64,000 bases of DNA from Martelella mediterranea (GTDB lineage Bacteria > Pseudomonadota > Alphaproteobacteria > Rhizobiales > Rhizobiaceae). Both the position numbers and the translations under genes were made by a program. Numbering within the stretch: the stretch's first letter is position 1; every line of letters starts with the position of its first letter. Below are positions 1 to 64,000 of the stretch, piece after piece. The stretch covers positions 1 through 64,000 of the forward strand of contig NZ_JAINWJ010000045.1 in NCBI RefSeq assembly GCF_021021415.1, in the 5' to 3' direction. Under the pieces are notes generated by a model. It ran no database searches. It saw only the letters and a program-made list of their open reading frames with translations, and was not told the DNA's origin.

Positions 1-6
1 AACAAT

Positions 7-113
7 CCTCGTGCTTGACACGAGGATCCAGGCAACGCGGCAAGGGTTCGCAATAGTTTCTGAAATTCAATGGCTTAAGCCGCTTGGATGCTCGGATCAA
101 GTCCGAGCATGAC
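7..113. repeat. Paired palindromic intergenic repeat (RIME-like)
   Basis: Two palindromes face each other: CCTCGTG-CTTGA-CACGAGG at 7-25 and ATGCTCGGA-TCAAG-TCCGAGCAT at 88-110, each followed or preceded by a GATCCAG/TTGGAT-like tail. The same CTTGA/TCAAG-looped hairpins recur at seven other places in this window. The layout resembles the rhizobial intergenic mosaic elements known from Rhizobium and Sinorhizobium; that family name is from general knowledge. It lies downstream of coaA and could fold in its mRNA. Confidence 0.65.
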
Positions 114-184
114 CCCTGTGAGGTGCGCCAACGAAGGTGCTGACCAGCGCATCCAGGGGTTTGTCCGCTAATTCGCGGTCGCGC

Positions 185-1177
185 TCAGAGCTTTCTCAGC
201 GCGACCGTTTCCACCAGATGATCGCGGCCCTTGCGCAGGATCAGATCGGCGCGCGGGCGGGTTGGCAGGATGTTGTCGATGAGGTTCTTCATGTTGATGT
301 TGTTCCAGAGATCCTCCGCCGTCGACAGCGCGTCCTCCTCGGTCAGCCGCGCATAGCGATGAAAGTAGGAGGCCGGGTCGCGGAAGGCGGTCTGGCGCAG
401 CTTCATGAAGCGCTCGACATACCAGTGATGGATCAGGTCAGTGCTGGCGTCGATATAGATCGAGAAGTCGAAGAAATCCGACACCATCGGCACCATCCGG
501 CCACCAGCCGGCAGGTCGCGGGCCTGCAGCACATTGATGCCCTCGAAGATCAGGATATCGGGGCGGTCGACGGTGACGAAGCCGTCGGGCAGGACGTCAT
601 AGCTCAGATGCGAATAGAGCGGCGCCTTCACATTCGGCATGCCGGCCTTGATCGCCGAAAGGAAGCGCAGGATCGCGGCGGTGTCGAAGCTTTCGGGAAA
701 GCCCTTGCGGCGCATCAGCCCTTCCATCTCCAAGACGGCATTGGGATAGAGAAAGCCGTCGGTGGTGACGAGGTCGACCTTGGGGCTCGATGGCCATCGG
801 GCGAGAAGCTGCTTCAACAGGCGCGCCGTGGTCGACTTGCCGACCGCGACCGGGCCGGCGATGCCGATGATGAAGGGCGTTTTCGCGTCCGCCTCGCCGA
901 AATTGAGGAACCGGCCGCGCTGGCGGAACAGCATCTGCGAGGATTCGACATGGCTGGACAGCAATCGCGACAGCGACAGGTAGATGCGCCGCACCTCTTC
1001 CAGATCGATCGGGTCGTTCAGCGAGCGAAGCTTGTGCACCTCCTCGGCCGTCAGCGTCAGCGGCGTATCGGCGCGGAAATGCGACCATTCCTCGGCGGTA
1101 AAGAAGCGATAGGGCGACACCGTGCCGCCGGAACCATCACCGTCCGCGACGAGCGTTTCCTCGAAACCGGCGATCAT
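185..1177 (-). CDS. coaA: Pantothenate kinase, type I
   Basis: A 330-residue protein that phosphorylates pantothenate with ATP, the first and controlling step of coenzyme A synthesis in the cytoplasm. The P-loop GPVAVGKST lies at residues 108-116. It is followed by the family segment around [10 protein letters not shown] and the conserved YDVLPDG and FEGINVLQ stretches; the length fits bacterial CoaA. The ATG overlaps the hisE stop by four bases (ATGA), so the two are probably translationally coupled and coaA is the last gene of a hisF-hisE-coaA unit. This linkage of coaA to his genes is common in Rhizobiales. Identification is firm. Confidence 0.96.
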
Positions 1178-1497
1178 GAGGGCGTGCGTCCCGCCTTCTC
1201 GGCGATGCCCGACTGGCCGGTGCGGCTTGCAAGTTCGGCCATGACGTCGGAGAGCGGAATGTCGGCGATCTTCAGAACCACGAGAAGATGGAACAGCACG
1301 TCGGCGCTTTCCTCAACAAGATTTTGCCTGTCTTGGGCAATCGCCGCGATCACCGCTTCGACGGCTTCCTCGCCGAGCTTCTTGGCGGCCTTGCGCTGGC
1401 CGCCGGCAACGAGTTTGGCGGTCCAGCTTTCCTCGGGCGAAGCCGCGGCGCGGGTTCTGACAATTGCCTCCAGATCGGCAAGTGTGAATTCTGACAT
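1174..1497 (-). CDS. hisE: Phosphoribosyl-ATP pyrophosphatase
   Basis: A 107-residue protein that hydrolyses phosphoribosyl-ATP to phosphoribosyl-AMP and pyrophosphate, the second step of histidine synthesis. The all-alpha MazG-like fold shows in the conserved [13 protein letters not shown] and [11 protein letters not shown] segments that carry the metal-binding acidic residues. The start at 1497 is preferred over an upstream in-frame ATG because AAGGAGAG lies just before it and the product then begins [12 protein letters not shown] as in rhizobial HisE. It is a separate gene here, not fused to HisI. It follows hisF by 16 bases and overlaps coaA. Confidence 0.95.
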
Positions 1498-1513
1498 GTC
1501 CTCTCCTTTGCCG

Positions 1514-2296
1514 TCAGTCGAGCCTGACGGCAATCCCGCTGTCAGCCATATACTGTTTCGCCTCGCCTATGGAATAGGTGCCGAAGTGAAAAATTGACGC
1601 AGCCAGAACAGCCGTGGCGTGGCCATCGCGTATGCCTTCCACCAGATGATCGAGCGTGCCGACGCCGCCCGACGCGATCACCGGCACGGAAACCGCATCG
1701 GCAAGCGTGCGGGTCAGGTCGATGTCGTAACCCGCCTTGGTGCCGTCGCGGTCCATTGACGTCAGCATGATCTCGCCGGCGCCGAGAGCGACGACCTTCT
1801 TCGCAAATTTCACCGCATCGATGCCGGTCGGCTGGCGGCCGCCATGGGTGAAGATTTCCCAGGCGCTGTCGCCTTCGCCCGCCGGCGTTTCGCGCCGCTT
1901 GGCATCGATCGACACCACGATGCACTGATTGCCGAACTTGTCGGCGGCCTCGGCCACGAAATCCGGGTTCTTCACCGCCGCCGAGTTGATCGACACCTTG
2001 TCCGCGCCGCAGAGCAGCAGCTTGCGGATATCGGCCACCGTGCGCACCCCGCCGCCGACGGTCAGCGGCATGAAGCAATGCTCGGCGGTGCGGGTCACAA
2101 CGTCGAAAATGGTCTCGCGATTGTCGGAGGTGGCGGTGATATCGAGAAAGCAGAGCTCATCCGCGCCCGCCGCATCATAGGCTTCCGCCGCCTCCACCGG
2201 ATCGCCGGCATCGATCAGATCGACAAAGTTTACCCCCTTGACGACCCGACCGTCCTTGACGTCGAGACAGGGTATGACGCGGGCTTTGAGGGTCAT
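1514..2296 (-). CDS. hisF: Imidazole glycerol phosphate synthase, cyclase subunit
   Basis: A 260-residue (beta/alpha)8 barrel that uses ammonia from HisH to make imidazole glycerol phosphate and AICAR from PRFAR. The catalytic aspartates are visible: Asp12 in IPCLDVKDG and the one in VVSIDAKR near residue 131. The phosphate-binding loops ([16 protein letters not shown]) are intact. AAAGGTA precedes the ATG. Unlike the usual compact rhizobial order, its partner hisH and its sister gene hisA lie beyond a 980-bp gap that holds a DUF3800 gene and a small RNA, so hisF probably has its own promoter in 2297-2390. Confidence 0.97.
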
Positions 2297-2390
2297 CGCC
2301 GGTACCTTTACAAGAGTAAGCGCCTGAGGCTTGCTGGCAGTTCAGAATTGAGAATGGTTTGTAGGACGTTGAAGCGGAAAGGGCAATAAA

Positions 2391-3131
2391 TTGCGGTTCA
2401 GCGATTACATTGTTTATGTCGATGAAAGCGGCGATCACAATCTTGGGGCCATTTCACCGAATTACCCGGTTTTCGTGCTGGCTTTCTGCGTTTTTGAGAA
2501 GGCCTCCTATATCGAAGCCACCGTGCCGGCGTTTCAGCGGCTCAAGTTCAAATGGTTTGGCCATGATGCCGTGGTATTTCACGAGCGCGAGATGCGGCAG
2601 CAGAAACCGCCTTTCGCGTTCCTTCAGAATCGAGATCGCAGAGAGATCTTCATGACTGATCTGAACGAGGTTATTGATCAGGCCGAATTTACCGTCATTG
2701 CGGCCGCTATTGATAAAACGCGACTGAAAAGCAGATACGAGGACCCCGGCAACCCTTACGAAATCGCCCTGAAGTTCTGTCTGGAGCGCCTTTATCGCCT
2801 GATGATTGACCGTCACTCAGAGAATGACTTAACCCATTGTGTTTTCGAGAAGCGAGGAAAAAAGGAGGATGCAGAGCTGGAACTTGAATTTCGCAGAATA
2901 TGCGACCGGTCGAATTATCACGGCGATGTCATGGATTGCTTTGATATTCGCTTTGTCGAGAAAACCGCAAATTCCTCTGGCCTTCAGATCTCCGATCTGA
3001 TTGCCCGACCGATCGGGTTGCACGAACTGCGGCCAGAGCAGCAAAACAGGGCTTTTGATATTATCGAGCGTAAATTTCGCACAGGCGGAGAGGGAAGGTA
3101 TCGCGGATATGGCCTCAAGAGCTTTCCCTGA
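2391..3131 (+). CDS. DUF3800 domain protein inserted in the his locus
   Basis: A 246-residue protein of unknown function. The N-terminal IVYVDESGDHNLG carries the DESGD acidic signature of the DUF3800 family, thought to have an RNase H-like fold; further acidic residues near the C-terminus (LQISDLIARPIG) fit that family. It is read from a TTG start with an AAAGGG stretch just upstream. It lies opposite to all surrounding his genes, and its base composition is visibly poorer in G+C than theirs, which suggests recent acquisition. DUF3800 genes are often scattered in accessory or defence-rich DNA. The stop codon touches the T-tract of a minus-strand terminator belonging to the small RNA downstream. 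No enzymatic activity can be assigned. Confidence 0.8.
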   Translation: MRFSDYIVYVDESGDHNLGAISPNYPVFVLAFCVFEKASYIEATVPAFQRLKFKWFGHDAVVFHEREMRQQKPPFAFLQNRDRREIFMTDLNEVIDQAEFTVIAAAIDKTRLKSRYEDPGNPYEIALKFCLERLYRLMIDRHSENDLTHCVFEKRGKKEDAELELEFRRICDRSNYHGDVMDCFDIRFVEKTANSSGLQISDLIARPIGLHELRPEQQNRAFDIIERKFRTGGEGRYRGYGLKSFP

Positions 3132-3165
3132 AAAAGCGAAAGGCCCCGGAGCAACCTCCAGAGCC
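3131..3165 (-). terminator. Intrinsic terminator of the small RNA
   Basis: Read on the minus strand, GGCTCTGGAG (3165-3156), loop GTTG, CTCCGGGGCC (3151-3142) forms a 10-bp stem with two G-U wobbles, followed by TTTCGCTTTTT. On the plus strand the wobbles become C-A mismatches and no T-run follows, so it works for minus-strand transcripts only. It separates hisA from hisF. Confidence 0.8.
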
Positions 3166-3198
3166 AGACGCCGACTGGGAACATCCCCCGGTCCACTT
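3131..3198 (-). ncRNA. Probable trans-encoded small RNA, about 65-75 nt
   Basis: Between hisA and the DUF3800 gene, the minus strand shows a near-consensus sigma-70 promoter (3233-3205) and, about 65-75 nt from the expected start, a strong intrinsic terminator (3165-3131). The stretch between has no open reading frame with a ribosome binding site. It can form a 5' hairpin in which GAC-GGG pairs with CCC-GUC around 3193-3172. This promoter-terminator pairing is the hallmark of an independent sRNA gene. Its size resembles the 77-nt MmgR/alpha-r8 sRNA of Sinorhizobium, but I cannot verify that match from memory. An alternative is a leader for hisFE-coaA, which the terminator argues against. Confidence 0.68.
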
Positions 3199-3204
3199 GA
3201 CCTT

Positions 3205-3233
3205 AATATGAGGTCGCGGGGGCGAATTGTCAA
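3205..3233 (-). promoter_or_regulatory. Sigma-70 promoter of the small RNA
   Basis: Minus strand: TTGACA at 3233-3228, a 17-bp spacer, then CATATT at 3210-3205. The -35 is a perfect match and the spacing is ideal. The predicted start is near 3198. It points away from hisA and toward the terminator at 3165-3131. Confidence 0.72.
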
Positions 3234-3277
3234 GAACAGCGTTTGCATTCAACAATTTAGCGCCTAACTGATTCGTT

Positions 3278-4006
3278 TCATTGGCCTTTCAGCAGCGCCA
3301 GTGCCTCCGCCGGATCGATCCGGCCATCATAGAGCGCGCGGCCGGAGATTGCACCTTCCAGAATCTGGGCGTCCGGCTCTCTCATCCGGGCGATGTCGTC
3401 CATCGAGGCGAGGCCGCCGGAGGCGATGACGGGGATTTCGACGGCGGCTGCGAGCGCCAGCGTGGCCTCCCAGTTGATGCCGGTCAGAATGCCGTCGCGG
3501 TCGATATCGGTGTAGATGATCGCGGCGACGCCCGCGCCCTCGAAGCGTCTGGCAAGCTCCACCACCTCAAGCTCGGAGGCTTCCGCCCAGCCTTCGACCG
3601 CCACCTTGCCGCCGCGCGCGTCGATGCCGACGGCGATTTGGCCTGGAAACGCCTTGCAGGCGGCCTTCACCAGTTCCGGATCGCGCACCGCCACGGTGCC
3701 GAGAATGACGCGGGCAAGGCCCTTCGACAGCCAGTTCTCGATATGCGCCAGTGAGCGGATACCGCCGCCGAGCTGCACCGGGTTCTTCGTGGCCTTCAGG
3801 ATCGCGTCGACGGCCGCGCCATTCACGCTCTCGCCGGCGAACGCGCCGTTGAGATCGACCACATGCAGCCACGAAAACCCCTGATCCTCGAAGGCCTTCG
3901 CCTGCGCGCCCGGATCGGGGTTATAGATCGTCGCCTGCGCCATGTCGCCAAGCTTCAGACGCACGCACTGGCCGTCTTTCAGGTCGATTGCGGGGAAAAG
4001 GATCAT
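3278..4006 (-). CDS. hisA: Phosphoribosylformimino-AICAR phosphate isomerase
   Basis: A 242-residue (beta/alpha)8 barrel that catalyses the Amadori isomerisation of ProFAR to PRFAR in histidine synthesis. Catalytic Asp8 lies in [12 protein letters not shown] and the second acid in YTDIDRDG; the phosphate loops GGGIRS and ASGGLAS are present. The length is typical. It is downstream of hisH with 16 bases between, in a hisB-hisH-hisA minus-strand unit. On its 3' side come the small RNA promoter and terminator rather than hisF. Confidence 0.97.
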
Positions 4007-4022
4007 TTCATTCTCTCAAAAT

Positions 4023-4679
4023 TCAGGGCGCCCACGTCAGAAAATTGGCGATCAGCTTGAGGCCGAGGGTCTGGCTCTTTTCCGGGTGGAACTGGCTGCC
4101 GGCCTTGTTGCCCTCAGTGACGAAGGCGGTGACGGGGCCGCCGTAATCGGTGGTGGCGATCACCTGTTCCGGCCTCTTTGCGGCAAGGTGGTAGGAGTGG
4201 ACGAAATAGGCGTGGAGGCCGTCCTCGCCGGTTTCGATGCCGTCGAACAGCGGGTGCGGGGTCGTCAGCGTCAGCGTGTTCCAGCCGATCTGCGGGATCT
4301 TGAGCGCGGGGTCTGCGGGCGTGATCGGGGTGACATCGCCGGCGATCCAGCCGAAGCCTTCGGAGACGCTCTTCTCCAGCCCGCGCTCCGACATCAGCTG
4401 CATGCCGACGCAGATGCCGAGGAAGGGGCGGGCCTTCGCCTCCACCGCCTCGCGGATCGCCTCGACCATGCCGTTAACGGCTGCAAGGCCGGCGCGGCAA
4501 TCGGCATAGGCGCCGACGCCCGGCAGCACGATGCGGTCGGCGCTTGCCACCACATCGGCCTTGTCTGTCAGCACGATTTCGGCATCCGCGCCGCTTTCGC
4601 GGGCGGCGCGTTCGAAGGCCTTGGTGGCCGAGCGCAGGTTTCCCGAACCATAGTCGATGATCGCGACTGTCTGGGTCAT
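4023..4679 (-). CDS. hisH: Imidazole glycerol phosphate synthase, glutaminase subunit
   Basis: A 218-residue class I glutamine amidotransferase that supplies ammonia to HisF. The nucleophile elbow GICVGMQL, the oxyanion segment PGVGAY, and the His-Glu pair in QFHPEKS are all visible, so the catalytic triad is complete. It lies 30 bases downstream of hisB and just ahead of hisA. The HisH-HisF heterodimer partner is encoded 1.7 kb away past the inserted DUF3800 gene. Confidence 0.97.
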
Positions 4680-4709
4680 GGTGTCATTTCCGGTGTTATG
4701 GCGCGGCGC

Positions 4710-5318
4710 TCAGGCCAGCATGCCCTTGGTGGACGGCACGCGGCCTTCCTGACGGGGATCGATCTCGGCAGCTGCGCGCAAAGCCCGCGCCACCGCTTTG
4801 AAACAGGTCTCGGCGATATGATGGCTGTTGGCCCCGTAGTGGTTGAGCACATGCAGCGTGATACCGGCATTCTGGGCGAGCGCGTGGAAGAATTCGCGCA
4901 TCAGCTCGGTATCGAATGTGCCGATCTTCTCGCTCGGGAAGGTGACGTTCCAGACCAGGAACGGCCGGCCGGAAAGGTCGAGCGCGGCCTTGGTCATGGT
5001 CTCGTCCATGGCGAGATCGATCGAGGCGTAGCGGGTAACGCCGGCGCGGTTGCCGAGCGCCTTCGCCAGCGCCTGGCCGATGGCGATGCCGACATCCTCC
5101 ACGGTGTGGTGGTCGTCGACATGCAGATCGCCCTTGGCCTCGATCGTCATGTCGATCAGGGAATGGCGGGAAAGCTGGTCGAGCATATGGTCGAAGAAGC
5201 CGATACCGGTCGCAATCCGCGCTTCGCCGGTGCCGTCGACATTGACGGACACGGAAACGGCGGTTTCATTGGTTTTGCGCGAAATTTCTGCGCGGCGGGC
5301 TTCGGTCTGAGCGGCCAT
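4710..5318 (-). CDS. hisB: Imidazoleglycerol-phosphate dehydratase
   Basis: A 202-residue monofunctional dehydratase that converts imidazole glycerol phosphate to imidazole acetol phosphate. The two metal-binding repeats are clear: [10 protein letters not shown] near residues 70-80 and [12 protein letters not shown] near 165-175. The ATG at 5318 is chosen over longer in-frame starts because the product [15 protein letters not shown] then has the 202-residue length normal in rhizobia. It heads the hisBHA unit and is divergent from the transporter gene at 5443; the his promoter must lie in that 124-bp gap. Confidence 0.96.
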
Positions 5319-5442
5319 AATGCCTGATGCCTCCATCGAAACGGGATAATGGGCGTTTCTTATCAGGCAGGCTCGGGAAGCGCAAAAGAAAAGCGGGCGT
5401 GTTTCCCGCGCGCCCATTCTCGGCTAAGGGAGAAGTCGATCC

Positions 5443-5940
5443 GTGTTGAAAGCCCTTCCGATGCCCGCCGCCCAACGCCCCGCCTTGCTTTATTTCCTCG
5501 CCGCCTTCGCATCTGGCTGCGTGCTGGCGTTGATGACCCATCTGAACGCGGTCATGAGCTTTCACAGCAATGCGATGTTCGCCTCGTGGACGGCCCATGC
5601 CACCGGCACGGTGGTGTCGATCGCGCTGCTCGGGCTTCTCGGTCTCAGGAAGCGGGCAGGCGCGGCCGAGGCGAAGCCTGCCATACCGTGGTGGGCTTAT
5701 CTCGGCGGCGTGTTCGGCGCGGCAACCGTGGTGTGCGCCGCACTTGCCGTCAACTCGCCGCTGGCGCTTTCCGGCGCGATTGCGATCGGGCTTGCCAGCC
5801 AGGTGCTGTTTTCGCTGGCCGCGGATTACTGGGGCTTTTTCGGCCTGCCGGCGCGCAGGCTCGACCGGCGTGACGTGATCGTGGTGGCGCTGATTCTGGC
5901 CGGCGGCCTGCTGGTCATCATGGCGGGGGCCACGGCATGA
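5443..5940 (+). CDS. Small DMT-family transporter (DUF606/YdcZ type), subunit 1
   Basis: A 165-residue integral membrane protein with about five hydrophobic segments (for example LLYFLAAFASGCVLALM and VIVVALILAGGLLVIMAG). It belongs to the DUF606/YdcZ half-size drug/metabolite transporter type. The GTG start at 5443 has AAGGGAGA nine bases upstream. Its stop overlaps the next gene by ATGA, and that gene encodes a second protein of the same type, so the two probably form an antiparallel heterodimer as in other paired small DMT systems. The substrate is unknown. Confidence 0.85.
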   Translation: MLKALPMPAAQRPALLYFLAAFASGCVLALMTHLNAVMSFHSNAMFASWTAHATGTVVSIALLGLLGLRKRAGAAEAKPAIPWWAYLGGVFGAATVVCAALAVNSPLALSGAIAIGLASQVLFSLAADYWGFFGLPARRLDRRDVIVVALILAGGLLVIMAGATA

Positions 5941-6365
5941 TCGCGGCGATCATCTATGCCATCGTCACCGGGGTTCTGGTGATCCTCAGCCGGCAGGTCA
6001 ACGGGCGGCTCAGCCTGTCGACCTCGCCGATGACGTCGTCCTTCTACAACCATCTGGTCGGCTTCGCCGTCATGAGCGCGGTTCTGCTTGCGCTCGGCGG
6101 GCTGTGGCCATCATCGCTTGCCGATATCCCGCCCTATGCCTGGCTCGGCGGACCGCTTGGCGTCATCTTCGTCGCCGCCGGCTCGTGGGTGATCCCGAAG
6201 ATCGGCGCGGTCAATACGGCGGTGCTGATCATCGGCGGCCAGATGATCGCCGGCGCGGCCATGGATATGGCGGAGGGGGTGACGGCCTCGCCGGTGCTGC
6301 GGTTCTCCGGCCTCGCGCTTATTCTGGTCGGCATTCTTCTGGCGCAGGCCCGTCCGAGAGCCTGA
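5937..6365 (+). CDS. Small DMT-family transporter (DUF606/YdcZ type), subunit 2
   Basis: A 142-residue membrane protein, the partner of the preceding gene, with four to five hydrophobic segments and the family features GRLSLSTSPMTSSFYNHLVGF and GPLGVIFVAAGSWVIPKIG. The start codon overlaps the upstream stop (ATGA), indicating translational coupling and equal dosage. No soluble domain is present. The substrate cannot be inferred from context; hslV begins 82 bases downstream, probably as a separate unit. Confidence 0.85.
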   Translation: MIAAIIYAIVTGVLVILSRQVNGRLSLSTSPMTSSFYNHLVGFAVMSAVLLALGGLWPSSLADIPPYAWLGGPLGVIFVAAGSWVIPKIGAVNTAVLIIGGQMIAGAAMDMAEGVTASPVLRFSGLALILVGILLAQARPRA

Positions 6366-6370
6366 GCGGA

Positions 6371-6400
6371 TTGCAAATGTGGCATGGCTGCCTACATAGG
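6371..6400 (+). promoter_or_regulatory. Candidate RpoH (sigma-32) promoter for hslVU
   Basis: TTGCAA at 6371-6376, a 14-bp spacer, then CCTACATAG at 6391-6399. This resembles the alphaproteobacterial heat-shock pattern CTTG...CYTATNT at the right spacing. Placement 48 bp before the hslV ATG and the heat-shock nature of HslVU support it; the match is partial. Confidence 0.4.
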
Positions 6401-6447
6401 GAGCCGGAAAGGCCCGTCCCGATGGGCCGCAATTGAGGTTTTTGATC

Positions 6448-7008
6448 ATGAGCGAACACAATCCCTTCGGCACCATGCATGCGACGACGATCATCACCGT
6501 GCGTAAGGACGGCAAGGTGGTGATGGCCGGCGACGGCCAGGTCTCGCTCGGCCAGACGGTGATGAAGGGCAATGCCCGCAAGGTGCGCCGCATCGGCAAG
6601 AACGGCAATGTGATCGCCGGTTTCGCTGGTGCGACCGCCGATGCCTTTACGCTGCTGGAACGGCTGGAGCGCAAGCTGGAGCAATATCCCGACCAGTTGA
6701 TGCGCGCCTGCGTCGAGCTTGCCAAGGACTGGCGCACCGACAAATATCTGCGCAATCTGGAAGCGATGATGCTGGTGGCCGACAAGGACATCACGCTTGC
6801 CGTCACCGGCAATGGCGATGTGCTGGAACCCGAGCAGGGCGTCATGGCGATCGGGTCGGGCGGCAATTACGCGCTTTCGGCGGCACTCGCGCTGATGGAC
6901 GGCGACAAGCCCGCCGAAGACGTCGCCCGCCGGGCCATGGAGATCGCCTCGCAGATCTGCGTCTACACCAATGGCAACATCATCGTGGAAACGCTGGATG
7001 CCGCATAG
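6448..7008 (+). CDS. hslV: ATP-dependent protease HslVU, peptidase subunit
   Basis: A 186-residue proteasome-like threonine peptidase that forms a dodecamer capped by HslU and degrades misfolded and regulatory proteins in the cytoplasm. After a 12-residue propeptide the mature N-terminal nucleophile is Thr13 in [20 protein letters not shown]. The ATG at 6448 is preferred to an in-frame TTG at 6433 because TGAGG lies 9-10 bases upstream of it. It overlaps the start of the acetyltransferase gene by 11 bases. Confidence 0.96.
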
Positions 7009-7501
7009 TGACGGCGTCATAGGTTTCCGCCCGCTTGTCGAGGATGACCTCGATATGATGGCCCGCTGGCTTGCCGAACCGCATGTCGCCGCTTGGTGGC
7101 ACCGTGCGGAAAAACAGGTCGAGCAGATGCGCTCCCATATCGATGATCCGACGGTGTCTCCCTTCGTGGTGCTGCTGGACGATGCGCCGTTCGGCTATAT
7201 CCAGCTTTGCGATCTCGATCATGAGCGCGAAAAAGAGCCGGCGCTGGCGAGCCAGCCCATGGGCACGTTCGGCGTCGACCAGTTCATCGGCCCGGCGGAG
7301 ATGATCGGTAAGGGCCTTGGTACACGGCTGGTTGCCGCCATGGCGGAGCGGGCTCTGGCAAATGGCGCAAGCCGCGTGCTCGTCGATCCGCATCCAGACA
7401 ACGGCGCGGCGATCCGCGCTTACGAGAAGGCCGGCTTCGTCCGGCTTGGAACTTTCAGCATGACAAGCGGTCCGGCGCTGCTGATGGCCCGCGATCCTTG
7501 A
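6998..7501 (+). CDS. GNAT-family N-acetyltransferase between hslV and hslU
   Basis: A 167-residue acetyl-CoA-dependent acyltransferase. The core GNAT features are visible: [24 protein letters not shown], where GKGLG fits the pyrophosphate-binding motif, and the following [16 protein letters not shown]. The fold resembles aminoglycoside 6'-N-acetyltransferases, but the substrate is unknown and resistance should not be assumed. The ATG at 6998 lies inside the hslV 3' end (11-base overlap), and hslU begins 13 bases after the stop, so it is co-translated with the protease subunits. The same arrangement occurs in other rhizobia. Confidence 0.85.
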
Positions 7502-7514
7502 GGAGCAGTGACAG

Positions 7515-8816
7515 ATGACCAATTTTTCCCCCCGCGAGATCGTTTCCGAGCTCGACCGCCACATCATCGGCCAGCACGACGCCAAGCGCGCCGTCGCGAT
7601 TGCGCTTCGCAACCGCTGGCGCCGCCAGCAGCTTCCCGACGACCTGCGCGACGAGGTGATGCCGAAGAACATCCTGATGATCGGCCCGACCGGCGTCGGC
7701 AAGACCGAGATCTCGCGTCGCCTCGCCAAACTCGCCGGCGCGCCCTTTATCAAGATCGAGGCCACCAAGTTCACCGAGGTCGGCTATGTCGGCCGCGATG
7801 TCGAGCAGATTATCCGCGACCTCGTCGAAATCGGCCTTGTTCTGGTGCGCGAGAAGAAGCGCCAGGAAGTGCAGGCCAAGGCCCATGCCAATGCCGAGGA
7901 GCGCGTGCTCGACGCGCTGGTCGGCAAGACCGCCTCGCCCGCGACCCGCGACAGTTTCCGTAAAAAACTGCGCGCCGGCGAACTCGATGACAAGGAAATC
8001 GACATCGAGATCAACGATACCGGCTCCGGCATGGGAGGCTTCGAAATCCCGGGCATGCCCGGCGCCAATATCGGCGTGCTGAACCTTTCCGAAATGTTCG
8101 GCAAGCAGCAGAAGACCAAGAAGGTCCGCACCACGGTCAAGGCCTCCCATGACGACCTAGTCCGCGACGAGTCCGACAAGCTGCTCGATGACGAAGTAAT
8201 CCAGCGTGAGGCCGTGCGCCTGGTGCAGGAAGATGGCATCGTGTTTCTGGACGAGATCGACAAGATTGCCGCCGGTGACGGCCGCATGGGCGCGGGCGTC
8301 TCCCGCGAGGGCGTGCAGCGCGACCTGTTGCCGCTGGTGGAAGGCACGACGGTTGCCACCAAATACGGCCCGATCAAGACCGACCATATCCTGTTCATCG
8401 CGTCCGGCGCGTTCCATGTGTCGAAGCCCTCCGACCTCTTGCCGGAGCTTCAGGGCCGCCTGCCGATCCGCGTCGAGTTGCAGGCGCTGACCAAGGAGGA
8501 TTTCCGTCGCATCCTGACGGAAACCGAGGCGAGCCTGATCCGCCAGTACAAGGCGCTAATGGGAACCGAGGAAGTCTCGCTCGACTTCACCGAGGACGCG
8601 ATCGATTCGCTCGCAGATGTGGCGGTGCATCTCAACGCCACCGTCGAAAATATCGGCGCGCGGCGGCTGCAGACGGTGATGGAGCGGGTGCTGGACGAAA
8701 TCTCCTTCACCGCCCCCGACCAGTCCGGTCAGGCGCTGACCATCGACAGCGACTACGTCCGCAAGCATGTCGGCGACATGGCCCAGGATACCGACCTGTC
8801 GCGGTATATTCTGTAG
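7515..8816 (+). CDS. hslU: ATP-dependent protease HslVU, ATPase subunit
   Basis: A 433-residue AAA+ unfoldase that recognises, unfolds and threads substrates into HslV. Walker A GPTGVGKT is at residues 57-64, the pore loop GYVG at 90-93 and Walker B IVFLDEID near residue 245. The variable I domain lies between them, with a Gly/Met-rich stretch ([14 protein letters not shown]). The C-terminus ends LSRYIL, the tail that docks into HslV. It is the last gene of the hslV-GNAT-hslU unit, with only a repeat element downstream. Confidence 0.97.
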
Positions 8817-8862
8817 GCGCGCCGAGACCCGTAGCGGGGCCGTGCCAGCCCTCTCATGCGTG

Positions 8863-8936
8863 ATGCTCGGGCTCGACCCGGGCATCCAGGCCGCACGGAG
8901 AGCGTTGTCTGGACCCTCGGGTCAAGCCCGAGGGAG
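8863..8936. repeat. Paired palindromic intergenic repeat (RIME-like)
   Basis: An imperfect palindrome ATGCTCGGG-CTCGA-CCCGGGCAT (8863-8885) is followed by a perfect one, CCCTCGGG-TCAAG-CCCGAGGG (8914-8934), with the GGATCCAG-like tails of the other copies. It lies between the convergent hslU and methyltransferase genes and may serve as their shared terminator-like structure. Confidence 0.65.
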
Positions 8937-8993
8937 ACTTGAGCTACGATCGCGGTTCAAGGTGGACTCTGTCCGACCGGGTACAGAACCTTT

Positions 8994-9629
8994 CTATTCC
9001 GCCTTCCGTGCAATGAGGAAGGCCGCCTTGTTCTTGCCGGGGCACCATCGGTGGGCGATGGCAAAGCCGGCTGCTTCCATCTCCGCGACGAGTTCATCTT
9101 CGGTGAACATGCCGACATGGGGCGCCTTGCCGACCATCTGCATGAGCGGGATCGCCGCCCTGATATAGAAGGAGAAGTCGCCGAGACAGGCGGTCGACGA
9201 AATGAAGACGCCGCCGGGCTTCAGCATCGCGTGAACCTTGGCGATGACGCTCTTGCGGTCTTCCAGAAGGTGCAGGATCGAATGCGCCATGACGACATCG
9301 TAGAGGCCGGCGCTGCTTTCAAGCGCGTCGATATCGCCCTGCTGGAACCGGACATTGGCGATCCCCTGCTCCTCCGCCTTCTTGCGGGCAATCGCGATCA
9401 TGGCGTCGGAAATGTCGAAGGCGTCGATCTCCGCCACGGCCGGGGCGTGGTAAAGCGCGGTCGTGCCGGTGCCGCAGCCGAATTCGAGCACCCGCATCTG
9501 TGGCCCCAGATAGTCACGCGTGACGTTGAGCTTGGTCCGGTAGGACGCCTCGTCGGCGATCGGATCCTTCGCATATTTTTCCGCTATCTTGTCCCAGAAA
9601 CGTTTGGTTTTCGCCTTGGAAACCGGCAT
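8994..9629 (-). CDS. Class I SAM-dependent methyltransferase
   Basis: A 211-residue protein with the Rossmann-type methyltransferase fold. Motif I is VLEFGCGTGTTALYHA near residues 47-62, the acidic motif II follows at IDAFDISDAMI, then GDIDAL and VVMAHSILHLL for motifs III-IV. The substrate is unknown; the family includes ubiquinone/menaquinone-type and small-molecule methyltransferases. It is divergent from the LysR gene at 9745, so the regulator may control it through the 115-bp shared region, an inference from arrangement only. Confidence 0.85.
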   Translation of the reverse strand: MPVSKAKTKRFWDKIAEKYAKDPIADEASYRTKLNVTRDYLGPQMRVLEFGCGTGTTALYHAPAVAEIDAFDISDAMIAIARKKAEEQGIANVRFQQGDIDALESSAGLYDVVMAHSILHLLEDRKSVIAKVHAMLKPGGVFISSTACLGDFSFYIRAAIPLMQMVGKAPHVGMFTEDELVAEMEAAGFAIAHRWCPGKNKAAFLIARKAE

Positions 9630-9744
9630 CGCACTATCCCCGCTGCTTTCGCTCTACCCTGCCTATTGATGTCGGGGCAGCTTCTATTGCGTTTCAGCCT
9701 ATGCGGGAATTGCCTAAATTCCTAGAGCTGTTATACGCATATCG

Positions 9745-10653
9745 ATGAAATGGAATGCCGTGACCTATGACTGGAACCAGGTGCGCGCCTTTCTCGCCAC
9801 GGCCGAGGAAGGCTCGCTTTCGGCTGCGGCGCGGGCCCTGAAGCTGACCCAGCCCACGCTGAGCCGTCAGGTGGCGGGTCTGGAGGAAAGTCTCGGCGTC
9901 ATCCTGTTCGAACGCGGCACCCGGTCGATGACTCTGACGGCGGCGGGCCTTCAGCTTCTTGCCGAGGCGCGTGCCATGACGGGCGCCGCCAACAGGATTT
10001 CGCTCGTCGCGTCCGGCCATTCACAGGCCGTCGAGGGGCTGGTGCGGATCGCCGCCACCGATGCGATGGCGACCTACCACCTGCCCGCGATCGTGGAGGC
10101 CGTGCGGCGCGAGGCGCCCGGCATCGCGCTCGAAATCAAGACATCGAACCATCTGAGCGACCTCATCCGCCGCGAGGCCGATATCGCCATACGCCACGCC
10201 CGGCCGACCGAGGCGGAACTGATCGCCCGACATGTCGGTGTTTCCTTCGCCGTCATGTATGCCTCGAGCGCCTATCTCGACCGGCTGGGGCGACCGGTCA
10301 CCATCGAGAAGCTGCAGACCGCCGATTTCATCGGCTTCGAGTATCGCGAGCAGCTGCTGCCGCTCTATGCCGAGGCCGGGATCGACCTGACGGCCAACAA
10401 CTTTCCGGTGATCACCGAGAGCGGAACGCTGGTGATGGAGCTGATGCGCGCGGGGCTCGGCATCGGTCTGATGATGCGGGAAGATGCCGGGCTCTTTCCC
10501 GAGCTGGAAGAGGTTTTTCCGACGTTCCGGCCGATCACGGTGCCGATCTGGCTGGTCACCCACCGCGAACTGCATTCGAGCCGGCGTATCCGGGTGGTCT
10601 TCGATATCATCGCCGACCGTCTTGGCGCGCTTTCGGCTGAGGCCGACCGGTAG
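9745..10653 (+). CDS. LysR-family transcriptional regulator
   Basis: A 302-residue regulator. The N-terminal winged helix-turn-helix spans about residues 8-67 (VRAFLATAEEGSLSAAARAL then LTQPTLSRQVAGLEESLG), followed by the LysR substrate-binding domain (EGLVRIAATDAMATYHLPAI onward). It is divergent from the methyltransferase gene and upstream of an aldo/keto reductase on the same strand, so either may be its target. The effector cannot be inferred. Confidence 0.9.
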   Translation: MKWNAVTYDWNQVRAFLATAEEGSLSAAARALKLTQPTLSRQVAGLEESLGVILFERGTRSMTLTAAGLQLLAEARAMTGAANRISLVASGHSQAVEGLVRIAATDAMATYHLPAIVEAVRREAPGIALEIKTSNHLSDLIRREADIAIRHARPTEAELIARHVGVSFAVMYASSAYLDRLGRPVTIEKLQTADFIGFEYREQLLPLYAEAGIDLTANNFPVITESGTLVMELMRAGLGIGLMMREDAGLFPELEEVFPTFRPITVPIWLVTHRELHSSRRIRVVFDIIADRLGALSAEADR

Positions 10654-10784
10654 CGCCGGGCGGATTTCTCCGCGGGAATTGATTTCACTTCGGCCGCTGC
10701 TTACGATGAGGCCACTCTCATTGTTGTGTCGCGCGTGGCGACGCCACCTTTCAAACATCCGAAAAGACATTCCGGAGGAACATC

Positions 10785-11846
10785 ATGGAATATCGCCAGC
10801 TCGGCCGTTCGGGCCTGAAAATCTCGACCATCACCATGGGCACCATGACCTTTGGCGGGGTCGGCTGGGCGAAGACGGTGGGCGATCTCGGCGCCGACGA
10901 CGCAAGACGCCTCGTCGATATCTGCCTCGATGCCGGCGTCAACCTGATGGATACGGCGGACGCCTATTCGCAAGGCGTGTGCGAGGAAATCATCGGCGAG
11001 ATCATGGACAAGCCGCGCCGCGACAAGATGATGATCGCGACCAAGGCGCGCTTTGCCATGGGCGACGGGCCGAATGATGCCGGCCTTTCCCGCCACCACC
11101 TGATCGCCGCCTGCGAGGCCAGCCTGAAGCGCCTGAAGACCGATGTCATCGACCTCTACCAGGTCCATGAATGGGACGGGATGACGCCACTGGAGGAAAC
11201 CATGGAGGCGCTCGACACGCTGGTGCGCCACGGCAAGGTTCGCTATGTCGGCTGCTCGAATTTCTCCGGATGGCATATCATGAAGGCGCTCGGGATTGCC
11301 GAACGCGAGCACCGCCAGCGCTTCGTCAGCCAGCAGATCCACTACACGCTCGAAAGCCGCGACGCCGAGAATGAGCTGGTGCCGATCAGCGTGGATCAGG
11401 GGCTCGGCATTCTGGTCTGGAGCCCGATCGCCGGCGGTCTTCTGTCCGGCAAGCATCGCCGCGACCGCAAGGCGCCGGAGGGCACCCGCCAGTTCGCCGG
11501 CTGGACCGAGCCGCCGATCCGCGACGAGGAGCGGCTGTGGACCATCATCGATACGCTGGTGGAGATCGCCGATGCCCGCGGCGTTTCGGCGGCCCAGGTG
11601 GCGCTGGCCTGGACGCTTGGCCGCAAGGGCGTGACCTCGGTGATCATCGGCGGACGCACGGAAGAACAGTTCCGCGACAACCTCGCCTCCGCCGACCTTA
11701 CGCTTTCCGACGAGGAACGTAGCCGCCTCGACGCCGTCAGCCAGCCCTGGCTGCAATACCCCTACTGGCACCAGCGCAATTCGGCCAGCGAACGCCTCGG
11801 CGAAGCCGATCTGGCGCTGATTGGGCCTTATCTCGAAGGGAAGTGA
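10785..11846 (+). CDS. Aldo/keto reductase
   Basis: A 353-residue NADPH-dependent (beta/alpha)8 oxidoreductase. The catalytic tetrad is visible as Asp and Tyr in MDTADAYSQG, Lys in IATKARF and His in YQVHEWDG; the C-terminal cofactor region reads VIIGGRTEEQ. AGGAGG-like GGAGGAAC lies before the ATG at 10785. It resembles the YajO/AKR11-12 group that reduces small aldehydes and ketones. It follows the LysR gene by 131 bp and is convergent with the membrane protein gene downstream. Confidence 0.9.
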   Translation: MEYRQLGRSGLKISTITMGTMTFGGVGWAKTVGDLGADDARRLVDICLDAGVNLMDTADAYSQGVCEEIIGEIMDKPRRDKMMIATKARFAMGDGPNDAGLSRHHLIAACEASLKRLKTDVIDLYQVHEWDGMTPLEETMEALDTLVRHGKVRYVGCSNFSGWHIMKALGIAEREHRQRFVSQQIHYTLESRDAENELVPISVDQGLGILVWSPIAGGLLSGKHRRDRKAPEGTRQFAGWTEPPIRDEERLWTIIDTLVEIADARGVSAAQVALAWTLGRKGVTSVIIGGRTEEQFRDNLASADLTLSDEERSRLDAVSQPWLQYPYWHQRNSASERLGEADLALIGPYLEGK

Positions 11847-11984
11847 GGCGGGACGCTCAGCGTTTTCAGAGCGTTCTTGATCGCGGCGTGATGTTGTTCG
11901 GCCGTCGTGAGAAGGAGGTCGACACGGTCGGATAAGACCGGACCGAAAAGCCGCGATCTCCGAAACGGAAAAAATTTCGCAACC

Positions 11985-12015
11985 AAAAAAGCCCCGGCAA
12001 CACACCGGGGCTTTT
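11985..12015. terminator. Bidirectional intrinsic terminator
   Basis: AAAAAAGCCCCGG, a seven-base loop, CCGGGGCTTTT: a 7-bp GC stem (11991-11997 with 12005-12011) extended by A-T pairs, with T-tracts in both directions. It lies between the convergent aldo/keto reductase and membrane protein genes and can serve both. Confidence 0.85.
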
Positions 12016-12041
12016 CAATTTCCTCCTCCATCCTACGCCAA

Positions 12042-12446
12042 TCAGGCGTGGGTGGGAGTCTGCTTGTGACGTTCGCTCTTGTGGGCGACCAGCATGAAAT
12101 AGATGAACACGAACGGGATCGCCGACCAGTAGGCCGCCGATTTGTCGAGGCCCATGTTGCGGGCGCGGAACGCGGTGAAGCGGCCGAAGGCAAGGCCCGG
12201 CACCACGGCGTAGATCGAAAGGCCCAGGAAATAGGCGGTCGACAGCGCGATGCCCGAGCTTGTCACGGTTTCCATCGGGAAGGCGAATTCCAGAAGGAAC
12301 GAGATCACGATATTGATGACGAAGATGAAGCAGGCGCGCAGGATATAATCGAGGCGGTTATATTCGCGGGCTTCGTTGGTCCAGTAGACGCCGAGCAGAA
12401 CGCCCACGGCGCTCGTCACATAGGGAAAGAAAAATAGGCCGGTCAT
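12042..12446 (-). CDS. Small integral membrane protein of unknown function
   Basis: A 134-residue protein with four likely membrane segments: residues about 3-21, 33-53, 66-86 and 104-121 (AAYWSAIPFVFIYFMLVA). The RFTAFRARNMGLDKSAAYW stretch resembles the loop seen in DUF805-type proteins, but I would not assign the family. GGAGGAAA sits at a good distance from the ATG, and a strong terminator follows the stop, so this looks like a real single-gene unit. It is divergent from the cyo operon across 515 bp. Confidence 0.65.
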   Translation of the reverse strand: MTGLFFFPYVTSAVGVLLGVYWTNEAREYNRLDYILRACFIFVINIVISFLLEFAFPMETVTSSGIALSTAYFLGLSIYAVVPGLAFGRFTAFRARNMGLDKSAAYWSAIPFVFIYFMLVAHKSERHKQTPTHA

Positions 12447-12961
12447 AGTCGTTTCCTCCTCGAAACGGTCATGCGCAATTTGTCACATGTGTCGTATTGT
12501 CGCATGAAAGTTTCCGGTACCGCAACTGCGAAAAGTGTTGTTTCGAGAATCAACGGCCGGGCAGCCCCGACGGTTCCCTGCAATCGCATCGCGGCCGGCG
12601 GCGTGAAATTTTCGCTTGGAAGGGTGGGGCGAGACGTGACAATCTGCCGCGCGGGGTGAGCCGCCGCCTTGCGACGTGGCAATTTTCACGCAATGCGGGC
12701 GAAAAAATCGGGGGTACAGGTGACGGGTCGGCACCCTTGTGCCAAAATGCCACAGCACGAAAGCGGTTTATTTTTGACGAAATTGGGTTACTAGCTGCCG
12801 CATGTGCGCCCGGCCCTTGAAGGACGGGCGGTCTCAACGGGAATGTCTGTGCCGCACCGGTGTCGCGGGGACCAGGGGCCGGCAGGCTGCAGACACGTCA
12901 TCGAAAACAAGGCCCGCGTTTTTCCGCGAAACCCGGGCGTTTGGCAGAGAATGAAACGATT
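12447..12961. other. Non-coding region upstream of the cyo operon
   Basis: This 515-bp gap between the divergent membrane protein gene and cyoA must hold both promoters. I see a CACATGTG palindrome near 12485 and a TGCGACGTGGCAA stretch near 12671 that could be a redox-regulator site, but neither is convincing. No ribosome-bound ORF is supported; apparent ORFs here are antisense or out of frame. Confidence 0.4.
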
Positions 12962-14068
12962 GTGAACCTTTCCAAGCTAATAAAACCGGCATTGCTGCTG
13001 CCGCTTGTGCTCGCTCTTTCGGGCTGTCAGCTGATCCTTCTCGACCCCGCAGGCTGGGTCGCCAATGAAGAGCGCGACCTGCTGATCGCCTCCACCGTGC
13101 TGATGATGGTCATCATCGTTCCGGTGCTGGTCATGGCGGTCTACATTCCGTGGCGCTATCGCGATTCGCGCAAGGCCACGGATGATTACGATCCGGAATT
13201 CGAGCATTCCAACCTGTTCGAGGCCTTCATCTGGGGCGTTCCGGTGATGATCATCATCGCGCTCGGCGCGCTGACCTGGGTCTATACCCACCGTCTCGAC
13301 CCCTACAAGCCGCTCGACCATATCGCCGGCGAACCGCTGGAGATCGAGGCGGTCTCGCTCGACTGGAAGTGGCTGTTCATCTATCCGGAAGAAAACATCG
13401 CCGTGGTCAACCAGCTCGTGTTGCCGACCGACAGGGCGGTGAACCTGCGGCTGACCTCATCATCGGTGATGAACACGTTTTCGGTCCCCGCGCTCGCCGG
13501 CATGATCTACACCATGGCCGGCATGGAGACCAAGCTGCATCTGGTGGCTGACGACGCCGGCAAATATTACGGCCGCTCGGCCAATTATTCCGGTCCCGGC
13601 TATGCCCATATGGATTTCGAGACCTTCGCCGTATCCGAGGACGAGTTCGACAACTGGGTGAGCACGGTCAAGACCTCCGGTTCCGAACTTACGGTCGATG
13701 CCTACCAGACGCTGGCGAAACCGACCGTTGCCGACAGCGTGTCCTATTACAACGGCGTCGCCGACAACCTGTTCGACAAGATCGTCGGCCTGTGCGTCGA
13801 GCCGGGCAAGGTCTGCATCGGCGACATGATGATGCAGGACATGATGGGCGGCGGCGGACTGAAGGGGATCGAAACCAAGGATTCCTATGTCTATGACGAA
13901 TTCGCGCCCGGCGAGGGCTTCGACCAGCACGCCTTCGAAGAGACGCTCCACGCCAATCCGGACGAGCCGACCAAGGGCCCGGTCAACGTCAAGAACCCTG
14001 ACCAGACGGTCACAAACCTGGCCGGCGGCGACAATGCGCCGAACGCATCCGAATCCGCGAGGCAGTAA
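12962..14068 (+). CDS. cyoA: Cytochrome bo3-type ubiquinol oxidase subunit II
   Basis: A 368-residue membrane-anchored subunit of the quinol oxidase. The GTG start at 12962 is chosen because the product then begins with a lipoprotein signal peptide whose lipobox ALSGC ends at about residue 19; the longer reading upstream would bury it. Two transmembrane segments follow ([20 protein letters not shown] and [20 protein letters not shown]), then the periplasmic cupredoxin-like domain, which appears to lack the CuA ligands of cytochrome c oxidases, fitting quinol as electron donor. The tail after residue 290 is longer and Met/Gly-rich ([11 protein letters not shown]). The stop overlaps cyoB. Confidence 0.94.
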
Positions 14069-16050
14069 TGAGATCTGATTTCTGGAACTTCATTTTCGGC
14101 AAGCTCACCTGGGCCGACATTCCCTATAATGTCCTGATCCTGGATGTGACCTTCGCCGCCGTGGTGATTGCCTTTCTGACGGTATTCGGCCTGATCACCT
14201 ACCATCGCAAATGGGGCTATCTGTGGAGCGAGTGGTTCACCTCGGTCGACCACAAGAAGATCGGCGTGATGTATATCGTGCTGGCGCTGGTCATGCTGTT
14301 CCGCGGCTTCACCGACGCCTTCATGATGCGCACCCAGCAGGCGATTGCCGCCGGCGGCGCGCAGGGCTATCTGCCGCCGCACCATTTCGACCAGATCTTC
14401 ACCGCCCACGGCACGGTCATGATCTTCTTCTTCGCCATGGCCTTCCTGGTCGGCGTGATGAATATCGCGATGCCGCTGCAGATCGGCGCGCGCGACGTCG
14501 CCTTCCCGTGGCTCAATAACTTCTCGTTCTGGATGACAGTTTCGGGCGCCATCCTGCTCAACGTGTCGCTGTTCATCGGCCTTCTCGGTCGCACCGGCTG
14601 GCTCGCCATGCCGCCGCTTTCGGGGATCGCATACTCGCCCGATGTGGGGGTCGACTATTACATATGGTCGCTACAGATAGCGGGGATAGGAACGACGCTA
14701 TCGGGCGTCAACATGGTCGCGACCATCCTGAAGATGCGCGCGCCGGGCATGACGATGATGCGCATGCCGGTGTTCGCCTGGACCACGCTTGCCGCCAACG
14801 TGCTGATCGTCGCCGCCTTCCCGGTGCTGACGGCAACGCTCGCCATGCTGGCGCTTGACCGCTATCTCGGCATGCACTTCTTCACCAACGACATGGGCGG
14901 CAATCCCATGATGTATGTGAACCTGATCTGGATCTGGGGCCATCCGGAAGTCTATATCCTGATCCTGCCCTGTTTCGGCATCTTCTCCGAAGTGGTCGCG
15001 ACCTTCTCGGGCAAGCCGCTGTTCGGCTACCGCACCATGGTCTACGCCACGGCCTGCATTCTGGTTCTGTCCTTCGTCGTCTGGCTGCACCACTTCTTCA
15101 CCATGGGTTCCGGCGCCAGCGTGAACACCTTCTTTGGCATTTCGACGATGATCATCGCGGTGCCGACGGGGGCGAAGATCTTCAACTGGCTGTTCACCAT
15201 GTATCGCGGGCGGATCCGGTTCGAGACCCCGATGTACTGGACGGTGGGCTTCCTGATCACCTTCACCATCGGCGGCATGACCGGCGTGATGCTGGCGGTT
15301 CCGCCGGCGGATTTCCAGCTCCACAACTCGCTGTTCCTGATTGCCCACTTCCACAACGTCATCATCGGCGGCGTGGTCTTCGGGCTGATGGCGGGCTACC
15401 AGTACTGGTGGCCGAAAGTGTTCGGCTTCAAGCTCGACGACAAATGGGGCCGCCGCTCGTTCTGGTTCTGGTGCATCGGCTTCTACGTCGCCTTCATGCC
15501 GCTCTACGTGCTCGGCCTGATGGGCGTCACCCGCCGGCTGCAGAGCTACACCGATGCCGGCTGGCAGATTTACTTCATCATCGCCTGCATCGGCATGCTG
15601 CTGATCGGCTGCGGCATCGCCTCCACCGTGATCCAGCTCGTCGTATCCATCAAGAACCGCGATGCGCTGAAATGTGGTCCCGATCCGTGGAACGGCCGTA
15701 CGCTGGAATGGGCGACCACGTCTCCGGTTGCGCCCTACAACTTCCCTGCCGATTTCGTGGTGACCGGTCGTGATGCCTGGTGGCGGATGAAGAAGGAAGG
15801 CTTCCAGTGGCCGACGGAGTACAAGCCGATCCACATGCCGAAGAATACCTGGGCCGGTATCGTGCCCGCCTTCTTCTGCCTCGCGCTCGGCTTCGCGCTG
15901 GTCTGGCACATGTGGTGGCTGGTGGTGCTGAGCTTCGTGCTGGCTGTCGGCTCGATCATCTACCATACCTTCGATTTCGACCGTGATTACTACATTCCGG
16001 CCGAACAGGTCGCCCGCGACCAGGAAAAGGCCAAGGAGGCACTTGTATGA
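14068..16050 (+). CDS. cyoB: Cytochrome bo3-type ubiquinol oxidase subunit I
   Basis: A 660-residue catalytic subunit with about 15 membrane segments; it reduces O2 to water at the haem-copper centre and pumps protons. The motif [14 protein letters not shown] carries the CuB histidine and cross-linked tyrosine, HHFFTMG the other CuB histidines, and HFHNVIIGG the haem ligands. Length and sequence fit CyoB rather than an aa3 cytochrome c oxidase. The start is the ATG overlapping the cyoA stop (TAATG), and it overlaps cyoC by four bases, so the operon is tightly coupled. Confidence 0.97.
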
Positions 16051-16664
16051 CGACGATCGCTGATACGGGCGCCGATACGAGCGCGCATCACGACGACCAC
16101 GCCCATCACGATAGTCCGACGCAGCTTGGCTTCTGGATCTACCTGATGAGCGACTGCCTGATCTTCGGCACGTTGTTCGCGACCTATGCCGTGCTCGGCC
16201 GCTCCTATGCGGGCGGGCCGGCGCCGAACGATCTGTTCCATCTGTGGTTCGCGCTGGTGGAAACGGCGCTGCTGTTGTTCTCCTCGGTCACTTTCGGCAT
16301 GGGCATGCTGCGCATGGACAAGGGCGACAAGGCCGGCGTGATGAAGTGGCTGATCGTCGCTGGCCTGTTTGCCGTCGGCTTTCTGGCGATGGAAGTCTAC
16401 GAGTTCCACGACCTGATTTCCGAAGGCGCGACGCCGGACCGTTCGGCCTTCCTGTCGGCCTATTTCACGCTGGTCGGCACCCACGGCCTGCATGTGACCT
16501 TCGGCACGATCTGGCTGATCGTCCTGCTTTTCCAGGTTTCGAAGCGTGGCTTGAACGAGCCGATGCGCCGCCGCGTCTCAACGCTTTCGATGTTCTGGCA
16601 CTTCCTCGACCTGATCTGGATCGGCGTCTTTTCGCTGGTCTATCTTACCGGAGCGATCCTATGA
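16047..16664 (+). CDS. cyoC: Cytochrome bo3-type ubiquinol oxidase subunit III
   Basis: A 205-residue membrane subunit with five transmembrane helices. The N-terminus is His/Asp-rich ([15 protein letters not shown]) before the first helix [19 protein letters not shown], typical of CyoC. The segments EVYEFHDLI and THGLHVTFG match the COX3 family. It overlaps both neighbours by ATGA. It stabilises the oxidase and lines a lipid-filled cleft, as known for the family. Confidence 0.95.
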
Positions 16665-17107
16665 GCAGCGCTGAACACACTTCCCACGGCCATGGCAGCT
16701 TCAAGGGGCTGATGACCGGCTTCGTGCTGGCGGCGGTGCTGACCATCATTCCCTTCGGGCTGGTGATGGCGGACGCAATCTCCAGCAAGGCCTTCCTGCT
16801 GACGGTGGTGATGATCTGCGCCGCGGCCCAGATTCTGGTGCATCTGCGCTATTTCCTGCTGCTCAGCACCAATCAGGAACAGGGCTGGACCATGGCGTCC
16901 TCGCTGCTGGCGCTGATCCTGCTTCTGATCGTGCTGGCTGGCTCGCTCTGGGTCATGCACAACATGAACAAATACATGATGCCGCTGCCGGAAAGCGGGT
17001 TCACCTATCTCGACGACGGCACCATCGTCTGCGCCACGCCCGAGATTGCCCAGCAATTGCGCGATGCCGGCGTCACCGGCAATATCATCGTGCAGGGCCA
17101 GCAGTAA
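16661..17107 (+). CDS. cyoD: Cytochrome bo3-type ubiquinol oxidase subunit IV
   Basis: A 148-residue subunit with three transmembrane helices (GLMTGFVLAAVLTIIPFGLV, FLLTVVMICAAAQILVHLRY and ASSLLALILLLIVLAGSLWV) and the family stretch VHLRYFLLLSTNQEQGW. The C-terminal soluble tail after residue 105 is longer than in E. coli CyoD (about 109 residues in all) and is of unknown role. The ATG overlaps the cyoC stop. No cyoE (haem O synthase) follows; the next gene is SURF1. Confidence 0.93.
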   Translation: MSSAEHTSHGHGSFKGLMTGFVLAAVLTIIPFGLVMADAISSKAFLLTVVMICAAAQILVHLRYFLLLSTNQEQGWTMASSLLALILLLIVLAGSLWVMHNMNKYMMPLPESGFTYLDDGTIVCATPEIAQQLRDAGVTGNIIVQGQQ

Positions 17108-17127
17108 CCGGCTTTTCAAGCCTCTTT

Positions 17128-17149
17128 CCGGCCCCGCCAAAGGGGCCGG
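17128..17149 (+). terminator. GC-rich hairpin after cyoD
   Basis: CCGGCCCC-GCCAAA-GGGGCCGG, an 8-bp perfect stem about 20 bases after the cyoD stop. No T-tract follows, so it may be a partial terminator or mRNA 3' stabiliser between cyoD and the SURF1 gene rather than a full stop. Confidence 0.4.
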
Positions 17150-17230
17150 ACGGATCGCCCGGTCCGCAGTTGAAGCCGACATGCTTTGTCAGCGCTCCCG
17201 GCCTCCGGCGCGCGAAAGGTTTTCCCGCTC

Positions 17231-17962
17231 ATGGCTTCGATCTCTCGAAAAAAACTGGTTCTGATCGCCGTTATCGCCGCAATCCTGTTTGCCGGCTTCA
17301 CGGCGCTCGGCATCTGGCAGGTCTATCGCCTGCAATGGAAGCGCGATCTGATCGCCGCCGTCGATGCCCGCGTTGAGGCGCCGGCGGTGCCCGCGCCGGG
17401 GGTAGGCGAGACGGTGACGCGCGAAGACGATGCCTATCGCCATGTCAGCGTCACCGGGCGCTATATCGAGGCGGCGCAGACGCTGATCTACTATCCGACC
17501 CAGCTCGGCGCCGGCTATTTCGTAATGACGCCGCTTCTGCGCGATGACGGCAGCTATGTGCTGATCAATCGCGGTTTTGTGCCGGAGGGCAGGCAGGACA
17601 ATCCCGCCAATTATCGCGCCCCCGAGGGCGAGGTCACGGTCGCGGGGTTGCTGCGCATGTCGGAGAGCATGGGCTGGCTGTTTTCACGCTCCAACGATCC
17701 GGCCGATGGCAAATGGTATCGCCGCGATGTCGCCTCGATCATGGGCACCCGCGGCCTGGTGCCGTTCGCGCCCTATTTCATCGATGCCGAAGCGAGCGGC
17801 CCGACGGGCAAGCTGCCGATCGGCGGCCTGACCGTGGTCTCGTTCCGCAATGCACATCTGAGCTATGCGCTGACATGGTTTGCGATGGCGCTCGGCACGC
17901 TCGGGCTCTATGTCTTCGTGCTGCGCTATGAACGGCGACCATCGTCGCCCGACGACGAATAG
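17231..17962 (+). CDS. SURF1 family oxidase assembly protein
   Basis: A 243-residue membrane protein with the SURF1 layout: an N-terminal helix (LVLIAVIAAILFAGFTALG) followed by IWQVYRLQWKRDLI, a periplasmic domain, and a C-terminal helix (YALTWFAMALGTLGLYVFVL) with the tail RYERRP. GWLFSRSNDP and VLINRGFVPEGRQ are family segments. SURF1 helps insert haem into oxidase subunit I. The ATG at 17231 has GAAAGG upstream and skips a longer reading. It stands 123 bp after cyoD, so it probably serves this quinol oxidase. Confidence 0.93.
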   Translation: MASISRKKLVLIAVIAAILFAGFTALGIWQVYRLQWKRDLIAAVDARVEAPAVPAPGVGETVTREDDAYRHVSVTGRYIEAAQTLIYYPTQLGAGYFVMTPLLRDDGSYVLINRGFVPEGRQDNPANYRAPEGEVTVAGLLRMSESMGWLFSRSNDPADGKWYRRDVASIMGTRGLVPFAPYFIDAEASGPTGKLPIGGLTVVSFRNAHLSYALTWFAMALGTLGLYVFVLRYERRPSSPDDE

Positions 17963-18260
17963 GGCTGGCTTCTCAAAGGCTTGTCCTGTGGCCGTGTTCT
18001 TGCCGGCCTGAAGTTTCGGTCATCCCCTGCTTTTTTGTCCCCTGTGGAAAGCGCGAAAGAAATCCCGCGTGCATGACGGTTCAACTCTCGGTTGGTAGCC
18101 GTTGCCGGTGGCGAGGGGTCATCTTCACGGTCATCGGCAATTTCCCAAGACCGATTCGCCGGGCCGGCACATGCTGCATCAGCACTGTTCGCCCGTTCCG
18201 GCCTGTATTTTTTCCCTGTCACAATGCGTTAACCCTGAATGTGGAAAACAGGTCCACGAA
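17963..18260. other. Non-coding region between SURF1 and the nrd regulatory region
   Basis: About 300 bp with no supported gene. A TTAACC stretch near 18229 is only half of a CtrA-like site. The DNA becomes AT-richer towards 18260, where the NrdR boxes begin. No hairpin with a T-tract was seen for the SURF1 transcript. Confidence 0.4.
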
Positions 18261-18307
18261 ACACTATATATGGTTGGTTCAGGCATTCCAGTTCGCAGAT
18301 ATTGTGT
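18261..18307 (+). promoter_or_regulatory. Tandem NrdR boxes of nrdHIEF
   Basis: Box 1 is ACACTATATATGGTTG (18261-18276) and box 2 is TTCGCAGATATTGTGT (18292-18307). The family consensus is close to ACACWATATATWGTGT; box 1 keeps the left half and box 2 the right half. The starts are 31 bp apart (15-bp spacer), the three-helical-turn spacing typical of NrdR regulation. They should overlap the promoter, which NrdR represses when dATP is plentiful. Confidence 0.75.
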
Positions 18308-18652
18308 TATGGTGAGTCTATCGAATCAATGCTGACACGTCAGCGGCGTCCGGTTCTCAGGTTTTTTGAGTCTCCATAGGCATATGTCGGATTGGTGTTC
18401 CTCGTGGACAGCGCGATTTCTGCCGGCTTCCGGAGAGCCAAAATGCCAGTCCGGTCAATGTGTTCGAGATGTCTGTTGAGAAATGGCGGCGGCGGCCGTT
18501 TGCAACCGCCGACGTTTTGATCAGGCGGAAGCCGGCCATGGGTCCGGGACGAGGCTATGCCGTGTTGGTTGCCAGCCTCGCCAGATGCGCGGGAAGCGCC
18601 GAGGGTTCGCCCGGCGGCGCTTTTTGAAGAAAATGATTATGCGAGGATAACG
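18308..18652 (+). promoter_or_regulatory. Long structured 5' leader of nrdH
   Basis: About 340 nt separate the NrdR boxes from the nrdH ATG. The leader has a small hairpin (18331-18344), a 7-bp stem CGAGGCT/AGCCTCG (18550-18556 with 18574-18580), and an intrinsic terminator (18595-18625). The segment CCTCG at 18576-18580 can pair either upstream with that stem or downstream with CGAGG at 18600-18604 inside the terminator, so mutually exclusive folds are possible. I looked for cobalamin and TPP riboswitch cores and did not find them. GAGGAT at 18642-18647 is the ribosome binding site. Confidence 0.5.
18595..18625 (+). terminator. Intrinsic terminator 28 nt before nrdH
   Basis: AGCGCCG pairs with CGGCGCT, an inner GGG-TTCG-CCC caps it with a UUCG tetraloop, and TTTTT follows directly. 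The fold is very stable and lies between the only recognisable promoter region and the nrdH start, so it should act as an attenuator rather than as the end of the distant SURF1 unit. Confidence 0.75.
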
Positions 18653-18874
18653 ATGAAGATCACTGTCTATTCCAAACCGGCTTGCGTGCAGTGCAATGCA
18701 ACGACCCGCGCGCTGGAGCGCAAGGGCCTCGACTATGAAGTGGTTGATGTGTCGGTGGACAACGATGCCTATGATCAGGTCGTTGGCATGGGCTATCGGC
18801 AGGTCCCGGTCGTCGTCGCTGGCGAACAGCACTGGTCGGGCTTCCGTCCGGACATGATCGGCGCACTTGCCTGA
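18653..18874 (+). CDS. nrdH: NrdH-redoxin
   Basis: A 73-residue glutaredoxin-like protein that reduces NrdE, itself reduced by thioredoxin reductase. The redox motif is CVQC at residues 11-14 (YSKPACVQCNAT), and the C-terminal HWSGFRPDMI matches NrdH proteins. The ATG at 18653 has GAGGAT six bases upstream; a longer in-frame reading would run into the terminator stem and is rejected. It is the first gene of nrdHIEF. Confidence 0.95.
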   Translation: MKITVYSKPACVQCNATTRALERKGLDYEVVDVSVDNDAYDQVVGMGYRQVPVVVAGEQHWSGFRPDMIGALA

Positions 18875-18885
18875 CCATGAATGCC

Positions 18886-18947
18886 GCCGGCTGATAAGCC
18901 GGCGAAGCCTGAAGAAGGCGTTGCGCCGCATCCATGCGGCGGGCGCC
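18886..18947 (+). other. Two hairpins between nrdH and nrdI
   Basis: GCCGGCT-GATA-AGCCGGC (18886-18903) is followed by CGCCGCAT-CC-ATGCGGCG (18924-18941), the latter extendable by GGCG/CGCC (18917-18920 with 18944-18947). Neither has a T-tract. They may block 3' exonucleases and so raise nrdH mRNA over nrdIEF, an inference. Confidence 0.5.
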
Positions 18948-19004
18948 TGAGCGATCAGACGGCGCGTCAGACGGGCGCGCCGTGTTGGTGAAGAGGATAA
19001 GAGG

Positions 19005-19406
19005 ATGACGGGCATGCTCGTCTATTATTCCAGCGCTACGGGCAACACCCATCGTTTCGTGACCAAGACAGGCCTTCCGGCAAAGCGTCTCGGCCCTCAG
19101 GGCGACACGAAAAAGGTGGACGAGCCCTATGTGCTGGTCGTTCCCACCTATGCCGGCGGGGACGGCAGGGGAGCGGTGCCGAAACCGGTCATCCAGTTCC
19201 TCAACGATCCGGAGAACAGGGCGCTGGTTCGCGGCGTCATCGCCTCCGGAAACACGAATTTCGGAAATACATACGGCATTGCCGGCGATATCATCGCGGC
19301 AAAATGCAAGATACCGTACCTCTATCGTTTCGAGCTTCTCGGCACGGAAGAGGATGTCAACAACGTCAGACAGGGGCTGGAAGAGTTTTGGAAACGGCAG
19401 AATTGA
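19005..19406 (+). CDS. nrdI: NrdI flavodoxin-like protein
   Basis: A 133-residue flavoprotein that supplies the oxidant for assembling the manganese-tyrosyl radical cofactor of NrdF. The FMN phosphate loop [12 protein letters not shown] is at residues 6-17 and the family segment PTYAGG and [14 protein letters not shown] follow. Length is typical. AAGAGGAT precedes the ATG. The nrdE ATG lies two bases after its stop. Confidence 0.95.
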
Positions 19407-19408
19407 GG

Positions 19409-22596
<3,188 letters not shown>

Positions 22597-22624
22597 TCCC
22601 CTTCACCAGAGTCTCGGGTATTTT

Positions 22625-22650
22625 GCGGCCAGGCGGAGACGCCTGGCCGC
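22625..22650. terminator. Hairpin between convergent nrdF and L,D-transpeptidase genes
   Basis: GCGGCCAGGCG-GAGA-CGCCTGGCCGC: an 11-bp perfect stem with a GAGA tetraloop, ending two bases from the L,D-transpeptidase stop and 29 bases after the nrdF stop. There is no clear T-tract for nrdF and only TTTT on the far side, so it is a likely shared 3' end with uncertain efficiency. Confidence 0.6.
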
Positions 22651-22651
22651 G

Positions 22652-23752
22652 TCAGTTTGACCGGTTCGCCAGCAGCGTGCTGGCCCCTTCCTCAAGACTC
22701 GGAACCGCGACGATATAATCGACCTTGTCGGCCTTCCACGCTTTCAGGAACTTGTAATAGTCCTTGAACACCAGGCAGCCATGGGAATCGCCCGGCGTGC
22801 GGAGCATGTAGGTGTGGGCGAGAATACCGGTGCGGCCGAGCGGATTGGTGCCGTCGACAGAGGTCATGCGCAGCGCCGGCACGCCGTGAAACAGCGATTC
22901 GCGCATGGTCAGCTTGTAGGTCGCCGCCGGCACCGCGCCGGCCATCTTGACATGGGTGCCGTTCGGGTTGTCGCGATACTTGCCCTTGCCGGAATGGGCT
23001 TCCATCACCTCGCCGTCCGGCATGTAGACCTTGGCAGCGGAGATGTCATAGACGGCGACCTTCTTGGTGCGGCCGGGAACCTCGCCCATGATTTCGTCGA
23101 GATCGTCGTGACCGAAATCGGCATAGGCAAGCTGCATGCCTGCGGGCCGTTTGGCGGGCACCGGCACTTCACCCGGCGAGAGACGGGATGAATCGGCCCC
23201 CTGGAGCACCAGTTTGAAGGCATCGTCGGCATTGGTGTCGCTGCTCGGGGCGAGTGCCGCAAGCGTGGTGGACGGGGCGGCGGGCGTCGGGACCGCCACC
23301 GCTTTCGGCTGAAGCTCCGGCGGAACCCCGGCAAGCGCGATTTCGGAACCGGCATTATCGGCGATCTGGCGGCCGACAAGGCCGCGCTGGAGATCGGCGA
23401 GCGCCATGCGCCCGGCCTGTTCCAGCCGGCCCGCCAGAAGGGCCTGCCTGATATCATCCGGAGCAAGCGCCGGCTTGGCGCGGGCCTGTCCGGTCCTTGC
23501 GGCAAGCAGGCGCGCTTCCTTGGCGCTCTGGGCGCGCTCGGGCGCCTTGAACGCCGGGTTGACCGTGAGGCTGATGCCGCGCGAGGAGGCGAATTCGGGC
23601 TTGGAGACCGTCGCCGAGATGATCGGCGATGAGGCGATGGTGATGATCGCGCCGCCGGCGATCGCCGCCATGATGCCCGCGAGCGAAAGCCGCAGCAAGC
23701 CGTTCCTGCGATCACGCCCGGGGCGGGATTTCGAATTCTTGATCGACGTCAC
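22652..23752 (-). CDS. L,D-transpeptidase (YkuD domain)
   Basis: A 366-residue envelope protein. One transmembrane or signal-anchor segment lies near residues 20-45 (LSLAGIMAAIAGGAIITIAS), followed by a long Ala/Pro-rich linker and a C-terminal YkuD domain (about 230-350) that makes 3-3 peptidoglycan cross-links or anchors proteins. The catalytic motif HTYMLRTPGDSHGCLVF carries His and Cys. Of two close GTG codons, the one at 23752 is preferred because AGGAAG lies eight bases upstream of it; 23761 is the alternative. It is convergent with nrdF. Confidence 0.88.
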   Translation of the reverse strand: MTSIKNSKSRPGRDRRNGLLRLSLAGIMAAIAGGAIITIASSPIISATVSKPEFASSRGISLTVNPAFKAPERAQSAKEARLLAARTGQARAKPALAPDDIRQALLAGRLEQAGRMALADLQRGLVGRQIADNAGSEIALAGVPPELQPKAVAVPTPAAPSTTLAALAPSSDTNADDAFKLVLQGADSSRLSPGEVPVPAKRPAGMQLAYADFGHDDLDEIMGEVPGRTKKVAVYDISAAKVYMPDGEVMEAHSGKGKYRDNPNGTHVKMAGAVPAATYKLTMRESLFHGVPALRMTSVDGTNPLGRTGILAHTYMLRTPGDSHGCLVFKDYYKFLKAWKADKVDYIVAVPSLEEGASTLLANRSN

Positions 23753-24264
23753 GAAACACACTTCCTACGCAAAACTCAAAGACGGTGTGACAGGTGCCAG
23801 TCGGAAAAATACTGCGCGCAGGGTAAATTTTTCCTTACGACCTGCGCGGACGATCAGAGACTGGCGGGTGTCACAACGGCCTGAACAGGCGGAGGCGCCT
23901 TTGGCTGCCGGGTTTTTGCGAACGGAAAAAAAGTTGTGTGGCGGCATGCGGGCTTGGTCCTCTAACACTGGATTTGGCCTTCTTGGTATTGGGTCATTTG
24001 ACCTTTACGTTTGCGTCACTGGGCTCAAGGAGCGCCTAGAACCCAAAATGGGAGAAAATGCGGCCACGCCAGATAAAGCCCGAAAATGCGGCAGGCTTGA
24101 GGACGGTGCAGTTGCGGCGGTCTTTTTAGCCAACACTTGCGGAAGCCGCGGGAATGCTGTCAAAGTCGCCTTTTCGATGATGGAAGGACAGTCGGTTTTG
24201 CGGGAGCGGGTGCATCGCTTCGGTCGCGGGGCAGGCGTGTCCGGATTTCTTTGATGAGGCTCTT
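23753..24264. other. Non-coding region between L,D-transpeptidase and carrier genes
   Basis: A 512-bp divergent intergenic region. I see an AT-richer stretch near 23800-23830 and 23925-24010 where promoters could lie, but no clear operator, hairpin with T-tract or ribosome-bound ORF. A plus-strand reading frame crosses it but is mostly antisense to the L,D-transpeptidase. Confidence 0.4.
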
Positions 24265-26091
24265 TTGATCGAACATTTTCATCTTGTGGCGACAATGGCG
24301 ATTATCGTCGGGACGATCGGTCTCTATTCCCTTGACCGGTTCCCGATCGAGGCGGTGTCGCTCGCCGCGCTCGGCATGCTGCTGGTGCTGTTCGGCGCGT
24401 TTCCCTTCACGATGGAAGGCGGAAAGCCGCTGCCGATCGAGGATATGCTCGCCGGCTTCTCTTCGCCGGCGCTGGTCACGGTGCTGGCCCTCCTGATCGT
24501 CGGCCAGGGCCTGTTTGCGACCGACGCGCTGGAGGGCGTGACCAACCGGATCGGGCAGTTCTACGGCGCCAATCCGCGCATGCTGATCATCGTGATCCTG
24601 GCGACCTGCGGCATCACCTCGGCCTTTTTGAACAACACGCCGGTCGTCGTGATCTTCATCCCCGTACTGGCCTCGCTTGCCGCGCGGTTCCGCCTGCCGC
24701 CCTACCAGATATTCATGCCGCTCTCCTTCATCACCATTCTGGGCGGCATGACCACGATGATCGGTTCCTCGACCAACCTGATCGCGGCCGGCATCGCCAG
24801 TCGCGAGGGCGTCAATCTCGGCTTCTTCGACATCACCGGCATGGGCGTCATTCTCGCCGGCGCCGGCGCTGTCTATGTGCTGTTCGTCATGCCGCGGATC
24901 TTCACCCGGGAGCGGTCGCAAAAGCGCTTCGAACAGGAGAGCGCCGGCACCCAGTTTCTCGGCGAGGTGGTTCTGCTTGGCGAAAGCCGCTATGTCGGGG
25001 AACGCGCCCGCTCGGGCTTCTTTCCCGTGCTGACGCCGATGTCGCTGCATGCGCTGGTCCGTGGCGAGACGGTGCTGCTGCCGCCCTACGATGACGGCCT
25101 GACGCTGCAGCCGGGCGACCGGCTGCAGATGACGGGCACCCGCAAGGGGTTCATGGATCTGCTGGCCAAGGGCGAGATCAGCCTTACGGCGCCGCCGGAT
25201 GGAACCGTACCATCGGCGGAACGGCGGGTCGGCGCGCATTATCATCTGGCCGAAGCGGTGATCACGCCCGGCTCGCTATTCGAGGGGCGCACGGTGCGCT
25301 TCAGCGGCATTCAGCAGCGCTTCAACATCACCATATTCGGCGTCCGCCGCAAGAGCCGGATGGCGCGGACGCCGTTCTCGCAACTGCGTTTCGAGGCGGG
25401 CGATACGCTGCTGATCGGCGGTCGCGAGGACGATCTGCGCGCCATGCGCGGCAATCACGATATCCTGCTGCTCGAGCATTCCGCCGAAAGCGTGCCGCCG
25501 CGCGACAAGGCGCTGCTGGCGAGCGGCATCTTCGCGGCGATCGTCATTCTCTCGGCCACCGGTCTCACGCCGATGGTGGTCAATGCCGTTACCGGCGCGC
25601 TTCTGATGATCCTGTTCGGCTGCCTGACGCTGCAACAGGCCGCGCGCGCCTTCGACCGCCAGATATACCTGCTCGTCGGCGCTTCTATTGCTATGGCCAC
25701 CGCGCTTCAGGCGACCGGCGGCGCGCAACTGATCGCGGAGGGCATCGTCGCGCTTGCCGGGGGCTCATCGGCCTGGCTGATGATCGTGCTGCTGTTCGTC
25801 GGCGTCTCGATCCTCACCAATGTGCTCTCCAACAACGCGGCGGTCGCATTGTTCATTCCGATCGGCCTCAGCATGGCGCGGCAGATCGGCGCGCCGCCGG
25901 AGGCCTTTGCCGCAGCCGTGATCTATGCCGCCAACTGCTCGTTCGCGACCCCGATCGGCTACCAGACCAATCTCATGGTCATGGGGCCGGGCCATTACGG
26001 TTTCGGCGATTTCATCCGCGCCGGCGTGCCCTTGATCGTGCTGCTCGCCGTGGTTTTCGCGCTGACGGCGCCCTGGTATTACGGGCTGTGA
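24265..26091 (+). CDS. SLC13-type carrier with TrkA-C (RCK) domains
   Basis: A 608-residue inner-membrane protein. Around five or six helices at the N-terminus (to about residue 215) and five or six at the C-terminus (from about 415) flank a cytoplasmic part with two RCK-C-type domains (about 250-300 and 325-385; VLLPPYDDGLTLQPGDRLQM and DTLLIGG). The helical hairpins FLNNTPVVVIFIPVLASLAA and TNVLSNNAAVALFIPIGLS are the repeated SLC13/ion-transporter signature. Likely substrates are sulfate, phosphate or dicarboxylates; the sequence does not decide. The TTG start at 24265 follows TGATGAGG by five bases. Confidence 0.87.
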   Translation: MIEHFHLVATMAIIVGTIGLYSLDRFPIEAVSLAALGMLLVLFGAFPFTMEGGKPLPIEDMLAGFSSPALVTVLALLIVGQGLFATDALEGVTNRIGQFYGANPRMLIIVILATCGITSAFLNNTPVVVIFIPVLASLAARFRLPPYQIFMPLSFITILGGMTTMIGSSTNLIAAGIASREGVNLGFFDITGMGVILAGAGAVYVLFVMPRIFTRERSQKRFEQESAGTQFLGEVVLLGESRYVGERARSGFFPVLTPMSLHALVRGETVLLPPYDDGLTLQPGDRLQMTGTRKGFMDLLAKGEISLTAPPDGTVPSAERRVGAHYHLAEAVITPGSLFEGRTVRFSGIQQRFNITIFGVRRKSRMARTPFSQLRFEAGDTLLIGGREDDLRAMRGNHDILLLEHSAESVPPRDKALLASGIFAAIVILSATGLTPMVVNAVTGALLMILFGCLTLQQAARAFDRQIYLLVGASIAMATALQATGGAQLIAEGIVALAGGSSAWLMIVLLFVGVSILTNVLSNNAAVALFIPIGLSMARQIGAPPEAFAAAVIYAANCSFATPIGYQTNLMVMGPGHYGFGDFIRAGVPLIVLLAVVFALTAPWYYGL

Positions 26092-26095
26092 ACCC

Positions 26096-26470
26096 TCAGT
26101 TCATGCTGGTCCAGTTCGCCGATTTGCAGATCAGCTTACCGAGGATACAGCCGCGCGTCTCCATCGCCGCGCCATCGAGCGAGATCTCCATCGAATAGGT
26201 CAGGCCGCGCCGCACATCGCGGGCCTGGCCCTCGTAGCGCGACGGCCCGACCGGGTCGACATCCATGACCAGCGTGTCGCCGACGCGTTCGTTGCGCGTG
26301 CCCGGCCTGACCCAGACATTGGTGGCGCAAAGGTCGTTGCCGCACTGCTCGACCAGAACCCGCGCCTTGCCATCGCCGCGCGCCCACACGCCGGCAAGGT
26401 CGGAGGCTTCGGCAAGCCCGGGCGCGGCCGCCAGCGGAAGCGCAAGCAAAAATGAGTTTCTCCGGTTCAT
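26096..26470 (-). CDS. DUF2147 domain exported protein
   Basis: A 124-residue secreted protein: signal peptide (SFLLALPLAAAPGLAEA, cut near residue 22) and a single DUF2147 domain starting DLAGVWARGDGKARV. Three cysteines (CGNDLC and GCILGKLIC region) may form disulfides. The function of the family is unknown; members are periplasmic in proteobacteria. Its stop lies four bases from the convergent carrier gene's stop. Confidence 0.8.
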   Translation of the reverse strand: MNRRNSFLLALPLAAAPGLAEASDLAGVWARGDGKARVLVEQCGNDLCATNVWVRPGTRNERVGDTLVMDVDPVGPSRYEGQARDVRRGLTYSMEISLDGAAMETRGCILGKLICKSANWTSMN

Positions 26471-26683
26471 CCCTGTCTCCTCTCACGGTTTTGCGCGCGA
26501 CCGGCAAAGGCGGGCTTTTGCGCGGCGCGCATCAACAACAACCAGACAAGGGGAATTACGGGAGAAAATGCCTGCCGGTTCGTTCGGCGGCGTTTTTATT
26601 GTCGGGCACGCCACCGGAACCCGGACCCGGATGGGGCGGCCAGCCGATCGAGATTGGATTGATGCCGGCTCTTGCGTCCGCAC

Positions 26684-27244
26684 TCACCGTTTCGGGCTGT
26701 GATCGAAGCCGGCGGTGCGGCACCAGCCTTCGAGAGCCTCGCCGATAGCCGCCTGCGGCGGGCCGTTGCGGTCGAAACCCCACCAGATGATCGCGCCCTG
26801 CCACAGGTTCGCCATCTGCCGGCCCAGCGACGGATTATCGCCGAGCCGGCGCGAAAGCGCGGCTGCAAGCCGCTCGCCCCAGGCGCTACCGCGTGCCCTC
26901 AGCGCCGAGTTGCGCATGTCCTCGCGCAGAAGCGGCAAGCCGCCATCAAGACCGTGTTCGGCATCGGGCGTGAGATGCAGAAGCAGGTCGACCGCGCCGC
27001 GCGGCGAGACCGGAAAGGCGGCATCGGCGGCTTCGGTTGCCTCATCAAGCCGGTCCCAGGCAAACATCAGGATGGCCTCGACCATCGCCGCGCGGTCGCC
27101 GAACCGCTGTACCAGGGTCGGCGCGGAAAGGCCGCTGTGCGCGGCGGCTTTGGCGAAGGTCAGGTTGTCCGGACCGGTCTCGGCGATGGCGTCGAGCAGT
27201 ATGGCGAGAAGGGCCGGTTCGGAAATTGACTTGTTTCTGGGCAT
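26684..27244 (-). CDS. TetR-family transcriptional regulator
   Basis: A 186-residue repressor. The helix-turn-helix lies at about residues 25-50 (LTFAKAAAHSGLSAPTLVQRFG), followed by the ligand-binding domain. The ATG at 27244 starts only five bases after a perfect 28-bp palindrome that holds a TATAAA -10, so the mRNA may be leaderless: no Shine-Dalgarno sequence is present. It is divergent from the reductase gene at 27289 and probably represses both. Confidence 0.88.
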   Translation of the reverse strand: MPRNKSISEPALLAILLDAIAETGPDNLTFAKAAAHSGLSAPTLVQRFGDRAAMVEAILMFAWDRLDEATEAADAAFPVSPRGAVDLLLHLTPDAEHGLDGGLPLLREDMRNSALRARGSAWGERLAAALSRRLGDNPSLGRQMANLWQGAIIWWGFDRNGPPQAAIGEALEGWCRTAGFDHSPKR

Positions 27245-27249
27245 GAGGC

Positions 27250-27277
27250 GTTTATAAATGAATATTCATTTATAAAC
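27250..27277. promoter_or_regulatory. Perfect 28-bp palindromic operator
   Basis: GTTTATAAATGAAT is followed directly by its exact reverse complement ATTCATTTATAAAC. It lies between the TetR gene and its divergent neighbour. On the minus strand TTGTTT and TATAAA with a 17-bp spacer place a start at the tetR ATG; on the plus strand the palindrome sits just before the AAGGAG site of the reductase gene. Confidence 0.85.
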
Positions 27278-27288
27278 AAGGAGCGCTT

Positions 27289-27834
27289 ATGGCAAAGATT
27301 GTGGGTTATATCGCAACCAGCCTCGACGGGTTCATTGCCGGACCGGACGACACTCTCGATTGGCTGTTCCGCTATGACGGGCTCGATCTCGGCGAACACG
27401 ATTACAATCTCTTTCTGGAGCGGATCGGCACCCTTGTGATGGGGCGGGGAACCTATGACTTTCTGGACCGTATGGAAGGTCCCTGGCCCTATGAGGGCAA
27501 GCGGGCGCTGGTCGTGACGTCACGCCCCATCGACCGCCCGAAGGGGGCAATCGAGACGAGGACGGACGTCGACAGCCTGATCGCGGAATTGCGCGCGCTC
27601 GACGATGGCGACGTCTGGATGCTCGGCGGCGGAAAACTGCAGATGGCGTTCATGGAGCGCGGCGCGCTCGACGAGATCGAGATCTATGTCATGCCGGAAC
27701 TGATCGGCGGCGGAGCGCCGCTGTTTCCGGCGACGGGGTTTGCGGCGCAACCGCGCCTGCTGAGCGTCAAGGCGCTCGACCGGGGCTGCGTCCGGCTGCA
27801 TTACGCGTTCCCTCAGGCCTCCGCCGTCCGGTAG
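27289..27834 (+). CDS. RibD C-terminal/dihydrofolate reductase-like protein
   Basis: A 181-residue NADPH-dependent reductase of the RibD_C/DHFR-like family (AKIVGYIATSLDGFIAGPDDTLDWL at the N-terminus, then VMGRGTYDF, DVWMLGGGKLQMAFME and the C-terminal RLHYAF). These stand-alone proteins are common next to TetR genes, but their substrates are unknown. AAGGAG precedes the ATG. Its 3' end overlaps the convergent nadC gene by 22 bp. Confidence 0.85.
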   Translation: MAKIVGYIATSLDGFIAGPDDTLDWLFRYDGLDLGEHDYNLFLERIGTLVMGRGTYDFLDRMEGPWPYEGKRALVVTSRPIDRPKGAIETRTDVDSLIAELRALDDGDVWMLGGGKLQMAFMERGALDEIEIYVMPELIGGGAPLFPATGFAAQPRLLSVKALDRGCVRLHYAFPQASAVR

Positions 27835-28661
27835 TCGAGCCCGATATCGAGCACGGGGGCGGAATGGGTCAGCCAGCCGATCGAGATCAGATCGACGCCG
27901 GCTTTTGCGACCGCGCCAGCGGTCTCGGGCGTGATGCCGCCCGAGGCCTCGGTGATTGCGCGGCCGGCGACGATCGAAACCGCTTCAGTGAGCGTTTCCG
28001 GCGACATGTTGTCGAGCAGCACGGCGTCGACGCCCTCATCCATAGCCTCGCGGAGCTGATCGAGCGTGTCGACTTCGATCTCGATCTTGACCATATGGCC
28101 GGCATGGCGCTTGGCGGCCTGAAGCGCGGGACGGATGCCGCCGGCGATCGCGATGTGATTGTCCTTGATCAGCACCGCATCGGCGAGCGAGAAGCGGTGA
28201 TTGCCGCCGCCGCCGGCCTTCACCGCGTATTTCTCCAGCGCGCGCAGCCCCGGCGTGGTCTTGCGCGTGCATACGATCGCCGCATCGGTGCCCTCGACGG
28301 CCGCAACGACCCCGGCGGTGACCGTGGCGATGCCGGAGAGATGGCCGAGGAAATTGAGCGCGGTGCGCTCGCCCGTCAGAAGCCCGCGCGAGGGGCCGGT
28401 GACGGTCGCGACGATATCGCCGGATTCGACCTTGTCGCCATCCTCCACATGCCGGGTCATGATGATGGCCGGGTCGACCAGCGCGAAGGCGAGTTCGGCG
28501 GCATCGAGGCCGGCGATCACGCCGGGCCTGCGCGCGGCCATCACCACGGTGGAGCGGTGACCGGCCGGGATCACGGCATTGGCGGTGATGTCGCCGGCAA
28601 GGCCGAGGTCTTCCTCAAGCGCGCGGCGCACGGCGGGTTCGATGATCAGGCGGGGCAGCAT
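27813..28661 (-). CDS. nadC: Quinolinate phosphoribosyltransferase
   Basis: A 282-residue enzyme that joins quinolinate to PRPP with decarboxylation, giving nicotinate mononucleotide. Family segments ERTALNFLGHLSGIAT, CTRKTTPGLRALEKYAV, GGGGNHRFSLADAVLIKDNH and VLLDNMSPE are intact. The ATG at 28661 (MLPRLIIEPAVRRAL) is chosen over an upstream in-frame start because it gives the usual length and leaves 10 bases to the nadB stop. Last gene of nadABC. Confidence 0.95.
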   Translation of the reverse strand: MLPRLIIEPAVRRALEEDLGLAGDITANAVIPAGHRSTVVMAARRPGVIAGLDAAELAFALVDPAIIMTRHVEDGDKVESGDIVATVTGPSRGLLTGERTALNFLGHLSGIATVTAGVVAAVEGTDAAIVCTRKTTPGLRALEKYAVKAGGGGNHRFSLADAVLIKDNHIAIAGGIRPALQAAKRHAGHMVKIEIEVDTLDQLREAMDEGVDAVLLDNMSPETLTEAVSIVAGRAITEASGGITPETAGAVAKAGVDLISIGWLTHSAPVLDIGLDYRTAEA

Positions 28662-28671
28662 GGCATGGTCC

Positions 28672-30189
28672 TCAGGCGCTACGGGCAAGCGCGGGGCGCG
28701 CGGAAAGCGCGCGGGCATGGGCGAATACGGCGTCGAGCGTCATGGCCCGGCGTCGGCTTTCCGGGTTCTTCTGCGGAAAATCTGTGCGCGCATGGCCGCC
28801 GCGCGATTCTTCGCGCATCGCGGCGAACACGGCTATCGAGAGCGCGACGATCGCCGGGTCGGCGTCCGCGCCATCGCTTTCGGCGAGCGGCAGTAGCGCG
28901 GCGATCGCCTCGCCAAGGGCGGCGTGATCGCGGGTGACGCCGAGCGCGCCGGAGACGATGCCGCGCATGGTGGCAAGCCCGGAGGCGGCGGGCAGCGCCA
29001 GTGCCGGAAGTGCTAGTTCGGGCGCGGGCGGCGCGGCGGCGATATCGGCGGCGGCGGCAAGCCCGGTGACGGCGGCCTCCAGCAGCGAATTGCTCGCCAG
29101 CCGGTTGGCGCCGTGAAGCCCGGTCGCAGCGCATTCGCCGACGGCATAAAGACCGCCGACCGAGCTGCGGCCCGAAGCATCCACGGCGATCCCGCCCATG
29201 TGATAATGCTCGGCCGGACGCACCGGAATGAGGTCGGTCGCCGGGTCGATGCCGGCGCGGGCGCAGATCGCGAAGATCTCCGGAAAGCGGTTCTTGAAGC
29301 GGATGCCAAGCGCGGCCCGCGCATCAAGGAAAACGCGGCCGCCCCGGGCGATCTCGGCGGCGATCGCACGGGCGACGACATCGCGGGGCGCAAGCTCCGC
29401 GCCCGGCGTCGCGGCCAGGAAGCGCTCGCCCTTCTCGTTCAGGAGCAAGGCCCCTTCGCCGCGCACCGCCTCGCTGATCAGCGGCAGCGGGCGGATATCG
29501 GTTGCGAGCGCCGTCGGGTGGAACTGCACGAATTCCATATCGGCAAGGGCTGCCCCGGCGCGGGCGGCAAGCGCCACGCCCTGGCCGAAATTGCCCGCCG
29601 GATTGGTGGATGCGTCATAAAGCCCGCCAATGCCGCCGGTGGCGATCACGATGCGCGCGGCGGCGAGCCGGAACGGTTGGCCATCCTTCACGCCGGCAAG
29701 CCCGCAGACCGCCTTGTCGCGCACCAGCAGGCGGCGAACCTCGGTCCCGGAGACGACCGTAATCGAAGGGGTTGCGGCAACGGCCTTCGTCAGCGCCTTG
29801 ACGATCGCCGCGCCCGTGGCATCGCCGCCGGCATGGATGATGCGCCGGCGGGAATGGGCGGCTTCCAGCCCGAAGGCGAGCCTTCCATCGGGGGCGCGAT
29901 CGAAGGCGACGCCATGGCGTTCGAGAAAGGCGATCGCCTCGGGCGCGCCCTGCAATATCCGCGCTGCCGCCTCGGCGTCGCAAAGCCCGTCCCCGGCGGC
30001 GAGCGTATCGGCGAGATGTAGCTCCGCGCTATCGTCGTCGCCAAGGGCGGCGGCTATGCCGCCCTGCGCCCAGCCGGTGGAGGTCTCCGCGCCGAGCGCG
30101 GCCTTGGTCACCAGCGTCACCGGCATAGGCGCAAGCGCGAGCGCCGCCGCCAGCCCGCCGATCCCTGATCCGATGACGGCGATGGTCAT
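28672..30189 (-). CDS. nadB: L-aspartate oxidase
   Basis: A 505-residue FAD enzyme that oxidises aspartate to iminoaspartate for NAD synthesis. The FAD-binding [11 protein letters not shown] lies at residues 7-17, [12 protein letters not shown] near 40, the substrate-site QFHPTAL near 220 and HYMGGIAVD near 330; the C-terminal domain is shorter than in E. coli NadB but complete. The start overlaps the nadA stop by ATGA, so NadA and NadB, which pass on unstable iminoaspartate, are co-translated. Confidence 0.95.
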
Positions 30190-31157
30190 ACCGCGAGCAT
30201 CCGCTCGACGGCGCGGCGGGCATCATCGGCGATCGCCGGATCGACGGTGACCTCGTGGCGCATCTCCTGAAGGGCGGTGCGGATATTGCCAAGCGTGATC
30301 CGCTTCATATGCGGGCACAGATTGCAGGGCCGGACGAAATTCACGTCCGGATGGTTGACCGCGACATTGTCGCTCATCGAGCATTCGGTCAGAAGCACGA
30401 CACGGCCGGGCCTGGCGTCGCGGACATAATCCGACATGCCGGCGGTGGAGCCGGAAAAATCGGCCTCGGCCACCACTTCGGGCGGGCATTCCGGGTGGGC
30501 GATGATGGTGACGCCCGGCCAGGCCGCGCGCATCTCGCGCACGTCTTCCGCCGTGAACAGCTCGTGCACCTCGCAATGGCCGCGCCAGGCGATCAGTTCG
30601 ACATCGGTCTCGCGGGCGACGTTGCGGGCGAGATATTCGTCCGGCAGCATCAGCACTTTCGGCACGCCGAGCGATTCCACCACCTTCTTGGCATTGCCCG
30701 AGGTGCAGCAGATGTCGGAAGCGGCCTTCACGGCGGCCGACGTGTTGACATAGGTGACCACCGGCGCGCCGGGATGGGCCTGCCGCATCAGCGCGATATC
30801 CTCGGGCGTGATCGAATCTGCCAGCGAACAGCCGGCGGCCATGTCGGGGATCAGCACGGTCTTTTCCGGGTTCAGCAGCTTCGCCGTCTCGGCCATGAAG
30901 TGGACGCCGGCCAGCACGATCACATCGGCATCGACGCGGGTTGCCTCACGCGCCAGCGCCAGGCTGTCGCCGACGATATCGGCGACGCCGTGGAAGATTT
31001 CCGGCGTCTGGTAATTGTGGGCGAGGATGACGGCATTGCGCTCCCGCTTCAGGCGGTGGATCGCCTCGATATCGTCGGAAAAGCTCAGCCATTCCGCCTT
31101 GGGAATGACATGGGCGACCCGGTCGTAAAGGCTTTCTGCGGAAAAGGGCGCGTTCAT
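30186..31157 (-). CDS. nadA: Quinolinate synthase A
   Basis: A 323-residue [4Fe-4S] enzyme that condenses iminoaspartate with dihydroxyacetone phosphate to quinolinate. Cluster cysteines are visible in [10 protein letters not shown] and [13 protein letters not shown], with a further one in [18 protein letters not shown] is a substrate segment. AGGAGAT precedes the ATG. First gene of the nadABC operon, behind the palindrome at 31257-31273. Confidence 0.96.
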
Positions 31158-31256
31158 CGGCGATATCTCCTGTGTTCGGCCCGGCGCGGAAGAATCGGGG
31201 AAGCCGCGCCGGGCCTGCCAGGGGAGGCGTTGGGGAAACCTCGCGCTGGTCGATTA

Positions 31257-31273
31257 ATACTCAGTATGAGTAT
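31257..31273. promoter_or_regulatory. Inverted repeat upstream of nadA, candidate NadQ operator
   Basis: ATACTCA-GTA-TGAGTAT: perfect 7-bp arms with a 3-bp spacer, about 100 bp upstream of nadA and just after the regulator gene. The adjacent TATATC may be part of the promoter. Regulation of nadABC by the neighbouring regulator is known for Rhizobiales; this exact site is my inference. Confidence 0.6.
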
Positions 31274-31311
31274 ATCATGGGCGCAAGCATTACGCCCTTA
31301 TTGACGGGGAG

Positions 31312-32208
31312 TCAAGAACGCGCGAGCGGGAGCCTTGAGAGCGTCAGTGCCCGTTCTTCGACGATCGCGTGGCGATAGCGGTAAAGCCTGGCCGGGCGGC
31401 CGCCGGCCTTGTCGGAGGTCTGTCCGGTTTCCTCGATCAGGTTCTGCTGGTCGATCTGGCGGCGGAAATTGGGCTTGTGCAGCTTGAGGCCCGCCAGCGC
31501 CTCGACGCATTTCTGAAGTTGCAGCAGGGTGAAGCTTTCCGGCATCAGTTCGAAGATCACCGGCCGGTATTTGATCTTGGCGCGCAGCCGCGCGATCGCG
31601 GTCGCCAGAATACGGCGGTGATCGGCGGCCATCGGCTTGCCGAACCAGAAGGCCGGCGTCTGTCCGGCCTCGGCGATCAGGCCCGCCTCATACATCAGCT
31701 CGAAGCGCTGCAGCACCAGTTCCTCGTTCCAGGCCATGCCCTCCATGCCGAAGGCGAAGCGGATGCGCTGGCGGCGTTCGGCGCGGCCCGGCCGCTCGCT
31801 CATCGCCCACTGCATCATCAGCTCGCTGACCTGTTCCAGGATTTCCGGCCGGCCGCCGCGCAGGTCCTCCCACGGAAAATAGGTGTACCAGTCCTTCCAC
31901 AGCGGCCCGCCGCCGCCGGGCGGCGGCTGTTCGCGCACAAGGCCCAGATAGCTGATCGAGATGGTGCGCTCGCCGTCAAAGCCGCGATCGCGGTCGGCGA
32001 AGGTGTAGAGCTGCTCGAGATAGCCGACGGGATGCCCGGTCTGGGCCCTGACCCAGGAATTCAGCCCGCCCTGCAACGTGCGGTGGCCGTTTTCGAACGG
32101 GCCGGAGGGAAGGGCAGCACCCATGCGCACGGTCATCACCCGCGGCGCATCATTGGTGAGCGCGGTCAGGACGGCGATCAGTTCGGCATGGACGCGGGCT
32201 TCGGTCAC
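31312..32208 (-). CDS. nadQ: Nudix-like transcriptional regulator of NAD synthesis (NrtR/NadQ type)
   Basis: A 298-residue protein with an N-terminal Nudix-like domain (about 1-160) and a C-terminal winged helix-turn-helix (about 215-290; LQKCVEALAGLKLHKPNFRRQI and GGRPARLYRYR). The Nudix catalytic box is not intact, fitting a sensor rather than a hydrolase. A GTG start at 32208 has GGAG five bases upstream. It lies directly upstream of nadABC on the same strand, as NadQ does in other Rhizobiales, and should repress de novo NAD synthesis. Confidence 0.8.
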   Translation of the reverse strand: MTEARVHAELIAVLTALTNDAPRVMTVRMGAALPSGPFENGHRTLQGGLNSWVRAQTGHPVGYLEQLYTFADRDRGFDGERTISISYLGLVREQPPPGGGGPLWKDWYTYFPWEDLRGGRPEILEQVSELMMQWAMSERPGRAERRQRIRFAFGMEGMAWNEELVLQRFELMYEAGLIAEAGQTPAFWFGKPMAADHRRILATAIARLRAKIKYRPVIFELMPESFTLLQLQKCVEALAGLKLHKPNFRRQIDQQNLIEETGQTSDKAGGRPARLYRYRHAIVEERALTLSRLPLARS

Positions 32209-32676
32209 GGGCGCTCCGGATGGGTATCGGGGCAGGATATCACCTTATCGAGTATGGCGGTACGTCACGAAATCAAGGGCGGGTCATCTCAGACTTTCGC
32301 ATGATTGGCAAATAGCGGCCTGCTTGTATGGTCGCCTGTGGAAAGCAACTTTCGGCAACGCGGCGCCTATTGTCGTGAAACAGAATTACGCGCTTTGCCG
32401 CCACATTTTGCCAAAAATAAGCAGGTCAGGGAAAATTCAAGGATTTCATGTGTTTGCCACGCCTGACGCGAGAGCGGTAACATGTTTTTTGATTGCATGG
32501 TCAATAAAAAGCGCTAGTCTCGCCATCAGTGTGACGTCTGCGGTTGGGCGCAGACCCGCATGCCGTTCAGCCTGTTTCGGGACCGCCACGGGGTGAAAAC
32601 CCGAAAACGGTGCCGGACGAGGCGAAACCTTTGGCGGCGAGATGCCGTCGACGATATGAACCACAAGGGGAAAATG
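32209..32676. other. Non-coding promoter region between nadQ and dppA
   Basis: A 468-bp divergent region. AT-rich DNA at 32340-32520 (for example TTGATTGCATGGTCAATAAA near 32492) could hold the dpp promoter. No convincing palindrome, terminator or small ORF with a ribosome binding site was found. Confidence 0.4.
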
Positions 32677-34272
32677 ATGAAGAAACTGAAGGCTTTGGCG
32701 CTCGCCACGAGCGTCTTCGTATCGCTTGGCGGCGCCGCCAGCGCATCAACGCTGGTCTACTGCTCGGAGGGCTCCCCCGAGGGCTTCGATCCGGCGCCCT
32801 ATACCGCGGGCACGACATTCGACGCCTCCTCGCGCGCCATCTACAATCGCCTCGCCGAATTCAAGCACGGCTCCACCGAGGTCGAACCCGGGCTTGCCGA
32901 GAGCTGGGACGTTTCCGATGACGGGCTGGAATACACCTTCCACCTGCGTCCGGGCGTCAAGTTCCAGACGACCGACTATTTCACCCCGACGCGCGAGATG
33001 AACGCCGACGACGTGATCTTCTCGTTCATGCGGCAGATGGATGAATCCAGCCCCTGGTACCAGTATGCGCCGGGCATCTCCTGGGAATATTTCAACGGCA
33101 TGTCGATGCCGGACCTGATCAAGAGCATCGAGAAGGTCGATGACATGACGGTCAAGTTCGTGCTCAACCGGCCGGAAGCGCCGATGATCGCGAACCTCGC
33201 CATGGACTTCGCCTCGATCATGTCGAAGGAATATGCCGACCAGCTTGAAGAGGCCGGCAATCTGGAGCAGTTGAACCAGAAGCCCGTCGGCACCGGCCCG
33301 TTCACCTTCGTGAACTACCAGCAGGATGCCGTCATCCGCTACAAGGCCAATCCGGACTATTACAAGGGTCAGGAAGACCTCGACACTCTGATCTTCGCGA
33401 TCACCACCGACGCCGCCGTTCGCCGCCAGAAGCTGGAAGCCGGCGAGTGCCAGATCATGGTCTATCCCGCGCCCGCCGATCTGGAAGCGCTGGAATCCAA
33501 TGACGACATCACGGTCATGGCCAAGGAAGGTCTGAATGTCGGCTATCTCGCCTACAACACCAAGGTCGCGCCCTTCGACAATCCGAAGGTCCGCAAGGCG
33601 CTGAACATGGCCGTCGACAAGCAGGCCATTCTGGAATCGGTGTTCCAGGGCGCCGGCGAGGTTGCCAAGAACCCGATCCCGCCGACCATGTGGTCCTATA
33701 ATGACGACGTGCAGGACGACCCCTACGATCCGGAAGCCGCCAAGGCGATGCTGGAAGAGGAAGGCGTTACCGATCTTTCGATGAAGATCTGGGCCATGCC
33801 GGTTCAGCGTCCCTATAACCCGAACGCCCGGCGCATGGCCGAGCTGATGCAGGCCGACCTCGCCAAGGTCGGCGTCGATGCCGAGATCGTGTCCTACGAG
33901 TGGGGCGAGTATCTGGCCCGGTCTTCGGCCGAAGACCGCGACGGCGCCGTGCTTCTCGGCTGGACCGGCGACAATGGCGACCCGGACAACTTCCTGGCCG
34001 TTCTGCTCGGCTGCGATGCCGTTGGCGGCTCCAACCGCGCCCAGTGGTGCTACGAGCCGTTCGAGGAACTGATCCAGAAGGCCAAGGTCACCTCCGACAC
34101 CGAGGAGCGCACCGAGCTTTATAAGGAAGCGCAGGTGATCTTCAAGGAACAGGCGCCGTGGAACACGATCGCCCATTCCAAGGTGTTCATGCCGATGACC
34201 AATTCGGTCGAGGGTTTCGTCATGGACCCGCTCGGCTATCACCGCTTCGATGATGTAACCATCGCCGAATAG
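32677..34272 (+). CDS. dppA: Dipeptide-type ABC transporter, substrate-binding protein
   Basis: A 531-residue periplasmic binding protein (SBP family 5). A signal peptide (KKLKALALATSVFVSLGGAA, cleaved near residue 22-24) is followed by the mature start STLVYCSEGSPEGFDPA; NRLAEF and YRFHLRPGVKF-type segments fit DppA. The second of two tandem ATGs (32677) is chosen because AAGGGG sits six bases upstream. It heads dppABCDF. Family members bind dipeptides, haem or other small compounds; the ligand is not certain. Confidence 0.9.
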   Translation: MKKLKALALATSVFVSLGGAASASTLVYCSEGSPEGFDPAPYTAGTTFDASSRAIYNRLAEFKHGSTEVEPGLAESWDVSDDGLEYTFHLRPGVKFQTTDYFTPTREMNADDVIFSFMRQMDESSPWYQYAPGISWEYFNGMSMPDLIKSIEKVDDMTVKFVLNRPEAPMIANLAMDFASIMSKEYADQLEEAGNLEQLNQKPVGTGPFTFVNYQQDAVIRYKANPDYYKGQEDLDTLIFAITTDAAVRRQKLEAGECQIMVYPAPADLEALESNDDITVMAKEGLNVGYLAYNTKVAPFDNPKVRKALNMAVDKQAILESVFQGAGEVAKNPIPPTMWSYNDDVQDDPYDPEAAKAMLEEEGVTDLSMKIWAMPVQRPYNPNARRMAELMQADLAKVGVDAEIVSYEWGEYLARSSAEDRDGAVLLGWTGDNGDPDNFLAVLLGCDAVGGSNRAQWCYEPFEELIQKAKVTSDTEERTELYKEAQVIFKEQAPWNTIAHSKVFMPMTNSVEGFVMDPLGYHRFDDVTIAE

Positions 34273-34290
34273 GGCCTCGCACAAGAGAAG

Positions 34291-34310
34291 GGGGCCGAAA
34301 ATGCGGCCCC
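34291..34310 (+). terminator. Hairpin after dppA
   Basis: GGGGCCG-AAAATG-CGGCCCC, a 7-bp GC stem 18 bases after the dppA stop, without a T-tract. It probably stabilises or partly terminates the dppA message, so that the binding protein exceeds the membrane subunits. Confidence 0.5.
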
Positions 34311-34340
34311 GGTTTGCAAAAACCTCTTCCCGATCGGGAG

Positions 34341-34412
34341 TCACCCTCGGGCTTGACCCGAGGGTCCAGGCAGCGCCCACCGCGCCGCCTGGATGCTCAC
34401 CAGAGCATGACG
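34341..34412. repeat. Palindromic intergenic repeat inside the dpp operon (RIME-like)
   Basis: ACCCTCGGG-CTTGA-CCCGAGGGT (34343-34365), then ATGCTC-ACCA-GAGCAT (34393-34408), with GTCCAGGCAGCGC and CCGCCTGGATG tails facing each other as in the copy at 7-113. It separates dppA from dppB and may act as an mRNA processing or pausing site. Confidence 0.65.
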
Positions 34413-34485
34413 CCTTTCGGGATGGCAGGCCGAAAAGCAAGCCGGATGCCGGTCATGCGGCCCCCTTCCGTTTTCGGGAATCGTC

Positions 34486-35493
34486 ATGCTCAGATTTCTG
34501 TTCAGCAAGCTTTTGCTGATTATCCCGACCTTTATCGGGATCACCATCGTTGCTTTCGGCTTCGTGCGCGTCCTGCCCGGCGATCCCGTCCTGCTTCTGG
34601 CCGGCGAACGCGGCATGGACCCCGACCGCTACCAGAAGCTCCTACACCAGTTCGGCTATGATCGTCCGATCGTCGTTCAGTATCTCGATTATGTCTGGGG
34701 CCTGCTGCATGGCGATTTCGGCGTTTCGATCGCCACCAAGCAGCCGGTGTTCCAGGAGTTCCTGAACCTGTTTCCGGCCACCGCCGAGCTTGCGATTTCC
34801 GCGATGCTGCTCGCCATCATCATCGGCATTCCGGCTGGCATCATCTCTGCGGTCAAGCGCGGATCGGTGTTCGACCAGGCCACAATGGGCATCGCGCTCA
34901 CTGGCTATTCGATGCCAATCTTTTGGTGGGGCCTGCTGCTGATCATCCTGTTTTCCGGGATTCTCGGCTGGACGCCGGTCTCCGGCCGCATCTCGCTGCT
35001 CTATTATTTCCCCTCGGTCACCGGCTTCATGACGATCGATTCGCTGCTCTCGGGCGAAAAGGGCGCTTTCACCTCGGCGCTGTCGCATCTGATCCTGCCG
35101 TCGGTCGTGCTTGCCACCATTCCGCTGGCGGTGATTGCCCGCCAGACGCGCTCGGCGATGCTGGAAGTGCTGGGCGAGGACTATGTCCGCACCGCCCGCG
35201 CCAAGGGGCTTTCCGGAAGGCGCGTGATCGGCATCCATGCGCTTCGAAACGCGATGATCCCGGTCATCACCACGATCGGCCTGCAGGTCGGCATGCTGAT
35301 GGCCGGCGCGATCCTGACCGAGACGATCTTCTCCTGGCCGGGCATCGGCAAATGGATGATCGATTCGATTTCGCGCCGCGACTATCCGGTCGTCCAGGGC
35401 GGGCTGGTGCTGATTGCCGGGCTGGTCATGCTCGTCAATCTGCTCGTCGATCTCGCCTACGGCCTCATCAATCCGCGCATCCGTCACCAATAG
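34486..35493 (+). CDS. dppB: Dipeptide-type ABC transporter, permease
   Basis: A 335-residue inner-membrane permease with about six helices. The N-terminal LLLIIPTFIGITIVAFGFVR and RVLPGDP are typical of DppB/OppB; the EAA-type loop reads DYVRTARAKGLSGRRVIGIH and contacts the ATPases. It begins 213 bp after dppA, past a hairpin and a repeat, and leads directly into dppC. Confidence 0.93.
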   Translation: MLRFLFSKLLLIIPTFIGITIVAFGFVRVLPGDPVLLLAGERGMDPDRYQKLLHQFGYDRPIVVQYLDYVWGLLHGDFGVSIATKQPVFQEFLNLFPATAELAISAMLLAIIIGIPAGIISAVKRGSVFDQATMGIALTGYSMPIFWWGLLLIILFSGILGWTPVSGRISLLYYFPSVTGFMTIDSLLSGEKGAFTSALSHLILPSVVLATIPLAVIARQTRSAMLEVLGEDYVRTARAKGLSGRRVIGIHALRNAMIPVITTIGLQVGMLMAGAILTETIFSWPGIGKWMIDSISRRDYPVVQGGLVLIAGLVMLVNLLVDLAYGLINPRIRHQ

Positions 35494-35503
35494 GAGCTCA
35501 GCC

Positions 35504-36412
35504 ATGTCAGACAGTACGCTGGGCCAGCCGGTCCAAAAACGGAATATCCGCCTGCAGATGCTCTCCGAATTCTGGCACTATTTCAGCCAGAACAAGGGGG
35601 CGGTCGCCGGCCTTGTGGTCATCGTCCTTCTGGTGCTGATGGCGGTCTTCGCGCCGCTGCTGGCGCCGCATAATCCCGATCAGCAATATCGTGACATGTT
35701 CCTGACCCCGCCATTCTGGCAGGAGGGCGGAACGTGGACTTTCCCGCTCGGCACCGATGCGGTCGGCCGCGACATGCTCTCGCGGCTGATCTACGGTTCG
35801 CGCTATTCGCTGGTGATCGGCCTTGTGGTGGTGTCGGTGGCGCTGCTGCTCGGCATCACGCTCGGGCTGCTCGCCGGCTTCTTCCGCGGCTGGGTCGATG
35901 TCGCGATCATGCGCGTCATGGACGTGATCCTCGCCTTCCCGCCGCTGCTTCTGGCGCTGGTTCTGGTCGCCGTCCTCGGCCCCGGCCTGTTCAACGCCAT
36001 GATCGCCATCGCGCTCGTGCTGCAGCCGCATTTCGCGCGGCTGACGCGGGCGGCGGTGATGGCGGAAGCGCGCCGGGAATATGTGGTCTCGGCCCGTGTG
36101 GCCGGAGCGCGCAATCTCAGGCTGATGTTCAAGACCATCCTGCCCAATTGTCTGGCACCGCTGATCGTGCAGGCGACGCTCTCCTTCTCCAACGCCATTC
36201 TGGAGGCGGCAGCGCTGGGCTTCCTCGGCATGGGCGCGCAGCCGCCGACGCCGGAATGGGGCACGATGCTGGCAGAGGCGCGTGAATTCATCCTGCGCGC
36301 CTGGTGGGTGGTCACCTTCCCCGGCCTTGCGATCCTGATAACGGTTCTGGCGATCAATCTCGTGGGCGACGGCCTGCGCGATGCGCTCGATCCCAAGCTG
36401 AAGCGGAGCTAG
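35504..36412 (+). CDS. dppC: Dipeptide-type ABC transporter, permease
   Basis: A 302-residue inner-membrane permease, partner of DppB. It has the N-terminal OppC-type segment (WHYFSQNKGAVAGLVVIVLL), PLGTDAVGRDMLSRLIYGSR and the EAA loop REYVVSARVAGARNLRLMFK. The ATG at 35504 after TAGGAGCTC fits; the longer in-frame reading overlaps dppB and is rejected. dppD starts five bases after the stop. Confidence 0.93.
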   Translation: MSDSTLGQPVQKRNIRLQMLSEFWHYFSQNKGAVAGLVVIVLLVLMAVFAPLLAPHNPDQQYRDMFLTPPFWQEGGTWTFPLGTDAVGRDMLSRLIYGSRYSLVIGLVVVSVALLLGITLGLLAGFFRGWVDVAIMRVMDVILAFPPLLLALVLVAVLGPGLFNAMIAIALVLQPHFARLTRAAVMAEARREYVVSARVAGARNLRLMFKTILPNCLAPLIVQATLSFSNAILEAAALGFLGMGAQPPTPEWGTMLAEAREFILRAWWVVTFPGLAILITVLAINLVGDGLRDALDPKLKRS

Positions 36413-36416
36413 GATC

Positions 36417-37262
36417 ATGGAACCACTCCTCGACGTTCAAAATCTCTCCGTCAGCTTCCCGACCGCGAACGGCGAAACGACGGTGCTGCACAATGCCTCC
36501 TACCGGATCGACACGGGCGAGGTGCTGGCGATTGTCGGTGAAAGCGGCTCAGGCAAGTCGGTCGCCATGCTCGCCGTGATGGGCCTGTTGCCGACGACCG
36601 CCACCGTGAAGGCGGATCGCATCGCCTTCGAGGGCCGCGATATCTCGAACCTCTCGGCGAAGGATCGCCGCCGGATCATCGGCAAGGATATCGCGATGAT
36701 CTTCCAGGAGCCGGTGGCGAGCCTGAACCCGTGCTTCACCGCAGGTTTCCAGATCGAGGAAGTGCTGAAACAGCATACTGATCTCGACAACAAGGCCCGC
36801 CACGCCCGCGCCATCGAACTGCTGGAAGCCGTAGGCCTGCCCAACCCGGAAGACCGGCTGAAGGCCTATCCGCACCAGATGTCGGGCGGCCAGTGCCAGC
36901 GCATCATGATCGCGATCGCCATGGCCTGTTCGCCGAAGCTCCTGATCGCCGACGAGCCGACGACGGCGCTGGATGTGACGATCCAGAAGCAGATCCTCGA
37001 ACTCCTGGCCAATCTTCAGGCCGAGACCGGCATGGCGCTGATCATGATCACCCACGACATGGGCGTAGTGGCCGAAACCGCCGACCGGGTGACGGTGCAG
37101 TATAAGGGTCGGCTGATGGAAGAGGCCGACGTGCTGTCGCTGTTTGAAAGCCCGAAACACGCCTATACCAAAGCGCTGCTTTCGGCGCTGCCGGAAAACG
37201 CCACCGGCGACCGGCTGCCCACCATCGATTATTCCGCCGACTATACGGGAGGCGCGGCATGA
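36417..37262 (+). CDS. dppD: Dipeptide-type ABC transporter, ATP-binding protein
   Basis: A 281-residue ATPase: Walker A GESGSGKS near residues 41-48, Q-loop [10 protein letters not shown], signature [12 protein letters not shown], Walker [14 protein letters not shown]-loop ITHDMG. The C-terminal oligopeptide-type tail is shorter than in E. coli DppD (about 327 residues), ending soon after KALLSALP. The start of dppF overlaps its stop by ATGA. Confidence 0.93.
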
Positions 37263-38104
37263 GCGAGATCGTTGCTGAAGGAAAGAACATCGTCCGCGAC
37301 TATGTCGTGCCGGGCGGCATGTTCAAGTCCGCCCGTACGGTGCGGGCGCTGAAGGGCGTCGACTTTTCCGTCGAGCGCGGCAAGACGCTGGCGCTTGTCG
37401 GGGAATCCGGCTGCGGCAAGTCGACGCTCGCCCGGATCATCACCATGATCGATGCCCAGACGGCGGGCGATCTTCAGATCGAGGGCCAGACGATCGACAT
37501 TGCGAAGACCCGGCCCACGCCCGAACAGCGCCGCAAGGTGCAGATCGTGTTCCAGAACCCATATGGATCGCTGAACCCGCGCCAGAAGATCGGCGACGTG
37601 CTGATGGAGCCGCTGCTGCTCAACACCGACGACACGGCAAGCGACCGTCGCGACAAGGCCCACGACCTTCTGAAGAAGGTCGGTCTCGGGCCGGAGCATT
37701 TCGACCGCTACCCGCATATGTTCTCCGGCGGGCAGCGCCAGCGCATCGCGATCGCGCGCGCGCTGATCCTCAATCCGAGCCTGCTGGTGCTCGACGAGCC
37801 GGTCTCCGCGCTCGACCTCTCGGTGCAGGCGCAGATCCTGAACCTGCTCGCCGATCTCCAGGACGAGTTCGACCTCACCTATATCTTCGTTTCCCACGAC
37901 CTTTCGGTGGTGAAATATATCTGCGACGAGATCATGGTGATGTATTTCGGCGAAGTGGTCGAACGCGGCAGCCGCGACGCGGTGTTCTCCGACCCGCAAC
38001 ACGAATACACCCAGACCCTGTTCAAGGCGACGCCGAGAGCCGATGTCGAAAGCATCCGCGCAAGGCTTGCGGCCAAGCAGGCGAAAATGGCGGCGGGGAG
38101 CTGA
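37259..38104 (+). CDS. dppF: Dipeptide-type ABC transporter, ATP-binding protein
   Basis: A 281-residue ATPase: Walker A GESGCGKS, Q-loop FQNPYGSLNPRQ, signature FSGGQRQRIAIARAL, Walker B LLVLDEPVSALD, H-loop VSHDLS. Like DppD it lacks the longest form of the C-terminal tail. It completes the DppBCDF importer. The FAD dehydrogenase gene downstream is convergent. Confidence 0.93.
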   Translation: MSEIVAEGKNIVRDYVVPGGMFKSARTVRALKGVDFSVERGKTLALVGESGCGKSTLARIITMIDAQTAGDLQIEGQTIDIAKTRPTPEQRRKVQIVFQNPYGSLNPRQKIGDVLMEPLLLNTDDTASDRRDKAHDLLKKVGLGPEHFDRYPHMFSGGQRQRIAIARALILNPSLLVLDEPVSALDLSVQAQILNLLADLQDEFDLTYIFVSHDLSVVKYICDEIMVMYFGEVVERGSRDAVFSDPQHEYTQTLFKATPRADVESIRARLAAKQAKMAAGS

Positions 38105-38221
38105 GGGCGAGGCCTTGCCTCTCCAGTGCAATCACCATTCCTTTCTCCTTCCGGGATGAAAGGAGCGATGGCGCGCCCGTAATGCGTGGGAGATATCGGG
38201 CCGGCGGCGGCGATCCACCGA

Positions 38222-39883
38222 CTACAGCCGCACCCGGTTCACCGAGCGCAGGTGCTCCTCCACCGCCGCGATTTCGGCCGCGCGGGTTTCTGCGCTCCAG
38301 CCGAGCACATCGCCGGCCACTTCCGCAATCCGCTCGATATCGCTCTTGTGCAGCCGTCCGGTGATGGCGAGGGTGGTGCGGCGCATGACGATATCAGCGA
38401 GGTGGGTGACGAATTCGTTGCGGACGATCCAGTCGATCTCGGCCACGGAATAGTCGCTGGCCTGCGGCAGGCGCTCCTGATTGCCGAAGCTCGCCTCATA
38501 GGCGGCGATTGCGCGGGCGGTGGTGCCGTAGCGGGTCAGCAGTTCGTCGATCCGGGCTTCCGAAAGGCCGGTTGCACGGGCCACATCCGCAATCCATGTC
38601 CGCCGCGCCGCAGCGTCGGTCGGGAAATCCCGGCCGCCGCCGATCGGGCTGTTCTCGGTGGAGATGCGCCGGTCGCGGCCGAGCCGTTCGAGAATGGTAT
38701 CGGCCACTTCCTCGGCAAAGCCACGGAACGTCGTCCACTTTCCGCCGATCAGCGGAATGATCGCGAAATGTCGGCCCTCATCGGCCTCCAGAGCCGGGGC
38801 GGAATGGTCGCGGCTGATCAGGCCTGGAATATCGGCATCGGAGGCCGGCAGCGGGCGGATTCCGCTATAGGCGTAGACGATCTGCTCCTCGTCGATATCG
38901 ATGCCCGGCAGCAGCGCCTTGAGGCTGTTGATGAAATAGGCGATCTCGTCATCCTCGCAGCGCACGTCATCCGGATTGTCGGCGGGAATGTCGGTGGAGC
39001 CGGCAAGGGCGAGGCCGAGATATTCGTAGACCAGGCAGATTCGCCCGTCATCGGCCTCGAAATAGATCATCCGTCCGGCAAGCCGCCGCACCAACTCGTC
39101 ATTGCGCAGCAGCACATGGGAGCCCTTGGTGCCTCCGATCAGCTTCGTCTCGAGCCCGAGCATGGCGTTGACGTGATCGATCCAGGGGCCGGCGGCGTTG
39201 ACTACAAGGCCGGGTTTGACGGAGAGGGTTTCGCCGGCTTCGGATGCGAAGACGATCCGGTCGGCATCGGCTTCACGGATAGTCGCGGCGTTGAACGCCG
39301 CCGAGCCGGGATTGGCGGCGAGCCCGTCGCGGATCATTTCCATGACGAGGCGTTCGGGCTGGGTGATGCGGGCATCGTAATAGGTGCCGGCGGCGACGAT
39401 CGCCTCTGTCAGGCCCGGCATGTCGGCAAGCGCCCGGCGTCTGCCGACGAGCTCGTGGCGCGGCATCACCCGGTGGCGCGCGCCGTAGAAATCATAGAGC
39501 CAGAGCCCGATCTTGACGAGGACCGCGCCGCGGCTGCGCGGCGCGCTGGTGGAGCCGAACAGCGTGCGGATCGCCGCCCATATCCCCTTGGTCCAGGAAA
39601 AGATCGGGATCATGGTCGGCAGCGGCTCGACGCAATGCGGCGCGTTGCGCAACAGCAGGTTGCGCTCCAGCGTCGACTGGGCGACGAGGCCGAACTCGCC
39701 GGTCTCGAGATATTTGAGACCGCCATGGATCAGCCGCGAGGGGGCGGCGCTGGTGCCGGCGCCGAAATCGGCCTTCTCGGTGATCAGGCAGTTGACGCCC
39801 TGCAGCGAGAGGTCGCGGAACAGGCCGGCGCCGTTGACGCCGGCGCCAATGATGACCACGTCGAAAGCGGTATCGTCGCTCAT
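38222..39883 (-). CDS. glpD: FAD-dependent glycerol-3-phosphate dehydrogenase family protein
   Basis: A 553-residue membrane-associated dehydrogenase that passes electrons to quinone. The FAD motif VIIGAGVNGAGLFRDLS is at residues 10-26, followed by SRLIHGGLKYLE, VVNAAGPWID, GTKGSHVLL and IGGKWTTFRG, and the C-terminal DAO_C domain. It is the third gene of an overlapping kinase-DeoR-dehydrogenase unit, so its substrate is the polyol phosphate made by that kinase; glycerol 3-phosphate is likely but another polyol phosphate is possible. EryB at 50843 is a paralogue. Confidence 0.85.
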   Translation of the reverse strand: MSDDTAFDVVIIGAGVNGAGLFRDLSLQGVNCLITEKADFGAGTSAAPSRLIHGGLKYLETGEFGLVAQSTLERNLLLRNAPHCVEPLPTMIPIFSWTKGIWAAIRTLFGSTSAPRSRGAVLVKIGLWLYDFYGARHRVMPRHELVGRRRALADMPGLTEAIVAAGTYYDARITQPERLVMEMIRDGLAANPGSAAFNAATIREADADRIVFASEAGETLSVKPGLVVNAAGPWIDHVNAMLGLETKLIGGTKGSHVLLRNDELVRRLAGRMIYFEADDGRICLVYEYLGLALAGSTDIPADNPDDVRCEDDEIAYFINSLKALLPGIDIDEEQIVYAYSGIRPLPASDADIPGLISRDHSAPALEADEGRHFAIIPLIGGKWTTFRGFAEEVADTILERLGRDRRISTENSPIGGGRDFPTDAAARRTWIADVARATGLSEARIDELLTRYGTTARAIAAYEASFGNQERLPQASDYSVAEIDWIVRNEFVTHLADIVMRRTTLAITGRLHKSDIERIAEVAGDVLGWSAETRAAEIAAVEEHLRSVNRVRL

Positions 39884-40656
39884 TTGGAAGCGCCCTTCAC
39901 GATCTGGAGATTGACCCCTGCCTTCCGCAGCCGCTCGATTTCGCCCGGATCAAGGCTGTCGGTCACGATCACGGTGTCGAAGTCGGTAAGATCGCCGAAC
40001 ACATTGAGGGCGACCTTGCCGAACTTGGTGTGGTCGGCAAGCAGGATGGATTTGCTGGCGGAGGCGACCATGGTCTGCTTGACGCGCGCGACCTGCTGAT
40101 CCTGGATGAAGGCGGTCGTGCCCTCGATCGCGGAGGCCGAGCAGATCAGGAGATCGGCCCGCAAGGCCTCGATCGCGCGCAGGCAGATATGGTCGATATA
40201 GGCGTTGTAGGTGCGGTGATACTGGCCGCCGAGGCAGATGAAATCGACCACGTCGGCATCGACCAGCGCGTTCGCCACCGCGACGCTGTTGGAGATCACG
40301 GTCAGCGGGTCGATCTCGTTCAGAAACGGCGCGATCGCGCCGGCGGTGGTGGAATCGTCGAGAAAGATCACCTGGCCGGGCTCGATATGGGCGAGCGCGG
40401 CTTTCGCCAGCGCCTGTTTCTCAGTGGTGGCGACGGTGGCGCGGTAGCGATGGAGGCTTTCATAGATGCCGGAGGGCTGGGCGGTCACCGCACCATGCAG
40501 CTTGCGCAGCACGCCCTTGGCGGCGAGCTGGTCGATATGGCGGTGAATGGTCATGCGCGATACGCCGAAATGCTCGACGAGCTTGTCGATGCGCACCTGG
40601 CCGTGGGCGATGACGTAGTCCGCGATTTCCTCGCGTCGGCTGTCGGCCGTGGTCAT
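39880..40656 (-). CDS. DeoR-family transcriptional regulator
   Basis: A 258-residue GlpR-like repressor. The DeoR helix-turn-helix is at about residues 16-58 (GQVRIDKLVEHFGVSRMTIHRHID), followed by the sugar-phosphate-sensing domain with the DDSTTAG and NSVAVA segments and the DHTKFGK motif. It overlaps the kinase stop upstream and the dehydrogenase start downstream by ATGA, so it is co-expressed with the enzymes. It probably senses their phosphorylated intermediate. Confidence 0.9.
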   Translation of the reverse strand: MTTADSRREEIADYVIAHGQVRIDKLVEHFGVSRMTIHRHIDQLAAKGVLRKLHGAVTAQPSGIYESLHRYRATVATTEKQALAKAALAHIEPGQVIFLDDSTTAGAIAPFLNEIDPLTVISNSVAVANALVDADVVDFICLGGQYHRTYNAYIDHICLRAIEALRADLLICSASAIEGTTAFIQDQQVARVKQTMVASASKSILLADHTKFGKVALNVFGDLTDFDTVIVTDSLDPGEIERLRKAGVNLQIVKGASK

Positions 40657-42182
40657 TGTCCGTTCTCCCTGTCGCCGAGCGCTTCGAGCTTCGCCCAGTG
40701 TGGCTTGAGCGCTTCCGATATATCCCGGTAGACGGCGAAGCGGCGGTCATAGGCCGCAGCCCTTTCGGCATCCGGCCGGAATGTCCGGCTGATGGCATCG
40801 AGATCGCGCGGGTCGTCGGTCGGGCTGTTGTAAAGGCCGACGGCCGCACCCGCGCAAAGGGCGGCCCCCCATGCGGCGGCCTCCTCGGTCGCGGTCACGG
40901 TGACCGGGTGGTTGAGAATATCGGCGAACATCTGCGCAAAGGCGGCATTGCGCGAGATGCCGCCGGTGAGCCGCACCTGCTCATACGGAAACCCGTCTTC
41001 CAGCGCGTCGACATGTTCGCGATGGTTGAAGGCAATGCCTTCCAGCACCGCTTTCAGCATGTCGCCGCGATTGTGCCAGCCGTGAAGGCCTACGAAGGAG
41101 CCGCTGCTTGCGCCCCCGTGCGGCGAGCCGAACAGATAGGGGTGGAACAGCACGCTGGAGGGCCGCGCGATCGCGGCCTCGATGTCGCCGGCAAGGGCCT
41201 CATGGATCGGCGGCCCGCCGGCAGCGGCCTTGTCGTGCTCCCCCTGGCAGAGCGTGTCGAGGAACCAGTCGTAATTGGCGGCAGAGGCCGGAGAAATCGA
41301 CATCGCGTTCCATTGGCCGGGTTCGATGGCGTTGCGGCAGAACCAGCGCGGATCAGTGAGCGGCTTGTCCGATACGATCTCGTTGATCGAGTAGGTTCCG
41401 GCGACAACGCCCATGACGCCGCTTTTATGCGCGCCGATGCCAAGCGCGGAGGCCGTTACGTCATGCAGGCCGGCGGCCACCGGCGTTCCGGCGACAAGGC
41501 TGGTCGCCCGCGCCGCCTCATCGCTGACATGGCCGATGATTGCGGCGGAATGGGCGCTCGGCGCAAGCCTGTCGAAAATCCGCCCGAGGCCGTAGAGTTC
41601 AGCCGCTGCTCTGGAATAATCCTGGGTGTTAACGTCGGTGAACGATGTGCTGGCCTCGGTGCGGTCGGTGCCGACATGGCCGGTCAGGCAGAAGGTCAGC
41701 CAGTCCTTGCAGCCGAGCACCGCGCCGATCCGGGCATAGCGCTCCGGCTGATCGCGCCTGATCCAGGCGAGCAGCGCCGATGGGGCGGAGAGATGCGGCC
41801 TCTGTCCGGTCAGCGCCAGCGCCTTGTCGGCAGTGCCGTCCTTCTCCCAGTCAGCGATGATGTCGCCGGCGCGGCTGTCGAGCGAGAGAATACCGGGGCC
41901 GAGCGGCCTGTCGTCTTCGTCGAGCAGATAAAGCCCGTCGCCATGGGCGGTTGCGGCAATGGCGGCGATATCGGCGGCGGGGCGGCCGCTCCTGGAGATT
42001 GCCTCGGCAATCGCCTCGGCGGTGGCGCGCCAGAGCCCGTCCATGTCGCGCTCGACAAAGCGCGGCGCGGGTATCGACTGCGGCACGCGGCGTCTTGCGA
42101 CGGACAGCACCGTGCCGTCCGTGTCGAACAGCACCGCCTTGGTGACCGTCAGACCGTTATCGATTCCAAGAAGGCTCGGCAT
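40653..42182 (-). CDS. FGGY-family carbohydrate kinase
   Basis: A 509-residue sugar or polyol kinase with two actin-like domains. The N-terminal LLGIDNGLTVTKAVLFD, the catalytic region ATAHGDGLYLLD and LDSRAG, GVVAGTYSINE, and the C-terminal RLTGGISRNAAFAQMFADIL are family landmarks. The substrate is uncertain: it is close in type to L-xylulose/erythritol kinases, and the linked dehydrogenase suggests glycerol, erythritol or a pentitol. An inverted repeat lies 44 bp upstream of the start. Confidence 0.87.
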   Translation of the reverse strand: MPSLLGIDNGLTVTKAVLFDTDGTVLSVARRRVPQSIPAPRFVERDMDGLWRATAEAIAEAISRSGRPAADIAAIAATAHGDGLYLLDEDDRPLGPGILSLDSRAGDIIADWEKDGTADKALALTGQRPHLSAPSALLAWIRRDQPERYARIGAVLGCKDWLTFCLTGHVGTDRTEASTSFTDVNTQDYSRAAAELYGLGRIFDRLAPSAHSAAIIGHVSDEAARATSLVAGTPVAAGLHDVTASALGIGAHKSGVMGVVAGTYSINEIVSDKPLTDPRWFCRNAIEPGQWNAMSISPASAANYDWFLDTLCQGEHDKAAAGGPPIHEALAGDIEAAIARPSSVLFHPYLFGSPHGGASSGSFVGLHGWHNRGDMLKAVLEGIAFNHREHVDALEDGFPYEQVRLTGGISRNAAFAQMFADILNHPVTVTATEEAAAWGAALCAGAAVGLYNSPTDDPRDLDAISRTFRPDAERAAAYDRRFAVYRDISEALKPHWAKLEALGDRENGQ

Positions 42183-42225
42183 GTCGCGCTCCGATGACCG
42201 TATCGGCCAAAATTAACGGAATAAT

Positions 42226-42243
42226 TTGATAAGTTAATATCAA
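42226..42243. promoter_or_regulatory. Inverted repeat upstream of the FGGY kinase
   Basis: TTGATA-AGTTAA-TATCAA with perfect 6-bp arms in an AT-rich gap between a DeoR gene and the kinase. It is a good candidate operator for one of the two DeoR proteins encoded on either side. Confidence 0.55.
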
Positions 42244-42268
42244 AGAGCGTTACATCGAGTCAATTATA

Positions 42269-43123
42269 TCATTTCATGTGTTTGTCGTGCTTGCGTGGCG
42301 CGACGACCACGTTGATGCCCTTGGCGTGCATCCGTTTGATGTGGGCGGGCGGCGTTCCGTCATCGACGATGACGACGTCGAAATCCGTCAGCGCGGCAAG
42401 GCTGTGCAGCGCGCGGCGCTCGAACTTGGTGTGATCGGCCAGAAGAATGCGCTTCGAGGCGGCATCCAGCATCGCGCGCTTGGCGTCGATCATCTCGGAG
42501 GATTGGTGAAACACCATGTCGTCGGTGATCGCCGCCATCGACAGAAACACGGTATCGGCGCGCAGATTGGCGATTTCATTGGTGGTCATGCGGCCGAGAA
42601 AGGCGTTGCACCAGTTGCGGAACTCGCCGCCAAGCGCCAGCAGCGTGATGTCGCGCAGACCGCGCAATTCGTTCATCATCGTCAGCGAATTGGTGATCAC
42701 CGTCAGCGGCGCATGGTCCTGCAGATGCGGCACCATGTGGAGAACGGTTGTGGAATCATCCACGAAGATCGCCTGGCCGGGCTCGATGAAGCCCGCGGCG
42801 GCGGCGGCGATCGCGGCCTTTTCGGGCGACTGGCGGCTGGAGCGGTAGACGTCGCTCGCCTCGATCAGGCTTGTCGGCGCCGCCGATACCGTGCCGCGGG
42901 TCTTGCGCAACAGGCCGCGGCTCACCAGATCGTCGAGGTCGCGATGGGCCGTCATCAGGCTGATGCCGAACCGCTCGGTCAGGTCCTCGATCCGCATCGG
43001 CCCTTCCAGCATCACGGTTTCGGTGATCAGCTGGCGGCGGGCGAGTTGGCGGGCCTGTCTGGAATCGGAGGGCATCTCCTCCGACATCAGATGGTCCATG
43101 GCGTCGTTGCTCTGACTCGTCAT
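42269..43123 (-). CDS. Second DeoR-family transcriptional regulator
   Basis: A 284-residue DeoR repressor. The helix-turn-helix is near residues 35-70 (MRIEDLTERFGISLMTAHRDLD), then the sensing domain with DDSTTVLH, TNSLTMMNEL and DHTKFERRAL. The ATG at 43123 (MTSQSNDAM) has AGGAACGGGA just upstream and is preferred to the in-frame ATG at 43144. It is immediately upstream of the kinase unit on the same strand and may control that unit or the ABC transporter on its other side. Confidence 0.88.
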   Translation of the reverse strand: MTSQSNDAMDHLMSEEMPSDSRQARQLARRQLITETVMLEGPMRIEDLTERFGISLMTAHRDLDDLVSRGLLRKTRGTVSAAPTSLIEASDVYRSSRQSPEKAAIAAAAAGFIEPGQAIFVDDSTTVLHMVPHLQDHAPLTVITNSLTMMNELRGLRDITLLALGGEFRNWCNAFLGRMTTNEIANLRADTVFLSMAAITDDMVFHQSSEMIDAKRAMLDAASKRILLADHTKFERRALHSLAALTDFDVVIVDDGTPPAHIKRMHAKGINVVVAPRKHDKHMK

Positions 43124-43300
43124 TCCCGTTCCTGTCGGCGGCATTGGTCTCGCGGCTGAAGGATGTTGTTATAGGCGGCTCTTGCCTGCAGGTGAATGCC
43201 TTTCGCAGGCGGTAAGCGCGGAACCGGCGCGCTGGCTGAAGGGCGGTTTGCAAACGCCCCTCAGAGTATTGAAAAAGCCTGCCCCCCACGCTTCCGTCAC

Positions 43301-43319
43301 CCTCGGGACAAGCCCGAGG
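43301..43319. repeat. Single palindromic intergenic repeat (RIME-like)
   Basis: CCTCGGG-ACAAG-CCCGAGG with GTCACC before and ATGACGCC after, matching the other copies. It lies between the sugar-binding protein gene and the DeoR gene, in a 271-bp gap that otherwise holds only a terminator-like hairpin. Confidence 0.6.
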
Positions 43320-43358
43320 ATGACGCCCGGAAAGGGGTGGCTTTGTAACCAAATTGGG

Positions 43359-43379
43359 GGGGCGCCCCGAGAGCGCCCC
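43359..43379 (-). terminator. Hairpin after the sugar-binding protein gene
   Basis: On the minus strand GGGGCGC-TCTCGGG-GCGCCCC, a 7-bp stem about 16 bases after the stop of the binding protein gene, followed by CCCAATTTGG. The T-tract is weak; it is the likely end of the transporter operon. Confidence 0.5.
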
Positions 43380-43394
43380 TCCCGTCGCTACACT

Positions 43395-44348
43395 TTACTG
43401 TGCCAGCACAAACGGGCCGGTATAGTCGTCGACATTGTCCTTGGTGATCAGCAGGCAATCGAAGAGCTGCTTTTCGGCGTCGACGCCGGTGCTGCCGGTC
43501 CTGATGAAGGAGTCCGCCTGCTTGACGGCTTCCTTGGAGAAGATCGCGACCGGCTGCAGCACGGTGTATTCCAGCTCGCCGGCCTTGATCGCGTCAACGG
43601 CATCCGGAGAACCGTCGAACCCGCCGACCTTGATGTCTTCCAGACGGCCGGCTTCCTTCAGCGCCGCGATCGCGCCAAGGGCCATCTCGTCATTGCCGCT
43701 GATCACGCCGATGATGTCCGGATGGGCCTGCAGCAGGCTCTGCATCTTGTTGTAGCCCTGGGTGCGGTCCCAATTGGCGACATCCTGACCGACCTTGACC
43801 AGATCCGGGTACTGGCTCAGCACGGTTTCATAACCGTTGGAGCGGGTCTGGGCATTGTTGTCCGACGGCGCGCCGAACAGTTCGACGTAATTGCCGCTGT
43901 CGCCGACATCTTCCACCCACTGCATGGCGCCAAGTGCGGCGCCCTGGGCATTGTTGGAAACGAGCTGCGACTTGGCGAGGCCCTCCTGGTTGATTTCGGC
44001 GTTCACGAGGAACACCGGAATGCCGGCATTGACGGCCTTGCGCACCGCGCCGACCGAGCCGTCGGCATTGGCCGGGTCGAGGATGATCGCGACCGCCTTG
44101 TTGGTGATGGCGGTGTCGATCAGGTTGCTTTCGGTGTTGGTGTCGCCCTTGTGGGCGGCAACCGTCGCCGAATAACCGAGGCTCTCGGCTTCCGCCTTGG
44201 CCACTTCGCCTTCCGTGTACCAGTAGGGGTTGGACGGATCGTTGACGATGATCGAGATCAGGCCGTCGGCCATCGCCGCGCCCGCGCCAAGCGGAACCGC
44301 AATGATGGCAGCCGCCATGGACATCAGAAACTGTCTCTTGTTGAACAT
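43395..44348 (-). CDS. Sugar/polyol ABC transporter, periplasmic binding protein
   Basis: A 317-residue RbsB-type (Peripla_BP_4) binding protein. The signal peptide (RQFLMSMAAAIIAVPLGAGAAMA) ends near residue 27, then LISIIVNDPSNPYW starts the mature protein; ISGNDEMALGAIAAL is the family segment near the second lobe. The ATG at 44348 (MFNKRQF) is chosen over an upstream in-frame start because it begins the signal peptide. It is the last gene of the transporter operon divergent from eryDABC, so erythritol is the likely ligand (eryG-like position in Rhizobium leguminosarum). Confidence 0.88.
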   Translation of the reverse strand: MFNKRQFLMSMAAAIIAVPLGAGAAMADGLISIIVNDPSNPYWYTEGEVAKAEAESLGYSATVAAHKGDTNTESNLIDTAITNKAVAIILDPANADGSVGAVRKAVNAGIPVFLVNAEINQEGLAKSQLVSNNAQGAALGAMQWVEDVGDSGNYVELFGAPSDNNAQTRSNGYETVLSQYPDLVKVGQDVANWDRTQGYNKMQSLLQAHPDIIGVISGNDEMALGAIAALKEAGRLEDIKVGGFDGSPDAVDAIKAGELEYTVLQPVAIFSKEAVKQADSFIRTGSTGVDAEKQLFDCLLITKDNVDDYTGPFVLAQ

Positions 44349-44423
44349 GGTATTCTCTCTCCCTTGGTTGAATAGCTCAATGCTTCTCATTGGCCGTTAT
44401 CCGGCCGGGTTTTCCGCGCTCTA

Positions 44424-45536
44424 TCAAGCCGTTTTGGTCTTGGCCCCCGCGGCGGAAGGGGTATTGGTCGAAGCGTCGCCATCGGCCGGCTTTGCGGCCC
44501 GGCGGCGGCCGTACTGGATGCTGTTCAGCAGCACCGCGAGAATGATGACCGCGCCGGTGAACACGGTCTGCCAATAGGACGACACGCCGATGATCACGAG
44601 ACCGTCGGACAGAAAGCCGATGACGAAGGCGCCAAGCAGCGTGCCGCGGACATTGCCGCGCCCGCCCGTCAGCGCCGCGCCGCCGATCACCACGGCGGCA
44701 ATCGCGGTCAGCTCATAGGTGGTGCCGGCGGTCGGTCCGGCCGAGGTCAGCTGCGATGACAGAACGAGGCCGGCAATCGCGGCGCAGATGCCGGAAAGCA
44801 CATAGACCGATACCGTCACCCGCTTGACCGGAACGCCGGAAAGCTCCGCCGCGCGGGCATTGCCGCCGGTGGAATAGACCCAGCGGCCAAAAGCCGTGCG
44901 GGTCAGAAGAATGCTGCAGATGATGGCGACGACGGCCATCACCAGCACGCCGATCGGCACGTCGAACAGGCGGTTGAAGCCGAGCCAGTCGAAACCGGTA
45001 TTACCGAGCTCCGGCTTGCCGCCGAGATTGTTGTAGGTCAGGCCGTTGGTCATCAGCAGCGCGGCACCGCGTGCGACATAGAGCAGGCCAAGCGTCGCCA
45101 CGAAGGCCGGCACCTTGAAGAAGGCGATCAGCACACCGTTGATGGTGCCGATCAGCGCGCCCACCAGGCAGGTCAGGATCACCACCACCCATACCGGCGG
45201 AAACAGCACCACGCCGAACATGTCGAGCTGAACGCCCTGCATCAGGAAACCGGCAATGCAGCCCGCAAGCCCGAGCGTCGAGCCGACCGAAAGGTCGATG
45301 CCGCCCGTCAGGATCACCAGCAGCATGCCGATCGCCAGCAGGCCGAAAATCGCCACATGCGAGGACATGATCAGGAAGTTGTTGGTCGACAGGTAAACCG
45401 GCGACAGCAGCGAGAACACGACGATGATCGCGATCAGCGCGAAGAACGCCCGGCCTTCCAGCAGAATGCGTCCGAGGCTGAAGCCGCCGCGCCGGCCGGA
45501 GCTGGAGGATTTTTGAACTTGACGTGTGTCGGTCAT
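44424..45536 (-). CDS. Sugar/polyol ABC transporter, permease
   Basis: A 370-residue RbsC-type permease with about nine or ten helices (for example FLIMSSHVAIFGLLAIGMLLV and AIAAVVIGGAALTGGRGNV, the latter near the family's conserved loop). VILTGGIDLSVGSTLGLAG is the typical RbsC segment. The C-terminus carries a low-complexity Ala/Thr/Lys tail. It lies between the ATPase and the binding protein genes. Confidence 0.92.
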   Translation of the reverse strand: MTDTRQVQKSSSSGRRGGFSLGRILLEGRAFFALIAIIVVFSLLSPVYLSTNNFLIMSSHVAIFGLLAIGMLLVILTGGIDLSVGSTLGLAGCIAGFLMQGVQLDMFGVVLFPPVWVVVILTCLVGALIGTINGVLIAFFKVPAFVATLGLLYVARGAALLMTNGLTYNNLGGKPELGNTGFDWLGFNRLFDVPIGVLVMAVVAIICSILLTRTAFGRWVYSTGGNARAAELSGVPVKRVTVSVYVLSGICAAIAGLVLSSQLTSAGPTAGTTYELTAIAAVVIGGAALTGGRGNVRGTLLGAFVIGFLSDGLVIIGVSSYWQTVFTGAVIILAVLLNSIQYGRRRAAKPADGDASTNTPSAAGAKTKTA

Positions 45537-45564
45537 TATTATGCTCCGAAATTTTAGGCTGAAA

Positions 45565-47106
45565 TCACGCGGCCACGGCTTCGCCGGATGCGGCCATGAT
45601 TTCCTCTTTTGATACCGACGGGTCGAACTCGGCGACGATCTGCCCGCGCGCCATGACGATGATGCGATGGGCGACGCTGAAGCATTCGCCGACTTCCGAG
45701 GTCGAATAGATCACCGCGAGGCCGCGCGCGGCGCGTTCGCCGAGGAGCCTGAACACCTCCGCCTTGGCGCCGATGTCGATGCCGCGCGAGGGCTCGTCCA
45801 GCAGCATGACGCCCGGATGGGTGGCGAGCATCTTGCCGATCACGACCTTCTGCTGGTTGCCGCCCGAAAGCGAGCCGATCGGCGCGCCGCCGCCATCGGT
45901 CTTGATATGCACGTCGTCGATCGCGCCCTCGACGATGCCGCGCTCGGCCTTGCGGGAGGTGAAGACCCGGCGGGTGAAGGTCGGGATCGAGGCGAGCGAG
46001 AGATTGCGGCCGACGGTCATGGTCTGCACCAGTCCGTCGCGCTGCCGGTCTTCCGGCACCAGCACCAGCCCGGCCTCGATCCGCTGGGCAATGCTGAGAT
46101 GCGACACGTCCTCGCCATTGAGCAGGATCTCGCCGCCGACGCTGCGGCTGCGCCCGGCAATGCATTCCAGCATTTCGGTGCGCCCGGCGCCCATCAGCCC
46201 GTAAATGCACACGATCTCGCCGGCGCGCAGGTCGAGCGACAGATGATCGACGGCCAGCCGGCCGGTGCCCGAAGCATCCTCGACGCAGAGATCGCGCAGC
46301 GAAAGCTTCACGTCGCCGAATTCATAGCCGGTCGGCGGCGAGCCGAGGTCGAAATTGTCGCCGACCATGTTGCGCACGATCCATTCGAGATCGATGTCCT
46401 TGCGCTCACCGAAGGCGGTCATGGTGCCGTCGCGCAGAACCACGGCGTGGTCGGTAATCTGCAGCGCTTCTTCCAGATGATGCGAAATGTAGACGATCGA
46501 GACGCCCCGGCTTTTCAGGTCCGCGATCACCTTGAACAGCACCTCGACCTCCGAGGCGCTGAGCGCCGAGGTCGGCTCGTCCATGATCAGGATGCGGGAA
46601 TTGACGGAGAGCGCGCGGGCGATCTCGACGATCTGCTGCTGGCCGAGGCGCAAATCCTCCACCGGCGTTAGCGGATCGATGTCCTCTTCCAGCTCCTCCA
46701 TCAGAATGCGGGTCTGGCGCTCTTCCTCGGCAAAATCGACGCCTTTCGCGGTTCGGATCTCGCGGCCCATGAAGATATTGTCGCGCACATTCATATTGGG
46801 CGCGAGGCTGAGTTCCTGGTGGATGATCGAAATGCCCTGCGACGTCGCATCGGCGGCGGAGCTGAAGGTCACCGGCGCGCCGTCGAGAATGATCTCGCCG
46901 GAGGTGGGGCGCACGATGCCGGAAAGCACCTTCATCAGCGTCGACTTGCCGGCGCCGTTCTCGCCGAAAAGCGTGGTGACGCTGCCGTAATGAACGTCGA
47001 AATTGACGCCCTTCAGGGCATGAATATTGCCGTAGGACTTGGCGATGTTGCGGGCGGCGAGGACGACCTCGTCCCTGCTGCGCGGGCTTTCGGCTGTCTT
47101 GGTCAT
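45565..47106 (-). CDS. Sugar/polyol ABC transporter, ATP-binding protein
   Basis: A 513-residue RbsA-type ATPase with two nucleotide-binding domains in one chain. The first has Walker A GENGAGKS near residues 54-61, a signature replaced by LRLGQQQIVEIARAL, and Walker B ILIMDEPTSAL. The second has the degenerate Walker A GLMGAGRTE, signature LSGGNQQKVVIGKML and Walker B LLDEPSRGID, as usual in this family. It overlaps the DUF2291 gene by ATGA. Confidence 0.93.
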   Translation of the reverse strand: MTKTAESPRSRDEVVLAARNIAKSYGNIHALKGVNFDVHYGSVTTLFGENGAGKSTLMKVLSGIVRPTSGEIILDGAPVTFSSAADATSQGISIIHQELSLAPNMNVRDNIFMGREIRTAKGVDFAEEERQTRILMEELEEDIDPLTPVEDLRLGQQQIVEIARALSVNSRILIMDEPTSALSASEVEVLFKVIADLKSRGVSIVYISHHLEEALQITDHAVVLRDGTMTAFGERKDIDLEWIVRNMVGDNFDLGSPPTGYEFGDVKLSLRDLCVEDASGTGRLAVDHLSLDLRAGEIVCIYGLMGAGRTEMLECIAGRSRSVGGEILLNGEDVSHLSIAQRIEAGLVLVPEDRQRDGLVQTMTVGRNLSLASIPTFTRRVFTSRKAERGIVEGAIDDVHIKTDGGGAPIGSLSGGNQQKVVIGKMLATHPGVMLLDEPSRGIDIGAKAEVFRLLGERAARGLAVIYSTSEVGECFSVAHRIIVMARGQIVAEFDPSVSKEEIMAASGEAVAA

Positions 47107-47771
47107 TTCACGCTCATCTCCACCGGCGTGACCAGCCAGTTCTTCGGATTGATCAGCTTGAAGACGCCGGTGACGGTGATCGTCTTGCCGGAAAGGTTCG
47201 CGGTGTCGATATCGGCGAGCACCGCCTTCTTCATCTCGTTGTTCAGCGCGGAACCGGCATCCTGATATTCGATCTGGTTCTTGAACTGGCCAAACGCGAT
47301 CGTGCCGGTGGCATCGCGCAGATCGGTGCCGTTGATCGCCGGTCCGGTCTGGACGCGGATGGTGATCTCTTCCGGCACGCCGTCCACGGCAACGGGGTAG
47401 ATGCCGCCCTTGGCCTCGCCGGCAACGCCGGTGAAGCTGACCGGCATGACCGCGCCGATTCCGGCCTTGACGCCGTATTTCTCGATCGCCGCGTCCTTGT
47501 CGGCGGCGATGTCGCTCGCAAGCGTTGCCGCATCCACGGCCCGGTCCTCGACGCTTTTCTGGACAATGGGGAAGTTCTCGGCGCCGAAGGCTTCCGGCGA
47601 GAAACCGTCTTCCGTCACATGCTCGGCGGTGCCGATGCGCACGACCTTGGTGTCGAAGGCCATCGCGGCAACGACGACCACGACCGCGAGCGTGCCGATA
47701 ATCATCGGCAGTTTCGAGCCACGCGGCCGGGCGGAATGACCGGAAGAAGGGTTTGTGGTTTGTGCACTCAT
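47103..47771 (-). CDS. DUF2291 domain membrane-anchored protein of the polyol transporter operon
   Basis: A 222-residue protein with one N-terminal membrane segment (LPMIIGTLAVVVVVAAMAF) and a periplasmic domain. It belongs to the DUF2291 type often annotated as a periplasmic lipoprotein beside rhizobial sugar ABC transporters, though I see no lipobox here. The start at 47771 has AAGG about ten bases upstream; an ATG at 47807 is possible but lacks a ribosome binding site. It is the first gene of the transporter operon, suggesting an accessory role in uptake; the mechanism is unknown. Confidence 0.75.
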   Translation of the reverse strand: MSAQTTNPSSGHSARPRGSKLPMIIGTLAVVVVVAAMAFDTKVVRIGTAEHVTEDGFSPEAFGAENFPIVQKSVEDRAVDAATLASDIAADKDAAIEKYGVKAGIGAVMPVSFTGVAGEAKGGIYPVAVDGVPEEITIRVQTGPAINGTDLRDATGTIAFGQFKNQIEYQDAGSALNNEMKKAVLADIDTANLSGKTITVTGVFKLINPKNWLVTPVEMSVK

Positions 47772-47975
47772 CAGGAGGTGACCTTCAGACGCTGGAATTT
47801 TGAACATGAAAGCGCGCCGCCGGCCCCGCGGGCAGCAGGCGACGCCGGAAGGCGGACACGGCAGAGTGATGGCAGTGTTGGCATCAGGTCGCTCCTCCCT
47901 TGCGGCCTCCTTGATGGCGCGCCTCCGCAACGTCCTCTCGCTGCTTCGGCACGGCCGGCTGAACCGGCGGCCACG

Positions 47976-48026
47976 GATAACAGTTCGTGTTATCGCTATG
48001 TTATCTATTCGGCAAACTATGTTATA
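47976..48026. promoter_or_regulatory. Operator region between ery operon and transporter: phased TGTTAT repeats
   Basis: GATAACA-GTTCG-TGTTATC (47976-47994) is an inverted repeat with perfect 7-bp arms. TGTTAT recurs at 47988, 47999 and 48020, spaced 11 and 21 bp, close to one and two helical turns, so all copies lie on one face of the DNA. The 480-bp divergent region holds nothing else I can name except AT-rich DNA at 48205-48240 that probably contains the eryD promoter. The SorC-type EryD is the natural binder. Confidence 0.6.
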
Positions 48027-48251
48027 ATTAAACTTGGCTGTCAATCACCGGCATCAAAATCCGGTCGTCGGGCATTTGATAGCCGCTGAATTCCGGCCTC
48101 TCCTGATACGCTATTCCTTATGATGCTGGTGATTAAGGGCCGCTTATACGGCGTGCCTTCTCATGCGTGACCATGTTGGCTTCATTGACAGAATGCGGTT
48201 CTGGTGAAATAAATTGCCATAAATATAAAAAATTACAAAAAGGGAGAGAGC

Positions 48252-49217
48252 ATGGCGCGAGCGGGTCGACGGCGCGATTTTGACGAGAGCATGGCGCTGC
48301 GCGCCGCGTGGCTGCATTACGGCGGCGGGCTGACCCAGGCCGAGGTCGCCGCGCGTCTGGACATCTCCACCGTCAAGGCCCACCGGCTGATCGCCTGGGC
48401 CAATCAGAGCGGCGCGGTGAAGGTCTCGATCGATGGCGATGTCGCCGAATGCGTCGCGCTCGAAACCCGGCTTGCCGATGAATTCGGCCTGACCCATTGC
48501 GAGGTCGTGCCCGATCTCGGCGAACGCGGCATGCCGCTCCGAGCCCTCGGCATTGCCGGCGCGCGCTTCATCCGCCAGGAAATCGAATCCGAGCGCTCGG
48601 AGGTGATCGGCGTCGGCCATGGCCGGACGCTGGCGAGCGCGGTTGATGCGCTGCCGCGCATCGCGGCCAATGGCGTGCGCTTCGTGTCGCTGATGGGCGG
48701 GCTGACCCGCAACTATGCAGCCAATCCGCATGACGTCATCCACCGCCTTGCCGAAAAGACCGGCGCCTCGGCCTATGTCATGCCGATCCCGTTCTTCGCC
48801 AACACGGCCGCCGACCGCGAGGTGTTTCTCGCCCAGCGCGGCGTGTCGCAGGTGATCGATCTGGCCGCCCGCTCCGATCTGATGCTGGTCGGCATCGGCA
48901 CCGCCAATCCGGGCGCGCAGCTTGTGGCCTCCCACATGATCGATGTCGCGGAGATCGGCGAGGTGCAGGAGCGCGGCGGCGCGGGCGAGGTGCTCGGCCA
49001 CTTCTTCGACCGCGACGGCCAGCTTGTCGAGACATCGCTTTCGGCCCGCACCGTGTCGCTTGATATCAGGGCGCTGGGCAAGCGCCGGATCGTCGCGATC
49101 GCGGGCGGCGAAGAGAAGCTCAATGCCATGGCCGCGGTGCTGCGCAGCGGCACGATCAGCGGCCTGATCACCGACGAGGCGACCGCCGCCGCGCTGGCGG
49201 ACGGCAGGATCGGATAG
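48252..49217 (+). CDS. eryD: SorC-family regulator of erythritol catabolism
   Basis: A 321-residue sugar-sensing repressor. The N-terminal helix-turn-helix (about residues 25-60; LTQAEVAARLDISTVKAHRLI) is followed by the SorC sugar-binding domain with GVGHGRTLASAV, GGLTRNYAANPHDVI and GIGTANPGAQL. EryD of Brucella and rhizobia is of this type and represses the ery operon. GGGAGAG precedes the ATG. Here it is the first gene of the operon, 12 bases ahead of eryA, not the last as in Brucella. Confidence 0.88.
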   Translation: MARAGRRRDFDESMALRAAWLHYGGGLTQAEVAARLDISTVKAHRLIAWANQSGAVKVSIDGDVAECVALETRLADEFGLTHCEVVPDLGERGMPLRALGIAGARFIRQEIESERSEVIGVGHGRTLASAVDALPRIAANGVRFVSLMGGLTRNYAANPHDVIHRLAEKTGASAYVMPIPFFANTAADREVFLAQRGVSQVIDLAARSDLMLVGIGTANPGAQLVASHMIDVAEIGEVQERGGAGEVLGHFFDRDGQLVETSLSARTVSLDIRALGKRRIVAIAGGEEKLNAMAAVLRSGTISGLITDEATAAALADGRIG

Positions 49218-49229
49218 GGAGGCGGCGTT

Positions 49230-50846
49230 ATGACCAGTCACAATGGACGCGGCGACATTCTGATCGGCATCGATGCCGGCACCTCGGTCATCAAGGCGGT
49301 GGCTTTCGATCTTGGCGGAAGGCAGATCGCAGAGGCGGCGGTGAAGAACCGCTACCGGACCGGCCATGACGGTTCCGCGACCCAGTCGATGGAAGAGACC
49401 TGGCAGGACTGTGCGCAAGCGCTTCGGCATCTCGGGGAAAAACTCGAGGGGCTGGCGGCCCGCACGGCGGCGATTGCCGTGACGGGACAGGGCGACGGCA
49501 CCTGGCTTGCCGATGGCGACCACAGGCCGGTCGGCGATGCCTGGCTGTGGCTCGATGCCCGCGCGGCACCCACCGTCGACCGCGTGGAGAAGGAAGCCGG
49601 CGCGCGCGCCCGGTTCGAGGCGACCGGCACCGGTCTCAACACCTGCCAGCAGGGTGCGCAGATGGCGCATATGGCGGCGACGCGGCCGGAGCTTCTGGCC
49701 AATGCCGCCGTGGCACTGCATTGCAAAGACTGGCTCTATCTCAATCTCACCGGCGCGCGGGCGACCGATCCCTCCGAGGCGAGCTTCACCTTCGGCAACT
49801 TCCGCAACCGCGCCTATAACGATGGCGTGATCGAGACACTTGGCCTGACGGACTTCCGGCATCTTCTGCCGGAGATCGTCGATGGCACCAAGACCACGCA
49901 TCCGCTGAGCCCGGACGCGGCCAAACAAACCGGCCTTCTGGCGGGAACGCCGGTCAGCCTCGGCTTTGTCGACATGGTGATGACCGCGCTTGGCGCCGGC
50001 GTCTATACCGGCGATGCGGGTACGGCCTGTTCCACCATCGGCTCGACTGGCGTGCATATGCGCGCCGTCCACGCCTCGGGCGTCAGGCTGAATGACGACA
50101 ATACCGGCTATGTCATCGCGCTGCCGGTTCCGGACATGGTCACCCAGGTCCAGACCAATATGGCGGCGACGCTGAATCTCGACTGGGTGCTGGAGGTGGG
50201 CCGTGGCCTGCTGGCCGATATGGGAGTCGAGGTCTCCCATCGCGACATGGTGGCGAAGATCGATGACTGGCTTTCGCGCGCAAGGCCGGGATCGCTCATC
50301 TACCACCCCTATATTTCCGAGGCCGGCGAGCGCGGCCCCTTCATCAATGCCAATGCACGGGCGGGGTTCATCGGCCTTTCCGCCGGCCATCGCTATCCCG
50401 ATCTCGTGCGTGCGGTGGTCGAAGGCCTCGCGATGGCGGCGCGTGATTGTTACGCCGAAATGGGCGACATGCCGGGCGAGTTGCGCCTCACCGGCGGGGC
50501 CGCGCGTTCGCGGGGGCTGCGCGGCGTGTTGTCGGCAACGATCGGCGCGCCGGTCAGGGTTTCCGCGCGCGAGGAGGCCGGCGCTGCCGGGGCCGCGATG
50601 ATGGCGGCGGTCGCGATCGGCGTCTATCCCGACATGGAGCGCTGCATCGGCGAATGGGTGACGCCGCTTCTGGGCGATGCCGAGCGCCCCGATCCGGCGC
50701 TGAGCGCACTCTATCAGCGGCGCTATCCGACCTATGCCGCCGCGCGCCGCGCGCTGGAACCGATCTGGAATGCAATGGCGCGCGATCGCCGCGCCGAACG
50801 CGATGGCGCGGCCGATGCCGCCGGCGATGAAAGGATTACGAAATGA
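49230..50846 (+). CDS. eryA: Erythritol kinase
   Basis: A 538-residue FGGY kinase. ILIGIDAGTSVIKAVAFDLGG is the N-terminal phosphate loop, VTGQGDGTWLAD and LDARAAPTVDRV lie in the substrate region, CSTIGSTGVHM and RLTGGAARSRGLRGVLSATI close the ATP site. EryA forms L-erythritol 4-phosphate, as shown for Brucella; assignment here rests on the eryD-A-B-C context. Its stop overlaps eryB by ATGA. The substrate residues were not checked individually. Confidence 0.87.
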   Translation: MTSHNGRGDILIGIDAGTSVIKAVAFDLGGRQIAEAAVKNRYRTGHDGSATQSMEETWQDCAQALRHLGEKLEGLAARTAAIAVTGQGDGTWLADGDHRPVGDAWLWLDARAAPTVDRVEKEAGARARFEATGTGLNTCQQGAQMAHMAATRPELLANAAVALHCKDWLYLNLTGARATDPSEASFTFGNFRNRAYNDGVIETLGLTDFRHLLPEIVDGTKTTHPLSPDAAKQTGLLAGTPVSLGFVDMVMTALGAGVYTGDAGTACSTIGSTGVHMRAVHASGVRLNDDNTGYVIALPVPDMVTQVQTNMAATLNLDWVLEVGRGLLADMGVEVSHRDMVAKIDDWLSRARPGSLIYHPYISEAGERGPFINANARAGFIGLSAGHRYPDLVRAVVEGLAMAARDCYAEMGDMPGELRLTGGAARSRGLRGVLSATIGAPVRVSAREEAGAAGAAMMAAVAIGVYPDMERCIGEWVTPLLGDAERPDPALSALYQRRYPTYAAARRALEPIWNAMARDRRAERDGAADAAGDERITK

Positions 50847-52345
50847 GCGAAGCCGGGATGATCGATCTGTTTGTGATTGGCGGCGGGATCAACGGCGCGG
50901 GCATTGCCCGCGATGCCGCAGGCCGCGGGCTTTCCGTGGTGCTGTGCGAAAAGGACGACCTTGCCGAGGGCACCTCGTCGCGCTCCGGCAAGCTGGTTCA
51001 TGGGGGCCTGCGTTATCTCGAATATTACGAGTTCCGGCTGGTGCGCGAGGCGCTGATCGAGCGCGAGGTGCTGATGAACAACGCGCCGCACATCATCTGG
51101 CCGTTGCGCTTCGTGCTGCCGCATTCGCCGGATGACAGGCCGGCCTGGCTGGTTCGCCTCGGCCTGTTTCTCTACGACCATCTCGGCGGCCGCAAGAAGC
51201 TGCCCGGCACCCGGGTGCTCGATCTGAAGCGCGATCCGGTCGGCGCGCCTCTGCTCGACAAATATACCCGAGGCTTCGAGTATTCCGACTGTTGGGTGGA
51301 TGATGCTCGCCTCGTGGTGCTGAACGCGGTCGATGCCGCCCGCAAGGGCGCCACCGTGCTGACGCGCACGCCCTGTCTTTCCGCCCGCCGCGAGGATGGC
51401 GGCTGGACGATCGAGACGAAGGACATGATGACCGGCGAGAGGAAGACCTTCCGGGCGAAAATCCTGGTCAATGCGGCGGGACCCTGGGTGAACGACGTGG
51501 TGCGCCGCGTCGCCGGCTCCAATTCCAGCCGCAACGTCCGGCTCGTCAAGGGCAGCCATATCATCACCGAGAAATTCTGGGAGGGGCCGCACAGCTACCT
51601 CGTCCAGAATCACGACAAGCGTGTGATCTTCATCAACGCCTATGAGGGCAACAAGGCGCTGATCGGCACCACCGACATCGCCTATGAGGGCCGGGCCGAG
51701 GACGTGCAGGCCGACGAGGGCGAAATCCAGTACCTGCTCGATGTGGTCAACCGCTACTTCAAGCAGAAGCTTACGCGCGACGATGTCGAAGAAACCTTCT
51801 CCGGCGTCCGCCCGCTGTTCGATGACGGCCAGGGCAACCCTTCCGCCGTGACCCGCGATTATGTCTTCGATCTCGACGAGACCGGCGGCGCGCCGATGCT
51901 CAATGTCTTCGGCGGCAAGATCACCACCTTCCGCGAGCTAGCCGAGCGCGGCATGCACAAGCTGAAGAAATTCTTCCCCGGCATGGGCGGCGACTGGACC
52001 GACAGCGCGCCGCTGCCCGGCGGCGACATGGAAAACGCCGATTACGAGACGTTCCGCGACAGGATGAAGACCGACTATCCGTGGATGCCGGCCGCACTGC
52101 GCCGCCATTACGGCCGGCTCTATGGCACGGCGATTGCCGATATCGTCGGCTCGGCGGACGGGATCGAGGGTCTGGGCCGCCATTTCGGCGGTGATCTCTA
52201 TGAGGCGGAGGCGCGCTATCTTGTCGAACACGAATGGGCCCGCACCGCAGAGGATGTGCTGTGGCGGCGCACCAAGCACCGCCTGCATCTGAGCGATGCC
52301 GAGCAGGCCGCCTTTACCGTCTGGTTCGATGCCGAGCTGAAGTAA
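50843..52345 (+). CDS. eryB: Erythritol phosphate dehydrogenase (GlpD-like)
   Basis: A 500-residue FAD-dependent dehydrogenase of the GlpD family: LFVIGGGINGAGIARDAAG at residues 9-27, GKLVHGGLRYLEYYEF, LVNAAGPWVND and GGKITTFRELAER. EryB oxidises the erythritol 4-phosphate made by EryA to a tetrulose phosphate, passing electrons to the quinone pool. It is about 50 residues shorter than the paralogue at 38222-39883. It starts inside the eryA stop. Confidence 0.87.
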   Translation: MSEAGMIDLFVIGGGINGAGIARDAAGRGLSVVLCEKDDLAEGTSSRSGKLVHGGLRYLEYYEFRLVREALIEREVLMNNAPHIIWPLRFVLPHSPDDRPAWLVRLGLFLYDHLGGRKKLPGTRVLDLKRDPVGAPLLDKYTRGFEYSDCWVDDARLVVLNAVDAARKGATVLTRTPCLSARREDGGWTIETKDMMTGERKTFRAKILVNAAGPWVNDVVRRVAGSNSSRNVRLVKGSHIITEKFWEGPHSYLVQNHDKRVIFINAYEGNKALIGTTDIAYEGRAEDVQADEGEIQYLLDVVNRYFKQKLTRDDVEETFSGVRPLFDDGQGNPSAVTRDYVFDLDETGGAPMLNVFGGKITTFRELAERGMHKLKKFFPGMGGDWTDSAPLPGGDMENADYETFRDRMKTDYPWMPAALRRHYGRLYGTAIADIVGSADGIEGLGRHFGGDLYEAEARYLVEHEWARTAEDVLWRRTKHRLHLSDAEQAAFTVWFDAELK

Positions 52346-52368
52346 TTTTCAAACGAAAGGCCAGAGCG

Positions 52369-53301
52369 ATGCCGCTGACGCTTTCCCTGAACACCAATCC
52401 GCTCGTCAATCGCTTCGCCGACCCGGTGGACCTGATCGAGACCACGGCGCGCGACCTGAAGCTGCGCGACCTTCAGCTCACCCATGAATTCATCAACCCG
52501 TCCTGGCCGGCCCCCGTCATCCGCCGGCTGACGCGGGCCATGGACGGAGCGCTGCAGCGCACCGGCGTCCGGGTCACATCCGGCATGACGGGCCCCTATG
52601 GCCGGCTCAACCATTTCGGCCATCCCGACCGCGACGTGCGGCGCTATTATGTCGACTGGTTCAAGACCTTCGCCGATATCATCGGCGATCTCGGCGGCAC
52701 TTCGATCGGCACCCAGTTCGCGATCCTCACTTTTGCCGATTACGACGATCCGACGCGCCGCGAGGAGTTGATCACGATTGCCATAGACTGCTGGGCCGAA
52801 GTGGCCGAGCACGCGAAGGCCGCCGGTCTTTCCTATGTGTTCTGGGAGCCAATGTCGGTCGGCCGCGAATTCGGCCACACGATCGCGGAATGCATGGCCC
52901 TGCAGAACCGGCTGACGGCCGCCAATATGGCGGTGCCGATGTGGATGATGGCCGATATCGACCATGGCGACGTCACCTCCGACAATCCGGACGACTACGA
53001 CCCCTATGCCTGGGCGCGGGCGGTGCCGAAGGTCTCGCCGATCATCCATATCAAGCAGAGCCTGATGGACAAGGGCGGTCATCGCCCGTTCACCGCCGCG
53101 TTCAACGCCAAGGGCCGGATCCAGCCGGAGCCGCTGCTTGCCGCCTTCGCCGAGGGCGGCGCGCGCGACAATGAAATCTGCCTTGAACTGAGCTTCAAGG
53201 AGCGCGAGCCCAATGACCGCGAGGTGATCCCGCAGATCGCCGAAAGCGTCGCCTTCTGGGCGCCCTATATCGATACCGGGGCCGGTGATCTGAAAATCTG
53301 A
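52369..53301 (+). CDS. eryC: Tetrulose phosphate isomerase/epimerase of the erythritol pathway
   Basis: A 310-residue xylose-isomerase-like TIM barrel. The metal and substrate segments include TSGMTGPYGRLNHFG, VFWEPMSVGREFGH, MMADIDHGD and ICLELSFKE. In Brucella, EryC is one of three isomerases (EryC, EryH, EryI) that turn the EryB product into D-erythrose 4-phosphate. The ATG at 52369 after AAAGGCCAGAG is chosen over a longer reading inside eryB. The EryH (Tpi-like) and EryI (RpiB-like) genes are not in this window. Confidence 0.85.
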   Translation: MPLTLSLNTNPLVNRFADPVDLIETTARDLKLRDLQLTHEFINPSWPAPVIRRLTRAMDGALQRTGVRVTSGMTGPYGRLNHFGHPDRDVRRYYVDWFKTFADIIGDLGGTSIGTQFAILTFADYDDPTRREELITIAIDCWAEVAEHAKAAGLSYVFWEPMSVGREFGHTIAECMALQNRLTAANMAVPMWMMADIDHGDVTSDNPDDYDPYAWARAVPKVSPIIHIKQSLMDKGGHRPFTAAFNAKGRIQPEPLLAAFAEGGARDNEICLELSFKEREPNDREVIPQIAESVAFWAPYIDTGAGDLKI

Positions 53302-53324
53302 AACCTCGGAAAGCCCCTGACATT

Positions 53325-53351
53325 CCGGCCTTCCCGCAAACGGAAAGCCGG
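53325..53351 (+). terminator. Hairpin after eryC
   Basis: CCGGCCTTCC pairs with GGAAAGCCGG around a CGCAAAC loop, nine pairs with one mismatch, 24 bases after the eryC stop. TTCCTGCATT follows, so the T-tract is weak. It is the probable end of the ery transcript. Confidence 0.4.
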
Positions 53352-53487
53352 TTCCTGCATTGCGCCAGTTTGTCGCAGTCAAAGGTTTGCCGGTTTGTCG
53401 GCAGGCCTCATTGATATTCTATGCCAATTCCGGTGGCGATCTGATGAATGTCAATCTGGCCTGTGAATTGCTGTGGCTGCGACTAAT

Positions 53488-53504
53488 AATTTAAATTTAA
53501 AATA
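53488..53504. promoter_or_regulatory. AT-rich palindromic site upstream of the cupin operon
   Basis: AATTTAAATTTAAAATA contains the perfect 12-bp palindrome TTTAAATTTAAA (53490-53501). The site at 60044-60060 matches in 16 of 17 bases, and AAATTTTAAATTT at 53618-53630 lies just before the cupin ribosome binding site. They may be operators of the MarR protein encoded at 55958-56419. Confidence 0.5.
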
Positions 53505-53640
53505 TATGGACGGCATTCTTGTAATTTCGAACCGTCGATTATATCGTTTCTCCATCAAGGTCTTGAAGGACGGTTGCTGATTGTTCTTGCCAGCACAAAA
53601 GCCGTCGTCCGGTGTAGAAATTTTAAATTTGGAGGAAACC

Positions 53641-54066
53641 ATGAGCGCTAAAGTCGTACCCGTCGTCACCCGCAGCAGCGAGCTTGGCGAACAGACCCTG
53701 CAATCGGGCGAATGCGTCCGCAAGTCCGGCGTCAGCCCGCAGCACACGCCCGCCACCAAGATCTGGTTCGGCCGGGTCAGCAACGAACCGGGCCACCGTT
53801 CCCCGCCGCATCATCATGAAGAAGCCGAAACCGGCGGCTATGTGCTTTCCGGTCACGGCCGCATCTATTTCGGCGAGGACTACAAGGAATATACCGACAT
53901 GTATCCGGGCGATTTCGTGTTCGTTCCGCCGTTCATGCCGCATGTCGAAGTCAACATGAGCACGACTGAAGAGCTGGTCTGGCTTACCTGCCGTACGCCG
54001 GACAATCTGGTCACCAACCTGCCGGATGTTCCCGATGAGCAGCTTGAAGGCTATCGTCGCGCCTGA
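53641..54066 (+). CDS. Small cupin-domain protein
   Basis: A 141-residue single-domain cupin. The first metal motif is GHRSPPHHHEEAETGGYVLSG (His, His and Glu ligands, near residues 57-77) and the second includes PGDFVFVPPFMPHVE, so the metal site looks complete. GGAGG precedes the ATG at 53641. It is the first gene of a cupin-FAH hydrolase-SDR operon in an aromatic-acid cluster. It could be a dioxygenase, isomerase or sensor; the family does not tell. It is far shorter than gentisate 1,2-dioxygenases (about 350 residues). Confidence 0.8.
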   Translation: MSAKVVPVVTRSSELGEQTLQSGECVRKSGVSPQHTPATKIWFGRVSNEPGHRSPPHHHEEAETGGYVLSGHGRIYFGEDYKEYTDMYPGDFVFVPPFMPHVEVNMSTTEELVWLTCRTPDNLVTNLPDVPDEQLEGYRRA

Positions 54067-54083
54067 ACAAACTGGAGTAGAGC

Positions 54084-54926
54084 ATGAAACTGGTACGATA
54101 TGGTGAAAAGGGCGCCGAAAAGCCCGGCGTCCTCGATGCGAACGGTGCGATCCGCGATCTTTCGGGCGTGATCGGGGATATCTCCTCGGAAACGCTGTCG
54201 CCGGAGCTGCTTGCCCGGCTTTCCGGCCTCGATCCCGAAACCCTTCCGCTCGTCGACGGCAGCCCGCGCTATGGCGCGCCCGTCGGAAAGATCGGCAAAT
54301 TCATCTGCGTCGGGCTCAACTATGCCGACCACGCCGCCGAAACCGGCAAGGCGCCGCCGCCCGAGCCGGTGCTGTTCGCCAAGGCGACGACGGCCGTCTG
54401 CGGCCCGAACGACGATGTCGAAATCCCGCGCGGCTCGACCCGCACCGACTGGGAGGTCGAACTCGGCATCGTCATCGGCAGCCGTGCGAAATATGTCTCC
54501 GAGGACGACGCGCTTTCCCATGTGGCCGGCTATGTTCTCGTCAACGATGTCTCCGAGCGGGAATTCCAGTCGGAGCGCGCCGGCCAGTGGATCAAGGGCA
54601 AGAGCCATGACACGTTCGGCCCGACCGGCCCGTGGCTGGTGACGCCGGACGAATTCGAGGATATCCAGAATATCGATCTCTGGCTCGATGTCGACGGCGA
54701 GCGCCGCCAGACCGGCAACACCCGCACCATGATCTTTTCGGTCAAACACCTCGTCCGCTACATCTCGCAGTTCATGACGCTGGAACCCGGCGATGTCATC
54801 TCCACCGGCACGCCCCCCGGCGTCGGCCTCGGCATGAAGCCGCCGACCTTCCTGAAGGAAGGCCAGATCGTCACGCTTGGCGCTGCCGGGCTGGGCGAAC
54901 AGCGTCAGAAAATGGTGCAGGCATGA
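54084..54926 (+). CDS. Fumarylacetoacetate hydrolase family protein
   Basis: A 280-residue metal-dependent C-C hydrolase or decarboxylase/isomerase of the FAH family. The FAH core begins near residue 75 (KFICVGLNYADHAAET); the metal ligands are in TDWEVELGIVIG (two Glu) and VNDVSERE (Asp). SKGKSHDTFGPTGPWL-like and STGTPPGVG are conserved. Such enzymes hydrolyse fumarylpyruvate, act on 2-hydroxy-dienoates, or cleave oxo-acids. Placed between a cupin and an SDR, it probably acts late in ring-fission product breakdown; substrate unknown. Confidence 0.88.
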   Translation: MKLVRYGEKGAEKPGVLDANGAIRDLSGVIGDISSETLSPELLARLSGLDPETLPLVDGSPRYGAPVGKIGKFICVGLNYADHAAETGKAPPPEPVLFAKATTAVCGPNDDVEIPRGSTRTDWEVELGIVIGSRAKYVSEDDALSHVAGYVLVNDVSEREFQSERAGQWIKGKSHDTFGPTGPWLVTPDEFEDIQNIDLWLDVDGERRQTGNTRTMIFSVKHLVRYISQFMTLEPGDVISTGTPPGVGLGMKPPTFLKEGQIVTLGAAGLGEQRQKMVQA

Positions 54927-55726
54927 GCATGGTAAAGGCGAAGGCGGCGCTGAACGATCTTTCCGGCAAGACCGCGATCGTCACCGGCGCTGGGCGCGGG
55001 CAGGGGGCTGTGGAAGCGGCTCTTCTCGCCGAGGCCGGCGCGCGGGTGATGCTGTGCGACGTGCTCGTTGACGAAGGCGAGGCCGAGGCTGAAAAGCTGC
55101 GGATCGCAGGCCATGACGCGCGTTTCCTGAAGCTCGACGTCACCTCCGAGGCGGACTGGCAGGCGGTGATCGACGCCGTGCGTGACTGGACCGGCAGCCT
55201 CGATATCCTCGTCAACAATGCCGGGATCATCAACCGCAAGACGATTGCCGACATGTCGGTTGATGAATGGCGCAAGGTGCTGGACGTCAACGCCACCGGC
55301 GCATTCGCAGGCCTCAAGGCGGCGCTGCCGCTGATGGCGGAAACCGGCGGCGGCTCGGTTATCAATATCTCCTCCAACAGCGGCTTTTCTGGCCATTACG
55401 ACCCGGCCTACACCGCCAGCAAATGGGCGCTGCGCGGGCTGACCCGCACGGCGGCGATGGAATATGCAGAAAAGGGCGTGCGCGTGAATGCGATCTGCCC
55501 CGGCCTGATCGTCACCGATCTCAACCGCAACTCCCCGCATCTGAAGCCGATGATCGAGATGACGCCGATGGGACGCAGCGGCGAGGCCGAGGAAGTGGCC
55601 CAACTCGTGCTGTTCCTCGCCTCAGACGCCTCCGCCTTCATCACCGGCGAGGACTTCGTCATCGACGGCGGCTTCACCGGCGGCGCGGCCTATCGCCGCG
55701 TGGCGCGGGAGACGGGGATTTACTGA
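54923..55726 (+). CDS. Short-chain dehydrogenase/reductase
   Basis: A 267-residue classical SDR. The NAD(P) motif is TGAGRGQG near residues 22-29, NNAG near 98, catalytic Ser in INISSNSGF and the YTASK motif; Asp after beta-2 (LCDVLVDEG) suggests NAD preference. The start is the ATG overlapping the FAH stop (a second ATG at 54929 is possible). It is the last gene of the cupin operon. The substrate is unknown. Confidence 0.88.
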   Translation: MSMVKAKAALNDLSGKTAIVTGAGRGQGAVEAALLAEAGARVMLCDVLVDEGEAEAEKLRIAGHDARFLKLDVTSEADWQAVIDAVRDWTGSLDILVNNAGIINRKTIADMSVDEWRKVLDVNATGAFAGLKAALPLMAETGGGSVINISSNSGFSGHYDPAYTASKWALRGLTRTAAMEYAEKGVRVNAICPGLIVTDLNRNSPHLKPMIEMTPMGRSGEAEEVAQLVLFLASDASAFITGEDFVIDGGFTGGAAYRRVARETGIY

Positions 55727-55754
55727 GGGGCTGTGTCGCGGGGCGGGGCTGTTG

Positions 55755-55898
55755 CCCTCATCCGGCCTTCGGCCACCTTCTCCCCGGTGGGGAGAAGGGG
55801 AAGACGGCGCGGCACTGTCTTGCCGCTTGCTCTGAAAACGCAGCATTGTCCCCCTCTCCCCGCAGGGGAGAGGGTGGCGCGAATGCGCCGGGTGAGGG
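55755..55898. repeat. Composite palindromic repeat of about 145 bp
   Basis: The ends CCCTCATCCGGC and GCCGGGTGAGGG are inverted with one mismatch. Inside are two hairpins, CTTCTCCCC-GGT-GGGGAGAAG and CCCTCTCCCC-GCA-GGGGAGAGGG. The same kind of element is common in intergenic DNA of rhizobia. It lies between the convergent SDR and MarR genes and may terminate both. Confidence 0.65.
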
Positions 55899-55957
55899 CA
55901 AGCAGCCTTTCCACGCATGGAGGAGCTAAGTGATTGCAAGCGAGGCCCGCCCGCCGC

Positions 55958-56419
55958 TCAACTATGCGGCTTGTGGCGGATATCCATCATGATCGAGATT
56001 GCCCGGGCGATGTCCGGCTCGGCGATTTCGGCGAAGATCTCGTCGATCCAGCCGCGATGGACGGCTGTTGCCTCGTCCATCAGCGCCTTGCCCTCGGGCG
56101 TTATGCGCACCAGGAAGGCGCGGCGGTCGGTTTCCTGGTTCTCGCGCTCGACCAGACCGTCGGCGACCAGTTTCTCGATCACGCCGGTGACATTGCCGTT
56201 GGAGACCACGAGCTGTTTGGAAAGCTCGCTCATGCGCATGCCCTCGGGGGCCGCGTGCAACGCCGCCATCACGTCGAAACGCGGCAGCGTCATCGCGTAA
56301 TTCTCGCGCAGGCGTTCGCGCAGATTGCCCTCGACATGGCGCACCGCCTTAAGCATCTGCAGCCAGAGGCGCACGCGCTGGGTGGCAAGGGCCTGGTCTT
56401 TGACTTCATGGGCGGTCAT
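55958..56419 (-). CDS. MarR-family transcriptional regulator
   Basis: A 153-residue winged-helix repressor. The recognition part is RMSELSKQLVVSNGNVTGVIEKLVADGL and the wing NQETDRRAFLVRITPEG with the DRR motif. MarR proteins in CoA-linked aromatic pathways often sense the aryl-CoA. The start at 56419 (MTAHEVKDQ) has AGAGAGAA upstream; an ATG at 56458 behind GAGG is a credible alternative. It is the last gene of the hydroxylase-SDR-RidA operon and so likely autoregulated. Confidence 0.88.
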   Translation of the reverse strand: MTAHEVKDQALATQRVRLWLQMLKAVRHVEGNLRERLRENYAMTLPRFDVMAALHAAPEGMRMSELSKQLVVSNGNVTGVIEKLVADGLVERENQETDRRAFLVRITPEGKALMDEATAVHRGWIDEIFAEIAEPDIARAISIMMDIRHKPHS

Positions 56420-56491
56420 GGCGGATTCTCTCTGCTTCCGTAACCGCTCTAGCCGCATTTGCTTCAAACCTCAACCAGATTACGGCACGAC

Positions 56492-56911
56492 TTACCCGGC
56501 GGGGATCACCGCGGTCGCCTCGATCTCCACCTTGGCTGCGTCTTCCATCAGGGCGACGACCTGAACCACGGCCATGGCAGGGAAATGGCGGCCCATGACC
56601 TTGCGGTAGACCAGGCCAAGTTCCTTGAGGTTGTCGAGATATTCGCGCTTGTCGGTGATGTACCAGGTCAGCCGCACCACGTGTTCCGGCCGGGCGCCGG
56701 CTTCGGCGAGCACGGCGACGATATTGCGCAGCGTCTGCTCGAACTGGCCGACGAGATCGTCATGCTCGAATTCCTGCCGGGCATTCCAGCCGATCAGACC
56801 GCCGGTGAAGACCATCCGGCCCGTGGCGGCCATGCCGTTGGCGTAGCCGCGGGCGGGGACCCAGCCTTCGGGTTCGAGAAACTGATGCGGCGATTGCGAG
56901 TACGATGTCAT
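56492..56911 (-). CDS. RidA/YjgF family protein
   Basis: A 139-residue RidA-type protein, normally a trimer that hydrolyses enamine or imine intermediates. Segments RMVFTGGLIGWN and LRNIVAVLAEAGARPEHVVRLTWYITD are typical, and an Arg in VVRLTWYITD matches the catalytic Arg position. The start at 56911 (MTSYSQSPHQFLEP) removes an unlikely N-terminal extension. It is placed in an operon with the fused aryl-CoA hydroxylase, where a deaminating role on an enamine product is attractive. Confidence 0.85.
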   Translation of the reverse strand: MTSYSQSPHQFLEPEGWVPARGYANGMAATGRMVFTGGLIGWNARQEFEHDDLVGQFEQTLRNIVAVLAEAGARPEHVVRLTWYITDKREYLDNLKELGLVYRKVMGRHFPAMAVVQVVALMEDAAKVEIEATAVIPAG

Positions 56912-56979
56912 GCCTGAACTTTCAAATACAAACCTGATGGGCGGCTTTTCAGCGCTGTGTGGATGGGCGGCGGGCGAAT

Positions 56980-57723
56980 TCATACCTCGCCCCCCGAAAT
57001 CGAGATCGCCTGACCGGTGACCATGGCGGCCCGGTCGGATGCGAGCCACAACACGGCCTCGGCCACATCTTCCGGCGGCACCAGCCGCTTCATCGGATTG
57101 GTGGCCTCAAGGGCTGCCCGCGCGTCTTCCGCGCTGCGTCCTGTGGTCTCGACGATCCGGGCGATCGAGCGGTCGGTCATTTCGGTGTCGAGAAAGCCGG
57201 GGCAGATCGCGTTCACGGTGATGTTCTTGCGTGCATATTCGAGTGCTGCCGATCTGACCAGCCCGACAACGCCATGTTTCGCCGCCGCATAGGGCGCGAC
57301 ATAGGCATAGCCCTTGAGCCCCGCTGTGGAAGCGATCGCGATCAGCCGGCCACTGCGACCTGCCATCGCCTTCGCGCCTTCGCGCAAGGTCAAGAAGGTG
57401 CCGGTCAGGTTGACGGCGAGCATGGCGTTGAAGCTTTCAAGCGTGGTCGCGGCGAACGGCGCGCTTTCCGACGCGCCGGCATTGGCGACCACGATGTCGA
57501 GCGGTCCGGCGGCGGCGAACAGCGCGGTCACCTGCGCCTCGTCGGTGATGTCGCAGGTCATGGCCGAGATCGCCTTGTGGCTTTCGGCCACGGCTTCCAG
57601 CGGCTCGCGCCTGCGCCCGCAGATGATCACCTCGGCGCCGGCATCGGCCAGCGCGCGGGCAATCACGGCGCCAACGCCCGAGCCGCCGCCGGTGACCAGC
57701 GCCTTTTTGCCGGCAAGCGTCAT
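56980..57723 (-). CDS. Short-chain dehydrogenase/reductase
   Basis: A 247-residue classical SDR: TGGGSGVGAVIAR near residues 11-23, NAGASES, catalytic Ser in IAIASTAG, YAAAK, and the C-terminal ISGGEV. It is similar in type to 3-hydroxyacyl-CoA dehydrogenases and oxoacyl reductases. Its start overlaps the fused hydroxylase stop by ATGA, so it should act on the product of that enzyme, for example in beta-oxidation-like steps of an alicyclic CoA ester. Confidence 0.88.
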   Translation of the reverse strand: MTLAGKKALVTGGGSGVGAVIARALADAGAEVIICGRRREPLEAVAESHKAISAMTCDITDEAQVTALFAAAGPLDIVVANAGASESAPFAATTLESFNAMLAVNLTGTFLTLREGAKAMAGRSGRLIAIASTAGLKGYAYVAPYAAAKHGVVGLVRSAALEYARKNITVNAICPGFLDTEMTDRSIARIVETTGRSAEDARAALEATNPMKRLVPPEDVAEAVLWLASDRAAMVTGQAISISGGEV

Positions 57724-59999
57724 GACATCGCCTTCGCGCGTTCGGCAAGCGTATTGGCCTGCCGGCGGCCGCCCTCATAGGGGGCCGGCCATGCCTGTTC
57801 GGTGTCGCCGAGCTCGACGGCGGCGTGCAGCGTCCAGTAGGGGTCGGCCAGATGCGGGCGGGCGAGCAGCACCAGATCGGCGCGGCCGGCCATCAGGATC
57901 GAGTTGACGTGATCGGCCTCGTAGATATTACCGGCGACCATTGTCGGCAGGTGGATATCGTTGCGCACCTTGTCGGAGAACGGCACCTGGAACATGCGGC
58001 CATAAACCGGCTGTTCGTCCTTGGTGGTCTGGCCGGAGGAAACGTTGATGGCATCCGCTCCGGCCTGCTTGAAGGCTTGGGCGATCTTCAGCGCCTCGTC
58101 CGGTTCGACGCCGGCCTCGCCCACCCAGTCATGGGCGGAGATGCGCACCGTCATCGGCTTTTCGGCCGGCCAGGCCGCGCGCATGGCGGCGAACACTTCC
58201 AGCGGGAAGCGCATCCGGTTTTCCAGGCTGCCGCCATATTCATCCTCGCGCCGGTTGGTGACCGGCGAGATGAAGGAGGCCAGCAGATAGCCGTGGGCGG
58301 CGTGCATTTCCACCATGTCAAAACCGGCGCGATCGGCGGCCTTCACGGAGGCGACGAACTGATCGCGCACCATGTCCATATCCGCCCGGTCCATCGCCTT
58401 CGGCGTCTGGCTTTCTGGCGTGTAGGGAATGGGCGAGGCGGAGATCAGCGGCCAGTTGCCGTCGACAAGCGGCATGTCCATGCCTTCCCAGGCGACCCGG
58501 GTGGAGCCCTTGCGGCCGGCATGGCCGATCTGGGCGCAGATCTTGGCGTCGGTCTCGGCGTGGACGAAATCCGTCAACCGGGCCCAGGCCGGCACCTGTT
58601 CATCGGTGATGCAGGGGCAGCCGGGGGTGATCCGGCCTTCCGGCGAGACGCAGAGCATCTCGGTGAAGACCAGACCGGCGCCGCCCTTGGCGCGCTCGGC
58701 ATAGTGGACGAAATGCCAGTCGGTCGGCATGCTGTCCTTCGCCTTGTACTGCGCCATCGGCGAGACCACGACGCGGTTTACAAGTTCCATATCGCGCAGC
58801 TTGAACGGGGCGAACATCGGCCGCCTTGTCGACTGGCTGCCGGCCTGTTTCTGGAACCAGGCTTCCGCCGTCGCCAGCCATTCGGGATCGCGCAGGCGCA
58901 GGTTTTCGTGGCCGATGCGCTGCGAGCGGGTCAGCAGCGAATAGTTGAACTGCATCAGGTCGAGCTCGAGATAACGCTCGACCTCCTCGAACCATTCGGT
59001 CGAGTTGCGGGCGGCCGAGGTAACCCGCAGCACCTGCAGCTTGCGCTCAGCCTCGTAATCGTCGAGCGCCTTTGCGAGCGGCTTGCCGGAGCTGAGTTCG
59101 TCGGCCAGGGCGGCCGCGCTCTCCATGCCGAGCTTGCTGCCGGAGCCGATCGAGAAATGGGCGGTCGCCGAGGCATCGCCGAGCAGCACGACATTGTCGA
59201 AATGCCAGTTTTCGCAGACAACGCGCGGGAACTGGATCCAGGCCGAGCCGCGAATATGGTTGGCATTGGTCATCAGGCTGTGACCATCCAGATGGCGGGC
59301 GAAGATCTTTTCGCAGGTGTCGATGCTTTCCTGCTGGCTCATCTGGCCAAAGCCATAGGCCTCGAAAACCTCGGGCCCGCATTCAACGATGAAGGTCGCG
59401 GTGTCGTCGTCGAACTGGTAGGCATGGGCCCAGATCCAGCCCTTGTCGGTCTTTTCGAAGATGAAGGTGAAGGCGTCGTCGAATTTCTGTTTGGTGCCGA
59501 GCCAGACGAAATGATTGCGCCGCATGTCGATCGACGGCTGGAAGTGCTCCTCATAGAGCTTGCGGGTGCGCGAGTTCAGGCCGTCGGCGGCGATCACCAG
59601 GTCGTTTTCGGCGCGCAGTCTTTCGATGGCGGCGTCATCAATCTCGGCTTCGAATTCCAGTTTGACGCCGAGTTCGCGGGCGCGTTGCTGCAGCAGAACC
59701 AGAAGCCTCATCCGCCCGATGCCGCAAAAGCCGTGGCCGCCCGACGTCATGCTCTCCTCGCCGCGCACGACCTTCACATCGTCCCAATAGGCGAAATTGT
59801 CCCGGATCGACTGGACCACGACCGGGTCATTGCCCTTGAAATTCTCCAACGTTTCATCGGAAAACACCACGCCCCAGCCGAATGTGTCGTCATGGCGATT
59901 GCGCTCATAGACGGTGATGTCGTGGCCGCTATCGCGCAGCTTCATCGAGATGGCGAAGTAAAGGCCCGAGGGCCCGCCTCCCAGAACGGCGATTTTCAT
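57720..59999 (-). CDS. Fused flavin monooxygenase/old-yellow-enzyme protein acting on aryl-CoA
   Basis: A 759-residue bifunctional flavoprotein. Residues 1-390 are a salicylate hydroxylase-like FAD monooxygenase (GGGPSGLYFAISMK at 7-20 and VVLLGDASATAHFSIGSG). From about 395 to the end is an old-yellow-enzyme barrel (MFAPFKLRDMELVNRVVVSP, CAQIGHAGRKGS, FDMVEMHAAHGYLLASF). This fusion is known from the 2-aminobenzoyl-CoA monooxygenase/reductase of Azoarcus evansii and is also annotated as salicylyl-CoA 5-hydroxylase/oxidoreductase. It hydroxylates, and in the former case also reduces, the ring of an ortho-substituted benzoyl-CoA. It is the first gene of its operon, next to an aryl-CoA ligase. 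Confidence 0.9.
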   Translation of the reverse strand: MKIAVLGGGPSGLYFAISMKLRDSGHDITVYERNRHDDTFGWGVVFSDETLENFKGNDPVVVQSIRDNFAYWDDVKVVRGEESMTSGGHGFCGIGRMRLLVLLQQRARELGVKLEFEAEIDDAAIERLRAENDLVIAADGLNSRTRKLYEEHFQPSIDMRRNHFVWLGTKQKFDDAFTFIFEKTDKGWIWAHAYQFDDDTATFIVECGPEVFEAYGFGQMSQQESIDTCEKIFARHLDGHSLMTNANHIRGSAWIQFPRVVCENWHFDNVVLLGDASATAHFSIGSGSKLGMESAAALADELSSGKPLAKALDDYEAERKLQVLRVTSAARNSTEWFEEVERYLELDLMQFNYSLLTRSQRIGHENLRLRDPEWLATAEAWFQKQAGSQSTRRPMFAPFKLRDMELVNRVVVSPMAQYKAKDSMPTDWHFVHYAERAKGGAGLVFTEMLCVSPEGRITPGCPCITDEQVPAWARLTDFVHAETDAKICAQIGHAGRKGSTRVAWEGMDMPLVDGNWPLISASPIPYTPESQTPKAMDRADMDMVRDQFVASVKAADRAGFDMVEMHAAHGYLLASFISPVTNRREDEYGGSLENRMRFPLEVFAAMRAAWPAEKPMTVRISAHDWVGEAGVEPDEALKIAQAFKQAGADAINVSSGQTTKDEQPVYGRMFQVPFSDKVRNDIHLPTMVAGNIYEADHVNSILMAGRADLVLLARPHLADPYWTLHAAVELGDTEQAWPAPYEGGRRQANTLAERAKAMS

Positions 60000-60043
60000 A
60001 TCTGGCTTCCCCTGTCGCTGCGTGTGGTTGTCTTCGCAAAATT

Positions 60044-60060
60044 AATTTGAATTTAAAATA
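60044..60060. promoter_or_regulatory. AT-rich palindromic site upstream of the fused hydroxylase
   Basis: AATTTGAATTTAAAATA lies 45 bp before the hydroxylase ATG and differs in one base from the site at 53488-53504 before the cupin operon. In a G+C-rich genome this match is unlikely by chance. Candidate operator of the MarR protein. Confidence 0.5.
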
Positions 60061-60172
60061 AATTGGGTTTGGGGGTGGTGTCAAGCGCGGGTTTGACCGG
60101 CGACGGCGTCGGGCAGCTCTCTTTGATCGCAAGCAGCATAAGTTCAGGCGCCTCCTCCTCCCCACGGGCGTC

Positions 60173-60317
60173 ATCCTCGGGCTTGACCCGAGGATCTAAT
60201 CCCGTCGCAATGCGAGCGGAGCGAACGGTTTGACATTGTATCGGCGCCATCTTAGAAAAATTCCGCAAACGCTTCTCACGACATATGTGGTTGGATCCTC
60301 GGGTCAAGCCCGAGGAT
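60173..60317. repeat. Inverted pair of palindromic repeats (RIME-like)
   Basis: ATCCTCGGG-CTTGA-CCCGAGGAT (60173-60195) and ATCCTCGGG-TCAAG-CCCGAGGAT (60295-60317) are exact inverted copies of each other, with GGGCGTC and GACGCAG flanks. They fill most of the 459-bp region between the divergent hydroxylase and thioesterase genes; the rest holds the two AT-rich candidate operators. Confidence 0.7.
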
Positions 60318-60365
60318 GACGCAGAGAGTTGGGATAGGTCGGGTCATTAAGGCCACGTCGATTAT

Positions 60366-60377
60366 TTCAATATTGAA
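60366..60377. promoter_or_regulatory. Palindrome upstream of the ligase operon
   Basis: TTCAATATTGAA is a perfect 12-bp palindrome, flanked by ATTAT and ATAAT, about 80 bp before the first gene. It is AT-rich like the other sites in the cluster but of different core sequence, so it may be a MarR site or simply a promoter element. Confidence 0.45.
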
Positions 60378-60458
60378 CTAATAATCCGTCTCCTCTATGG
60401 TTCCCCTATAACCGGAAAACGCGGCCGATATCAGCCACAATACCAAGGGAGCCCGTCA

Positions 60459-60872
60459 TTGCCGTTTGAAACCTCTCAGGCCCTGCGCTTCGGCGACTGC
60501 GATCTCACGGGCATCGCCTATCACCCGGCCTATTTCTCCATGCTGGTGGAAGTCAACCGCGCCATGTTCGCCTCCTTCGGGGTGTCGTGGGAGGAGATGA
60601 TGCTGGAGCGCAATCTCGGCATGCCGGTGCTGAAGATGGATATCGGGTTCGAAAAGCCAGCGCGGTTCGGCGATGTGCTGGATTTTTCCATGCATGTGCG
60701 GCGCATCGGCAATTCCTCGCTCGATCTTGAAACCTTCGCCCGCGTCGGGGGGGAGGTGATCTGGTCGGTGCGCCAGCGCATCGTGCTCACCTCCACCGAG
60801 GATCACCGGTCGCGGCCATGGCCGGACGACGTCCGTGCCGGGCTGGAGACCTACATGGACCCGCCGGCCTGA
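60459..60872 (+). CDS. Hotdog-fold acyl-CoA thioesterase (4HBT type) 1
   Basis: A 137-residue 4-hydroxybenzoyl-CoA thioesterase-like protein: RFGDCDLTGIAYHPAYFSML carries the catalytic acidic residue of the 4HBT family near residue 13-17, and MDIGFEKPARFGDVLDF is the second conserved segment. It starts with TTG behind AAGGGAG. It heads an operon with the aryl-CoA ligase, so it probably releases or proofreads an aryl-CoA ester. Confidence 0.85.
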   Translation: MPFETSQALRFGDCDLTGIAYHPAYFSMLVEVNRAMFASFGVSWEEMMLERNLGMPVLKMDIGFEKPARFGDVLDFSMHVRRIGNSSLDLETFARVGGEVIWSVRQRIVLTSTEDHRSRPWPDDVRAGLETYMDPPA

Positions 60873-60921
60873 CAGACAAGAAGCAGGCAGCGTTCACTCA
60901 TAAAAACAACGGGAACAGACC

Positions 60922-62544
60922 ATGCCTCAGCAACTCCGGCCTTCGGGCCACACCGACAGTTTCGCCCGCGACAACCTGCCGCCTTTCGAAGCCTGGCCCG
61001 ACCTCCTGCTGGACGGTTTCGAATATCCTGACCGGCTCAACGCGGCCGTCGAGCTGACCGATGCCATGGTCGCAAAAGGCTTCGGCGACCGCGTCGCGCT
61101 GATCGGCAATGGAAGGCGGCGCACCTACAAGGAAATGGCCGACTGGACCAACCGGCTCGCCCATGTGCTGGTCGATGATCTCGGCGTCAAGCCCGGCAAC
61201 CGGGTGCTGATCCGCTCGGCCAACAATCCGGCCATGGTCGCCTGCTGGCTGGCCGCCACCAAGGCGGGCGCGGTGGTGGTCAATACCATGCCGATGCTGA
61301 GGGCCGGCGAGCTTTCCAAATATGTCGACAAGGCCGAGATCGAATTCGCGCTCTGCGACACCCGGCTGATGGAGGAGCTGGTTATCTGCGCCAAGGAAAG
61401 CCGGTTCCTGCAAAAGGTCATCGGCTTTGATGGCACCGCTAATCACGATGCCGAACTCGACCGTCTGGCGCTGGAAAAGCCGGTGAATTTCGATGCCGTC
61501 GACACTGCTTCGGACGATGTTGCGCTTCTGGGCTTCACCTCCGGCTCGACCGGCGATCCCAAGGCGACCATGCATTTTCACCGCGACCTGCTGATCATCG
61601 CTGATGGCTACGCGAAGGAAGTGCTGAATGTGACGCCGGAGGATGTGTTCATCGGCTCGCCGCCGCTCGCCTTCACCTTCGGGCTTGGCGGGCTGGCGGT
61701 GTTTCCACTGCGCTTCGGGGCGGCGGCCACGCTGCTCGAGGTCGCCTCGCCCGCTAACATGATCGAGATCATCGAGAAATACCGCGCCACTGTCTGCTTC
61801 ACCGCGCCGACGGCCTATCGCGCCATGCTGCAGGCGATGGAGGAGGGGGCCGATCTTTCCAGCCTCAGGGCCGCCGTTTCCGCCGGTGAAACCCTGCCGG
61901 CGCCGGTCTATGAAGCCTGGATGGAAAAGACCGGCAAGCCGATGCTCGACGGCATCGGCTCGACCGAGATGCTGCACATCTTCATCACCAACCGGTTTGA
62001 CGATCACCGCCCGGCCTGCACCGGCCGGCCGGTCGGGGGTTACGAGGCCAAGGTGCTGGCCGAGGACGGCTCGGAAGCGCCGCGCGGCACGATGGGCCGG
62101 CTTGCCGTGCGCGGGCCCGCCGGCTGCCGCTATCTCAGGGGCGAGCGCCAGAACGAATATGTCCAGGACGGCTGGAACATCACCGGCGACACCTTCGTGC
62201 ATGACGAGGACGGCTATTTCCACTTTGCCGCCCGCAATGACGACATCATCGTTTCCGCCGGCTACAACATCGCCGGCCCCGAGGTCGAGGCGGCGCTGCT
62301 GCGCCATGAAGCCGTGTCGGAATGCGGCGTGATCGGCGCGCCGAACGAGGATCGCGGCCAGATCGTCGAGGCCCATATCGTGCTCGCCGATGGCTACGCC
62401 CCGAGCGATTTGCTGGTGAAACAACTGCAGGACTATGTCAAGGCGACGATCGCGCCGTATAAATACCCGCGCAGCATCAAATTCGTGGAGGCGCTGCCGA
62501 AGACCTCCACGGGCAAGATCCAGCGGTTCCGGTTGCAGTCCTGA
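60922..62544 (+). CDS. Aryl-CoA ligase (benzoate/2-aminobenzoate-CoA ligase family)
   Basis: A 540-residue ANL-superfamily ligase that activates an aromatic acid with ATP and CoA. The P-loop LLGFTSGSTGDPKATMHF is near residues 200-217, the A5-type motif DGIGSTEMLHIFI near 340, and the C-terminal TSTGKIQRFRL holds the catalytic Lys. AENETIVYNIAGPEVEA-like C-terminal DNIIVSAGYNIAG is present as DDIIVSAGYNIAG. The family and the adjacent fused hydroxylase point to 2-aminobenzoate or salicylate; the pocket residues cannot be judged here. Confidence 0.87.
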   Translation: MPQQLRPSGHTDSFARDNLPPFEAWPDLLLDGFEYPDRLNAAVELTDAMVAKGFGDRVALIGNGRRRTYKEMADWTNRLAHVLVDDLGVKPGNRVLIRSANNPAMVACWLAATKAGAVVVNTMPMLRAGELSKYVDKAEIEFALCDTRLMEELVICAKESRFLQKVIGFDGTANHDAELDRLALEKPVNFDAVDTASDDVALLGFTSGSTGDPKATMHFHRDLLIIADGYAKEVLNVTPEDVFIGSPPLAFTFGLGGLAVFPLRFGAAATLLEVASPANMIEIIEKYRATVCFTAPTAYRAMLQAMEEGADLSSLRAAVSAGETLPAPVYEAWMEKTGKPMLDGIGSTEMLHIFITNRFDDHRPACTGRPVGGYEAKVLAEDGSEAPRGTMGRLAVRGPAGCRYLRGERQNEYVQDGWNITGDTFVHDEDGYFHFAARNDDIIVSAGYNIAGPEVEAALLRHEAVSECGVIGAPNEDRGQIVEAHIVLADGYAPSDLLVKQLQDYVKATIAPYKYPRSIKFVEALPKTSTGKIQRFRLQS

Positions 62545-62555
62545 AAGGCCGTCCC

Positions 62556-62963
62556 ATGACCTTTGAAATGAAGCAGAAAGTCCTGTTCAAACATTGCGAT
62601 CCGGCGGGGATCGTATTCTTCCCCCGCTATTTCGAGATGATGAACGATTGCGTCGAGGCCTTCTTTTCCGACGTTCTGGACTGGCCGTTCGAGGACTTCG
62701 TCGGGCGCGAGGGCGTGCCGACGGCACAGATCGAGACCCGTTTCACGGCGCCCAGCATGCACGGCGATCATCTGGTGATCGCGCTTGATGTCGAAAATGT
62801 CGGCCGCACCTCGTTCACCTATCGGATGACCGCCTGGTGCGGCGATGAGAAGCGGTTCGAGACCAAGGCGCGGCTGGTCTTCATCAATGACAGCGGTCGC
62901 CCGCAGCCATGGCCGGATGCGATCCGGGAGAAGCTCGAAGCGGCTCTGGAGCCGGCAGCATGA
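62556..62963 (+). CDS. Hotdog-fold acyl-CoA thioesterase (4HBT type) 2
   Basis: A 135-residue 4HBT-family thioesterase: VLFKHCDPAGIVFFPRYFEMM carries the catalytic Asp near residue 14, a closer match to the classic 4-hydroxybenzoyl-CoA thioesterase motif than the first thioesterase. It begins 11 bases after the ligase stop and overlaps the hydrolase start by ATGA. Two thioesterases in one operon suggest two different CoA esters are released. Confidence 0.88.
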   Translation: MTFEMKQKVLFKHCDPAGIVFFPRYFEMMNDCVEAFFSDVLDWPFEDFVGREGVPTAQIETRFTAPSMHGDHLVIALDVENVGRTSFTYRMTAWCGDEKRFETKARLVFINDSGRPQPWPDAIREKLEAALEPAA

Positions 62964-63838
62964 CTGTCGATCGCGACGCCTTCCGCCGCTATGATGCTGC
63001 CGCGCTGAATGCGCAATATATCGCCCGCGACGCAGTGCCCGCCTTCGGCGCTTATGCGAAGCGCTGGCAGGAACAGAGCGCGAAGGCTGCGGAAGACCTG
63101 CCCTGCCAGCTCGATATCGCCTATGGCGAAAGCGCCGCCGAGAGGCTGGACATCTTCCCCGCGCTCGATGGAGGACCGGCGCCGGTGCTGGTGTTCTATC
63201 ATGGTGGCTACTGGCGCTCGACCGACAAGTCCTGGTACCGGTTTCTCGCCCGCCCGTTTGTCGAACGCGGCGTCACGGTGGTGTTTCCCGACTACGGATT
63301 GTGCCCCGCCGTCACCATGGACACGATTTCCGAGCAGTGCCGAAGATCGTTCGAATGGGTCTGGCGCAATGCAGCCTCCTTCGGCGGCGACGAGGCGCGG
63401 GTGTTCGTCTCCGGGCATTCCGCCGGCGGCCAGATCGCCGGCATGCTGTTGGCCGCCGACTGGTCCGGGCTTGGTTCGGTCTCCGGCTTTCCGATCAAGG
63501 GCGTGACGGCGGTGAGCGGGCTGTTCGATCTCGAGCCGATCCGGCTGACGAGCCTCAATGACGATCTCGGCATGGACGCGGGCGCCGCCCGTCGCAACAG
63601 CCCCGTCGACCGCCCGTTGCCGGCGAAAATGCCGCCGGTCATCGCCGCCGTCGGCGCGCTCGAAAGCGATGAATTCCACCGCCAGAGCCGCCTCTACGCG
63701 GACCATGTCGAAGCAGCGGGCGGCGATTGCGTCCTGCTCGACGTTTCCGGCCACCACCACTACTCGATCCTCGACGCCATGGCCAATCCGCGCCATCCGC
63801 TTGGAAAAATGGTGCTGGAGCAGATCGGCGTGGCGTGA
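62960..63838 (+). CDS. Alpha/beta hydrolase, kynurenine formamidase-like
   Basis: A 292-residue hydrolase. HGGYWRSTDKSWYRF (near residues 77-91) is the oxyanion motif of alpha/beta-type aryl formamidases, the nucleophile elbow is GHSAGGQIAG with Ser near 153, and the C-terminal SGHHHYSILD gives the catalytic His. Its type suits N-formylkynurenine or another N-formyl or ester substrate. Coupled by ATGA to a thioesterase in the aryl-CoA ligase operon, it could supply anthranilate-type substrate to the pathway; this is inference. Confidence 0.82.
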   Translation: MTVDRDAFRRYDAAALNAQYIARDAVPAFGAYAKRWQEQSAKAAEDLPCQLDIAYGESAAERLDIFPALDGGPAPVLVFYHGGYWRSTDKSWYRFLARPFVERGVTVVFPDYGLCPAVTMDTISEQCRRSFEWVWRNAASFGGDEARVFVSGHSAGGQIAGMLLAADWSGLGSVSGFPIKGVTAVSGLFDLEPIRLTSLNDDLGMDAGAARRNSPVDRPLPAKMPPVIAAVGALESDEFHRQSRLYADHVEAAGGDCVLLDVSGHHHYSILDAMANPRHPLGKMVLEQIGVA

Positions 63839-63855
63839 GTCAAGCTGGCAATAAG

Positions 63856-63867
63856 TTTAATTTTAAA
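63856..63867. promoter_or_regulatory. AT-rich near-palindrome downstream of the hydrolase
   Basis: TTTAATTTTAAA differs from the palindrome TTTAAATTTAAA of the cupin operon in one base. It lies 17 bases after the hydrolase stop, where a further operon of the cluster may start beyond the window. Confidence 0.35.
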
Positions 63868-63917
63868 GTATTTCCAGGCTCTCCTTCCAGGCACGTCCCT
63901 CTCATCCCTTCAGCGTC

Positions 63918-63940
63918 ATCCTCGGGCTTGACCCGAGGAT
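63918..63940. repeat. Palindromic intergenic repeat (RIME-like), window edge
   Basis: ATCCTCGGG-CTTGA-CCCGAGGAT with GCGTC before and CCAATCCCGTC after, the same sequence as the copy at 60173-60195. The partner palindrome, if any, lies beyond the window. Confidence 0.65.
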
Positions 63941-64000
63941 CCAATCCCGTCTGTCGCGAGAAGCGTTGGCGGGTTTCGCGACGGCGTTCCCCCTTTTCCC

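Follow-up and report, generated by a model that had tools for sequence, protein, structure and literature searches.

A candidate intrinsic terminator in the NrdR-type leader of the Martelella nrdHIEF operon

NrdR sets the level of ribonucleotide reductase, and many Alphaproteobacteria appear to use a B12 riboswitch located before nrdH as well. In Martelella the same leader lacks this riboswitch and contains a terminator, which makes the genus a natural case for asking how an essential operon is tuned without B12 sensing. If the terminator were conditional, it would constitute a second RNA-level control of the class Ib reductase; if fixed, it would be an ordinary set-point. We analyzed a stretch of 64,000 nucleotides from Martelella mediterranea (contig NZ_JAINWJ010000045.1, hereafter the window) together with the nrdH loci of other genomes. 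The parts of the operon and its leader described below lie on the forward strand.

The window encodes the gene order nrdH-nrdI-nrdE-nrdF (18653-22596), comprising nrdH (18653-18874; TIGR02194, 104 bits), nrdI (19005-19406; TIGR00333, 163.5 bits), nrdE (19454-21598, its start codon being approximate; TIGR04170, 1275 bits), and nrdF (21616-22596; TIGR04171, 478 bits). We found nrdH in each of the 13 Martelella genomes searched, and the NrdH protein of the window shares 90-100% identity with that of the 12 other genomes; its five best-matching named relatives are Martelella as well. The 13 loci are referred to as L001-L013, L001 being the window's own and L002 a near-copy of it. Upstream of nrdH there are two NrdR-like boxes, which were scored against ACACWATATATWGTGT, the sequence that we take to be the NrdR box consensus. 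Box 1 (18261-18276) has 3 mismatches in 16 positions and is an invariant run across five Martelella representatives. Box 2 (18292-18307), 31 nt after box 1, is weak, with 6 mismatches in 16 positions (4-6 of 16 in the other 12 Martelella). The genome of the window also harbors an nrdR gene. These paired boxes, the second of them weak, and the nrdR gene suggest that the operon belongs to the NrdR regulon, with a predicted promoter overlapping box 2, and thus support an earlier note on this DNA, which had placed an NrdR-controlled promoter upstream of a terminator.

Transcripts from this promoter would carry a 5' leader of approximately 340 nt (18310-18652), the start of which is placed from the NrdR-like boxes; the approximately 340 nt between the boxes and nrdH contain no convincing gene. 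The predicted Shine-Dalgarno sequence of nrdH, CGAGGA (18642-18647), lies within a 21-nt run (18632-18652) that is invariant in the five representatives. Inside this run there is a mini-ORF, ATGATTATGCGAGGATAA (18633-18650), that stops 2 nt before the nrdH start; it is kept in the eight closest genomes and similar in L006, and is not found in the same form in L010-L013. At the other end of the leader, three GANTC sites (18314, 18323, and 18368; 18314-18372 overall) are located at or after the inferred transcription start. GANTC is the methylation motif of CcrM. At least one site is present in 13/13 Martelella leaders and three in eight of them, with about 1.6 expected per 420 nt. A GANTC begins 16-19 nt after box 2 in L001, L006, L010, L011, and L013, the five loci in which the distance was worked out. 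The number of sites is thus unremarkable, but their fixed position is notable, and cell-cycle control of nrdHIEF is possible.

The main feature of the leader is a hairpin with an adjoining U tract (18593-18625), composed of a stem at 18593-18623 with the sequence GAAGCGCCG-A-GGG-UUCG-CCC-GG-CGGCGCUUU and five U's at 18621-18625, 27 nt before nrdH. Both hallmarks of an intrinsic terminator, a GC-rich hairpin and an adjoining U tract, are present. The hairpin has a folding energy of -23.9 kcal/mol in a 43-nt context, where 5 of 200 shuffled sequences were equally stable, and ranks fourth in stability among the 36 sites with a hairpin of -12 kcal/mol or below followed by T4 on both strands of the 64-kb window. 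The excess is weaker in a 57-nt context (p 0.08 in the window strain; p ≤ 0.05 in 6/13 Martelella). A simple consensus terminator scan did not list this hairpin, owing, we think, to its internal loop. The earlier note had described a very stable UUCG-capped terminator between the NrdR-controlled promoter and nrdH: the stable hairpin, the U5 tract and the NrdR-like boxes support the element and its position. The cap is not the exceptionally stable tetraloop C(UUCG)G, however; in the window the loop is G(UUCG)C, with UUCG closed by a G-C pair, and it varies between species.

A hairpin ending approximately 26-31 nt before nrdH is found in 11 of the 13 Martelella, and a run of 4-6 U's at its 3' foot in nine (L001-L005 and L007-L010); the U run is missing after the hairpin of L006 and L013, and L011 and L012 lack both elements. 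Five divergent representatives share without change the stretch CGGCGCUUUU, which covers the 3' arm and the first U's, and also CGGCGCTTTT, compared with an upstream spacer that is 31% invariant. The eight outer pairs are paired in all seven distinct sequences of the closest clade, with zero changes on both sides of a pair; one stem position is U-A in L006 and L013 and U-G in L003, in place of C-G. Covariation of this stem across nine sequences, two of them misaligned, was not above shuffles, and two slid versions scored higher. In L005, L008, and L009, an overlapping hairpin that ends at -43 is more stable than any other simple hairpin of the region. Finally, a covariance model of the 3' leader gave 12 matches in 247 genomes of the family, two of which are Martelella nrdH leaders. 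Nine of the ten remaining matches were inspected by eye, and since seven of these look like plain stem-plus-T-tract terminators, the Martelella hairpin appears to have the usual architecture of terminators in this family.

Since the hairpin is kept in L006 and L013 without a U run, it may have a role apart from termination. It could be a structural element before the ribosome site that does not terminate transcription, and instead leaves the Shine-Dalgarno sequence accessible, or serves to protect or trim the end of the mRNA. The invariance of the 21 nt before the start codon is consistent with such a role, as is a comparison with 25 other Rhizobiales leaders, in which the best simple hairpin ranges from -9.0 to -19.4 kcal/mol and none (0/25) has an adjoining T4, although this search, run without a shuffled control, always returns something and 13 of the 25 hairpins are weaker than -13 kcal/mol. 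In contrast, the U run is kept in 9/13 Martelella and, like the 3' arm, does not vary within the closest clade. We regard a purely structural role as unlikely.

The genomic neighborhood raises another explanation. On the same strand, 5' of nrdH, the window encodes a cyoB-type oxidase and a SURF1-like protein (below cut-off with the SURF1 profile), and the hairpin could insulate nrdHIEF from read-through of this upstream operon. A relative of the SURF1-like gene is located at most 1.5 kb upstream in 9/13 Martelella, and in the window no T4 hairpin of -12 kcal/mol or below lies between the SURF1-like gene and the NrdR-like boxes. However, the terminator sits after the nrdH promoter, so that it would stop nrdH transcripts as well. 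L010 has the U run without a SURF1-like neighbor, and L006 has the neighbor without the U run. We regard insulation as highly improbable.

We also analyzed the leader as a whole. Its fold is no better than that of shuffled sequences (z -0.88, with 20 of 100 shuffles equally stable), and it includes a second terminator-like hairpin followed by T4 in its middle (18480-18518; -18.9 kcal/mol). Among five representatives, 61% of the 5' leader and 47% of the 3' leader are invariant, as compared with 31% of the upstream spacer and 58% of nrdH third codon positions. The contrast is smaller in the pairwise comparison of L001 with L005 (identity of 0.64 in the spacer, 0.76 in the 5' leader, and 0.64 in the 3' leader), and identity falls to only 0.27-0.45 in the four distant Martelella species tested, L012 being left out of this comparison. 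Some constraint thus exists within the closest clade, mostly in short blocks, and no core conserved across the genus was found. With the leader as query, blastn over 297 family genomes matched it at full length in G000 and G008 only; the other matches are of 21-61 nt (E 5e-5 to 0.01), with at least five Martelella among the matches listed.

Several coding or pairing candidates within the leader were rejected. A leader peptide starting at 18443 has its start codon replaced by ATA in L003 and by ACG in L008, and its frame is shifted in L004. L008 does have an in-frame ATG two codons before the position equivalent to 18443, and the ORF has a good Shine-Dalgarno sequence in some strains; the differences between L005 and L008, read by eye, are mostly amino-acid-changing. 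No leader ORF conserved across the relatives was seen in a reading made by eye. An N-terminal extension of NrdH (ORF 18557-18874) is broken by T4/T5/T6 differences in close relatives, and a UUUGCA-UGCGAG pairing over the ribosome site was judged by hand to be a chance-level match and was dropped.

If the terminator acts as an attenuator, its strength could be fixed or could respond to a signal. For the latter, the upstream stem, an antiterminator formed by the 3' arm of that stem with the 5' arm of the terminator, and the terminator itself would be mutually exclusive, and a ligand, a protein or the state of the cell would choose among them. The upstream stem (18550-18580; arms 18550-18555 and 18575-18580) speaks for such a conditional attenuator. 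In the eight closest genomes it carries two compensated pairs, with five cells changed on both sides; 3 of 500 shuffles had as many such cells and 16 of 500 had a score as high, the number of pairs being no higher than in shuffles, and the stem scores far above each of six slid versions. This backs the upstream stem of the earlier note and suggests that it is conserved, in the eight closest genomes only.

The evidence for the competing pairing is mixed. The CCUCG/CGAGG complementarity proposed earlier (18576-18580 with 18600-18604) exists in the window, and 77% of its cells are paired, above each of six slid versions (37-54%). It has one pair changed on both sides, and 24 of 500 shuffles reach its covariation score. 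In contrast, two of the six slid versions exceed that score. In duplex-energy calculations, duplexes between the terminator 5' arm and the preceding 60 nt fell within the shuffled range in all 11 leaders (p 0.18-0.85), so that in none of them is the local pairing stronger than with dinucleotide-shuffled upstream sequence. This test and the folds of the full leader covered 11 loci, L011 and L012 being left out as they have no hairpin there. In the full-leader folds, the alternative partner of the terminator 5' arm differs between species, and the preference for the terminator ranges from 11.2 kcal/mol in L001 to less than 2 kcal/mol in L008, L009, L010, and L013; the first value argues against a conditional attenuator and the small margins in 4/11 leaders are in line with one. 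Local nascent folds, computed for ten leaders (without L002, as a near-copy of L001, L011, and L012), likewise point both ways: the antiterminator is the best fold in four (L005, L007, L009, and L010), differing in L005 and L009 by no more than 0.2 kcal/mol from the fold with an intact upstream stem, whereas in L001 the upstream 3' arm and the terminator 5' arm are not paired with each other. Leader invariance (0.61 and 0.47) exceeds that of the spacer (0.31), yet is about equal to that of nrdH third codon positions (0.58) or lower.

Covariation, the check suggested in the earlier note, was thus found in the upstream stem, mixed for the named pairing, and not above shuffles for the terminator stem. 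The proposed switch between termination and read-through was not demonstrated, given the partners that vary by species, the duplexes within the shuffled range in 11/11 leaders and the mixed record of the named pairing. We consider a conditional attenuator doubtful, albeit slightly more plausible than a purely structural role for the hairpin.

Regarding the signal itself, the earlier note had suggested that the leader may hold a ligand sensor. At the gathering cut-off, no Rfam family was detected in the 64-kb window or in 16 loci. Searched up to E 5, the region 18200-18700 gave CRISPR-DR29 as its best match (16.5 bits against a cut-off of 39; E 1.3), along with RF_site1 (E 4.4) and Six3os1_1 (E 4.6), all three of which we take as chance. 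In ten loci searched up to E 3, the one match was Pseudomon-groES (E 0.86) in L010, located in and after the end of nrdH and outside the leader. A covariance model of the 3' leader (R1) recovered a single one of five distant Martelella and had no match in 14 other loci. With chance-level Rfam matches, conservation confined to the closest clade and a model that finds 1/5 distant Martelella, the suggestion of a ligand sensor is unsupported, and the leader does not appear to contain an aptamer conserved across the genus.

The picture is different in related bacteria. Beyond the closest loci, the Rfam scan covered 39 of 80 loci, whose assignment to orders is partly our assumption. The cobalamin riboswitch (RF00174) is found upstream of nrdH in 25/25 Rhizobiales loci (L036-L060, Martelella and Bartonella apart) and in 12/12 Rhodobacterales loci scanned. 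It was detected before nrdH in none of the 13 Martelella at the gathering cut-off, none of the ten searched at E ≤ 3, neither of two Bartonella (L072 and L076), and, within 1.5 kb upstream of nrdH, none of three further relatives (L014-L016). Judged from these matches, a real ligand sensor is located in the same leader in many relatives and not in Martelella.

The leaders with the riboswitch show further features of their own. In L036-L060 (25/25), a CGGGGT(G/T)..AUG located after the riboswitch, at approximately -182 to -98, opens a short ORF of 8-20 codons, the last such match in each leader being taken. The predicted peptides include MSIPFPVPPRE and MLIRTSFEFPPG, each followed by a stop codon. 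In those leaders that were read by eye, a CCCCGAA..TTCGGGG hairpin overlaps the ribosome site of the short ORF. This suggests an arrangement of riboswitch, uORF, and nrdH, in that order. Relays through uORFs with B12 riboswitches have been described in M. tuberculosis (PMC11260477); in the open-licence literature, none of this type in Rhizobiales was found among the papers listed. In four Rhodobacterales loci (L062, L082, L086, and L089), the hairpin before nrdH ends in CGUCCUCG, which by eye is complementary to the Shine-Dalgarno region GAGGAC, the complementarity that a translational B12 switch would be expected to show.

The distribution of the B12-dependent reductase NrdJ was also analyzed. 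NrdJ scores above the cut-off in three of the 13 Martelella genomes (G004, G006, and G007; L114-L116) and is not found above it in the other ten; in the genome of the window, nrdE is the only gene that answers to an NrdJ/NrdA-type profile. G004, G006, and G007 have NrdJ beside nrdHIEF, yet no B12 riboswitch before nrdH. Because these three NrdJ genomes are also without the riboswitch, riboswitch loss and NrdJ loss are not strictly matched. One speculative scenario, which we regard as quite improbable, is that Martelella, on giving up B12-dependent DNA precursor synthesis, swapped the nrdHIEF riboswitch for a fast-evolving attenuator that senses dNTPs, manganese or redox, the parts of which would be the upstream stem, the antiterminator and the terminator.

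What was observed directly, a hairpin with a U tract, both conserved in the closest clade, in a leader without the B12 riboswitch of many relatives, is best explained by an intrinsic terminator in the NrdR-type nrdHIEF leader that acts as an attenuator, a reading to which we assign a probability of about 0.5. RNA polymerase would start at the NrdR-type promoter, near 18310, and transcribe approximately 310 nt of leader; some of the transcripts would then stop at 18621-18625, provided that the hairpin terminates in the cell, and the rest would read through into nrdHIEF. A good part of the transcripts must read through, because nrdE is the only gene found with its profile in this genome. The strength of the attenuator is probably fixed or modest, with a stopping fraction that would be for the most part a set-point and not under the control of a ligand; the leader may instead work as a conditional switch. 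In favor of the terminator we counted the stable hairpin with U5, the presence of a hairpin in 11/13 Martelella and of the U run in 9/13, the invariant 3' arm, the likeness to ordinary terminators of the family, nrdE as the only gene answering to its profile, and the lack of both a known RNA family above cut-off and a conserved leader ORF. Against it we counted the four of 13 Martelella without a U run (L006, L011, L012, and L013), the 57-nt fold energies with p > 0.05 in 7/13, the window strain included, the lack of a both-sided stem change in the closest eight, a U run only 4-6 long, and the preference of L005, L008, and L009 for the overlapping hairpin ending at -43.

In classical attenuators and terminator-type riboswitches, a stem in the leader precedes a terminator that adjoins the first gene. 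The Martelella leader resembles them in having a leader stem and then a terminator beside nrdH, and differs in being without a clearly supported antiterminator, a conserved leader peptide or an aptamer. With the RF00174 leaders of alphaproteobacterial nrdH it shares the gene, the place after an NrdR-like box and the long leader, whereas in the 25 Rhizobiales loci the riboswitch is followed by a short ORF, and the hairpin preceding nrdH lacks an adjoining T4. A B12 riboswitch has also been described for Streptomyces nrdABS (PMC4991794, citing Borovok 2006); there, as proposed here, a reductase operon is controlled at the RNA level through its leader, and Streptomyces differs in its class of reductase and in having an aptamer, none being found in the Martelella leader. 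In the open-licence literature, no terminator in an alphaproteobacterial nrdH leader was found among the papers listed. In build, the Martelella hairpin resembles other intrinsic terminators of the Rhizobiaceae, whose GC stems are likewise preceded by A's and followed by T's; unlike them, it stands between a promoter and the start codon.
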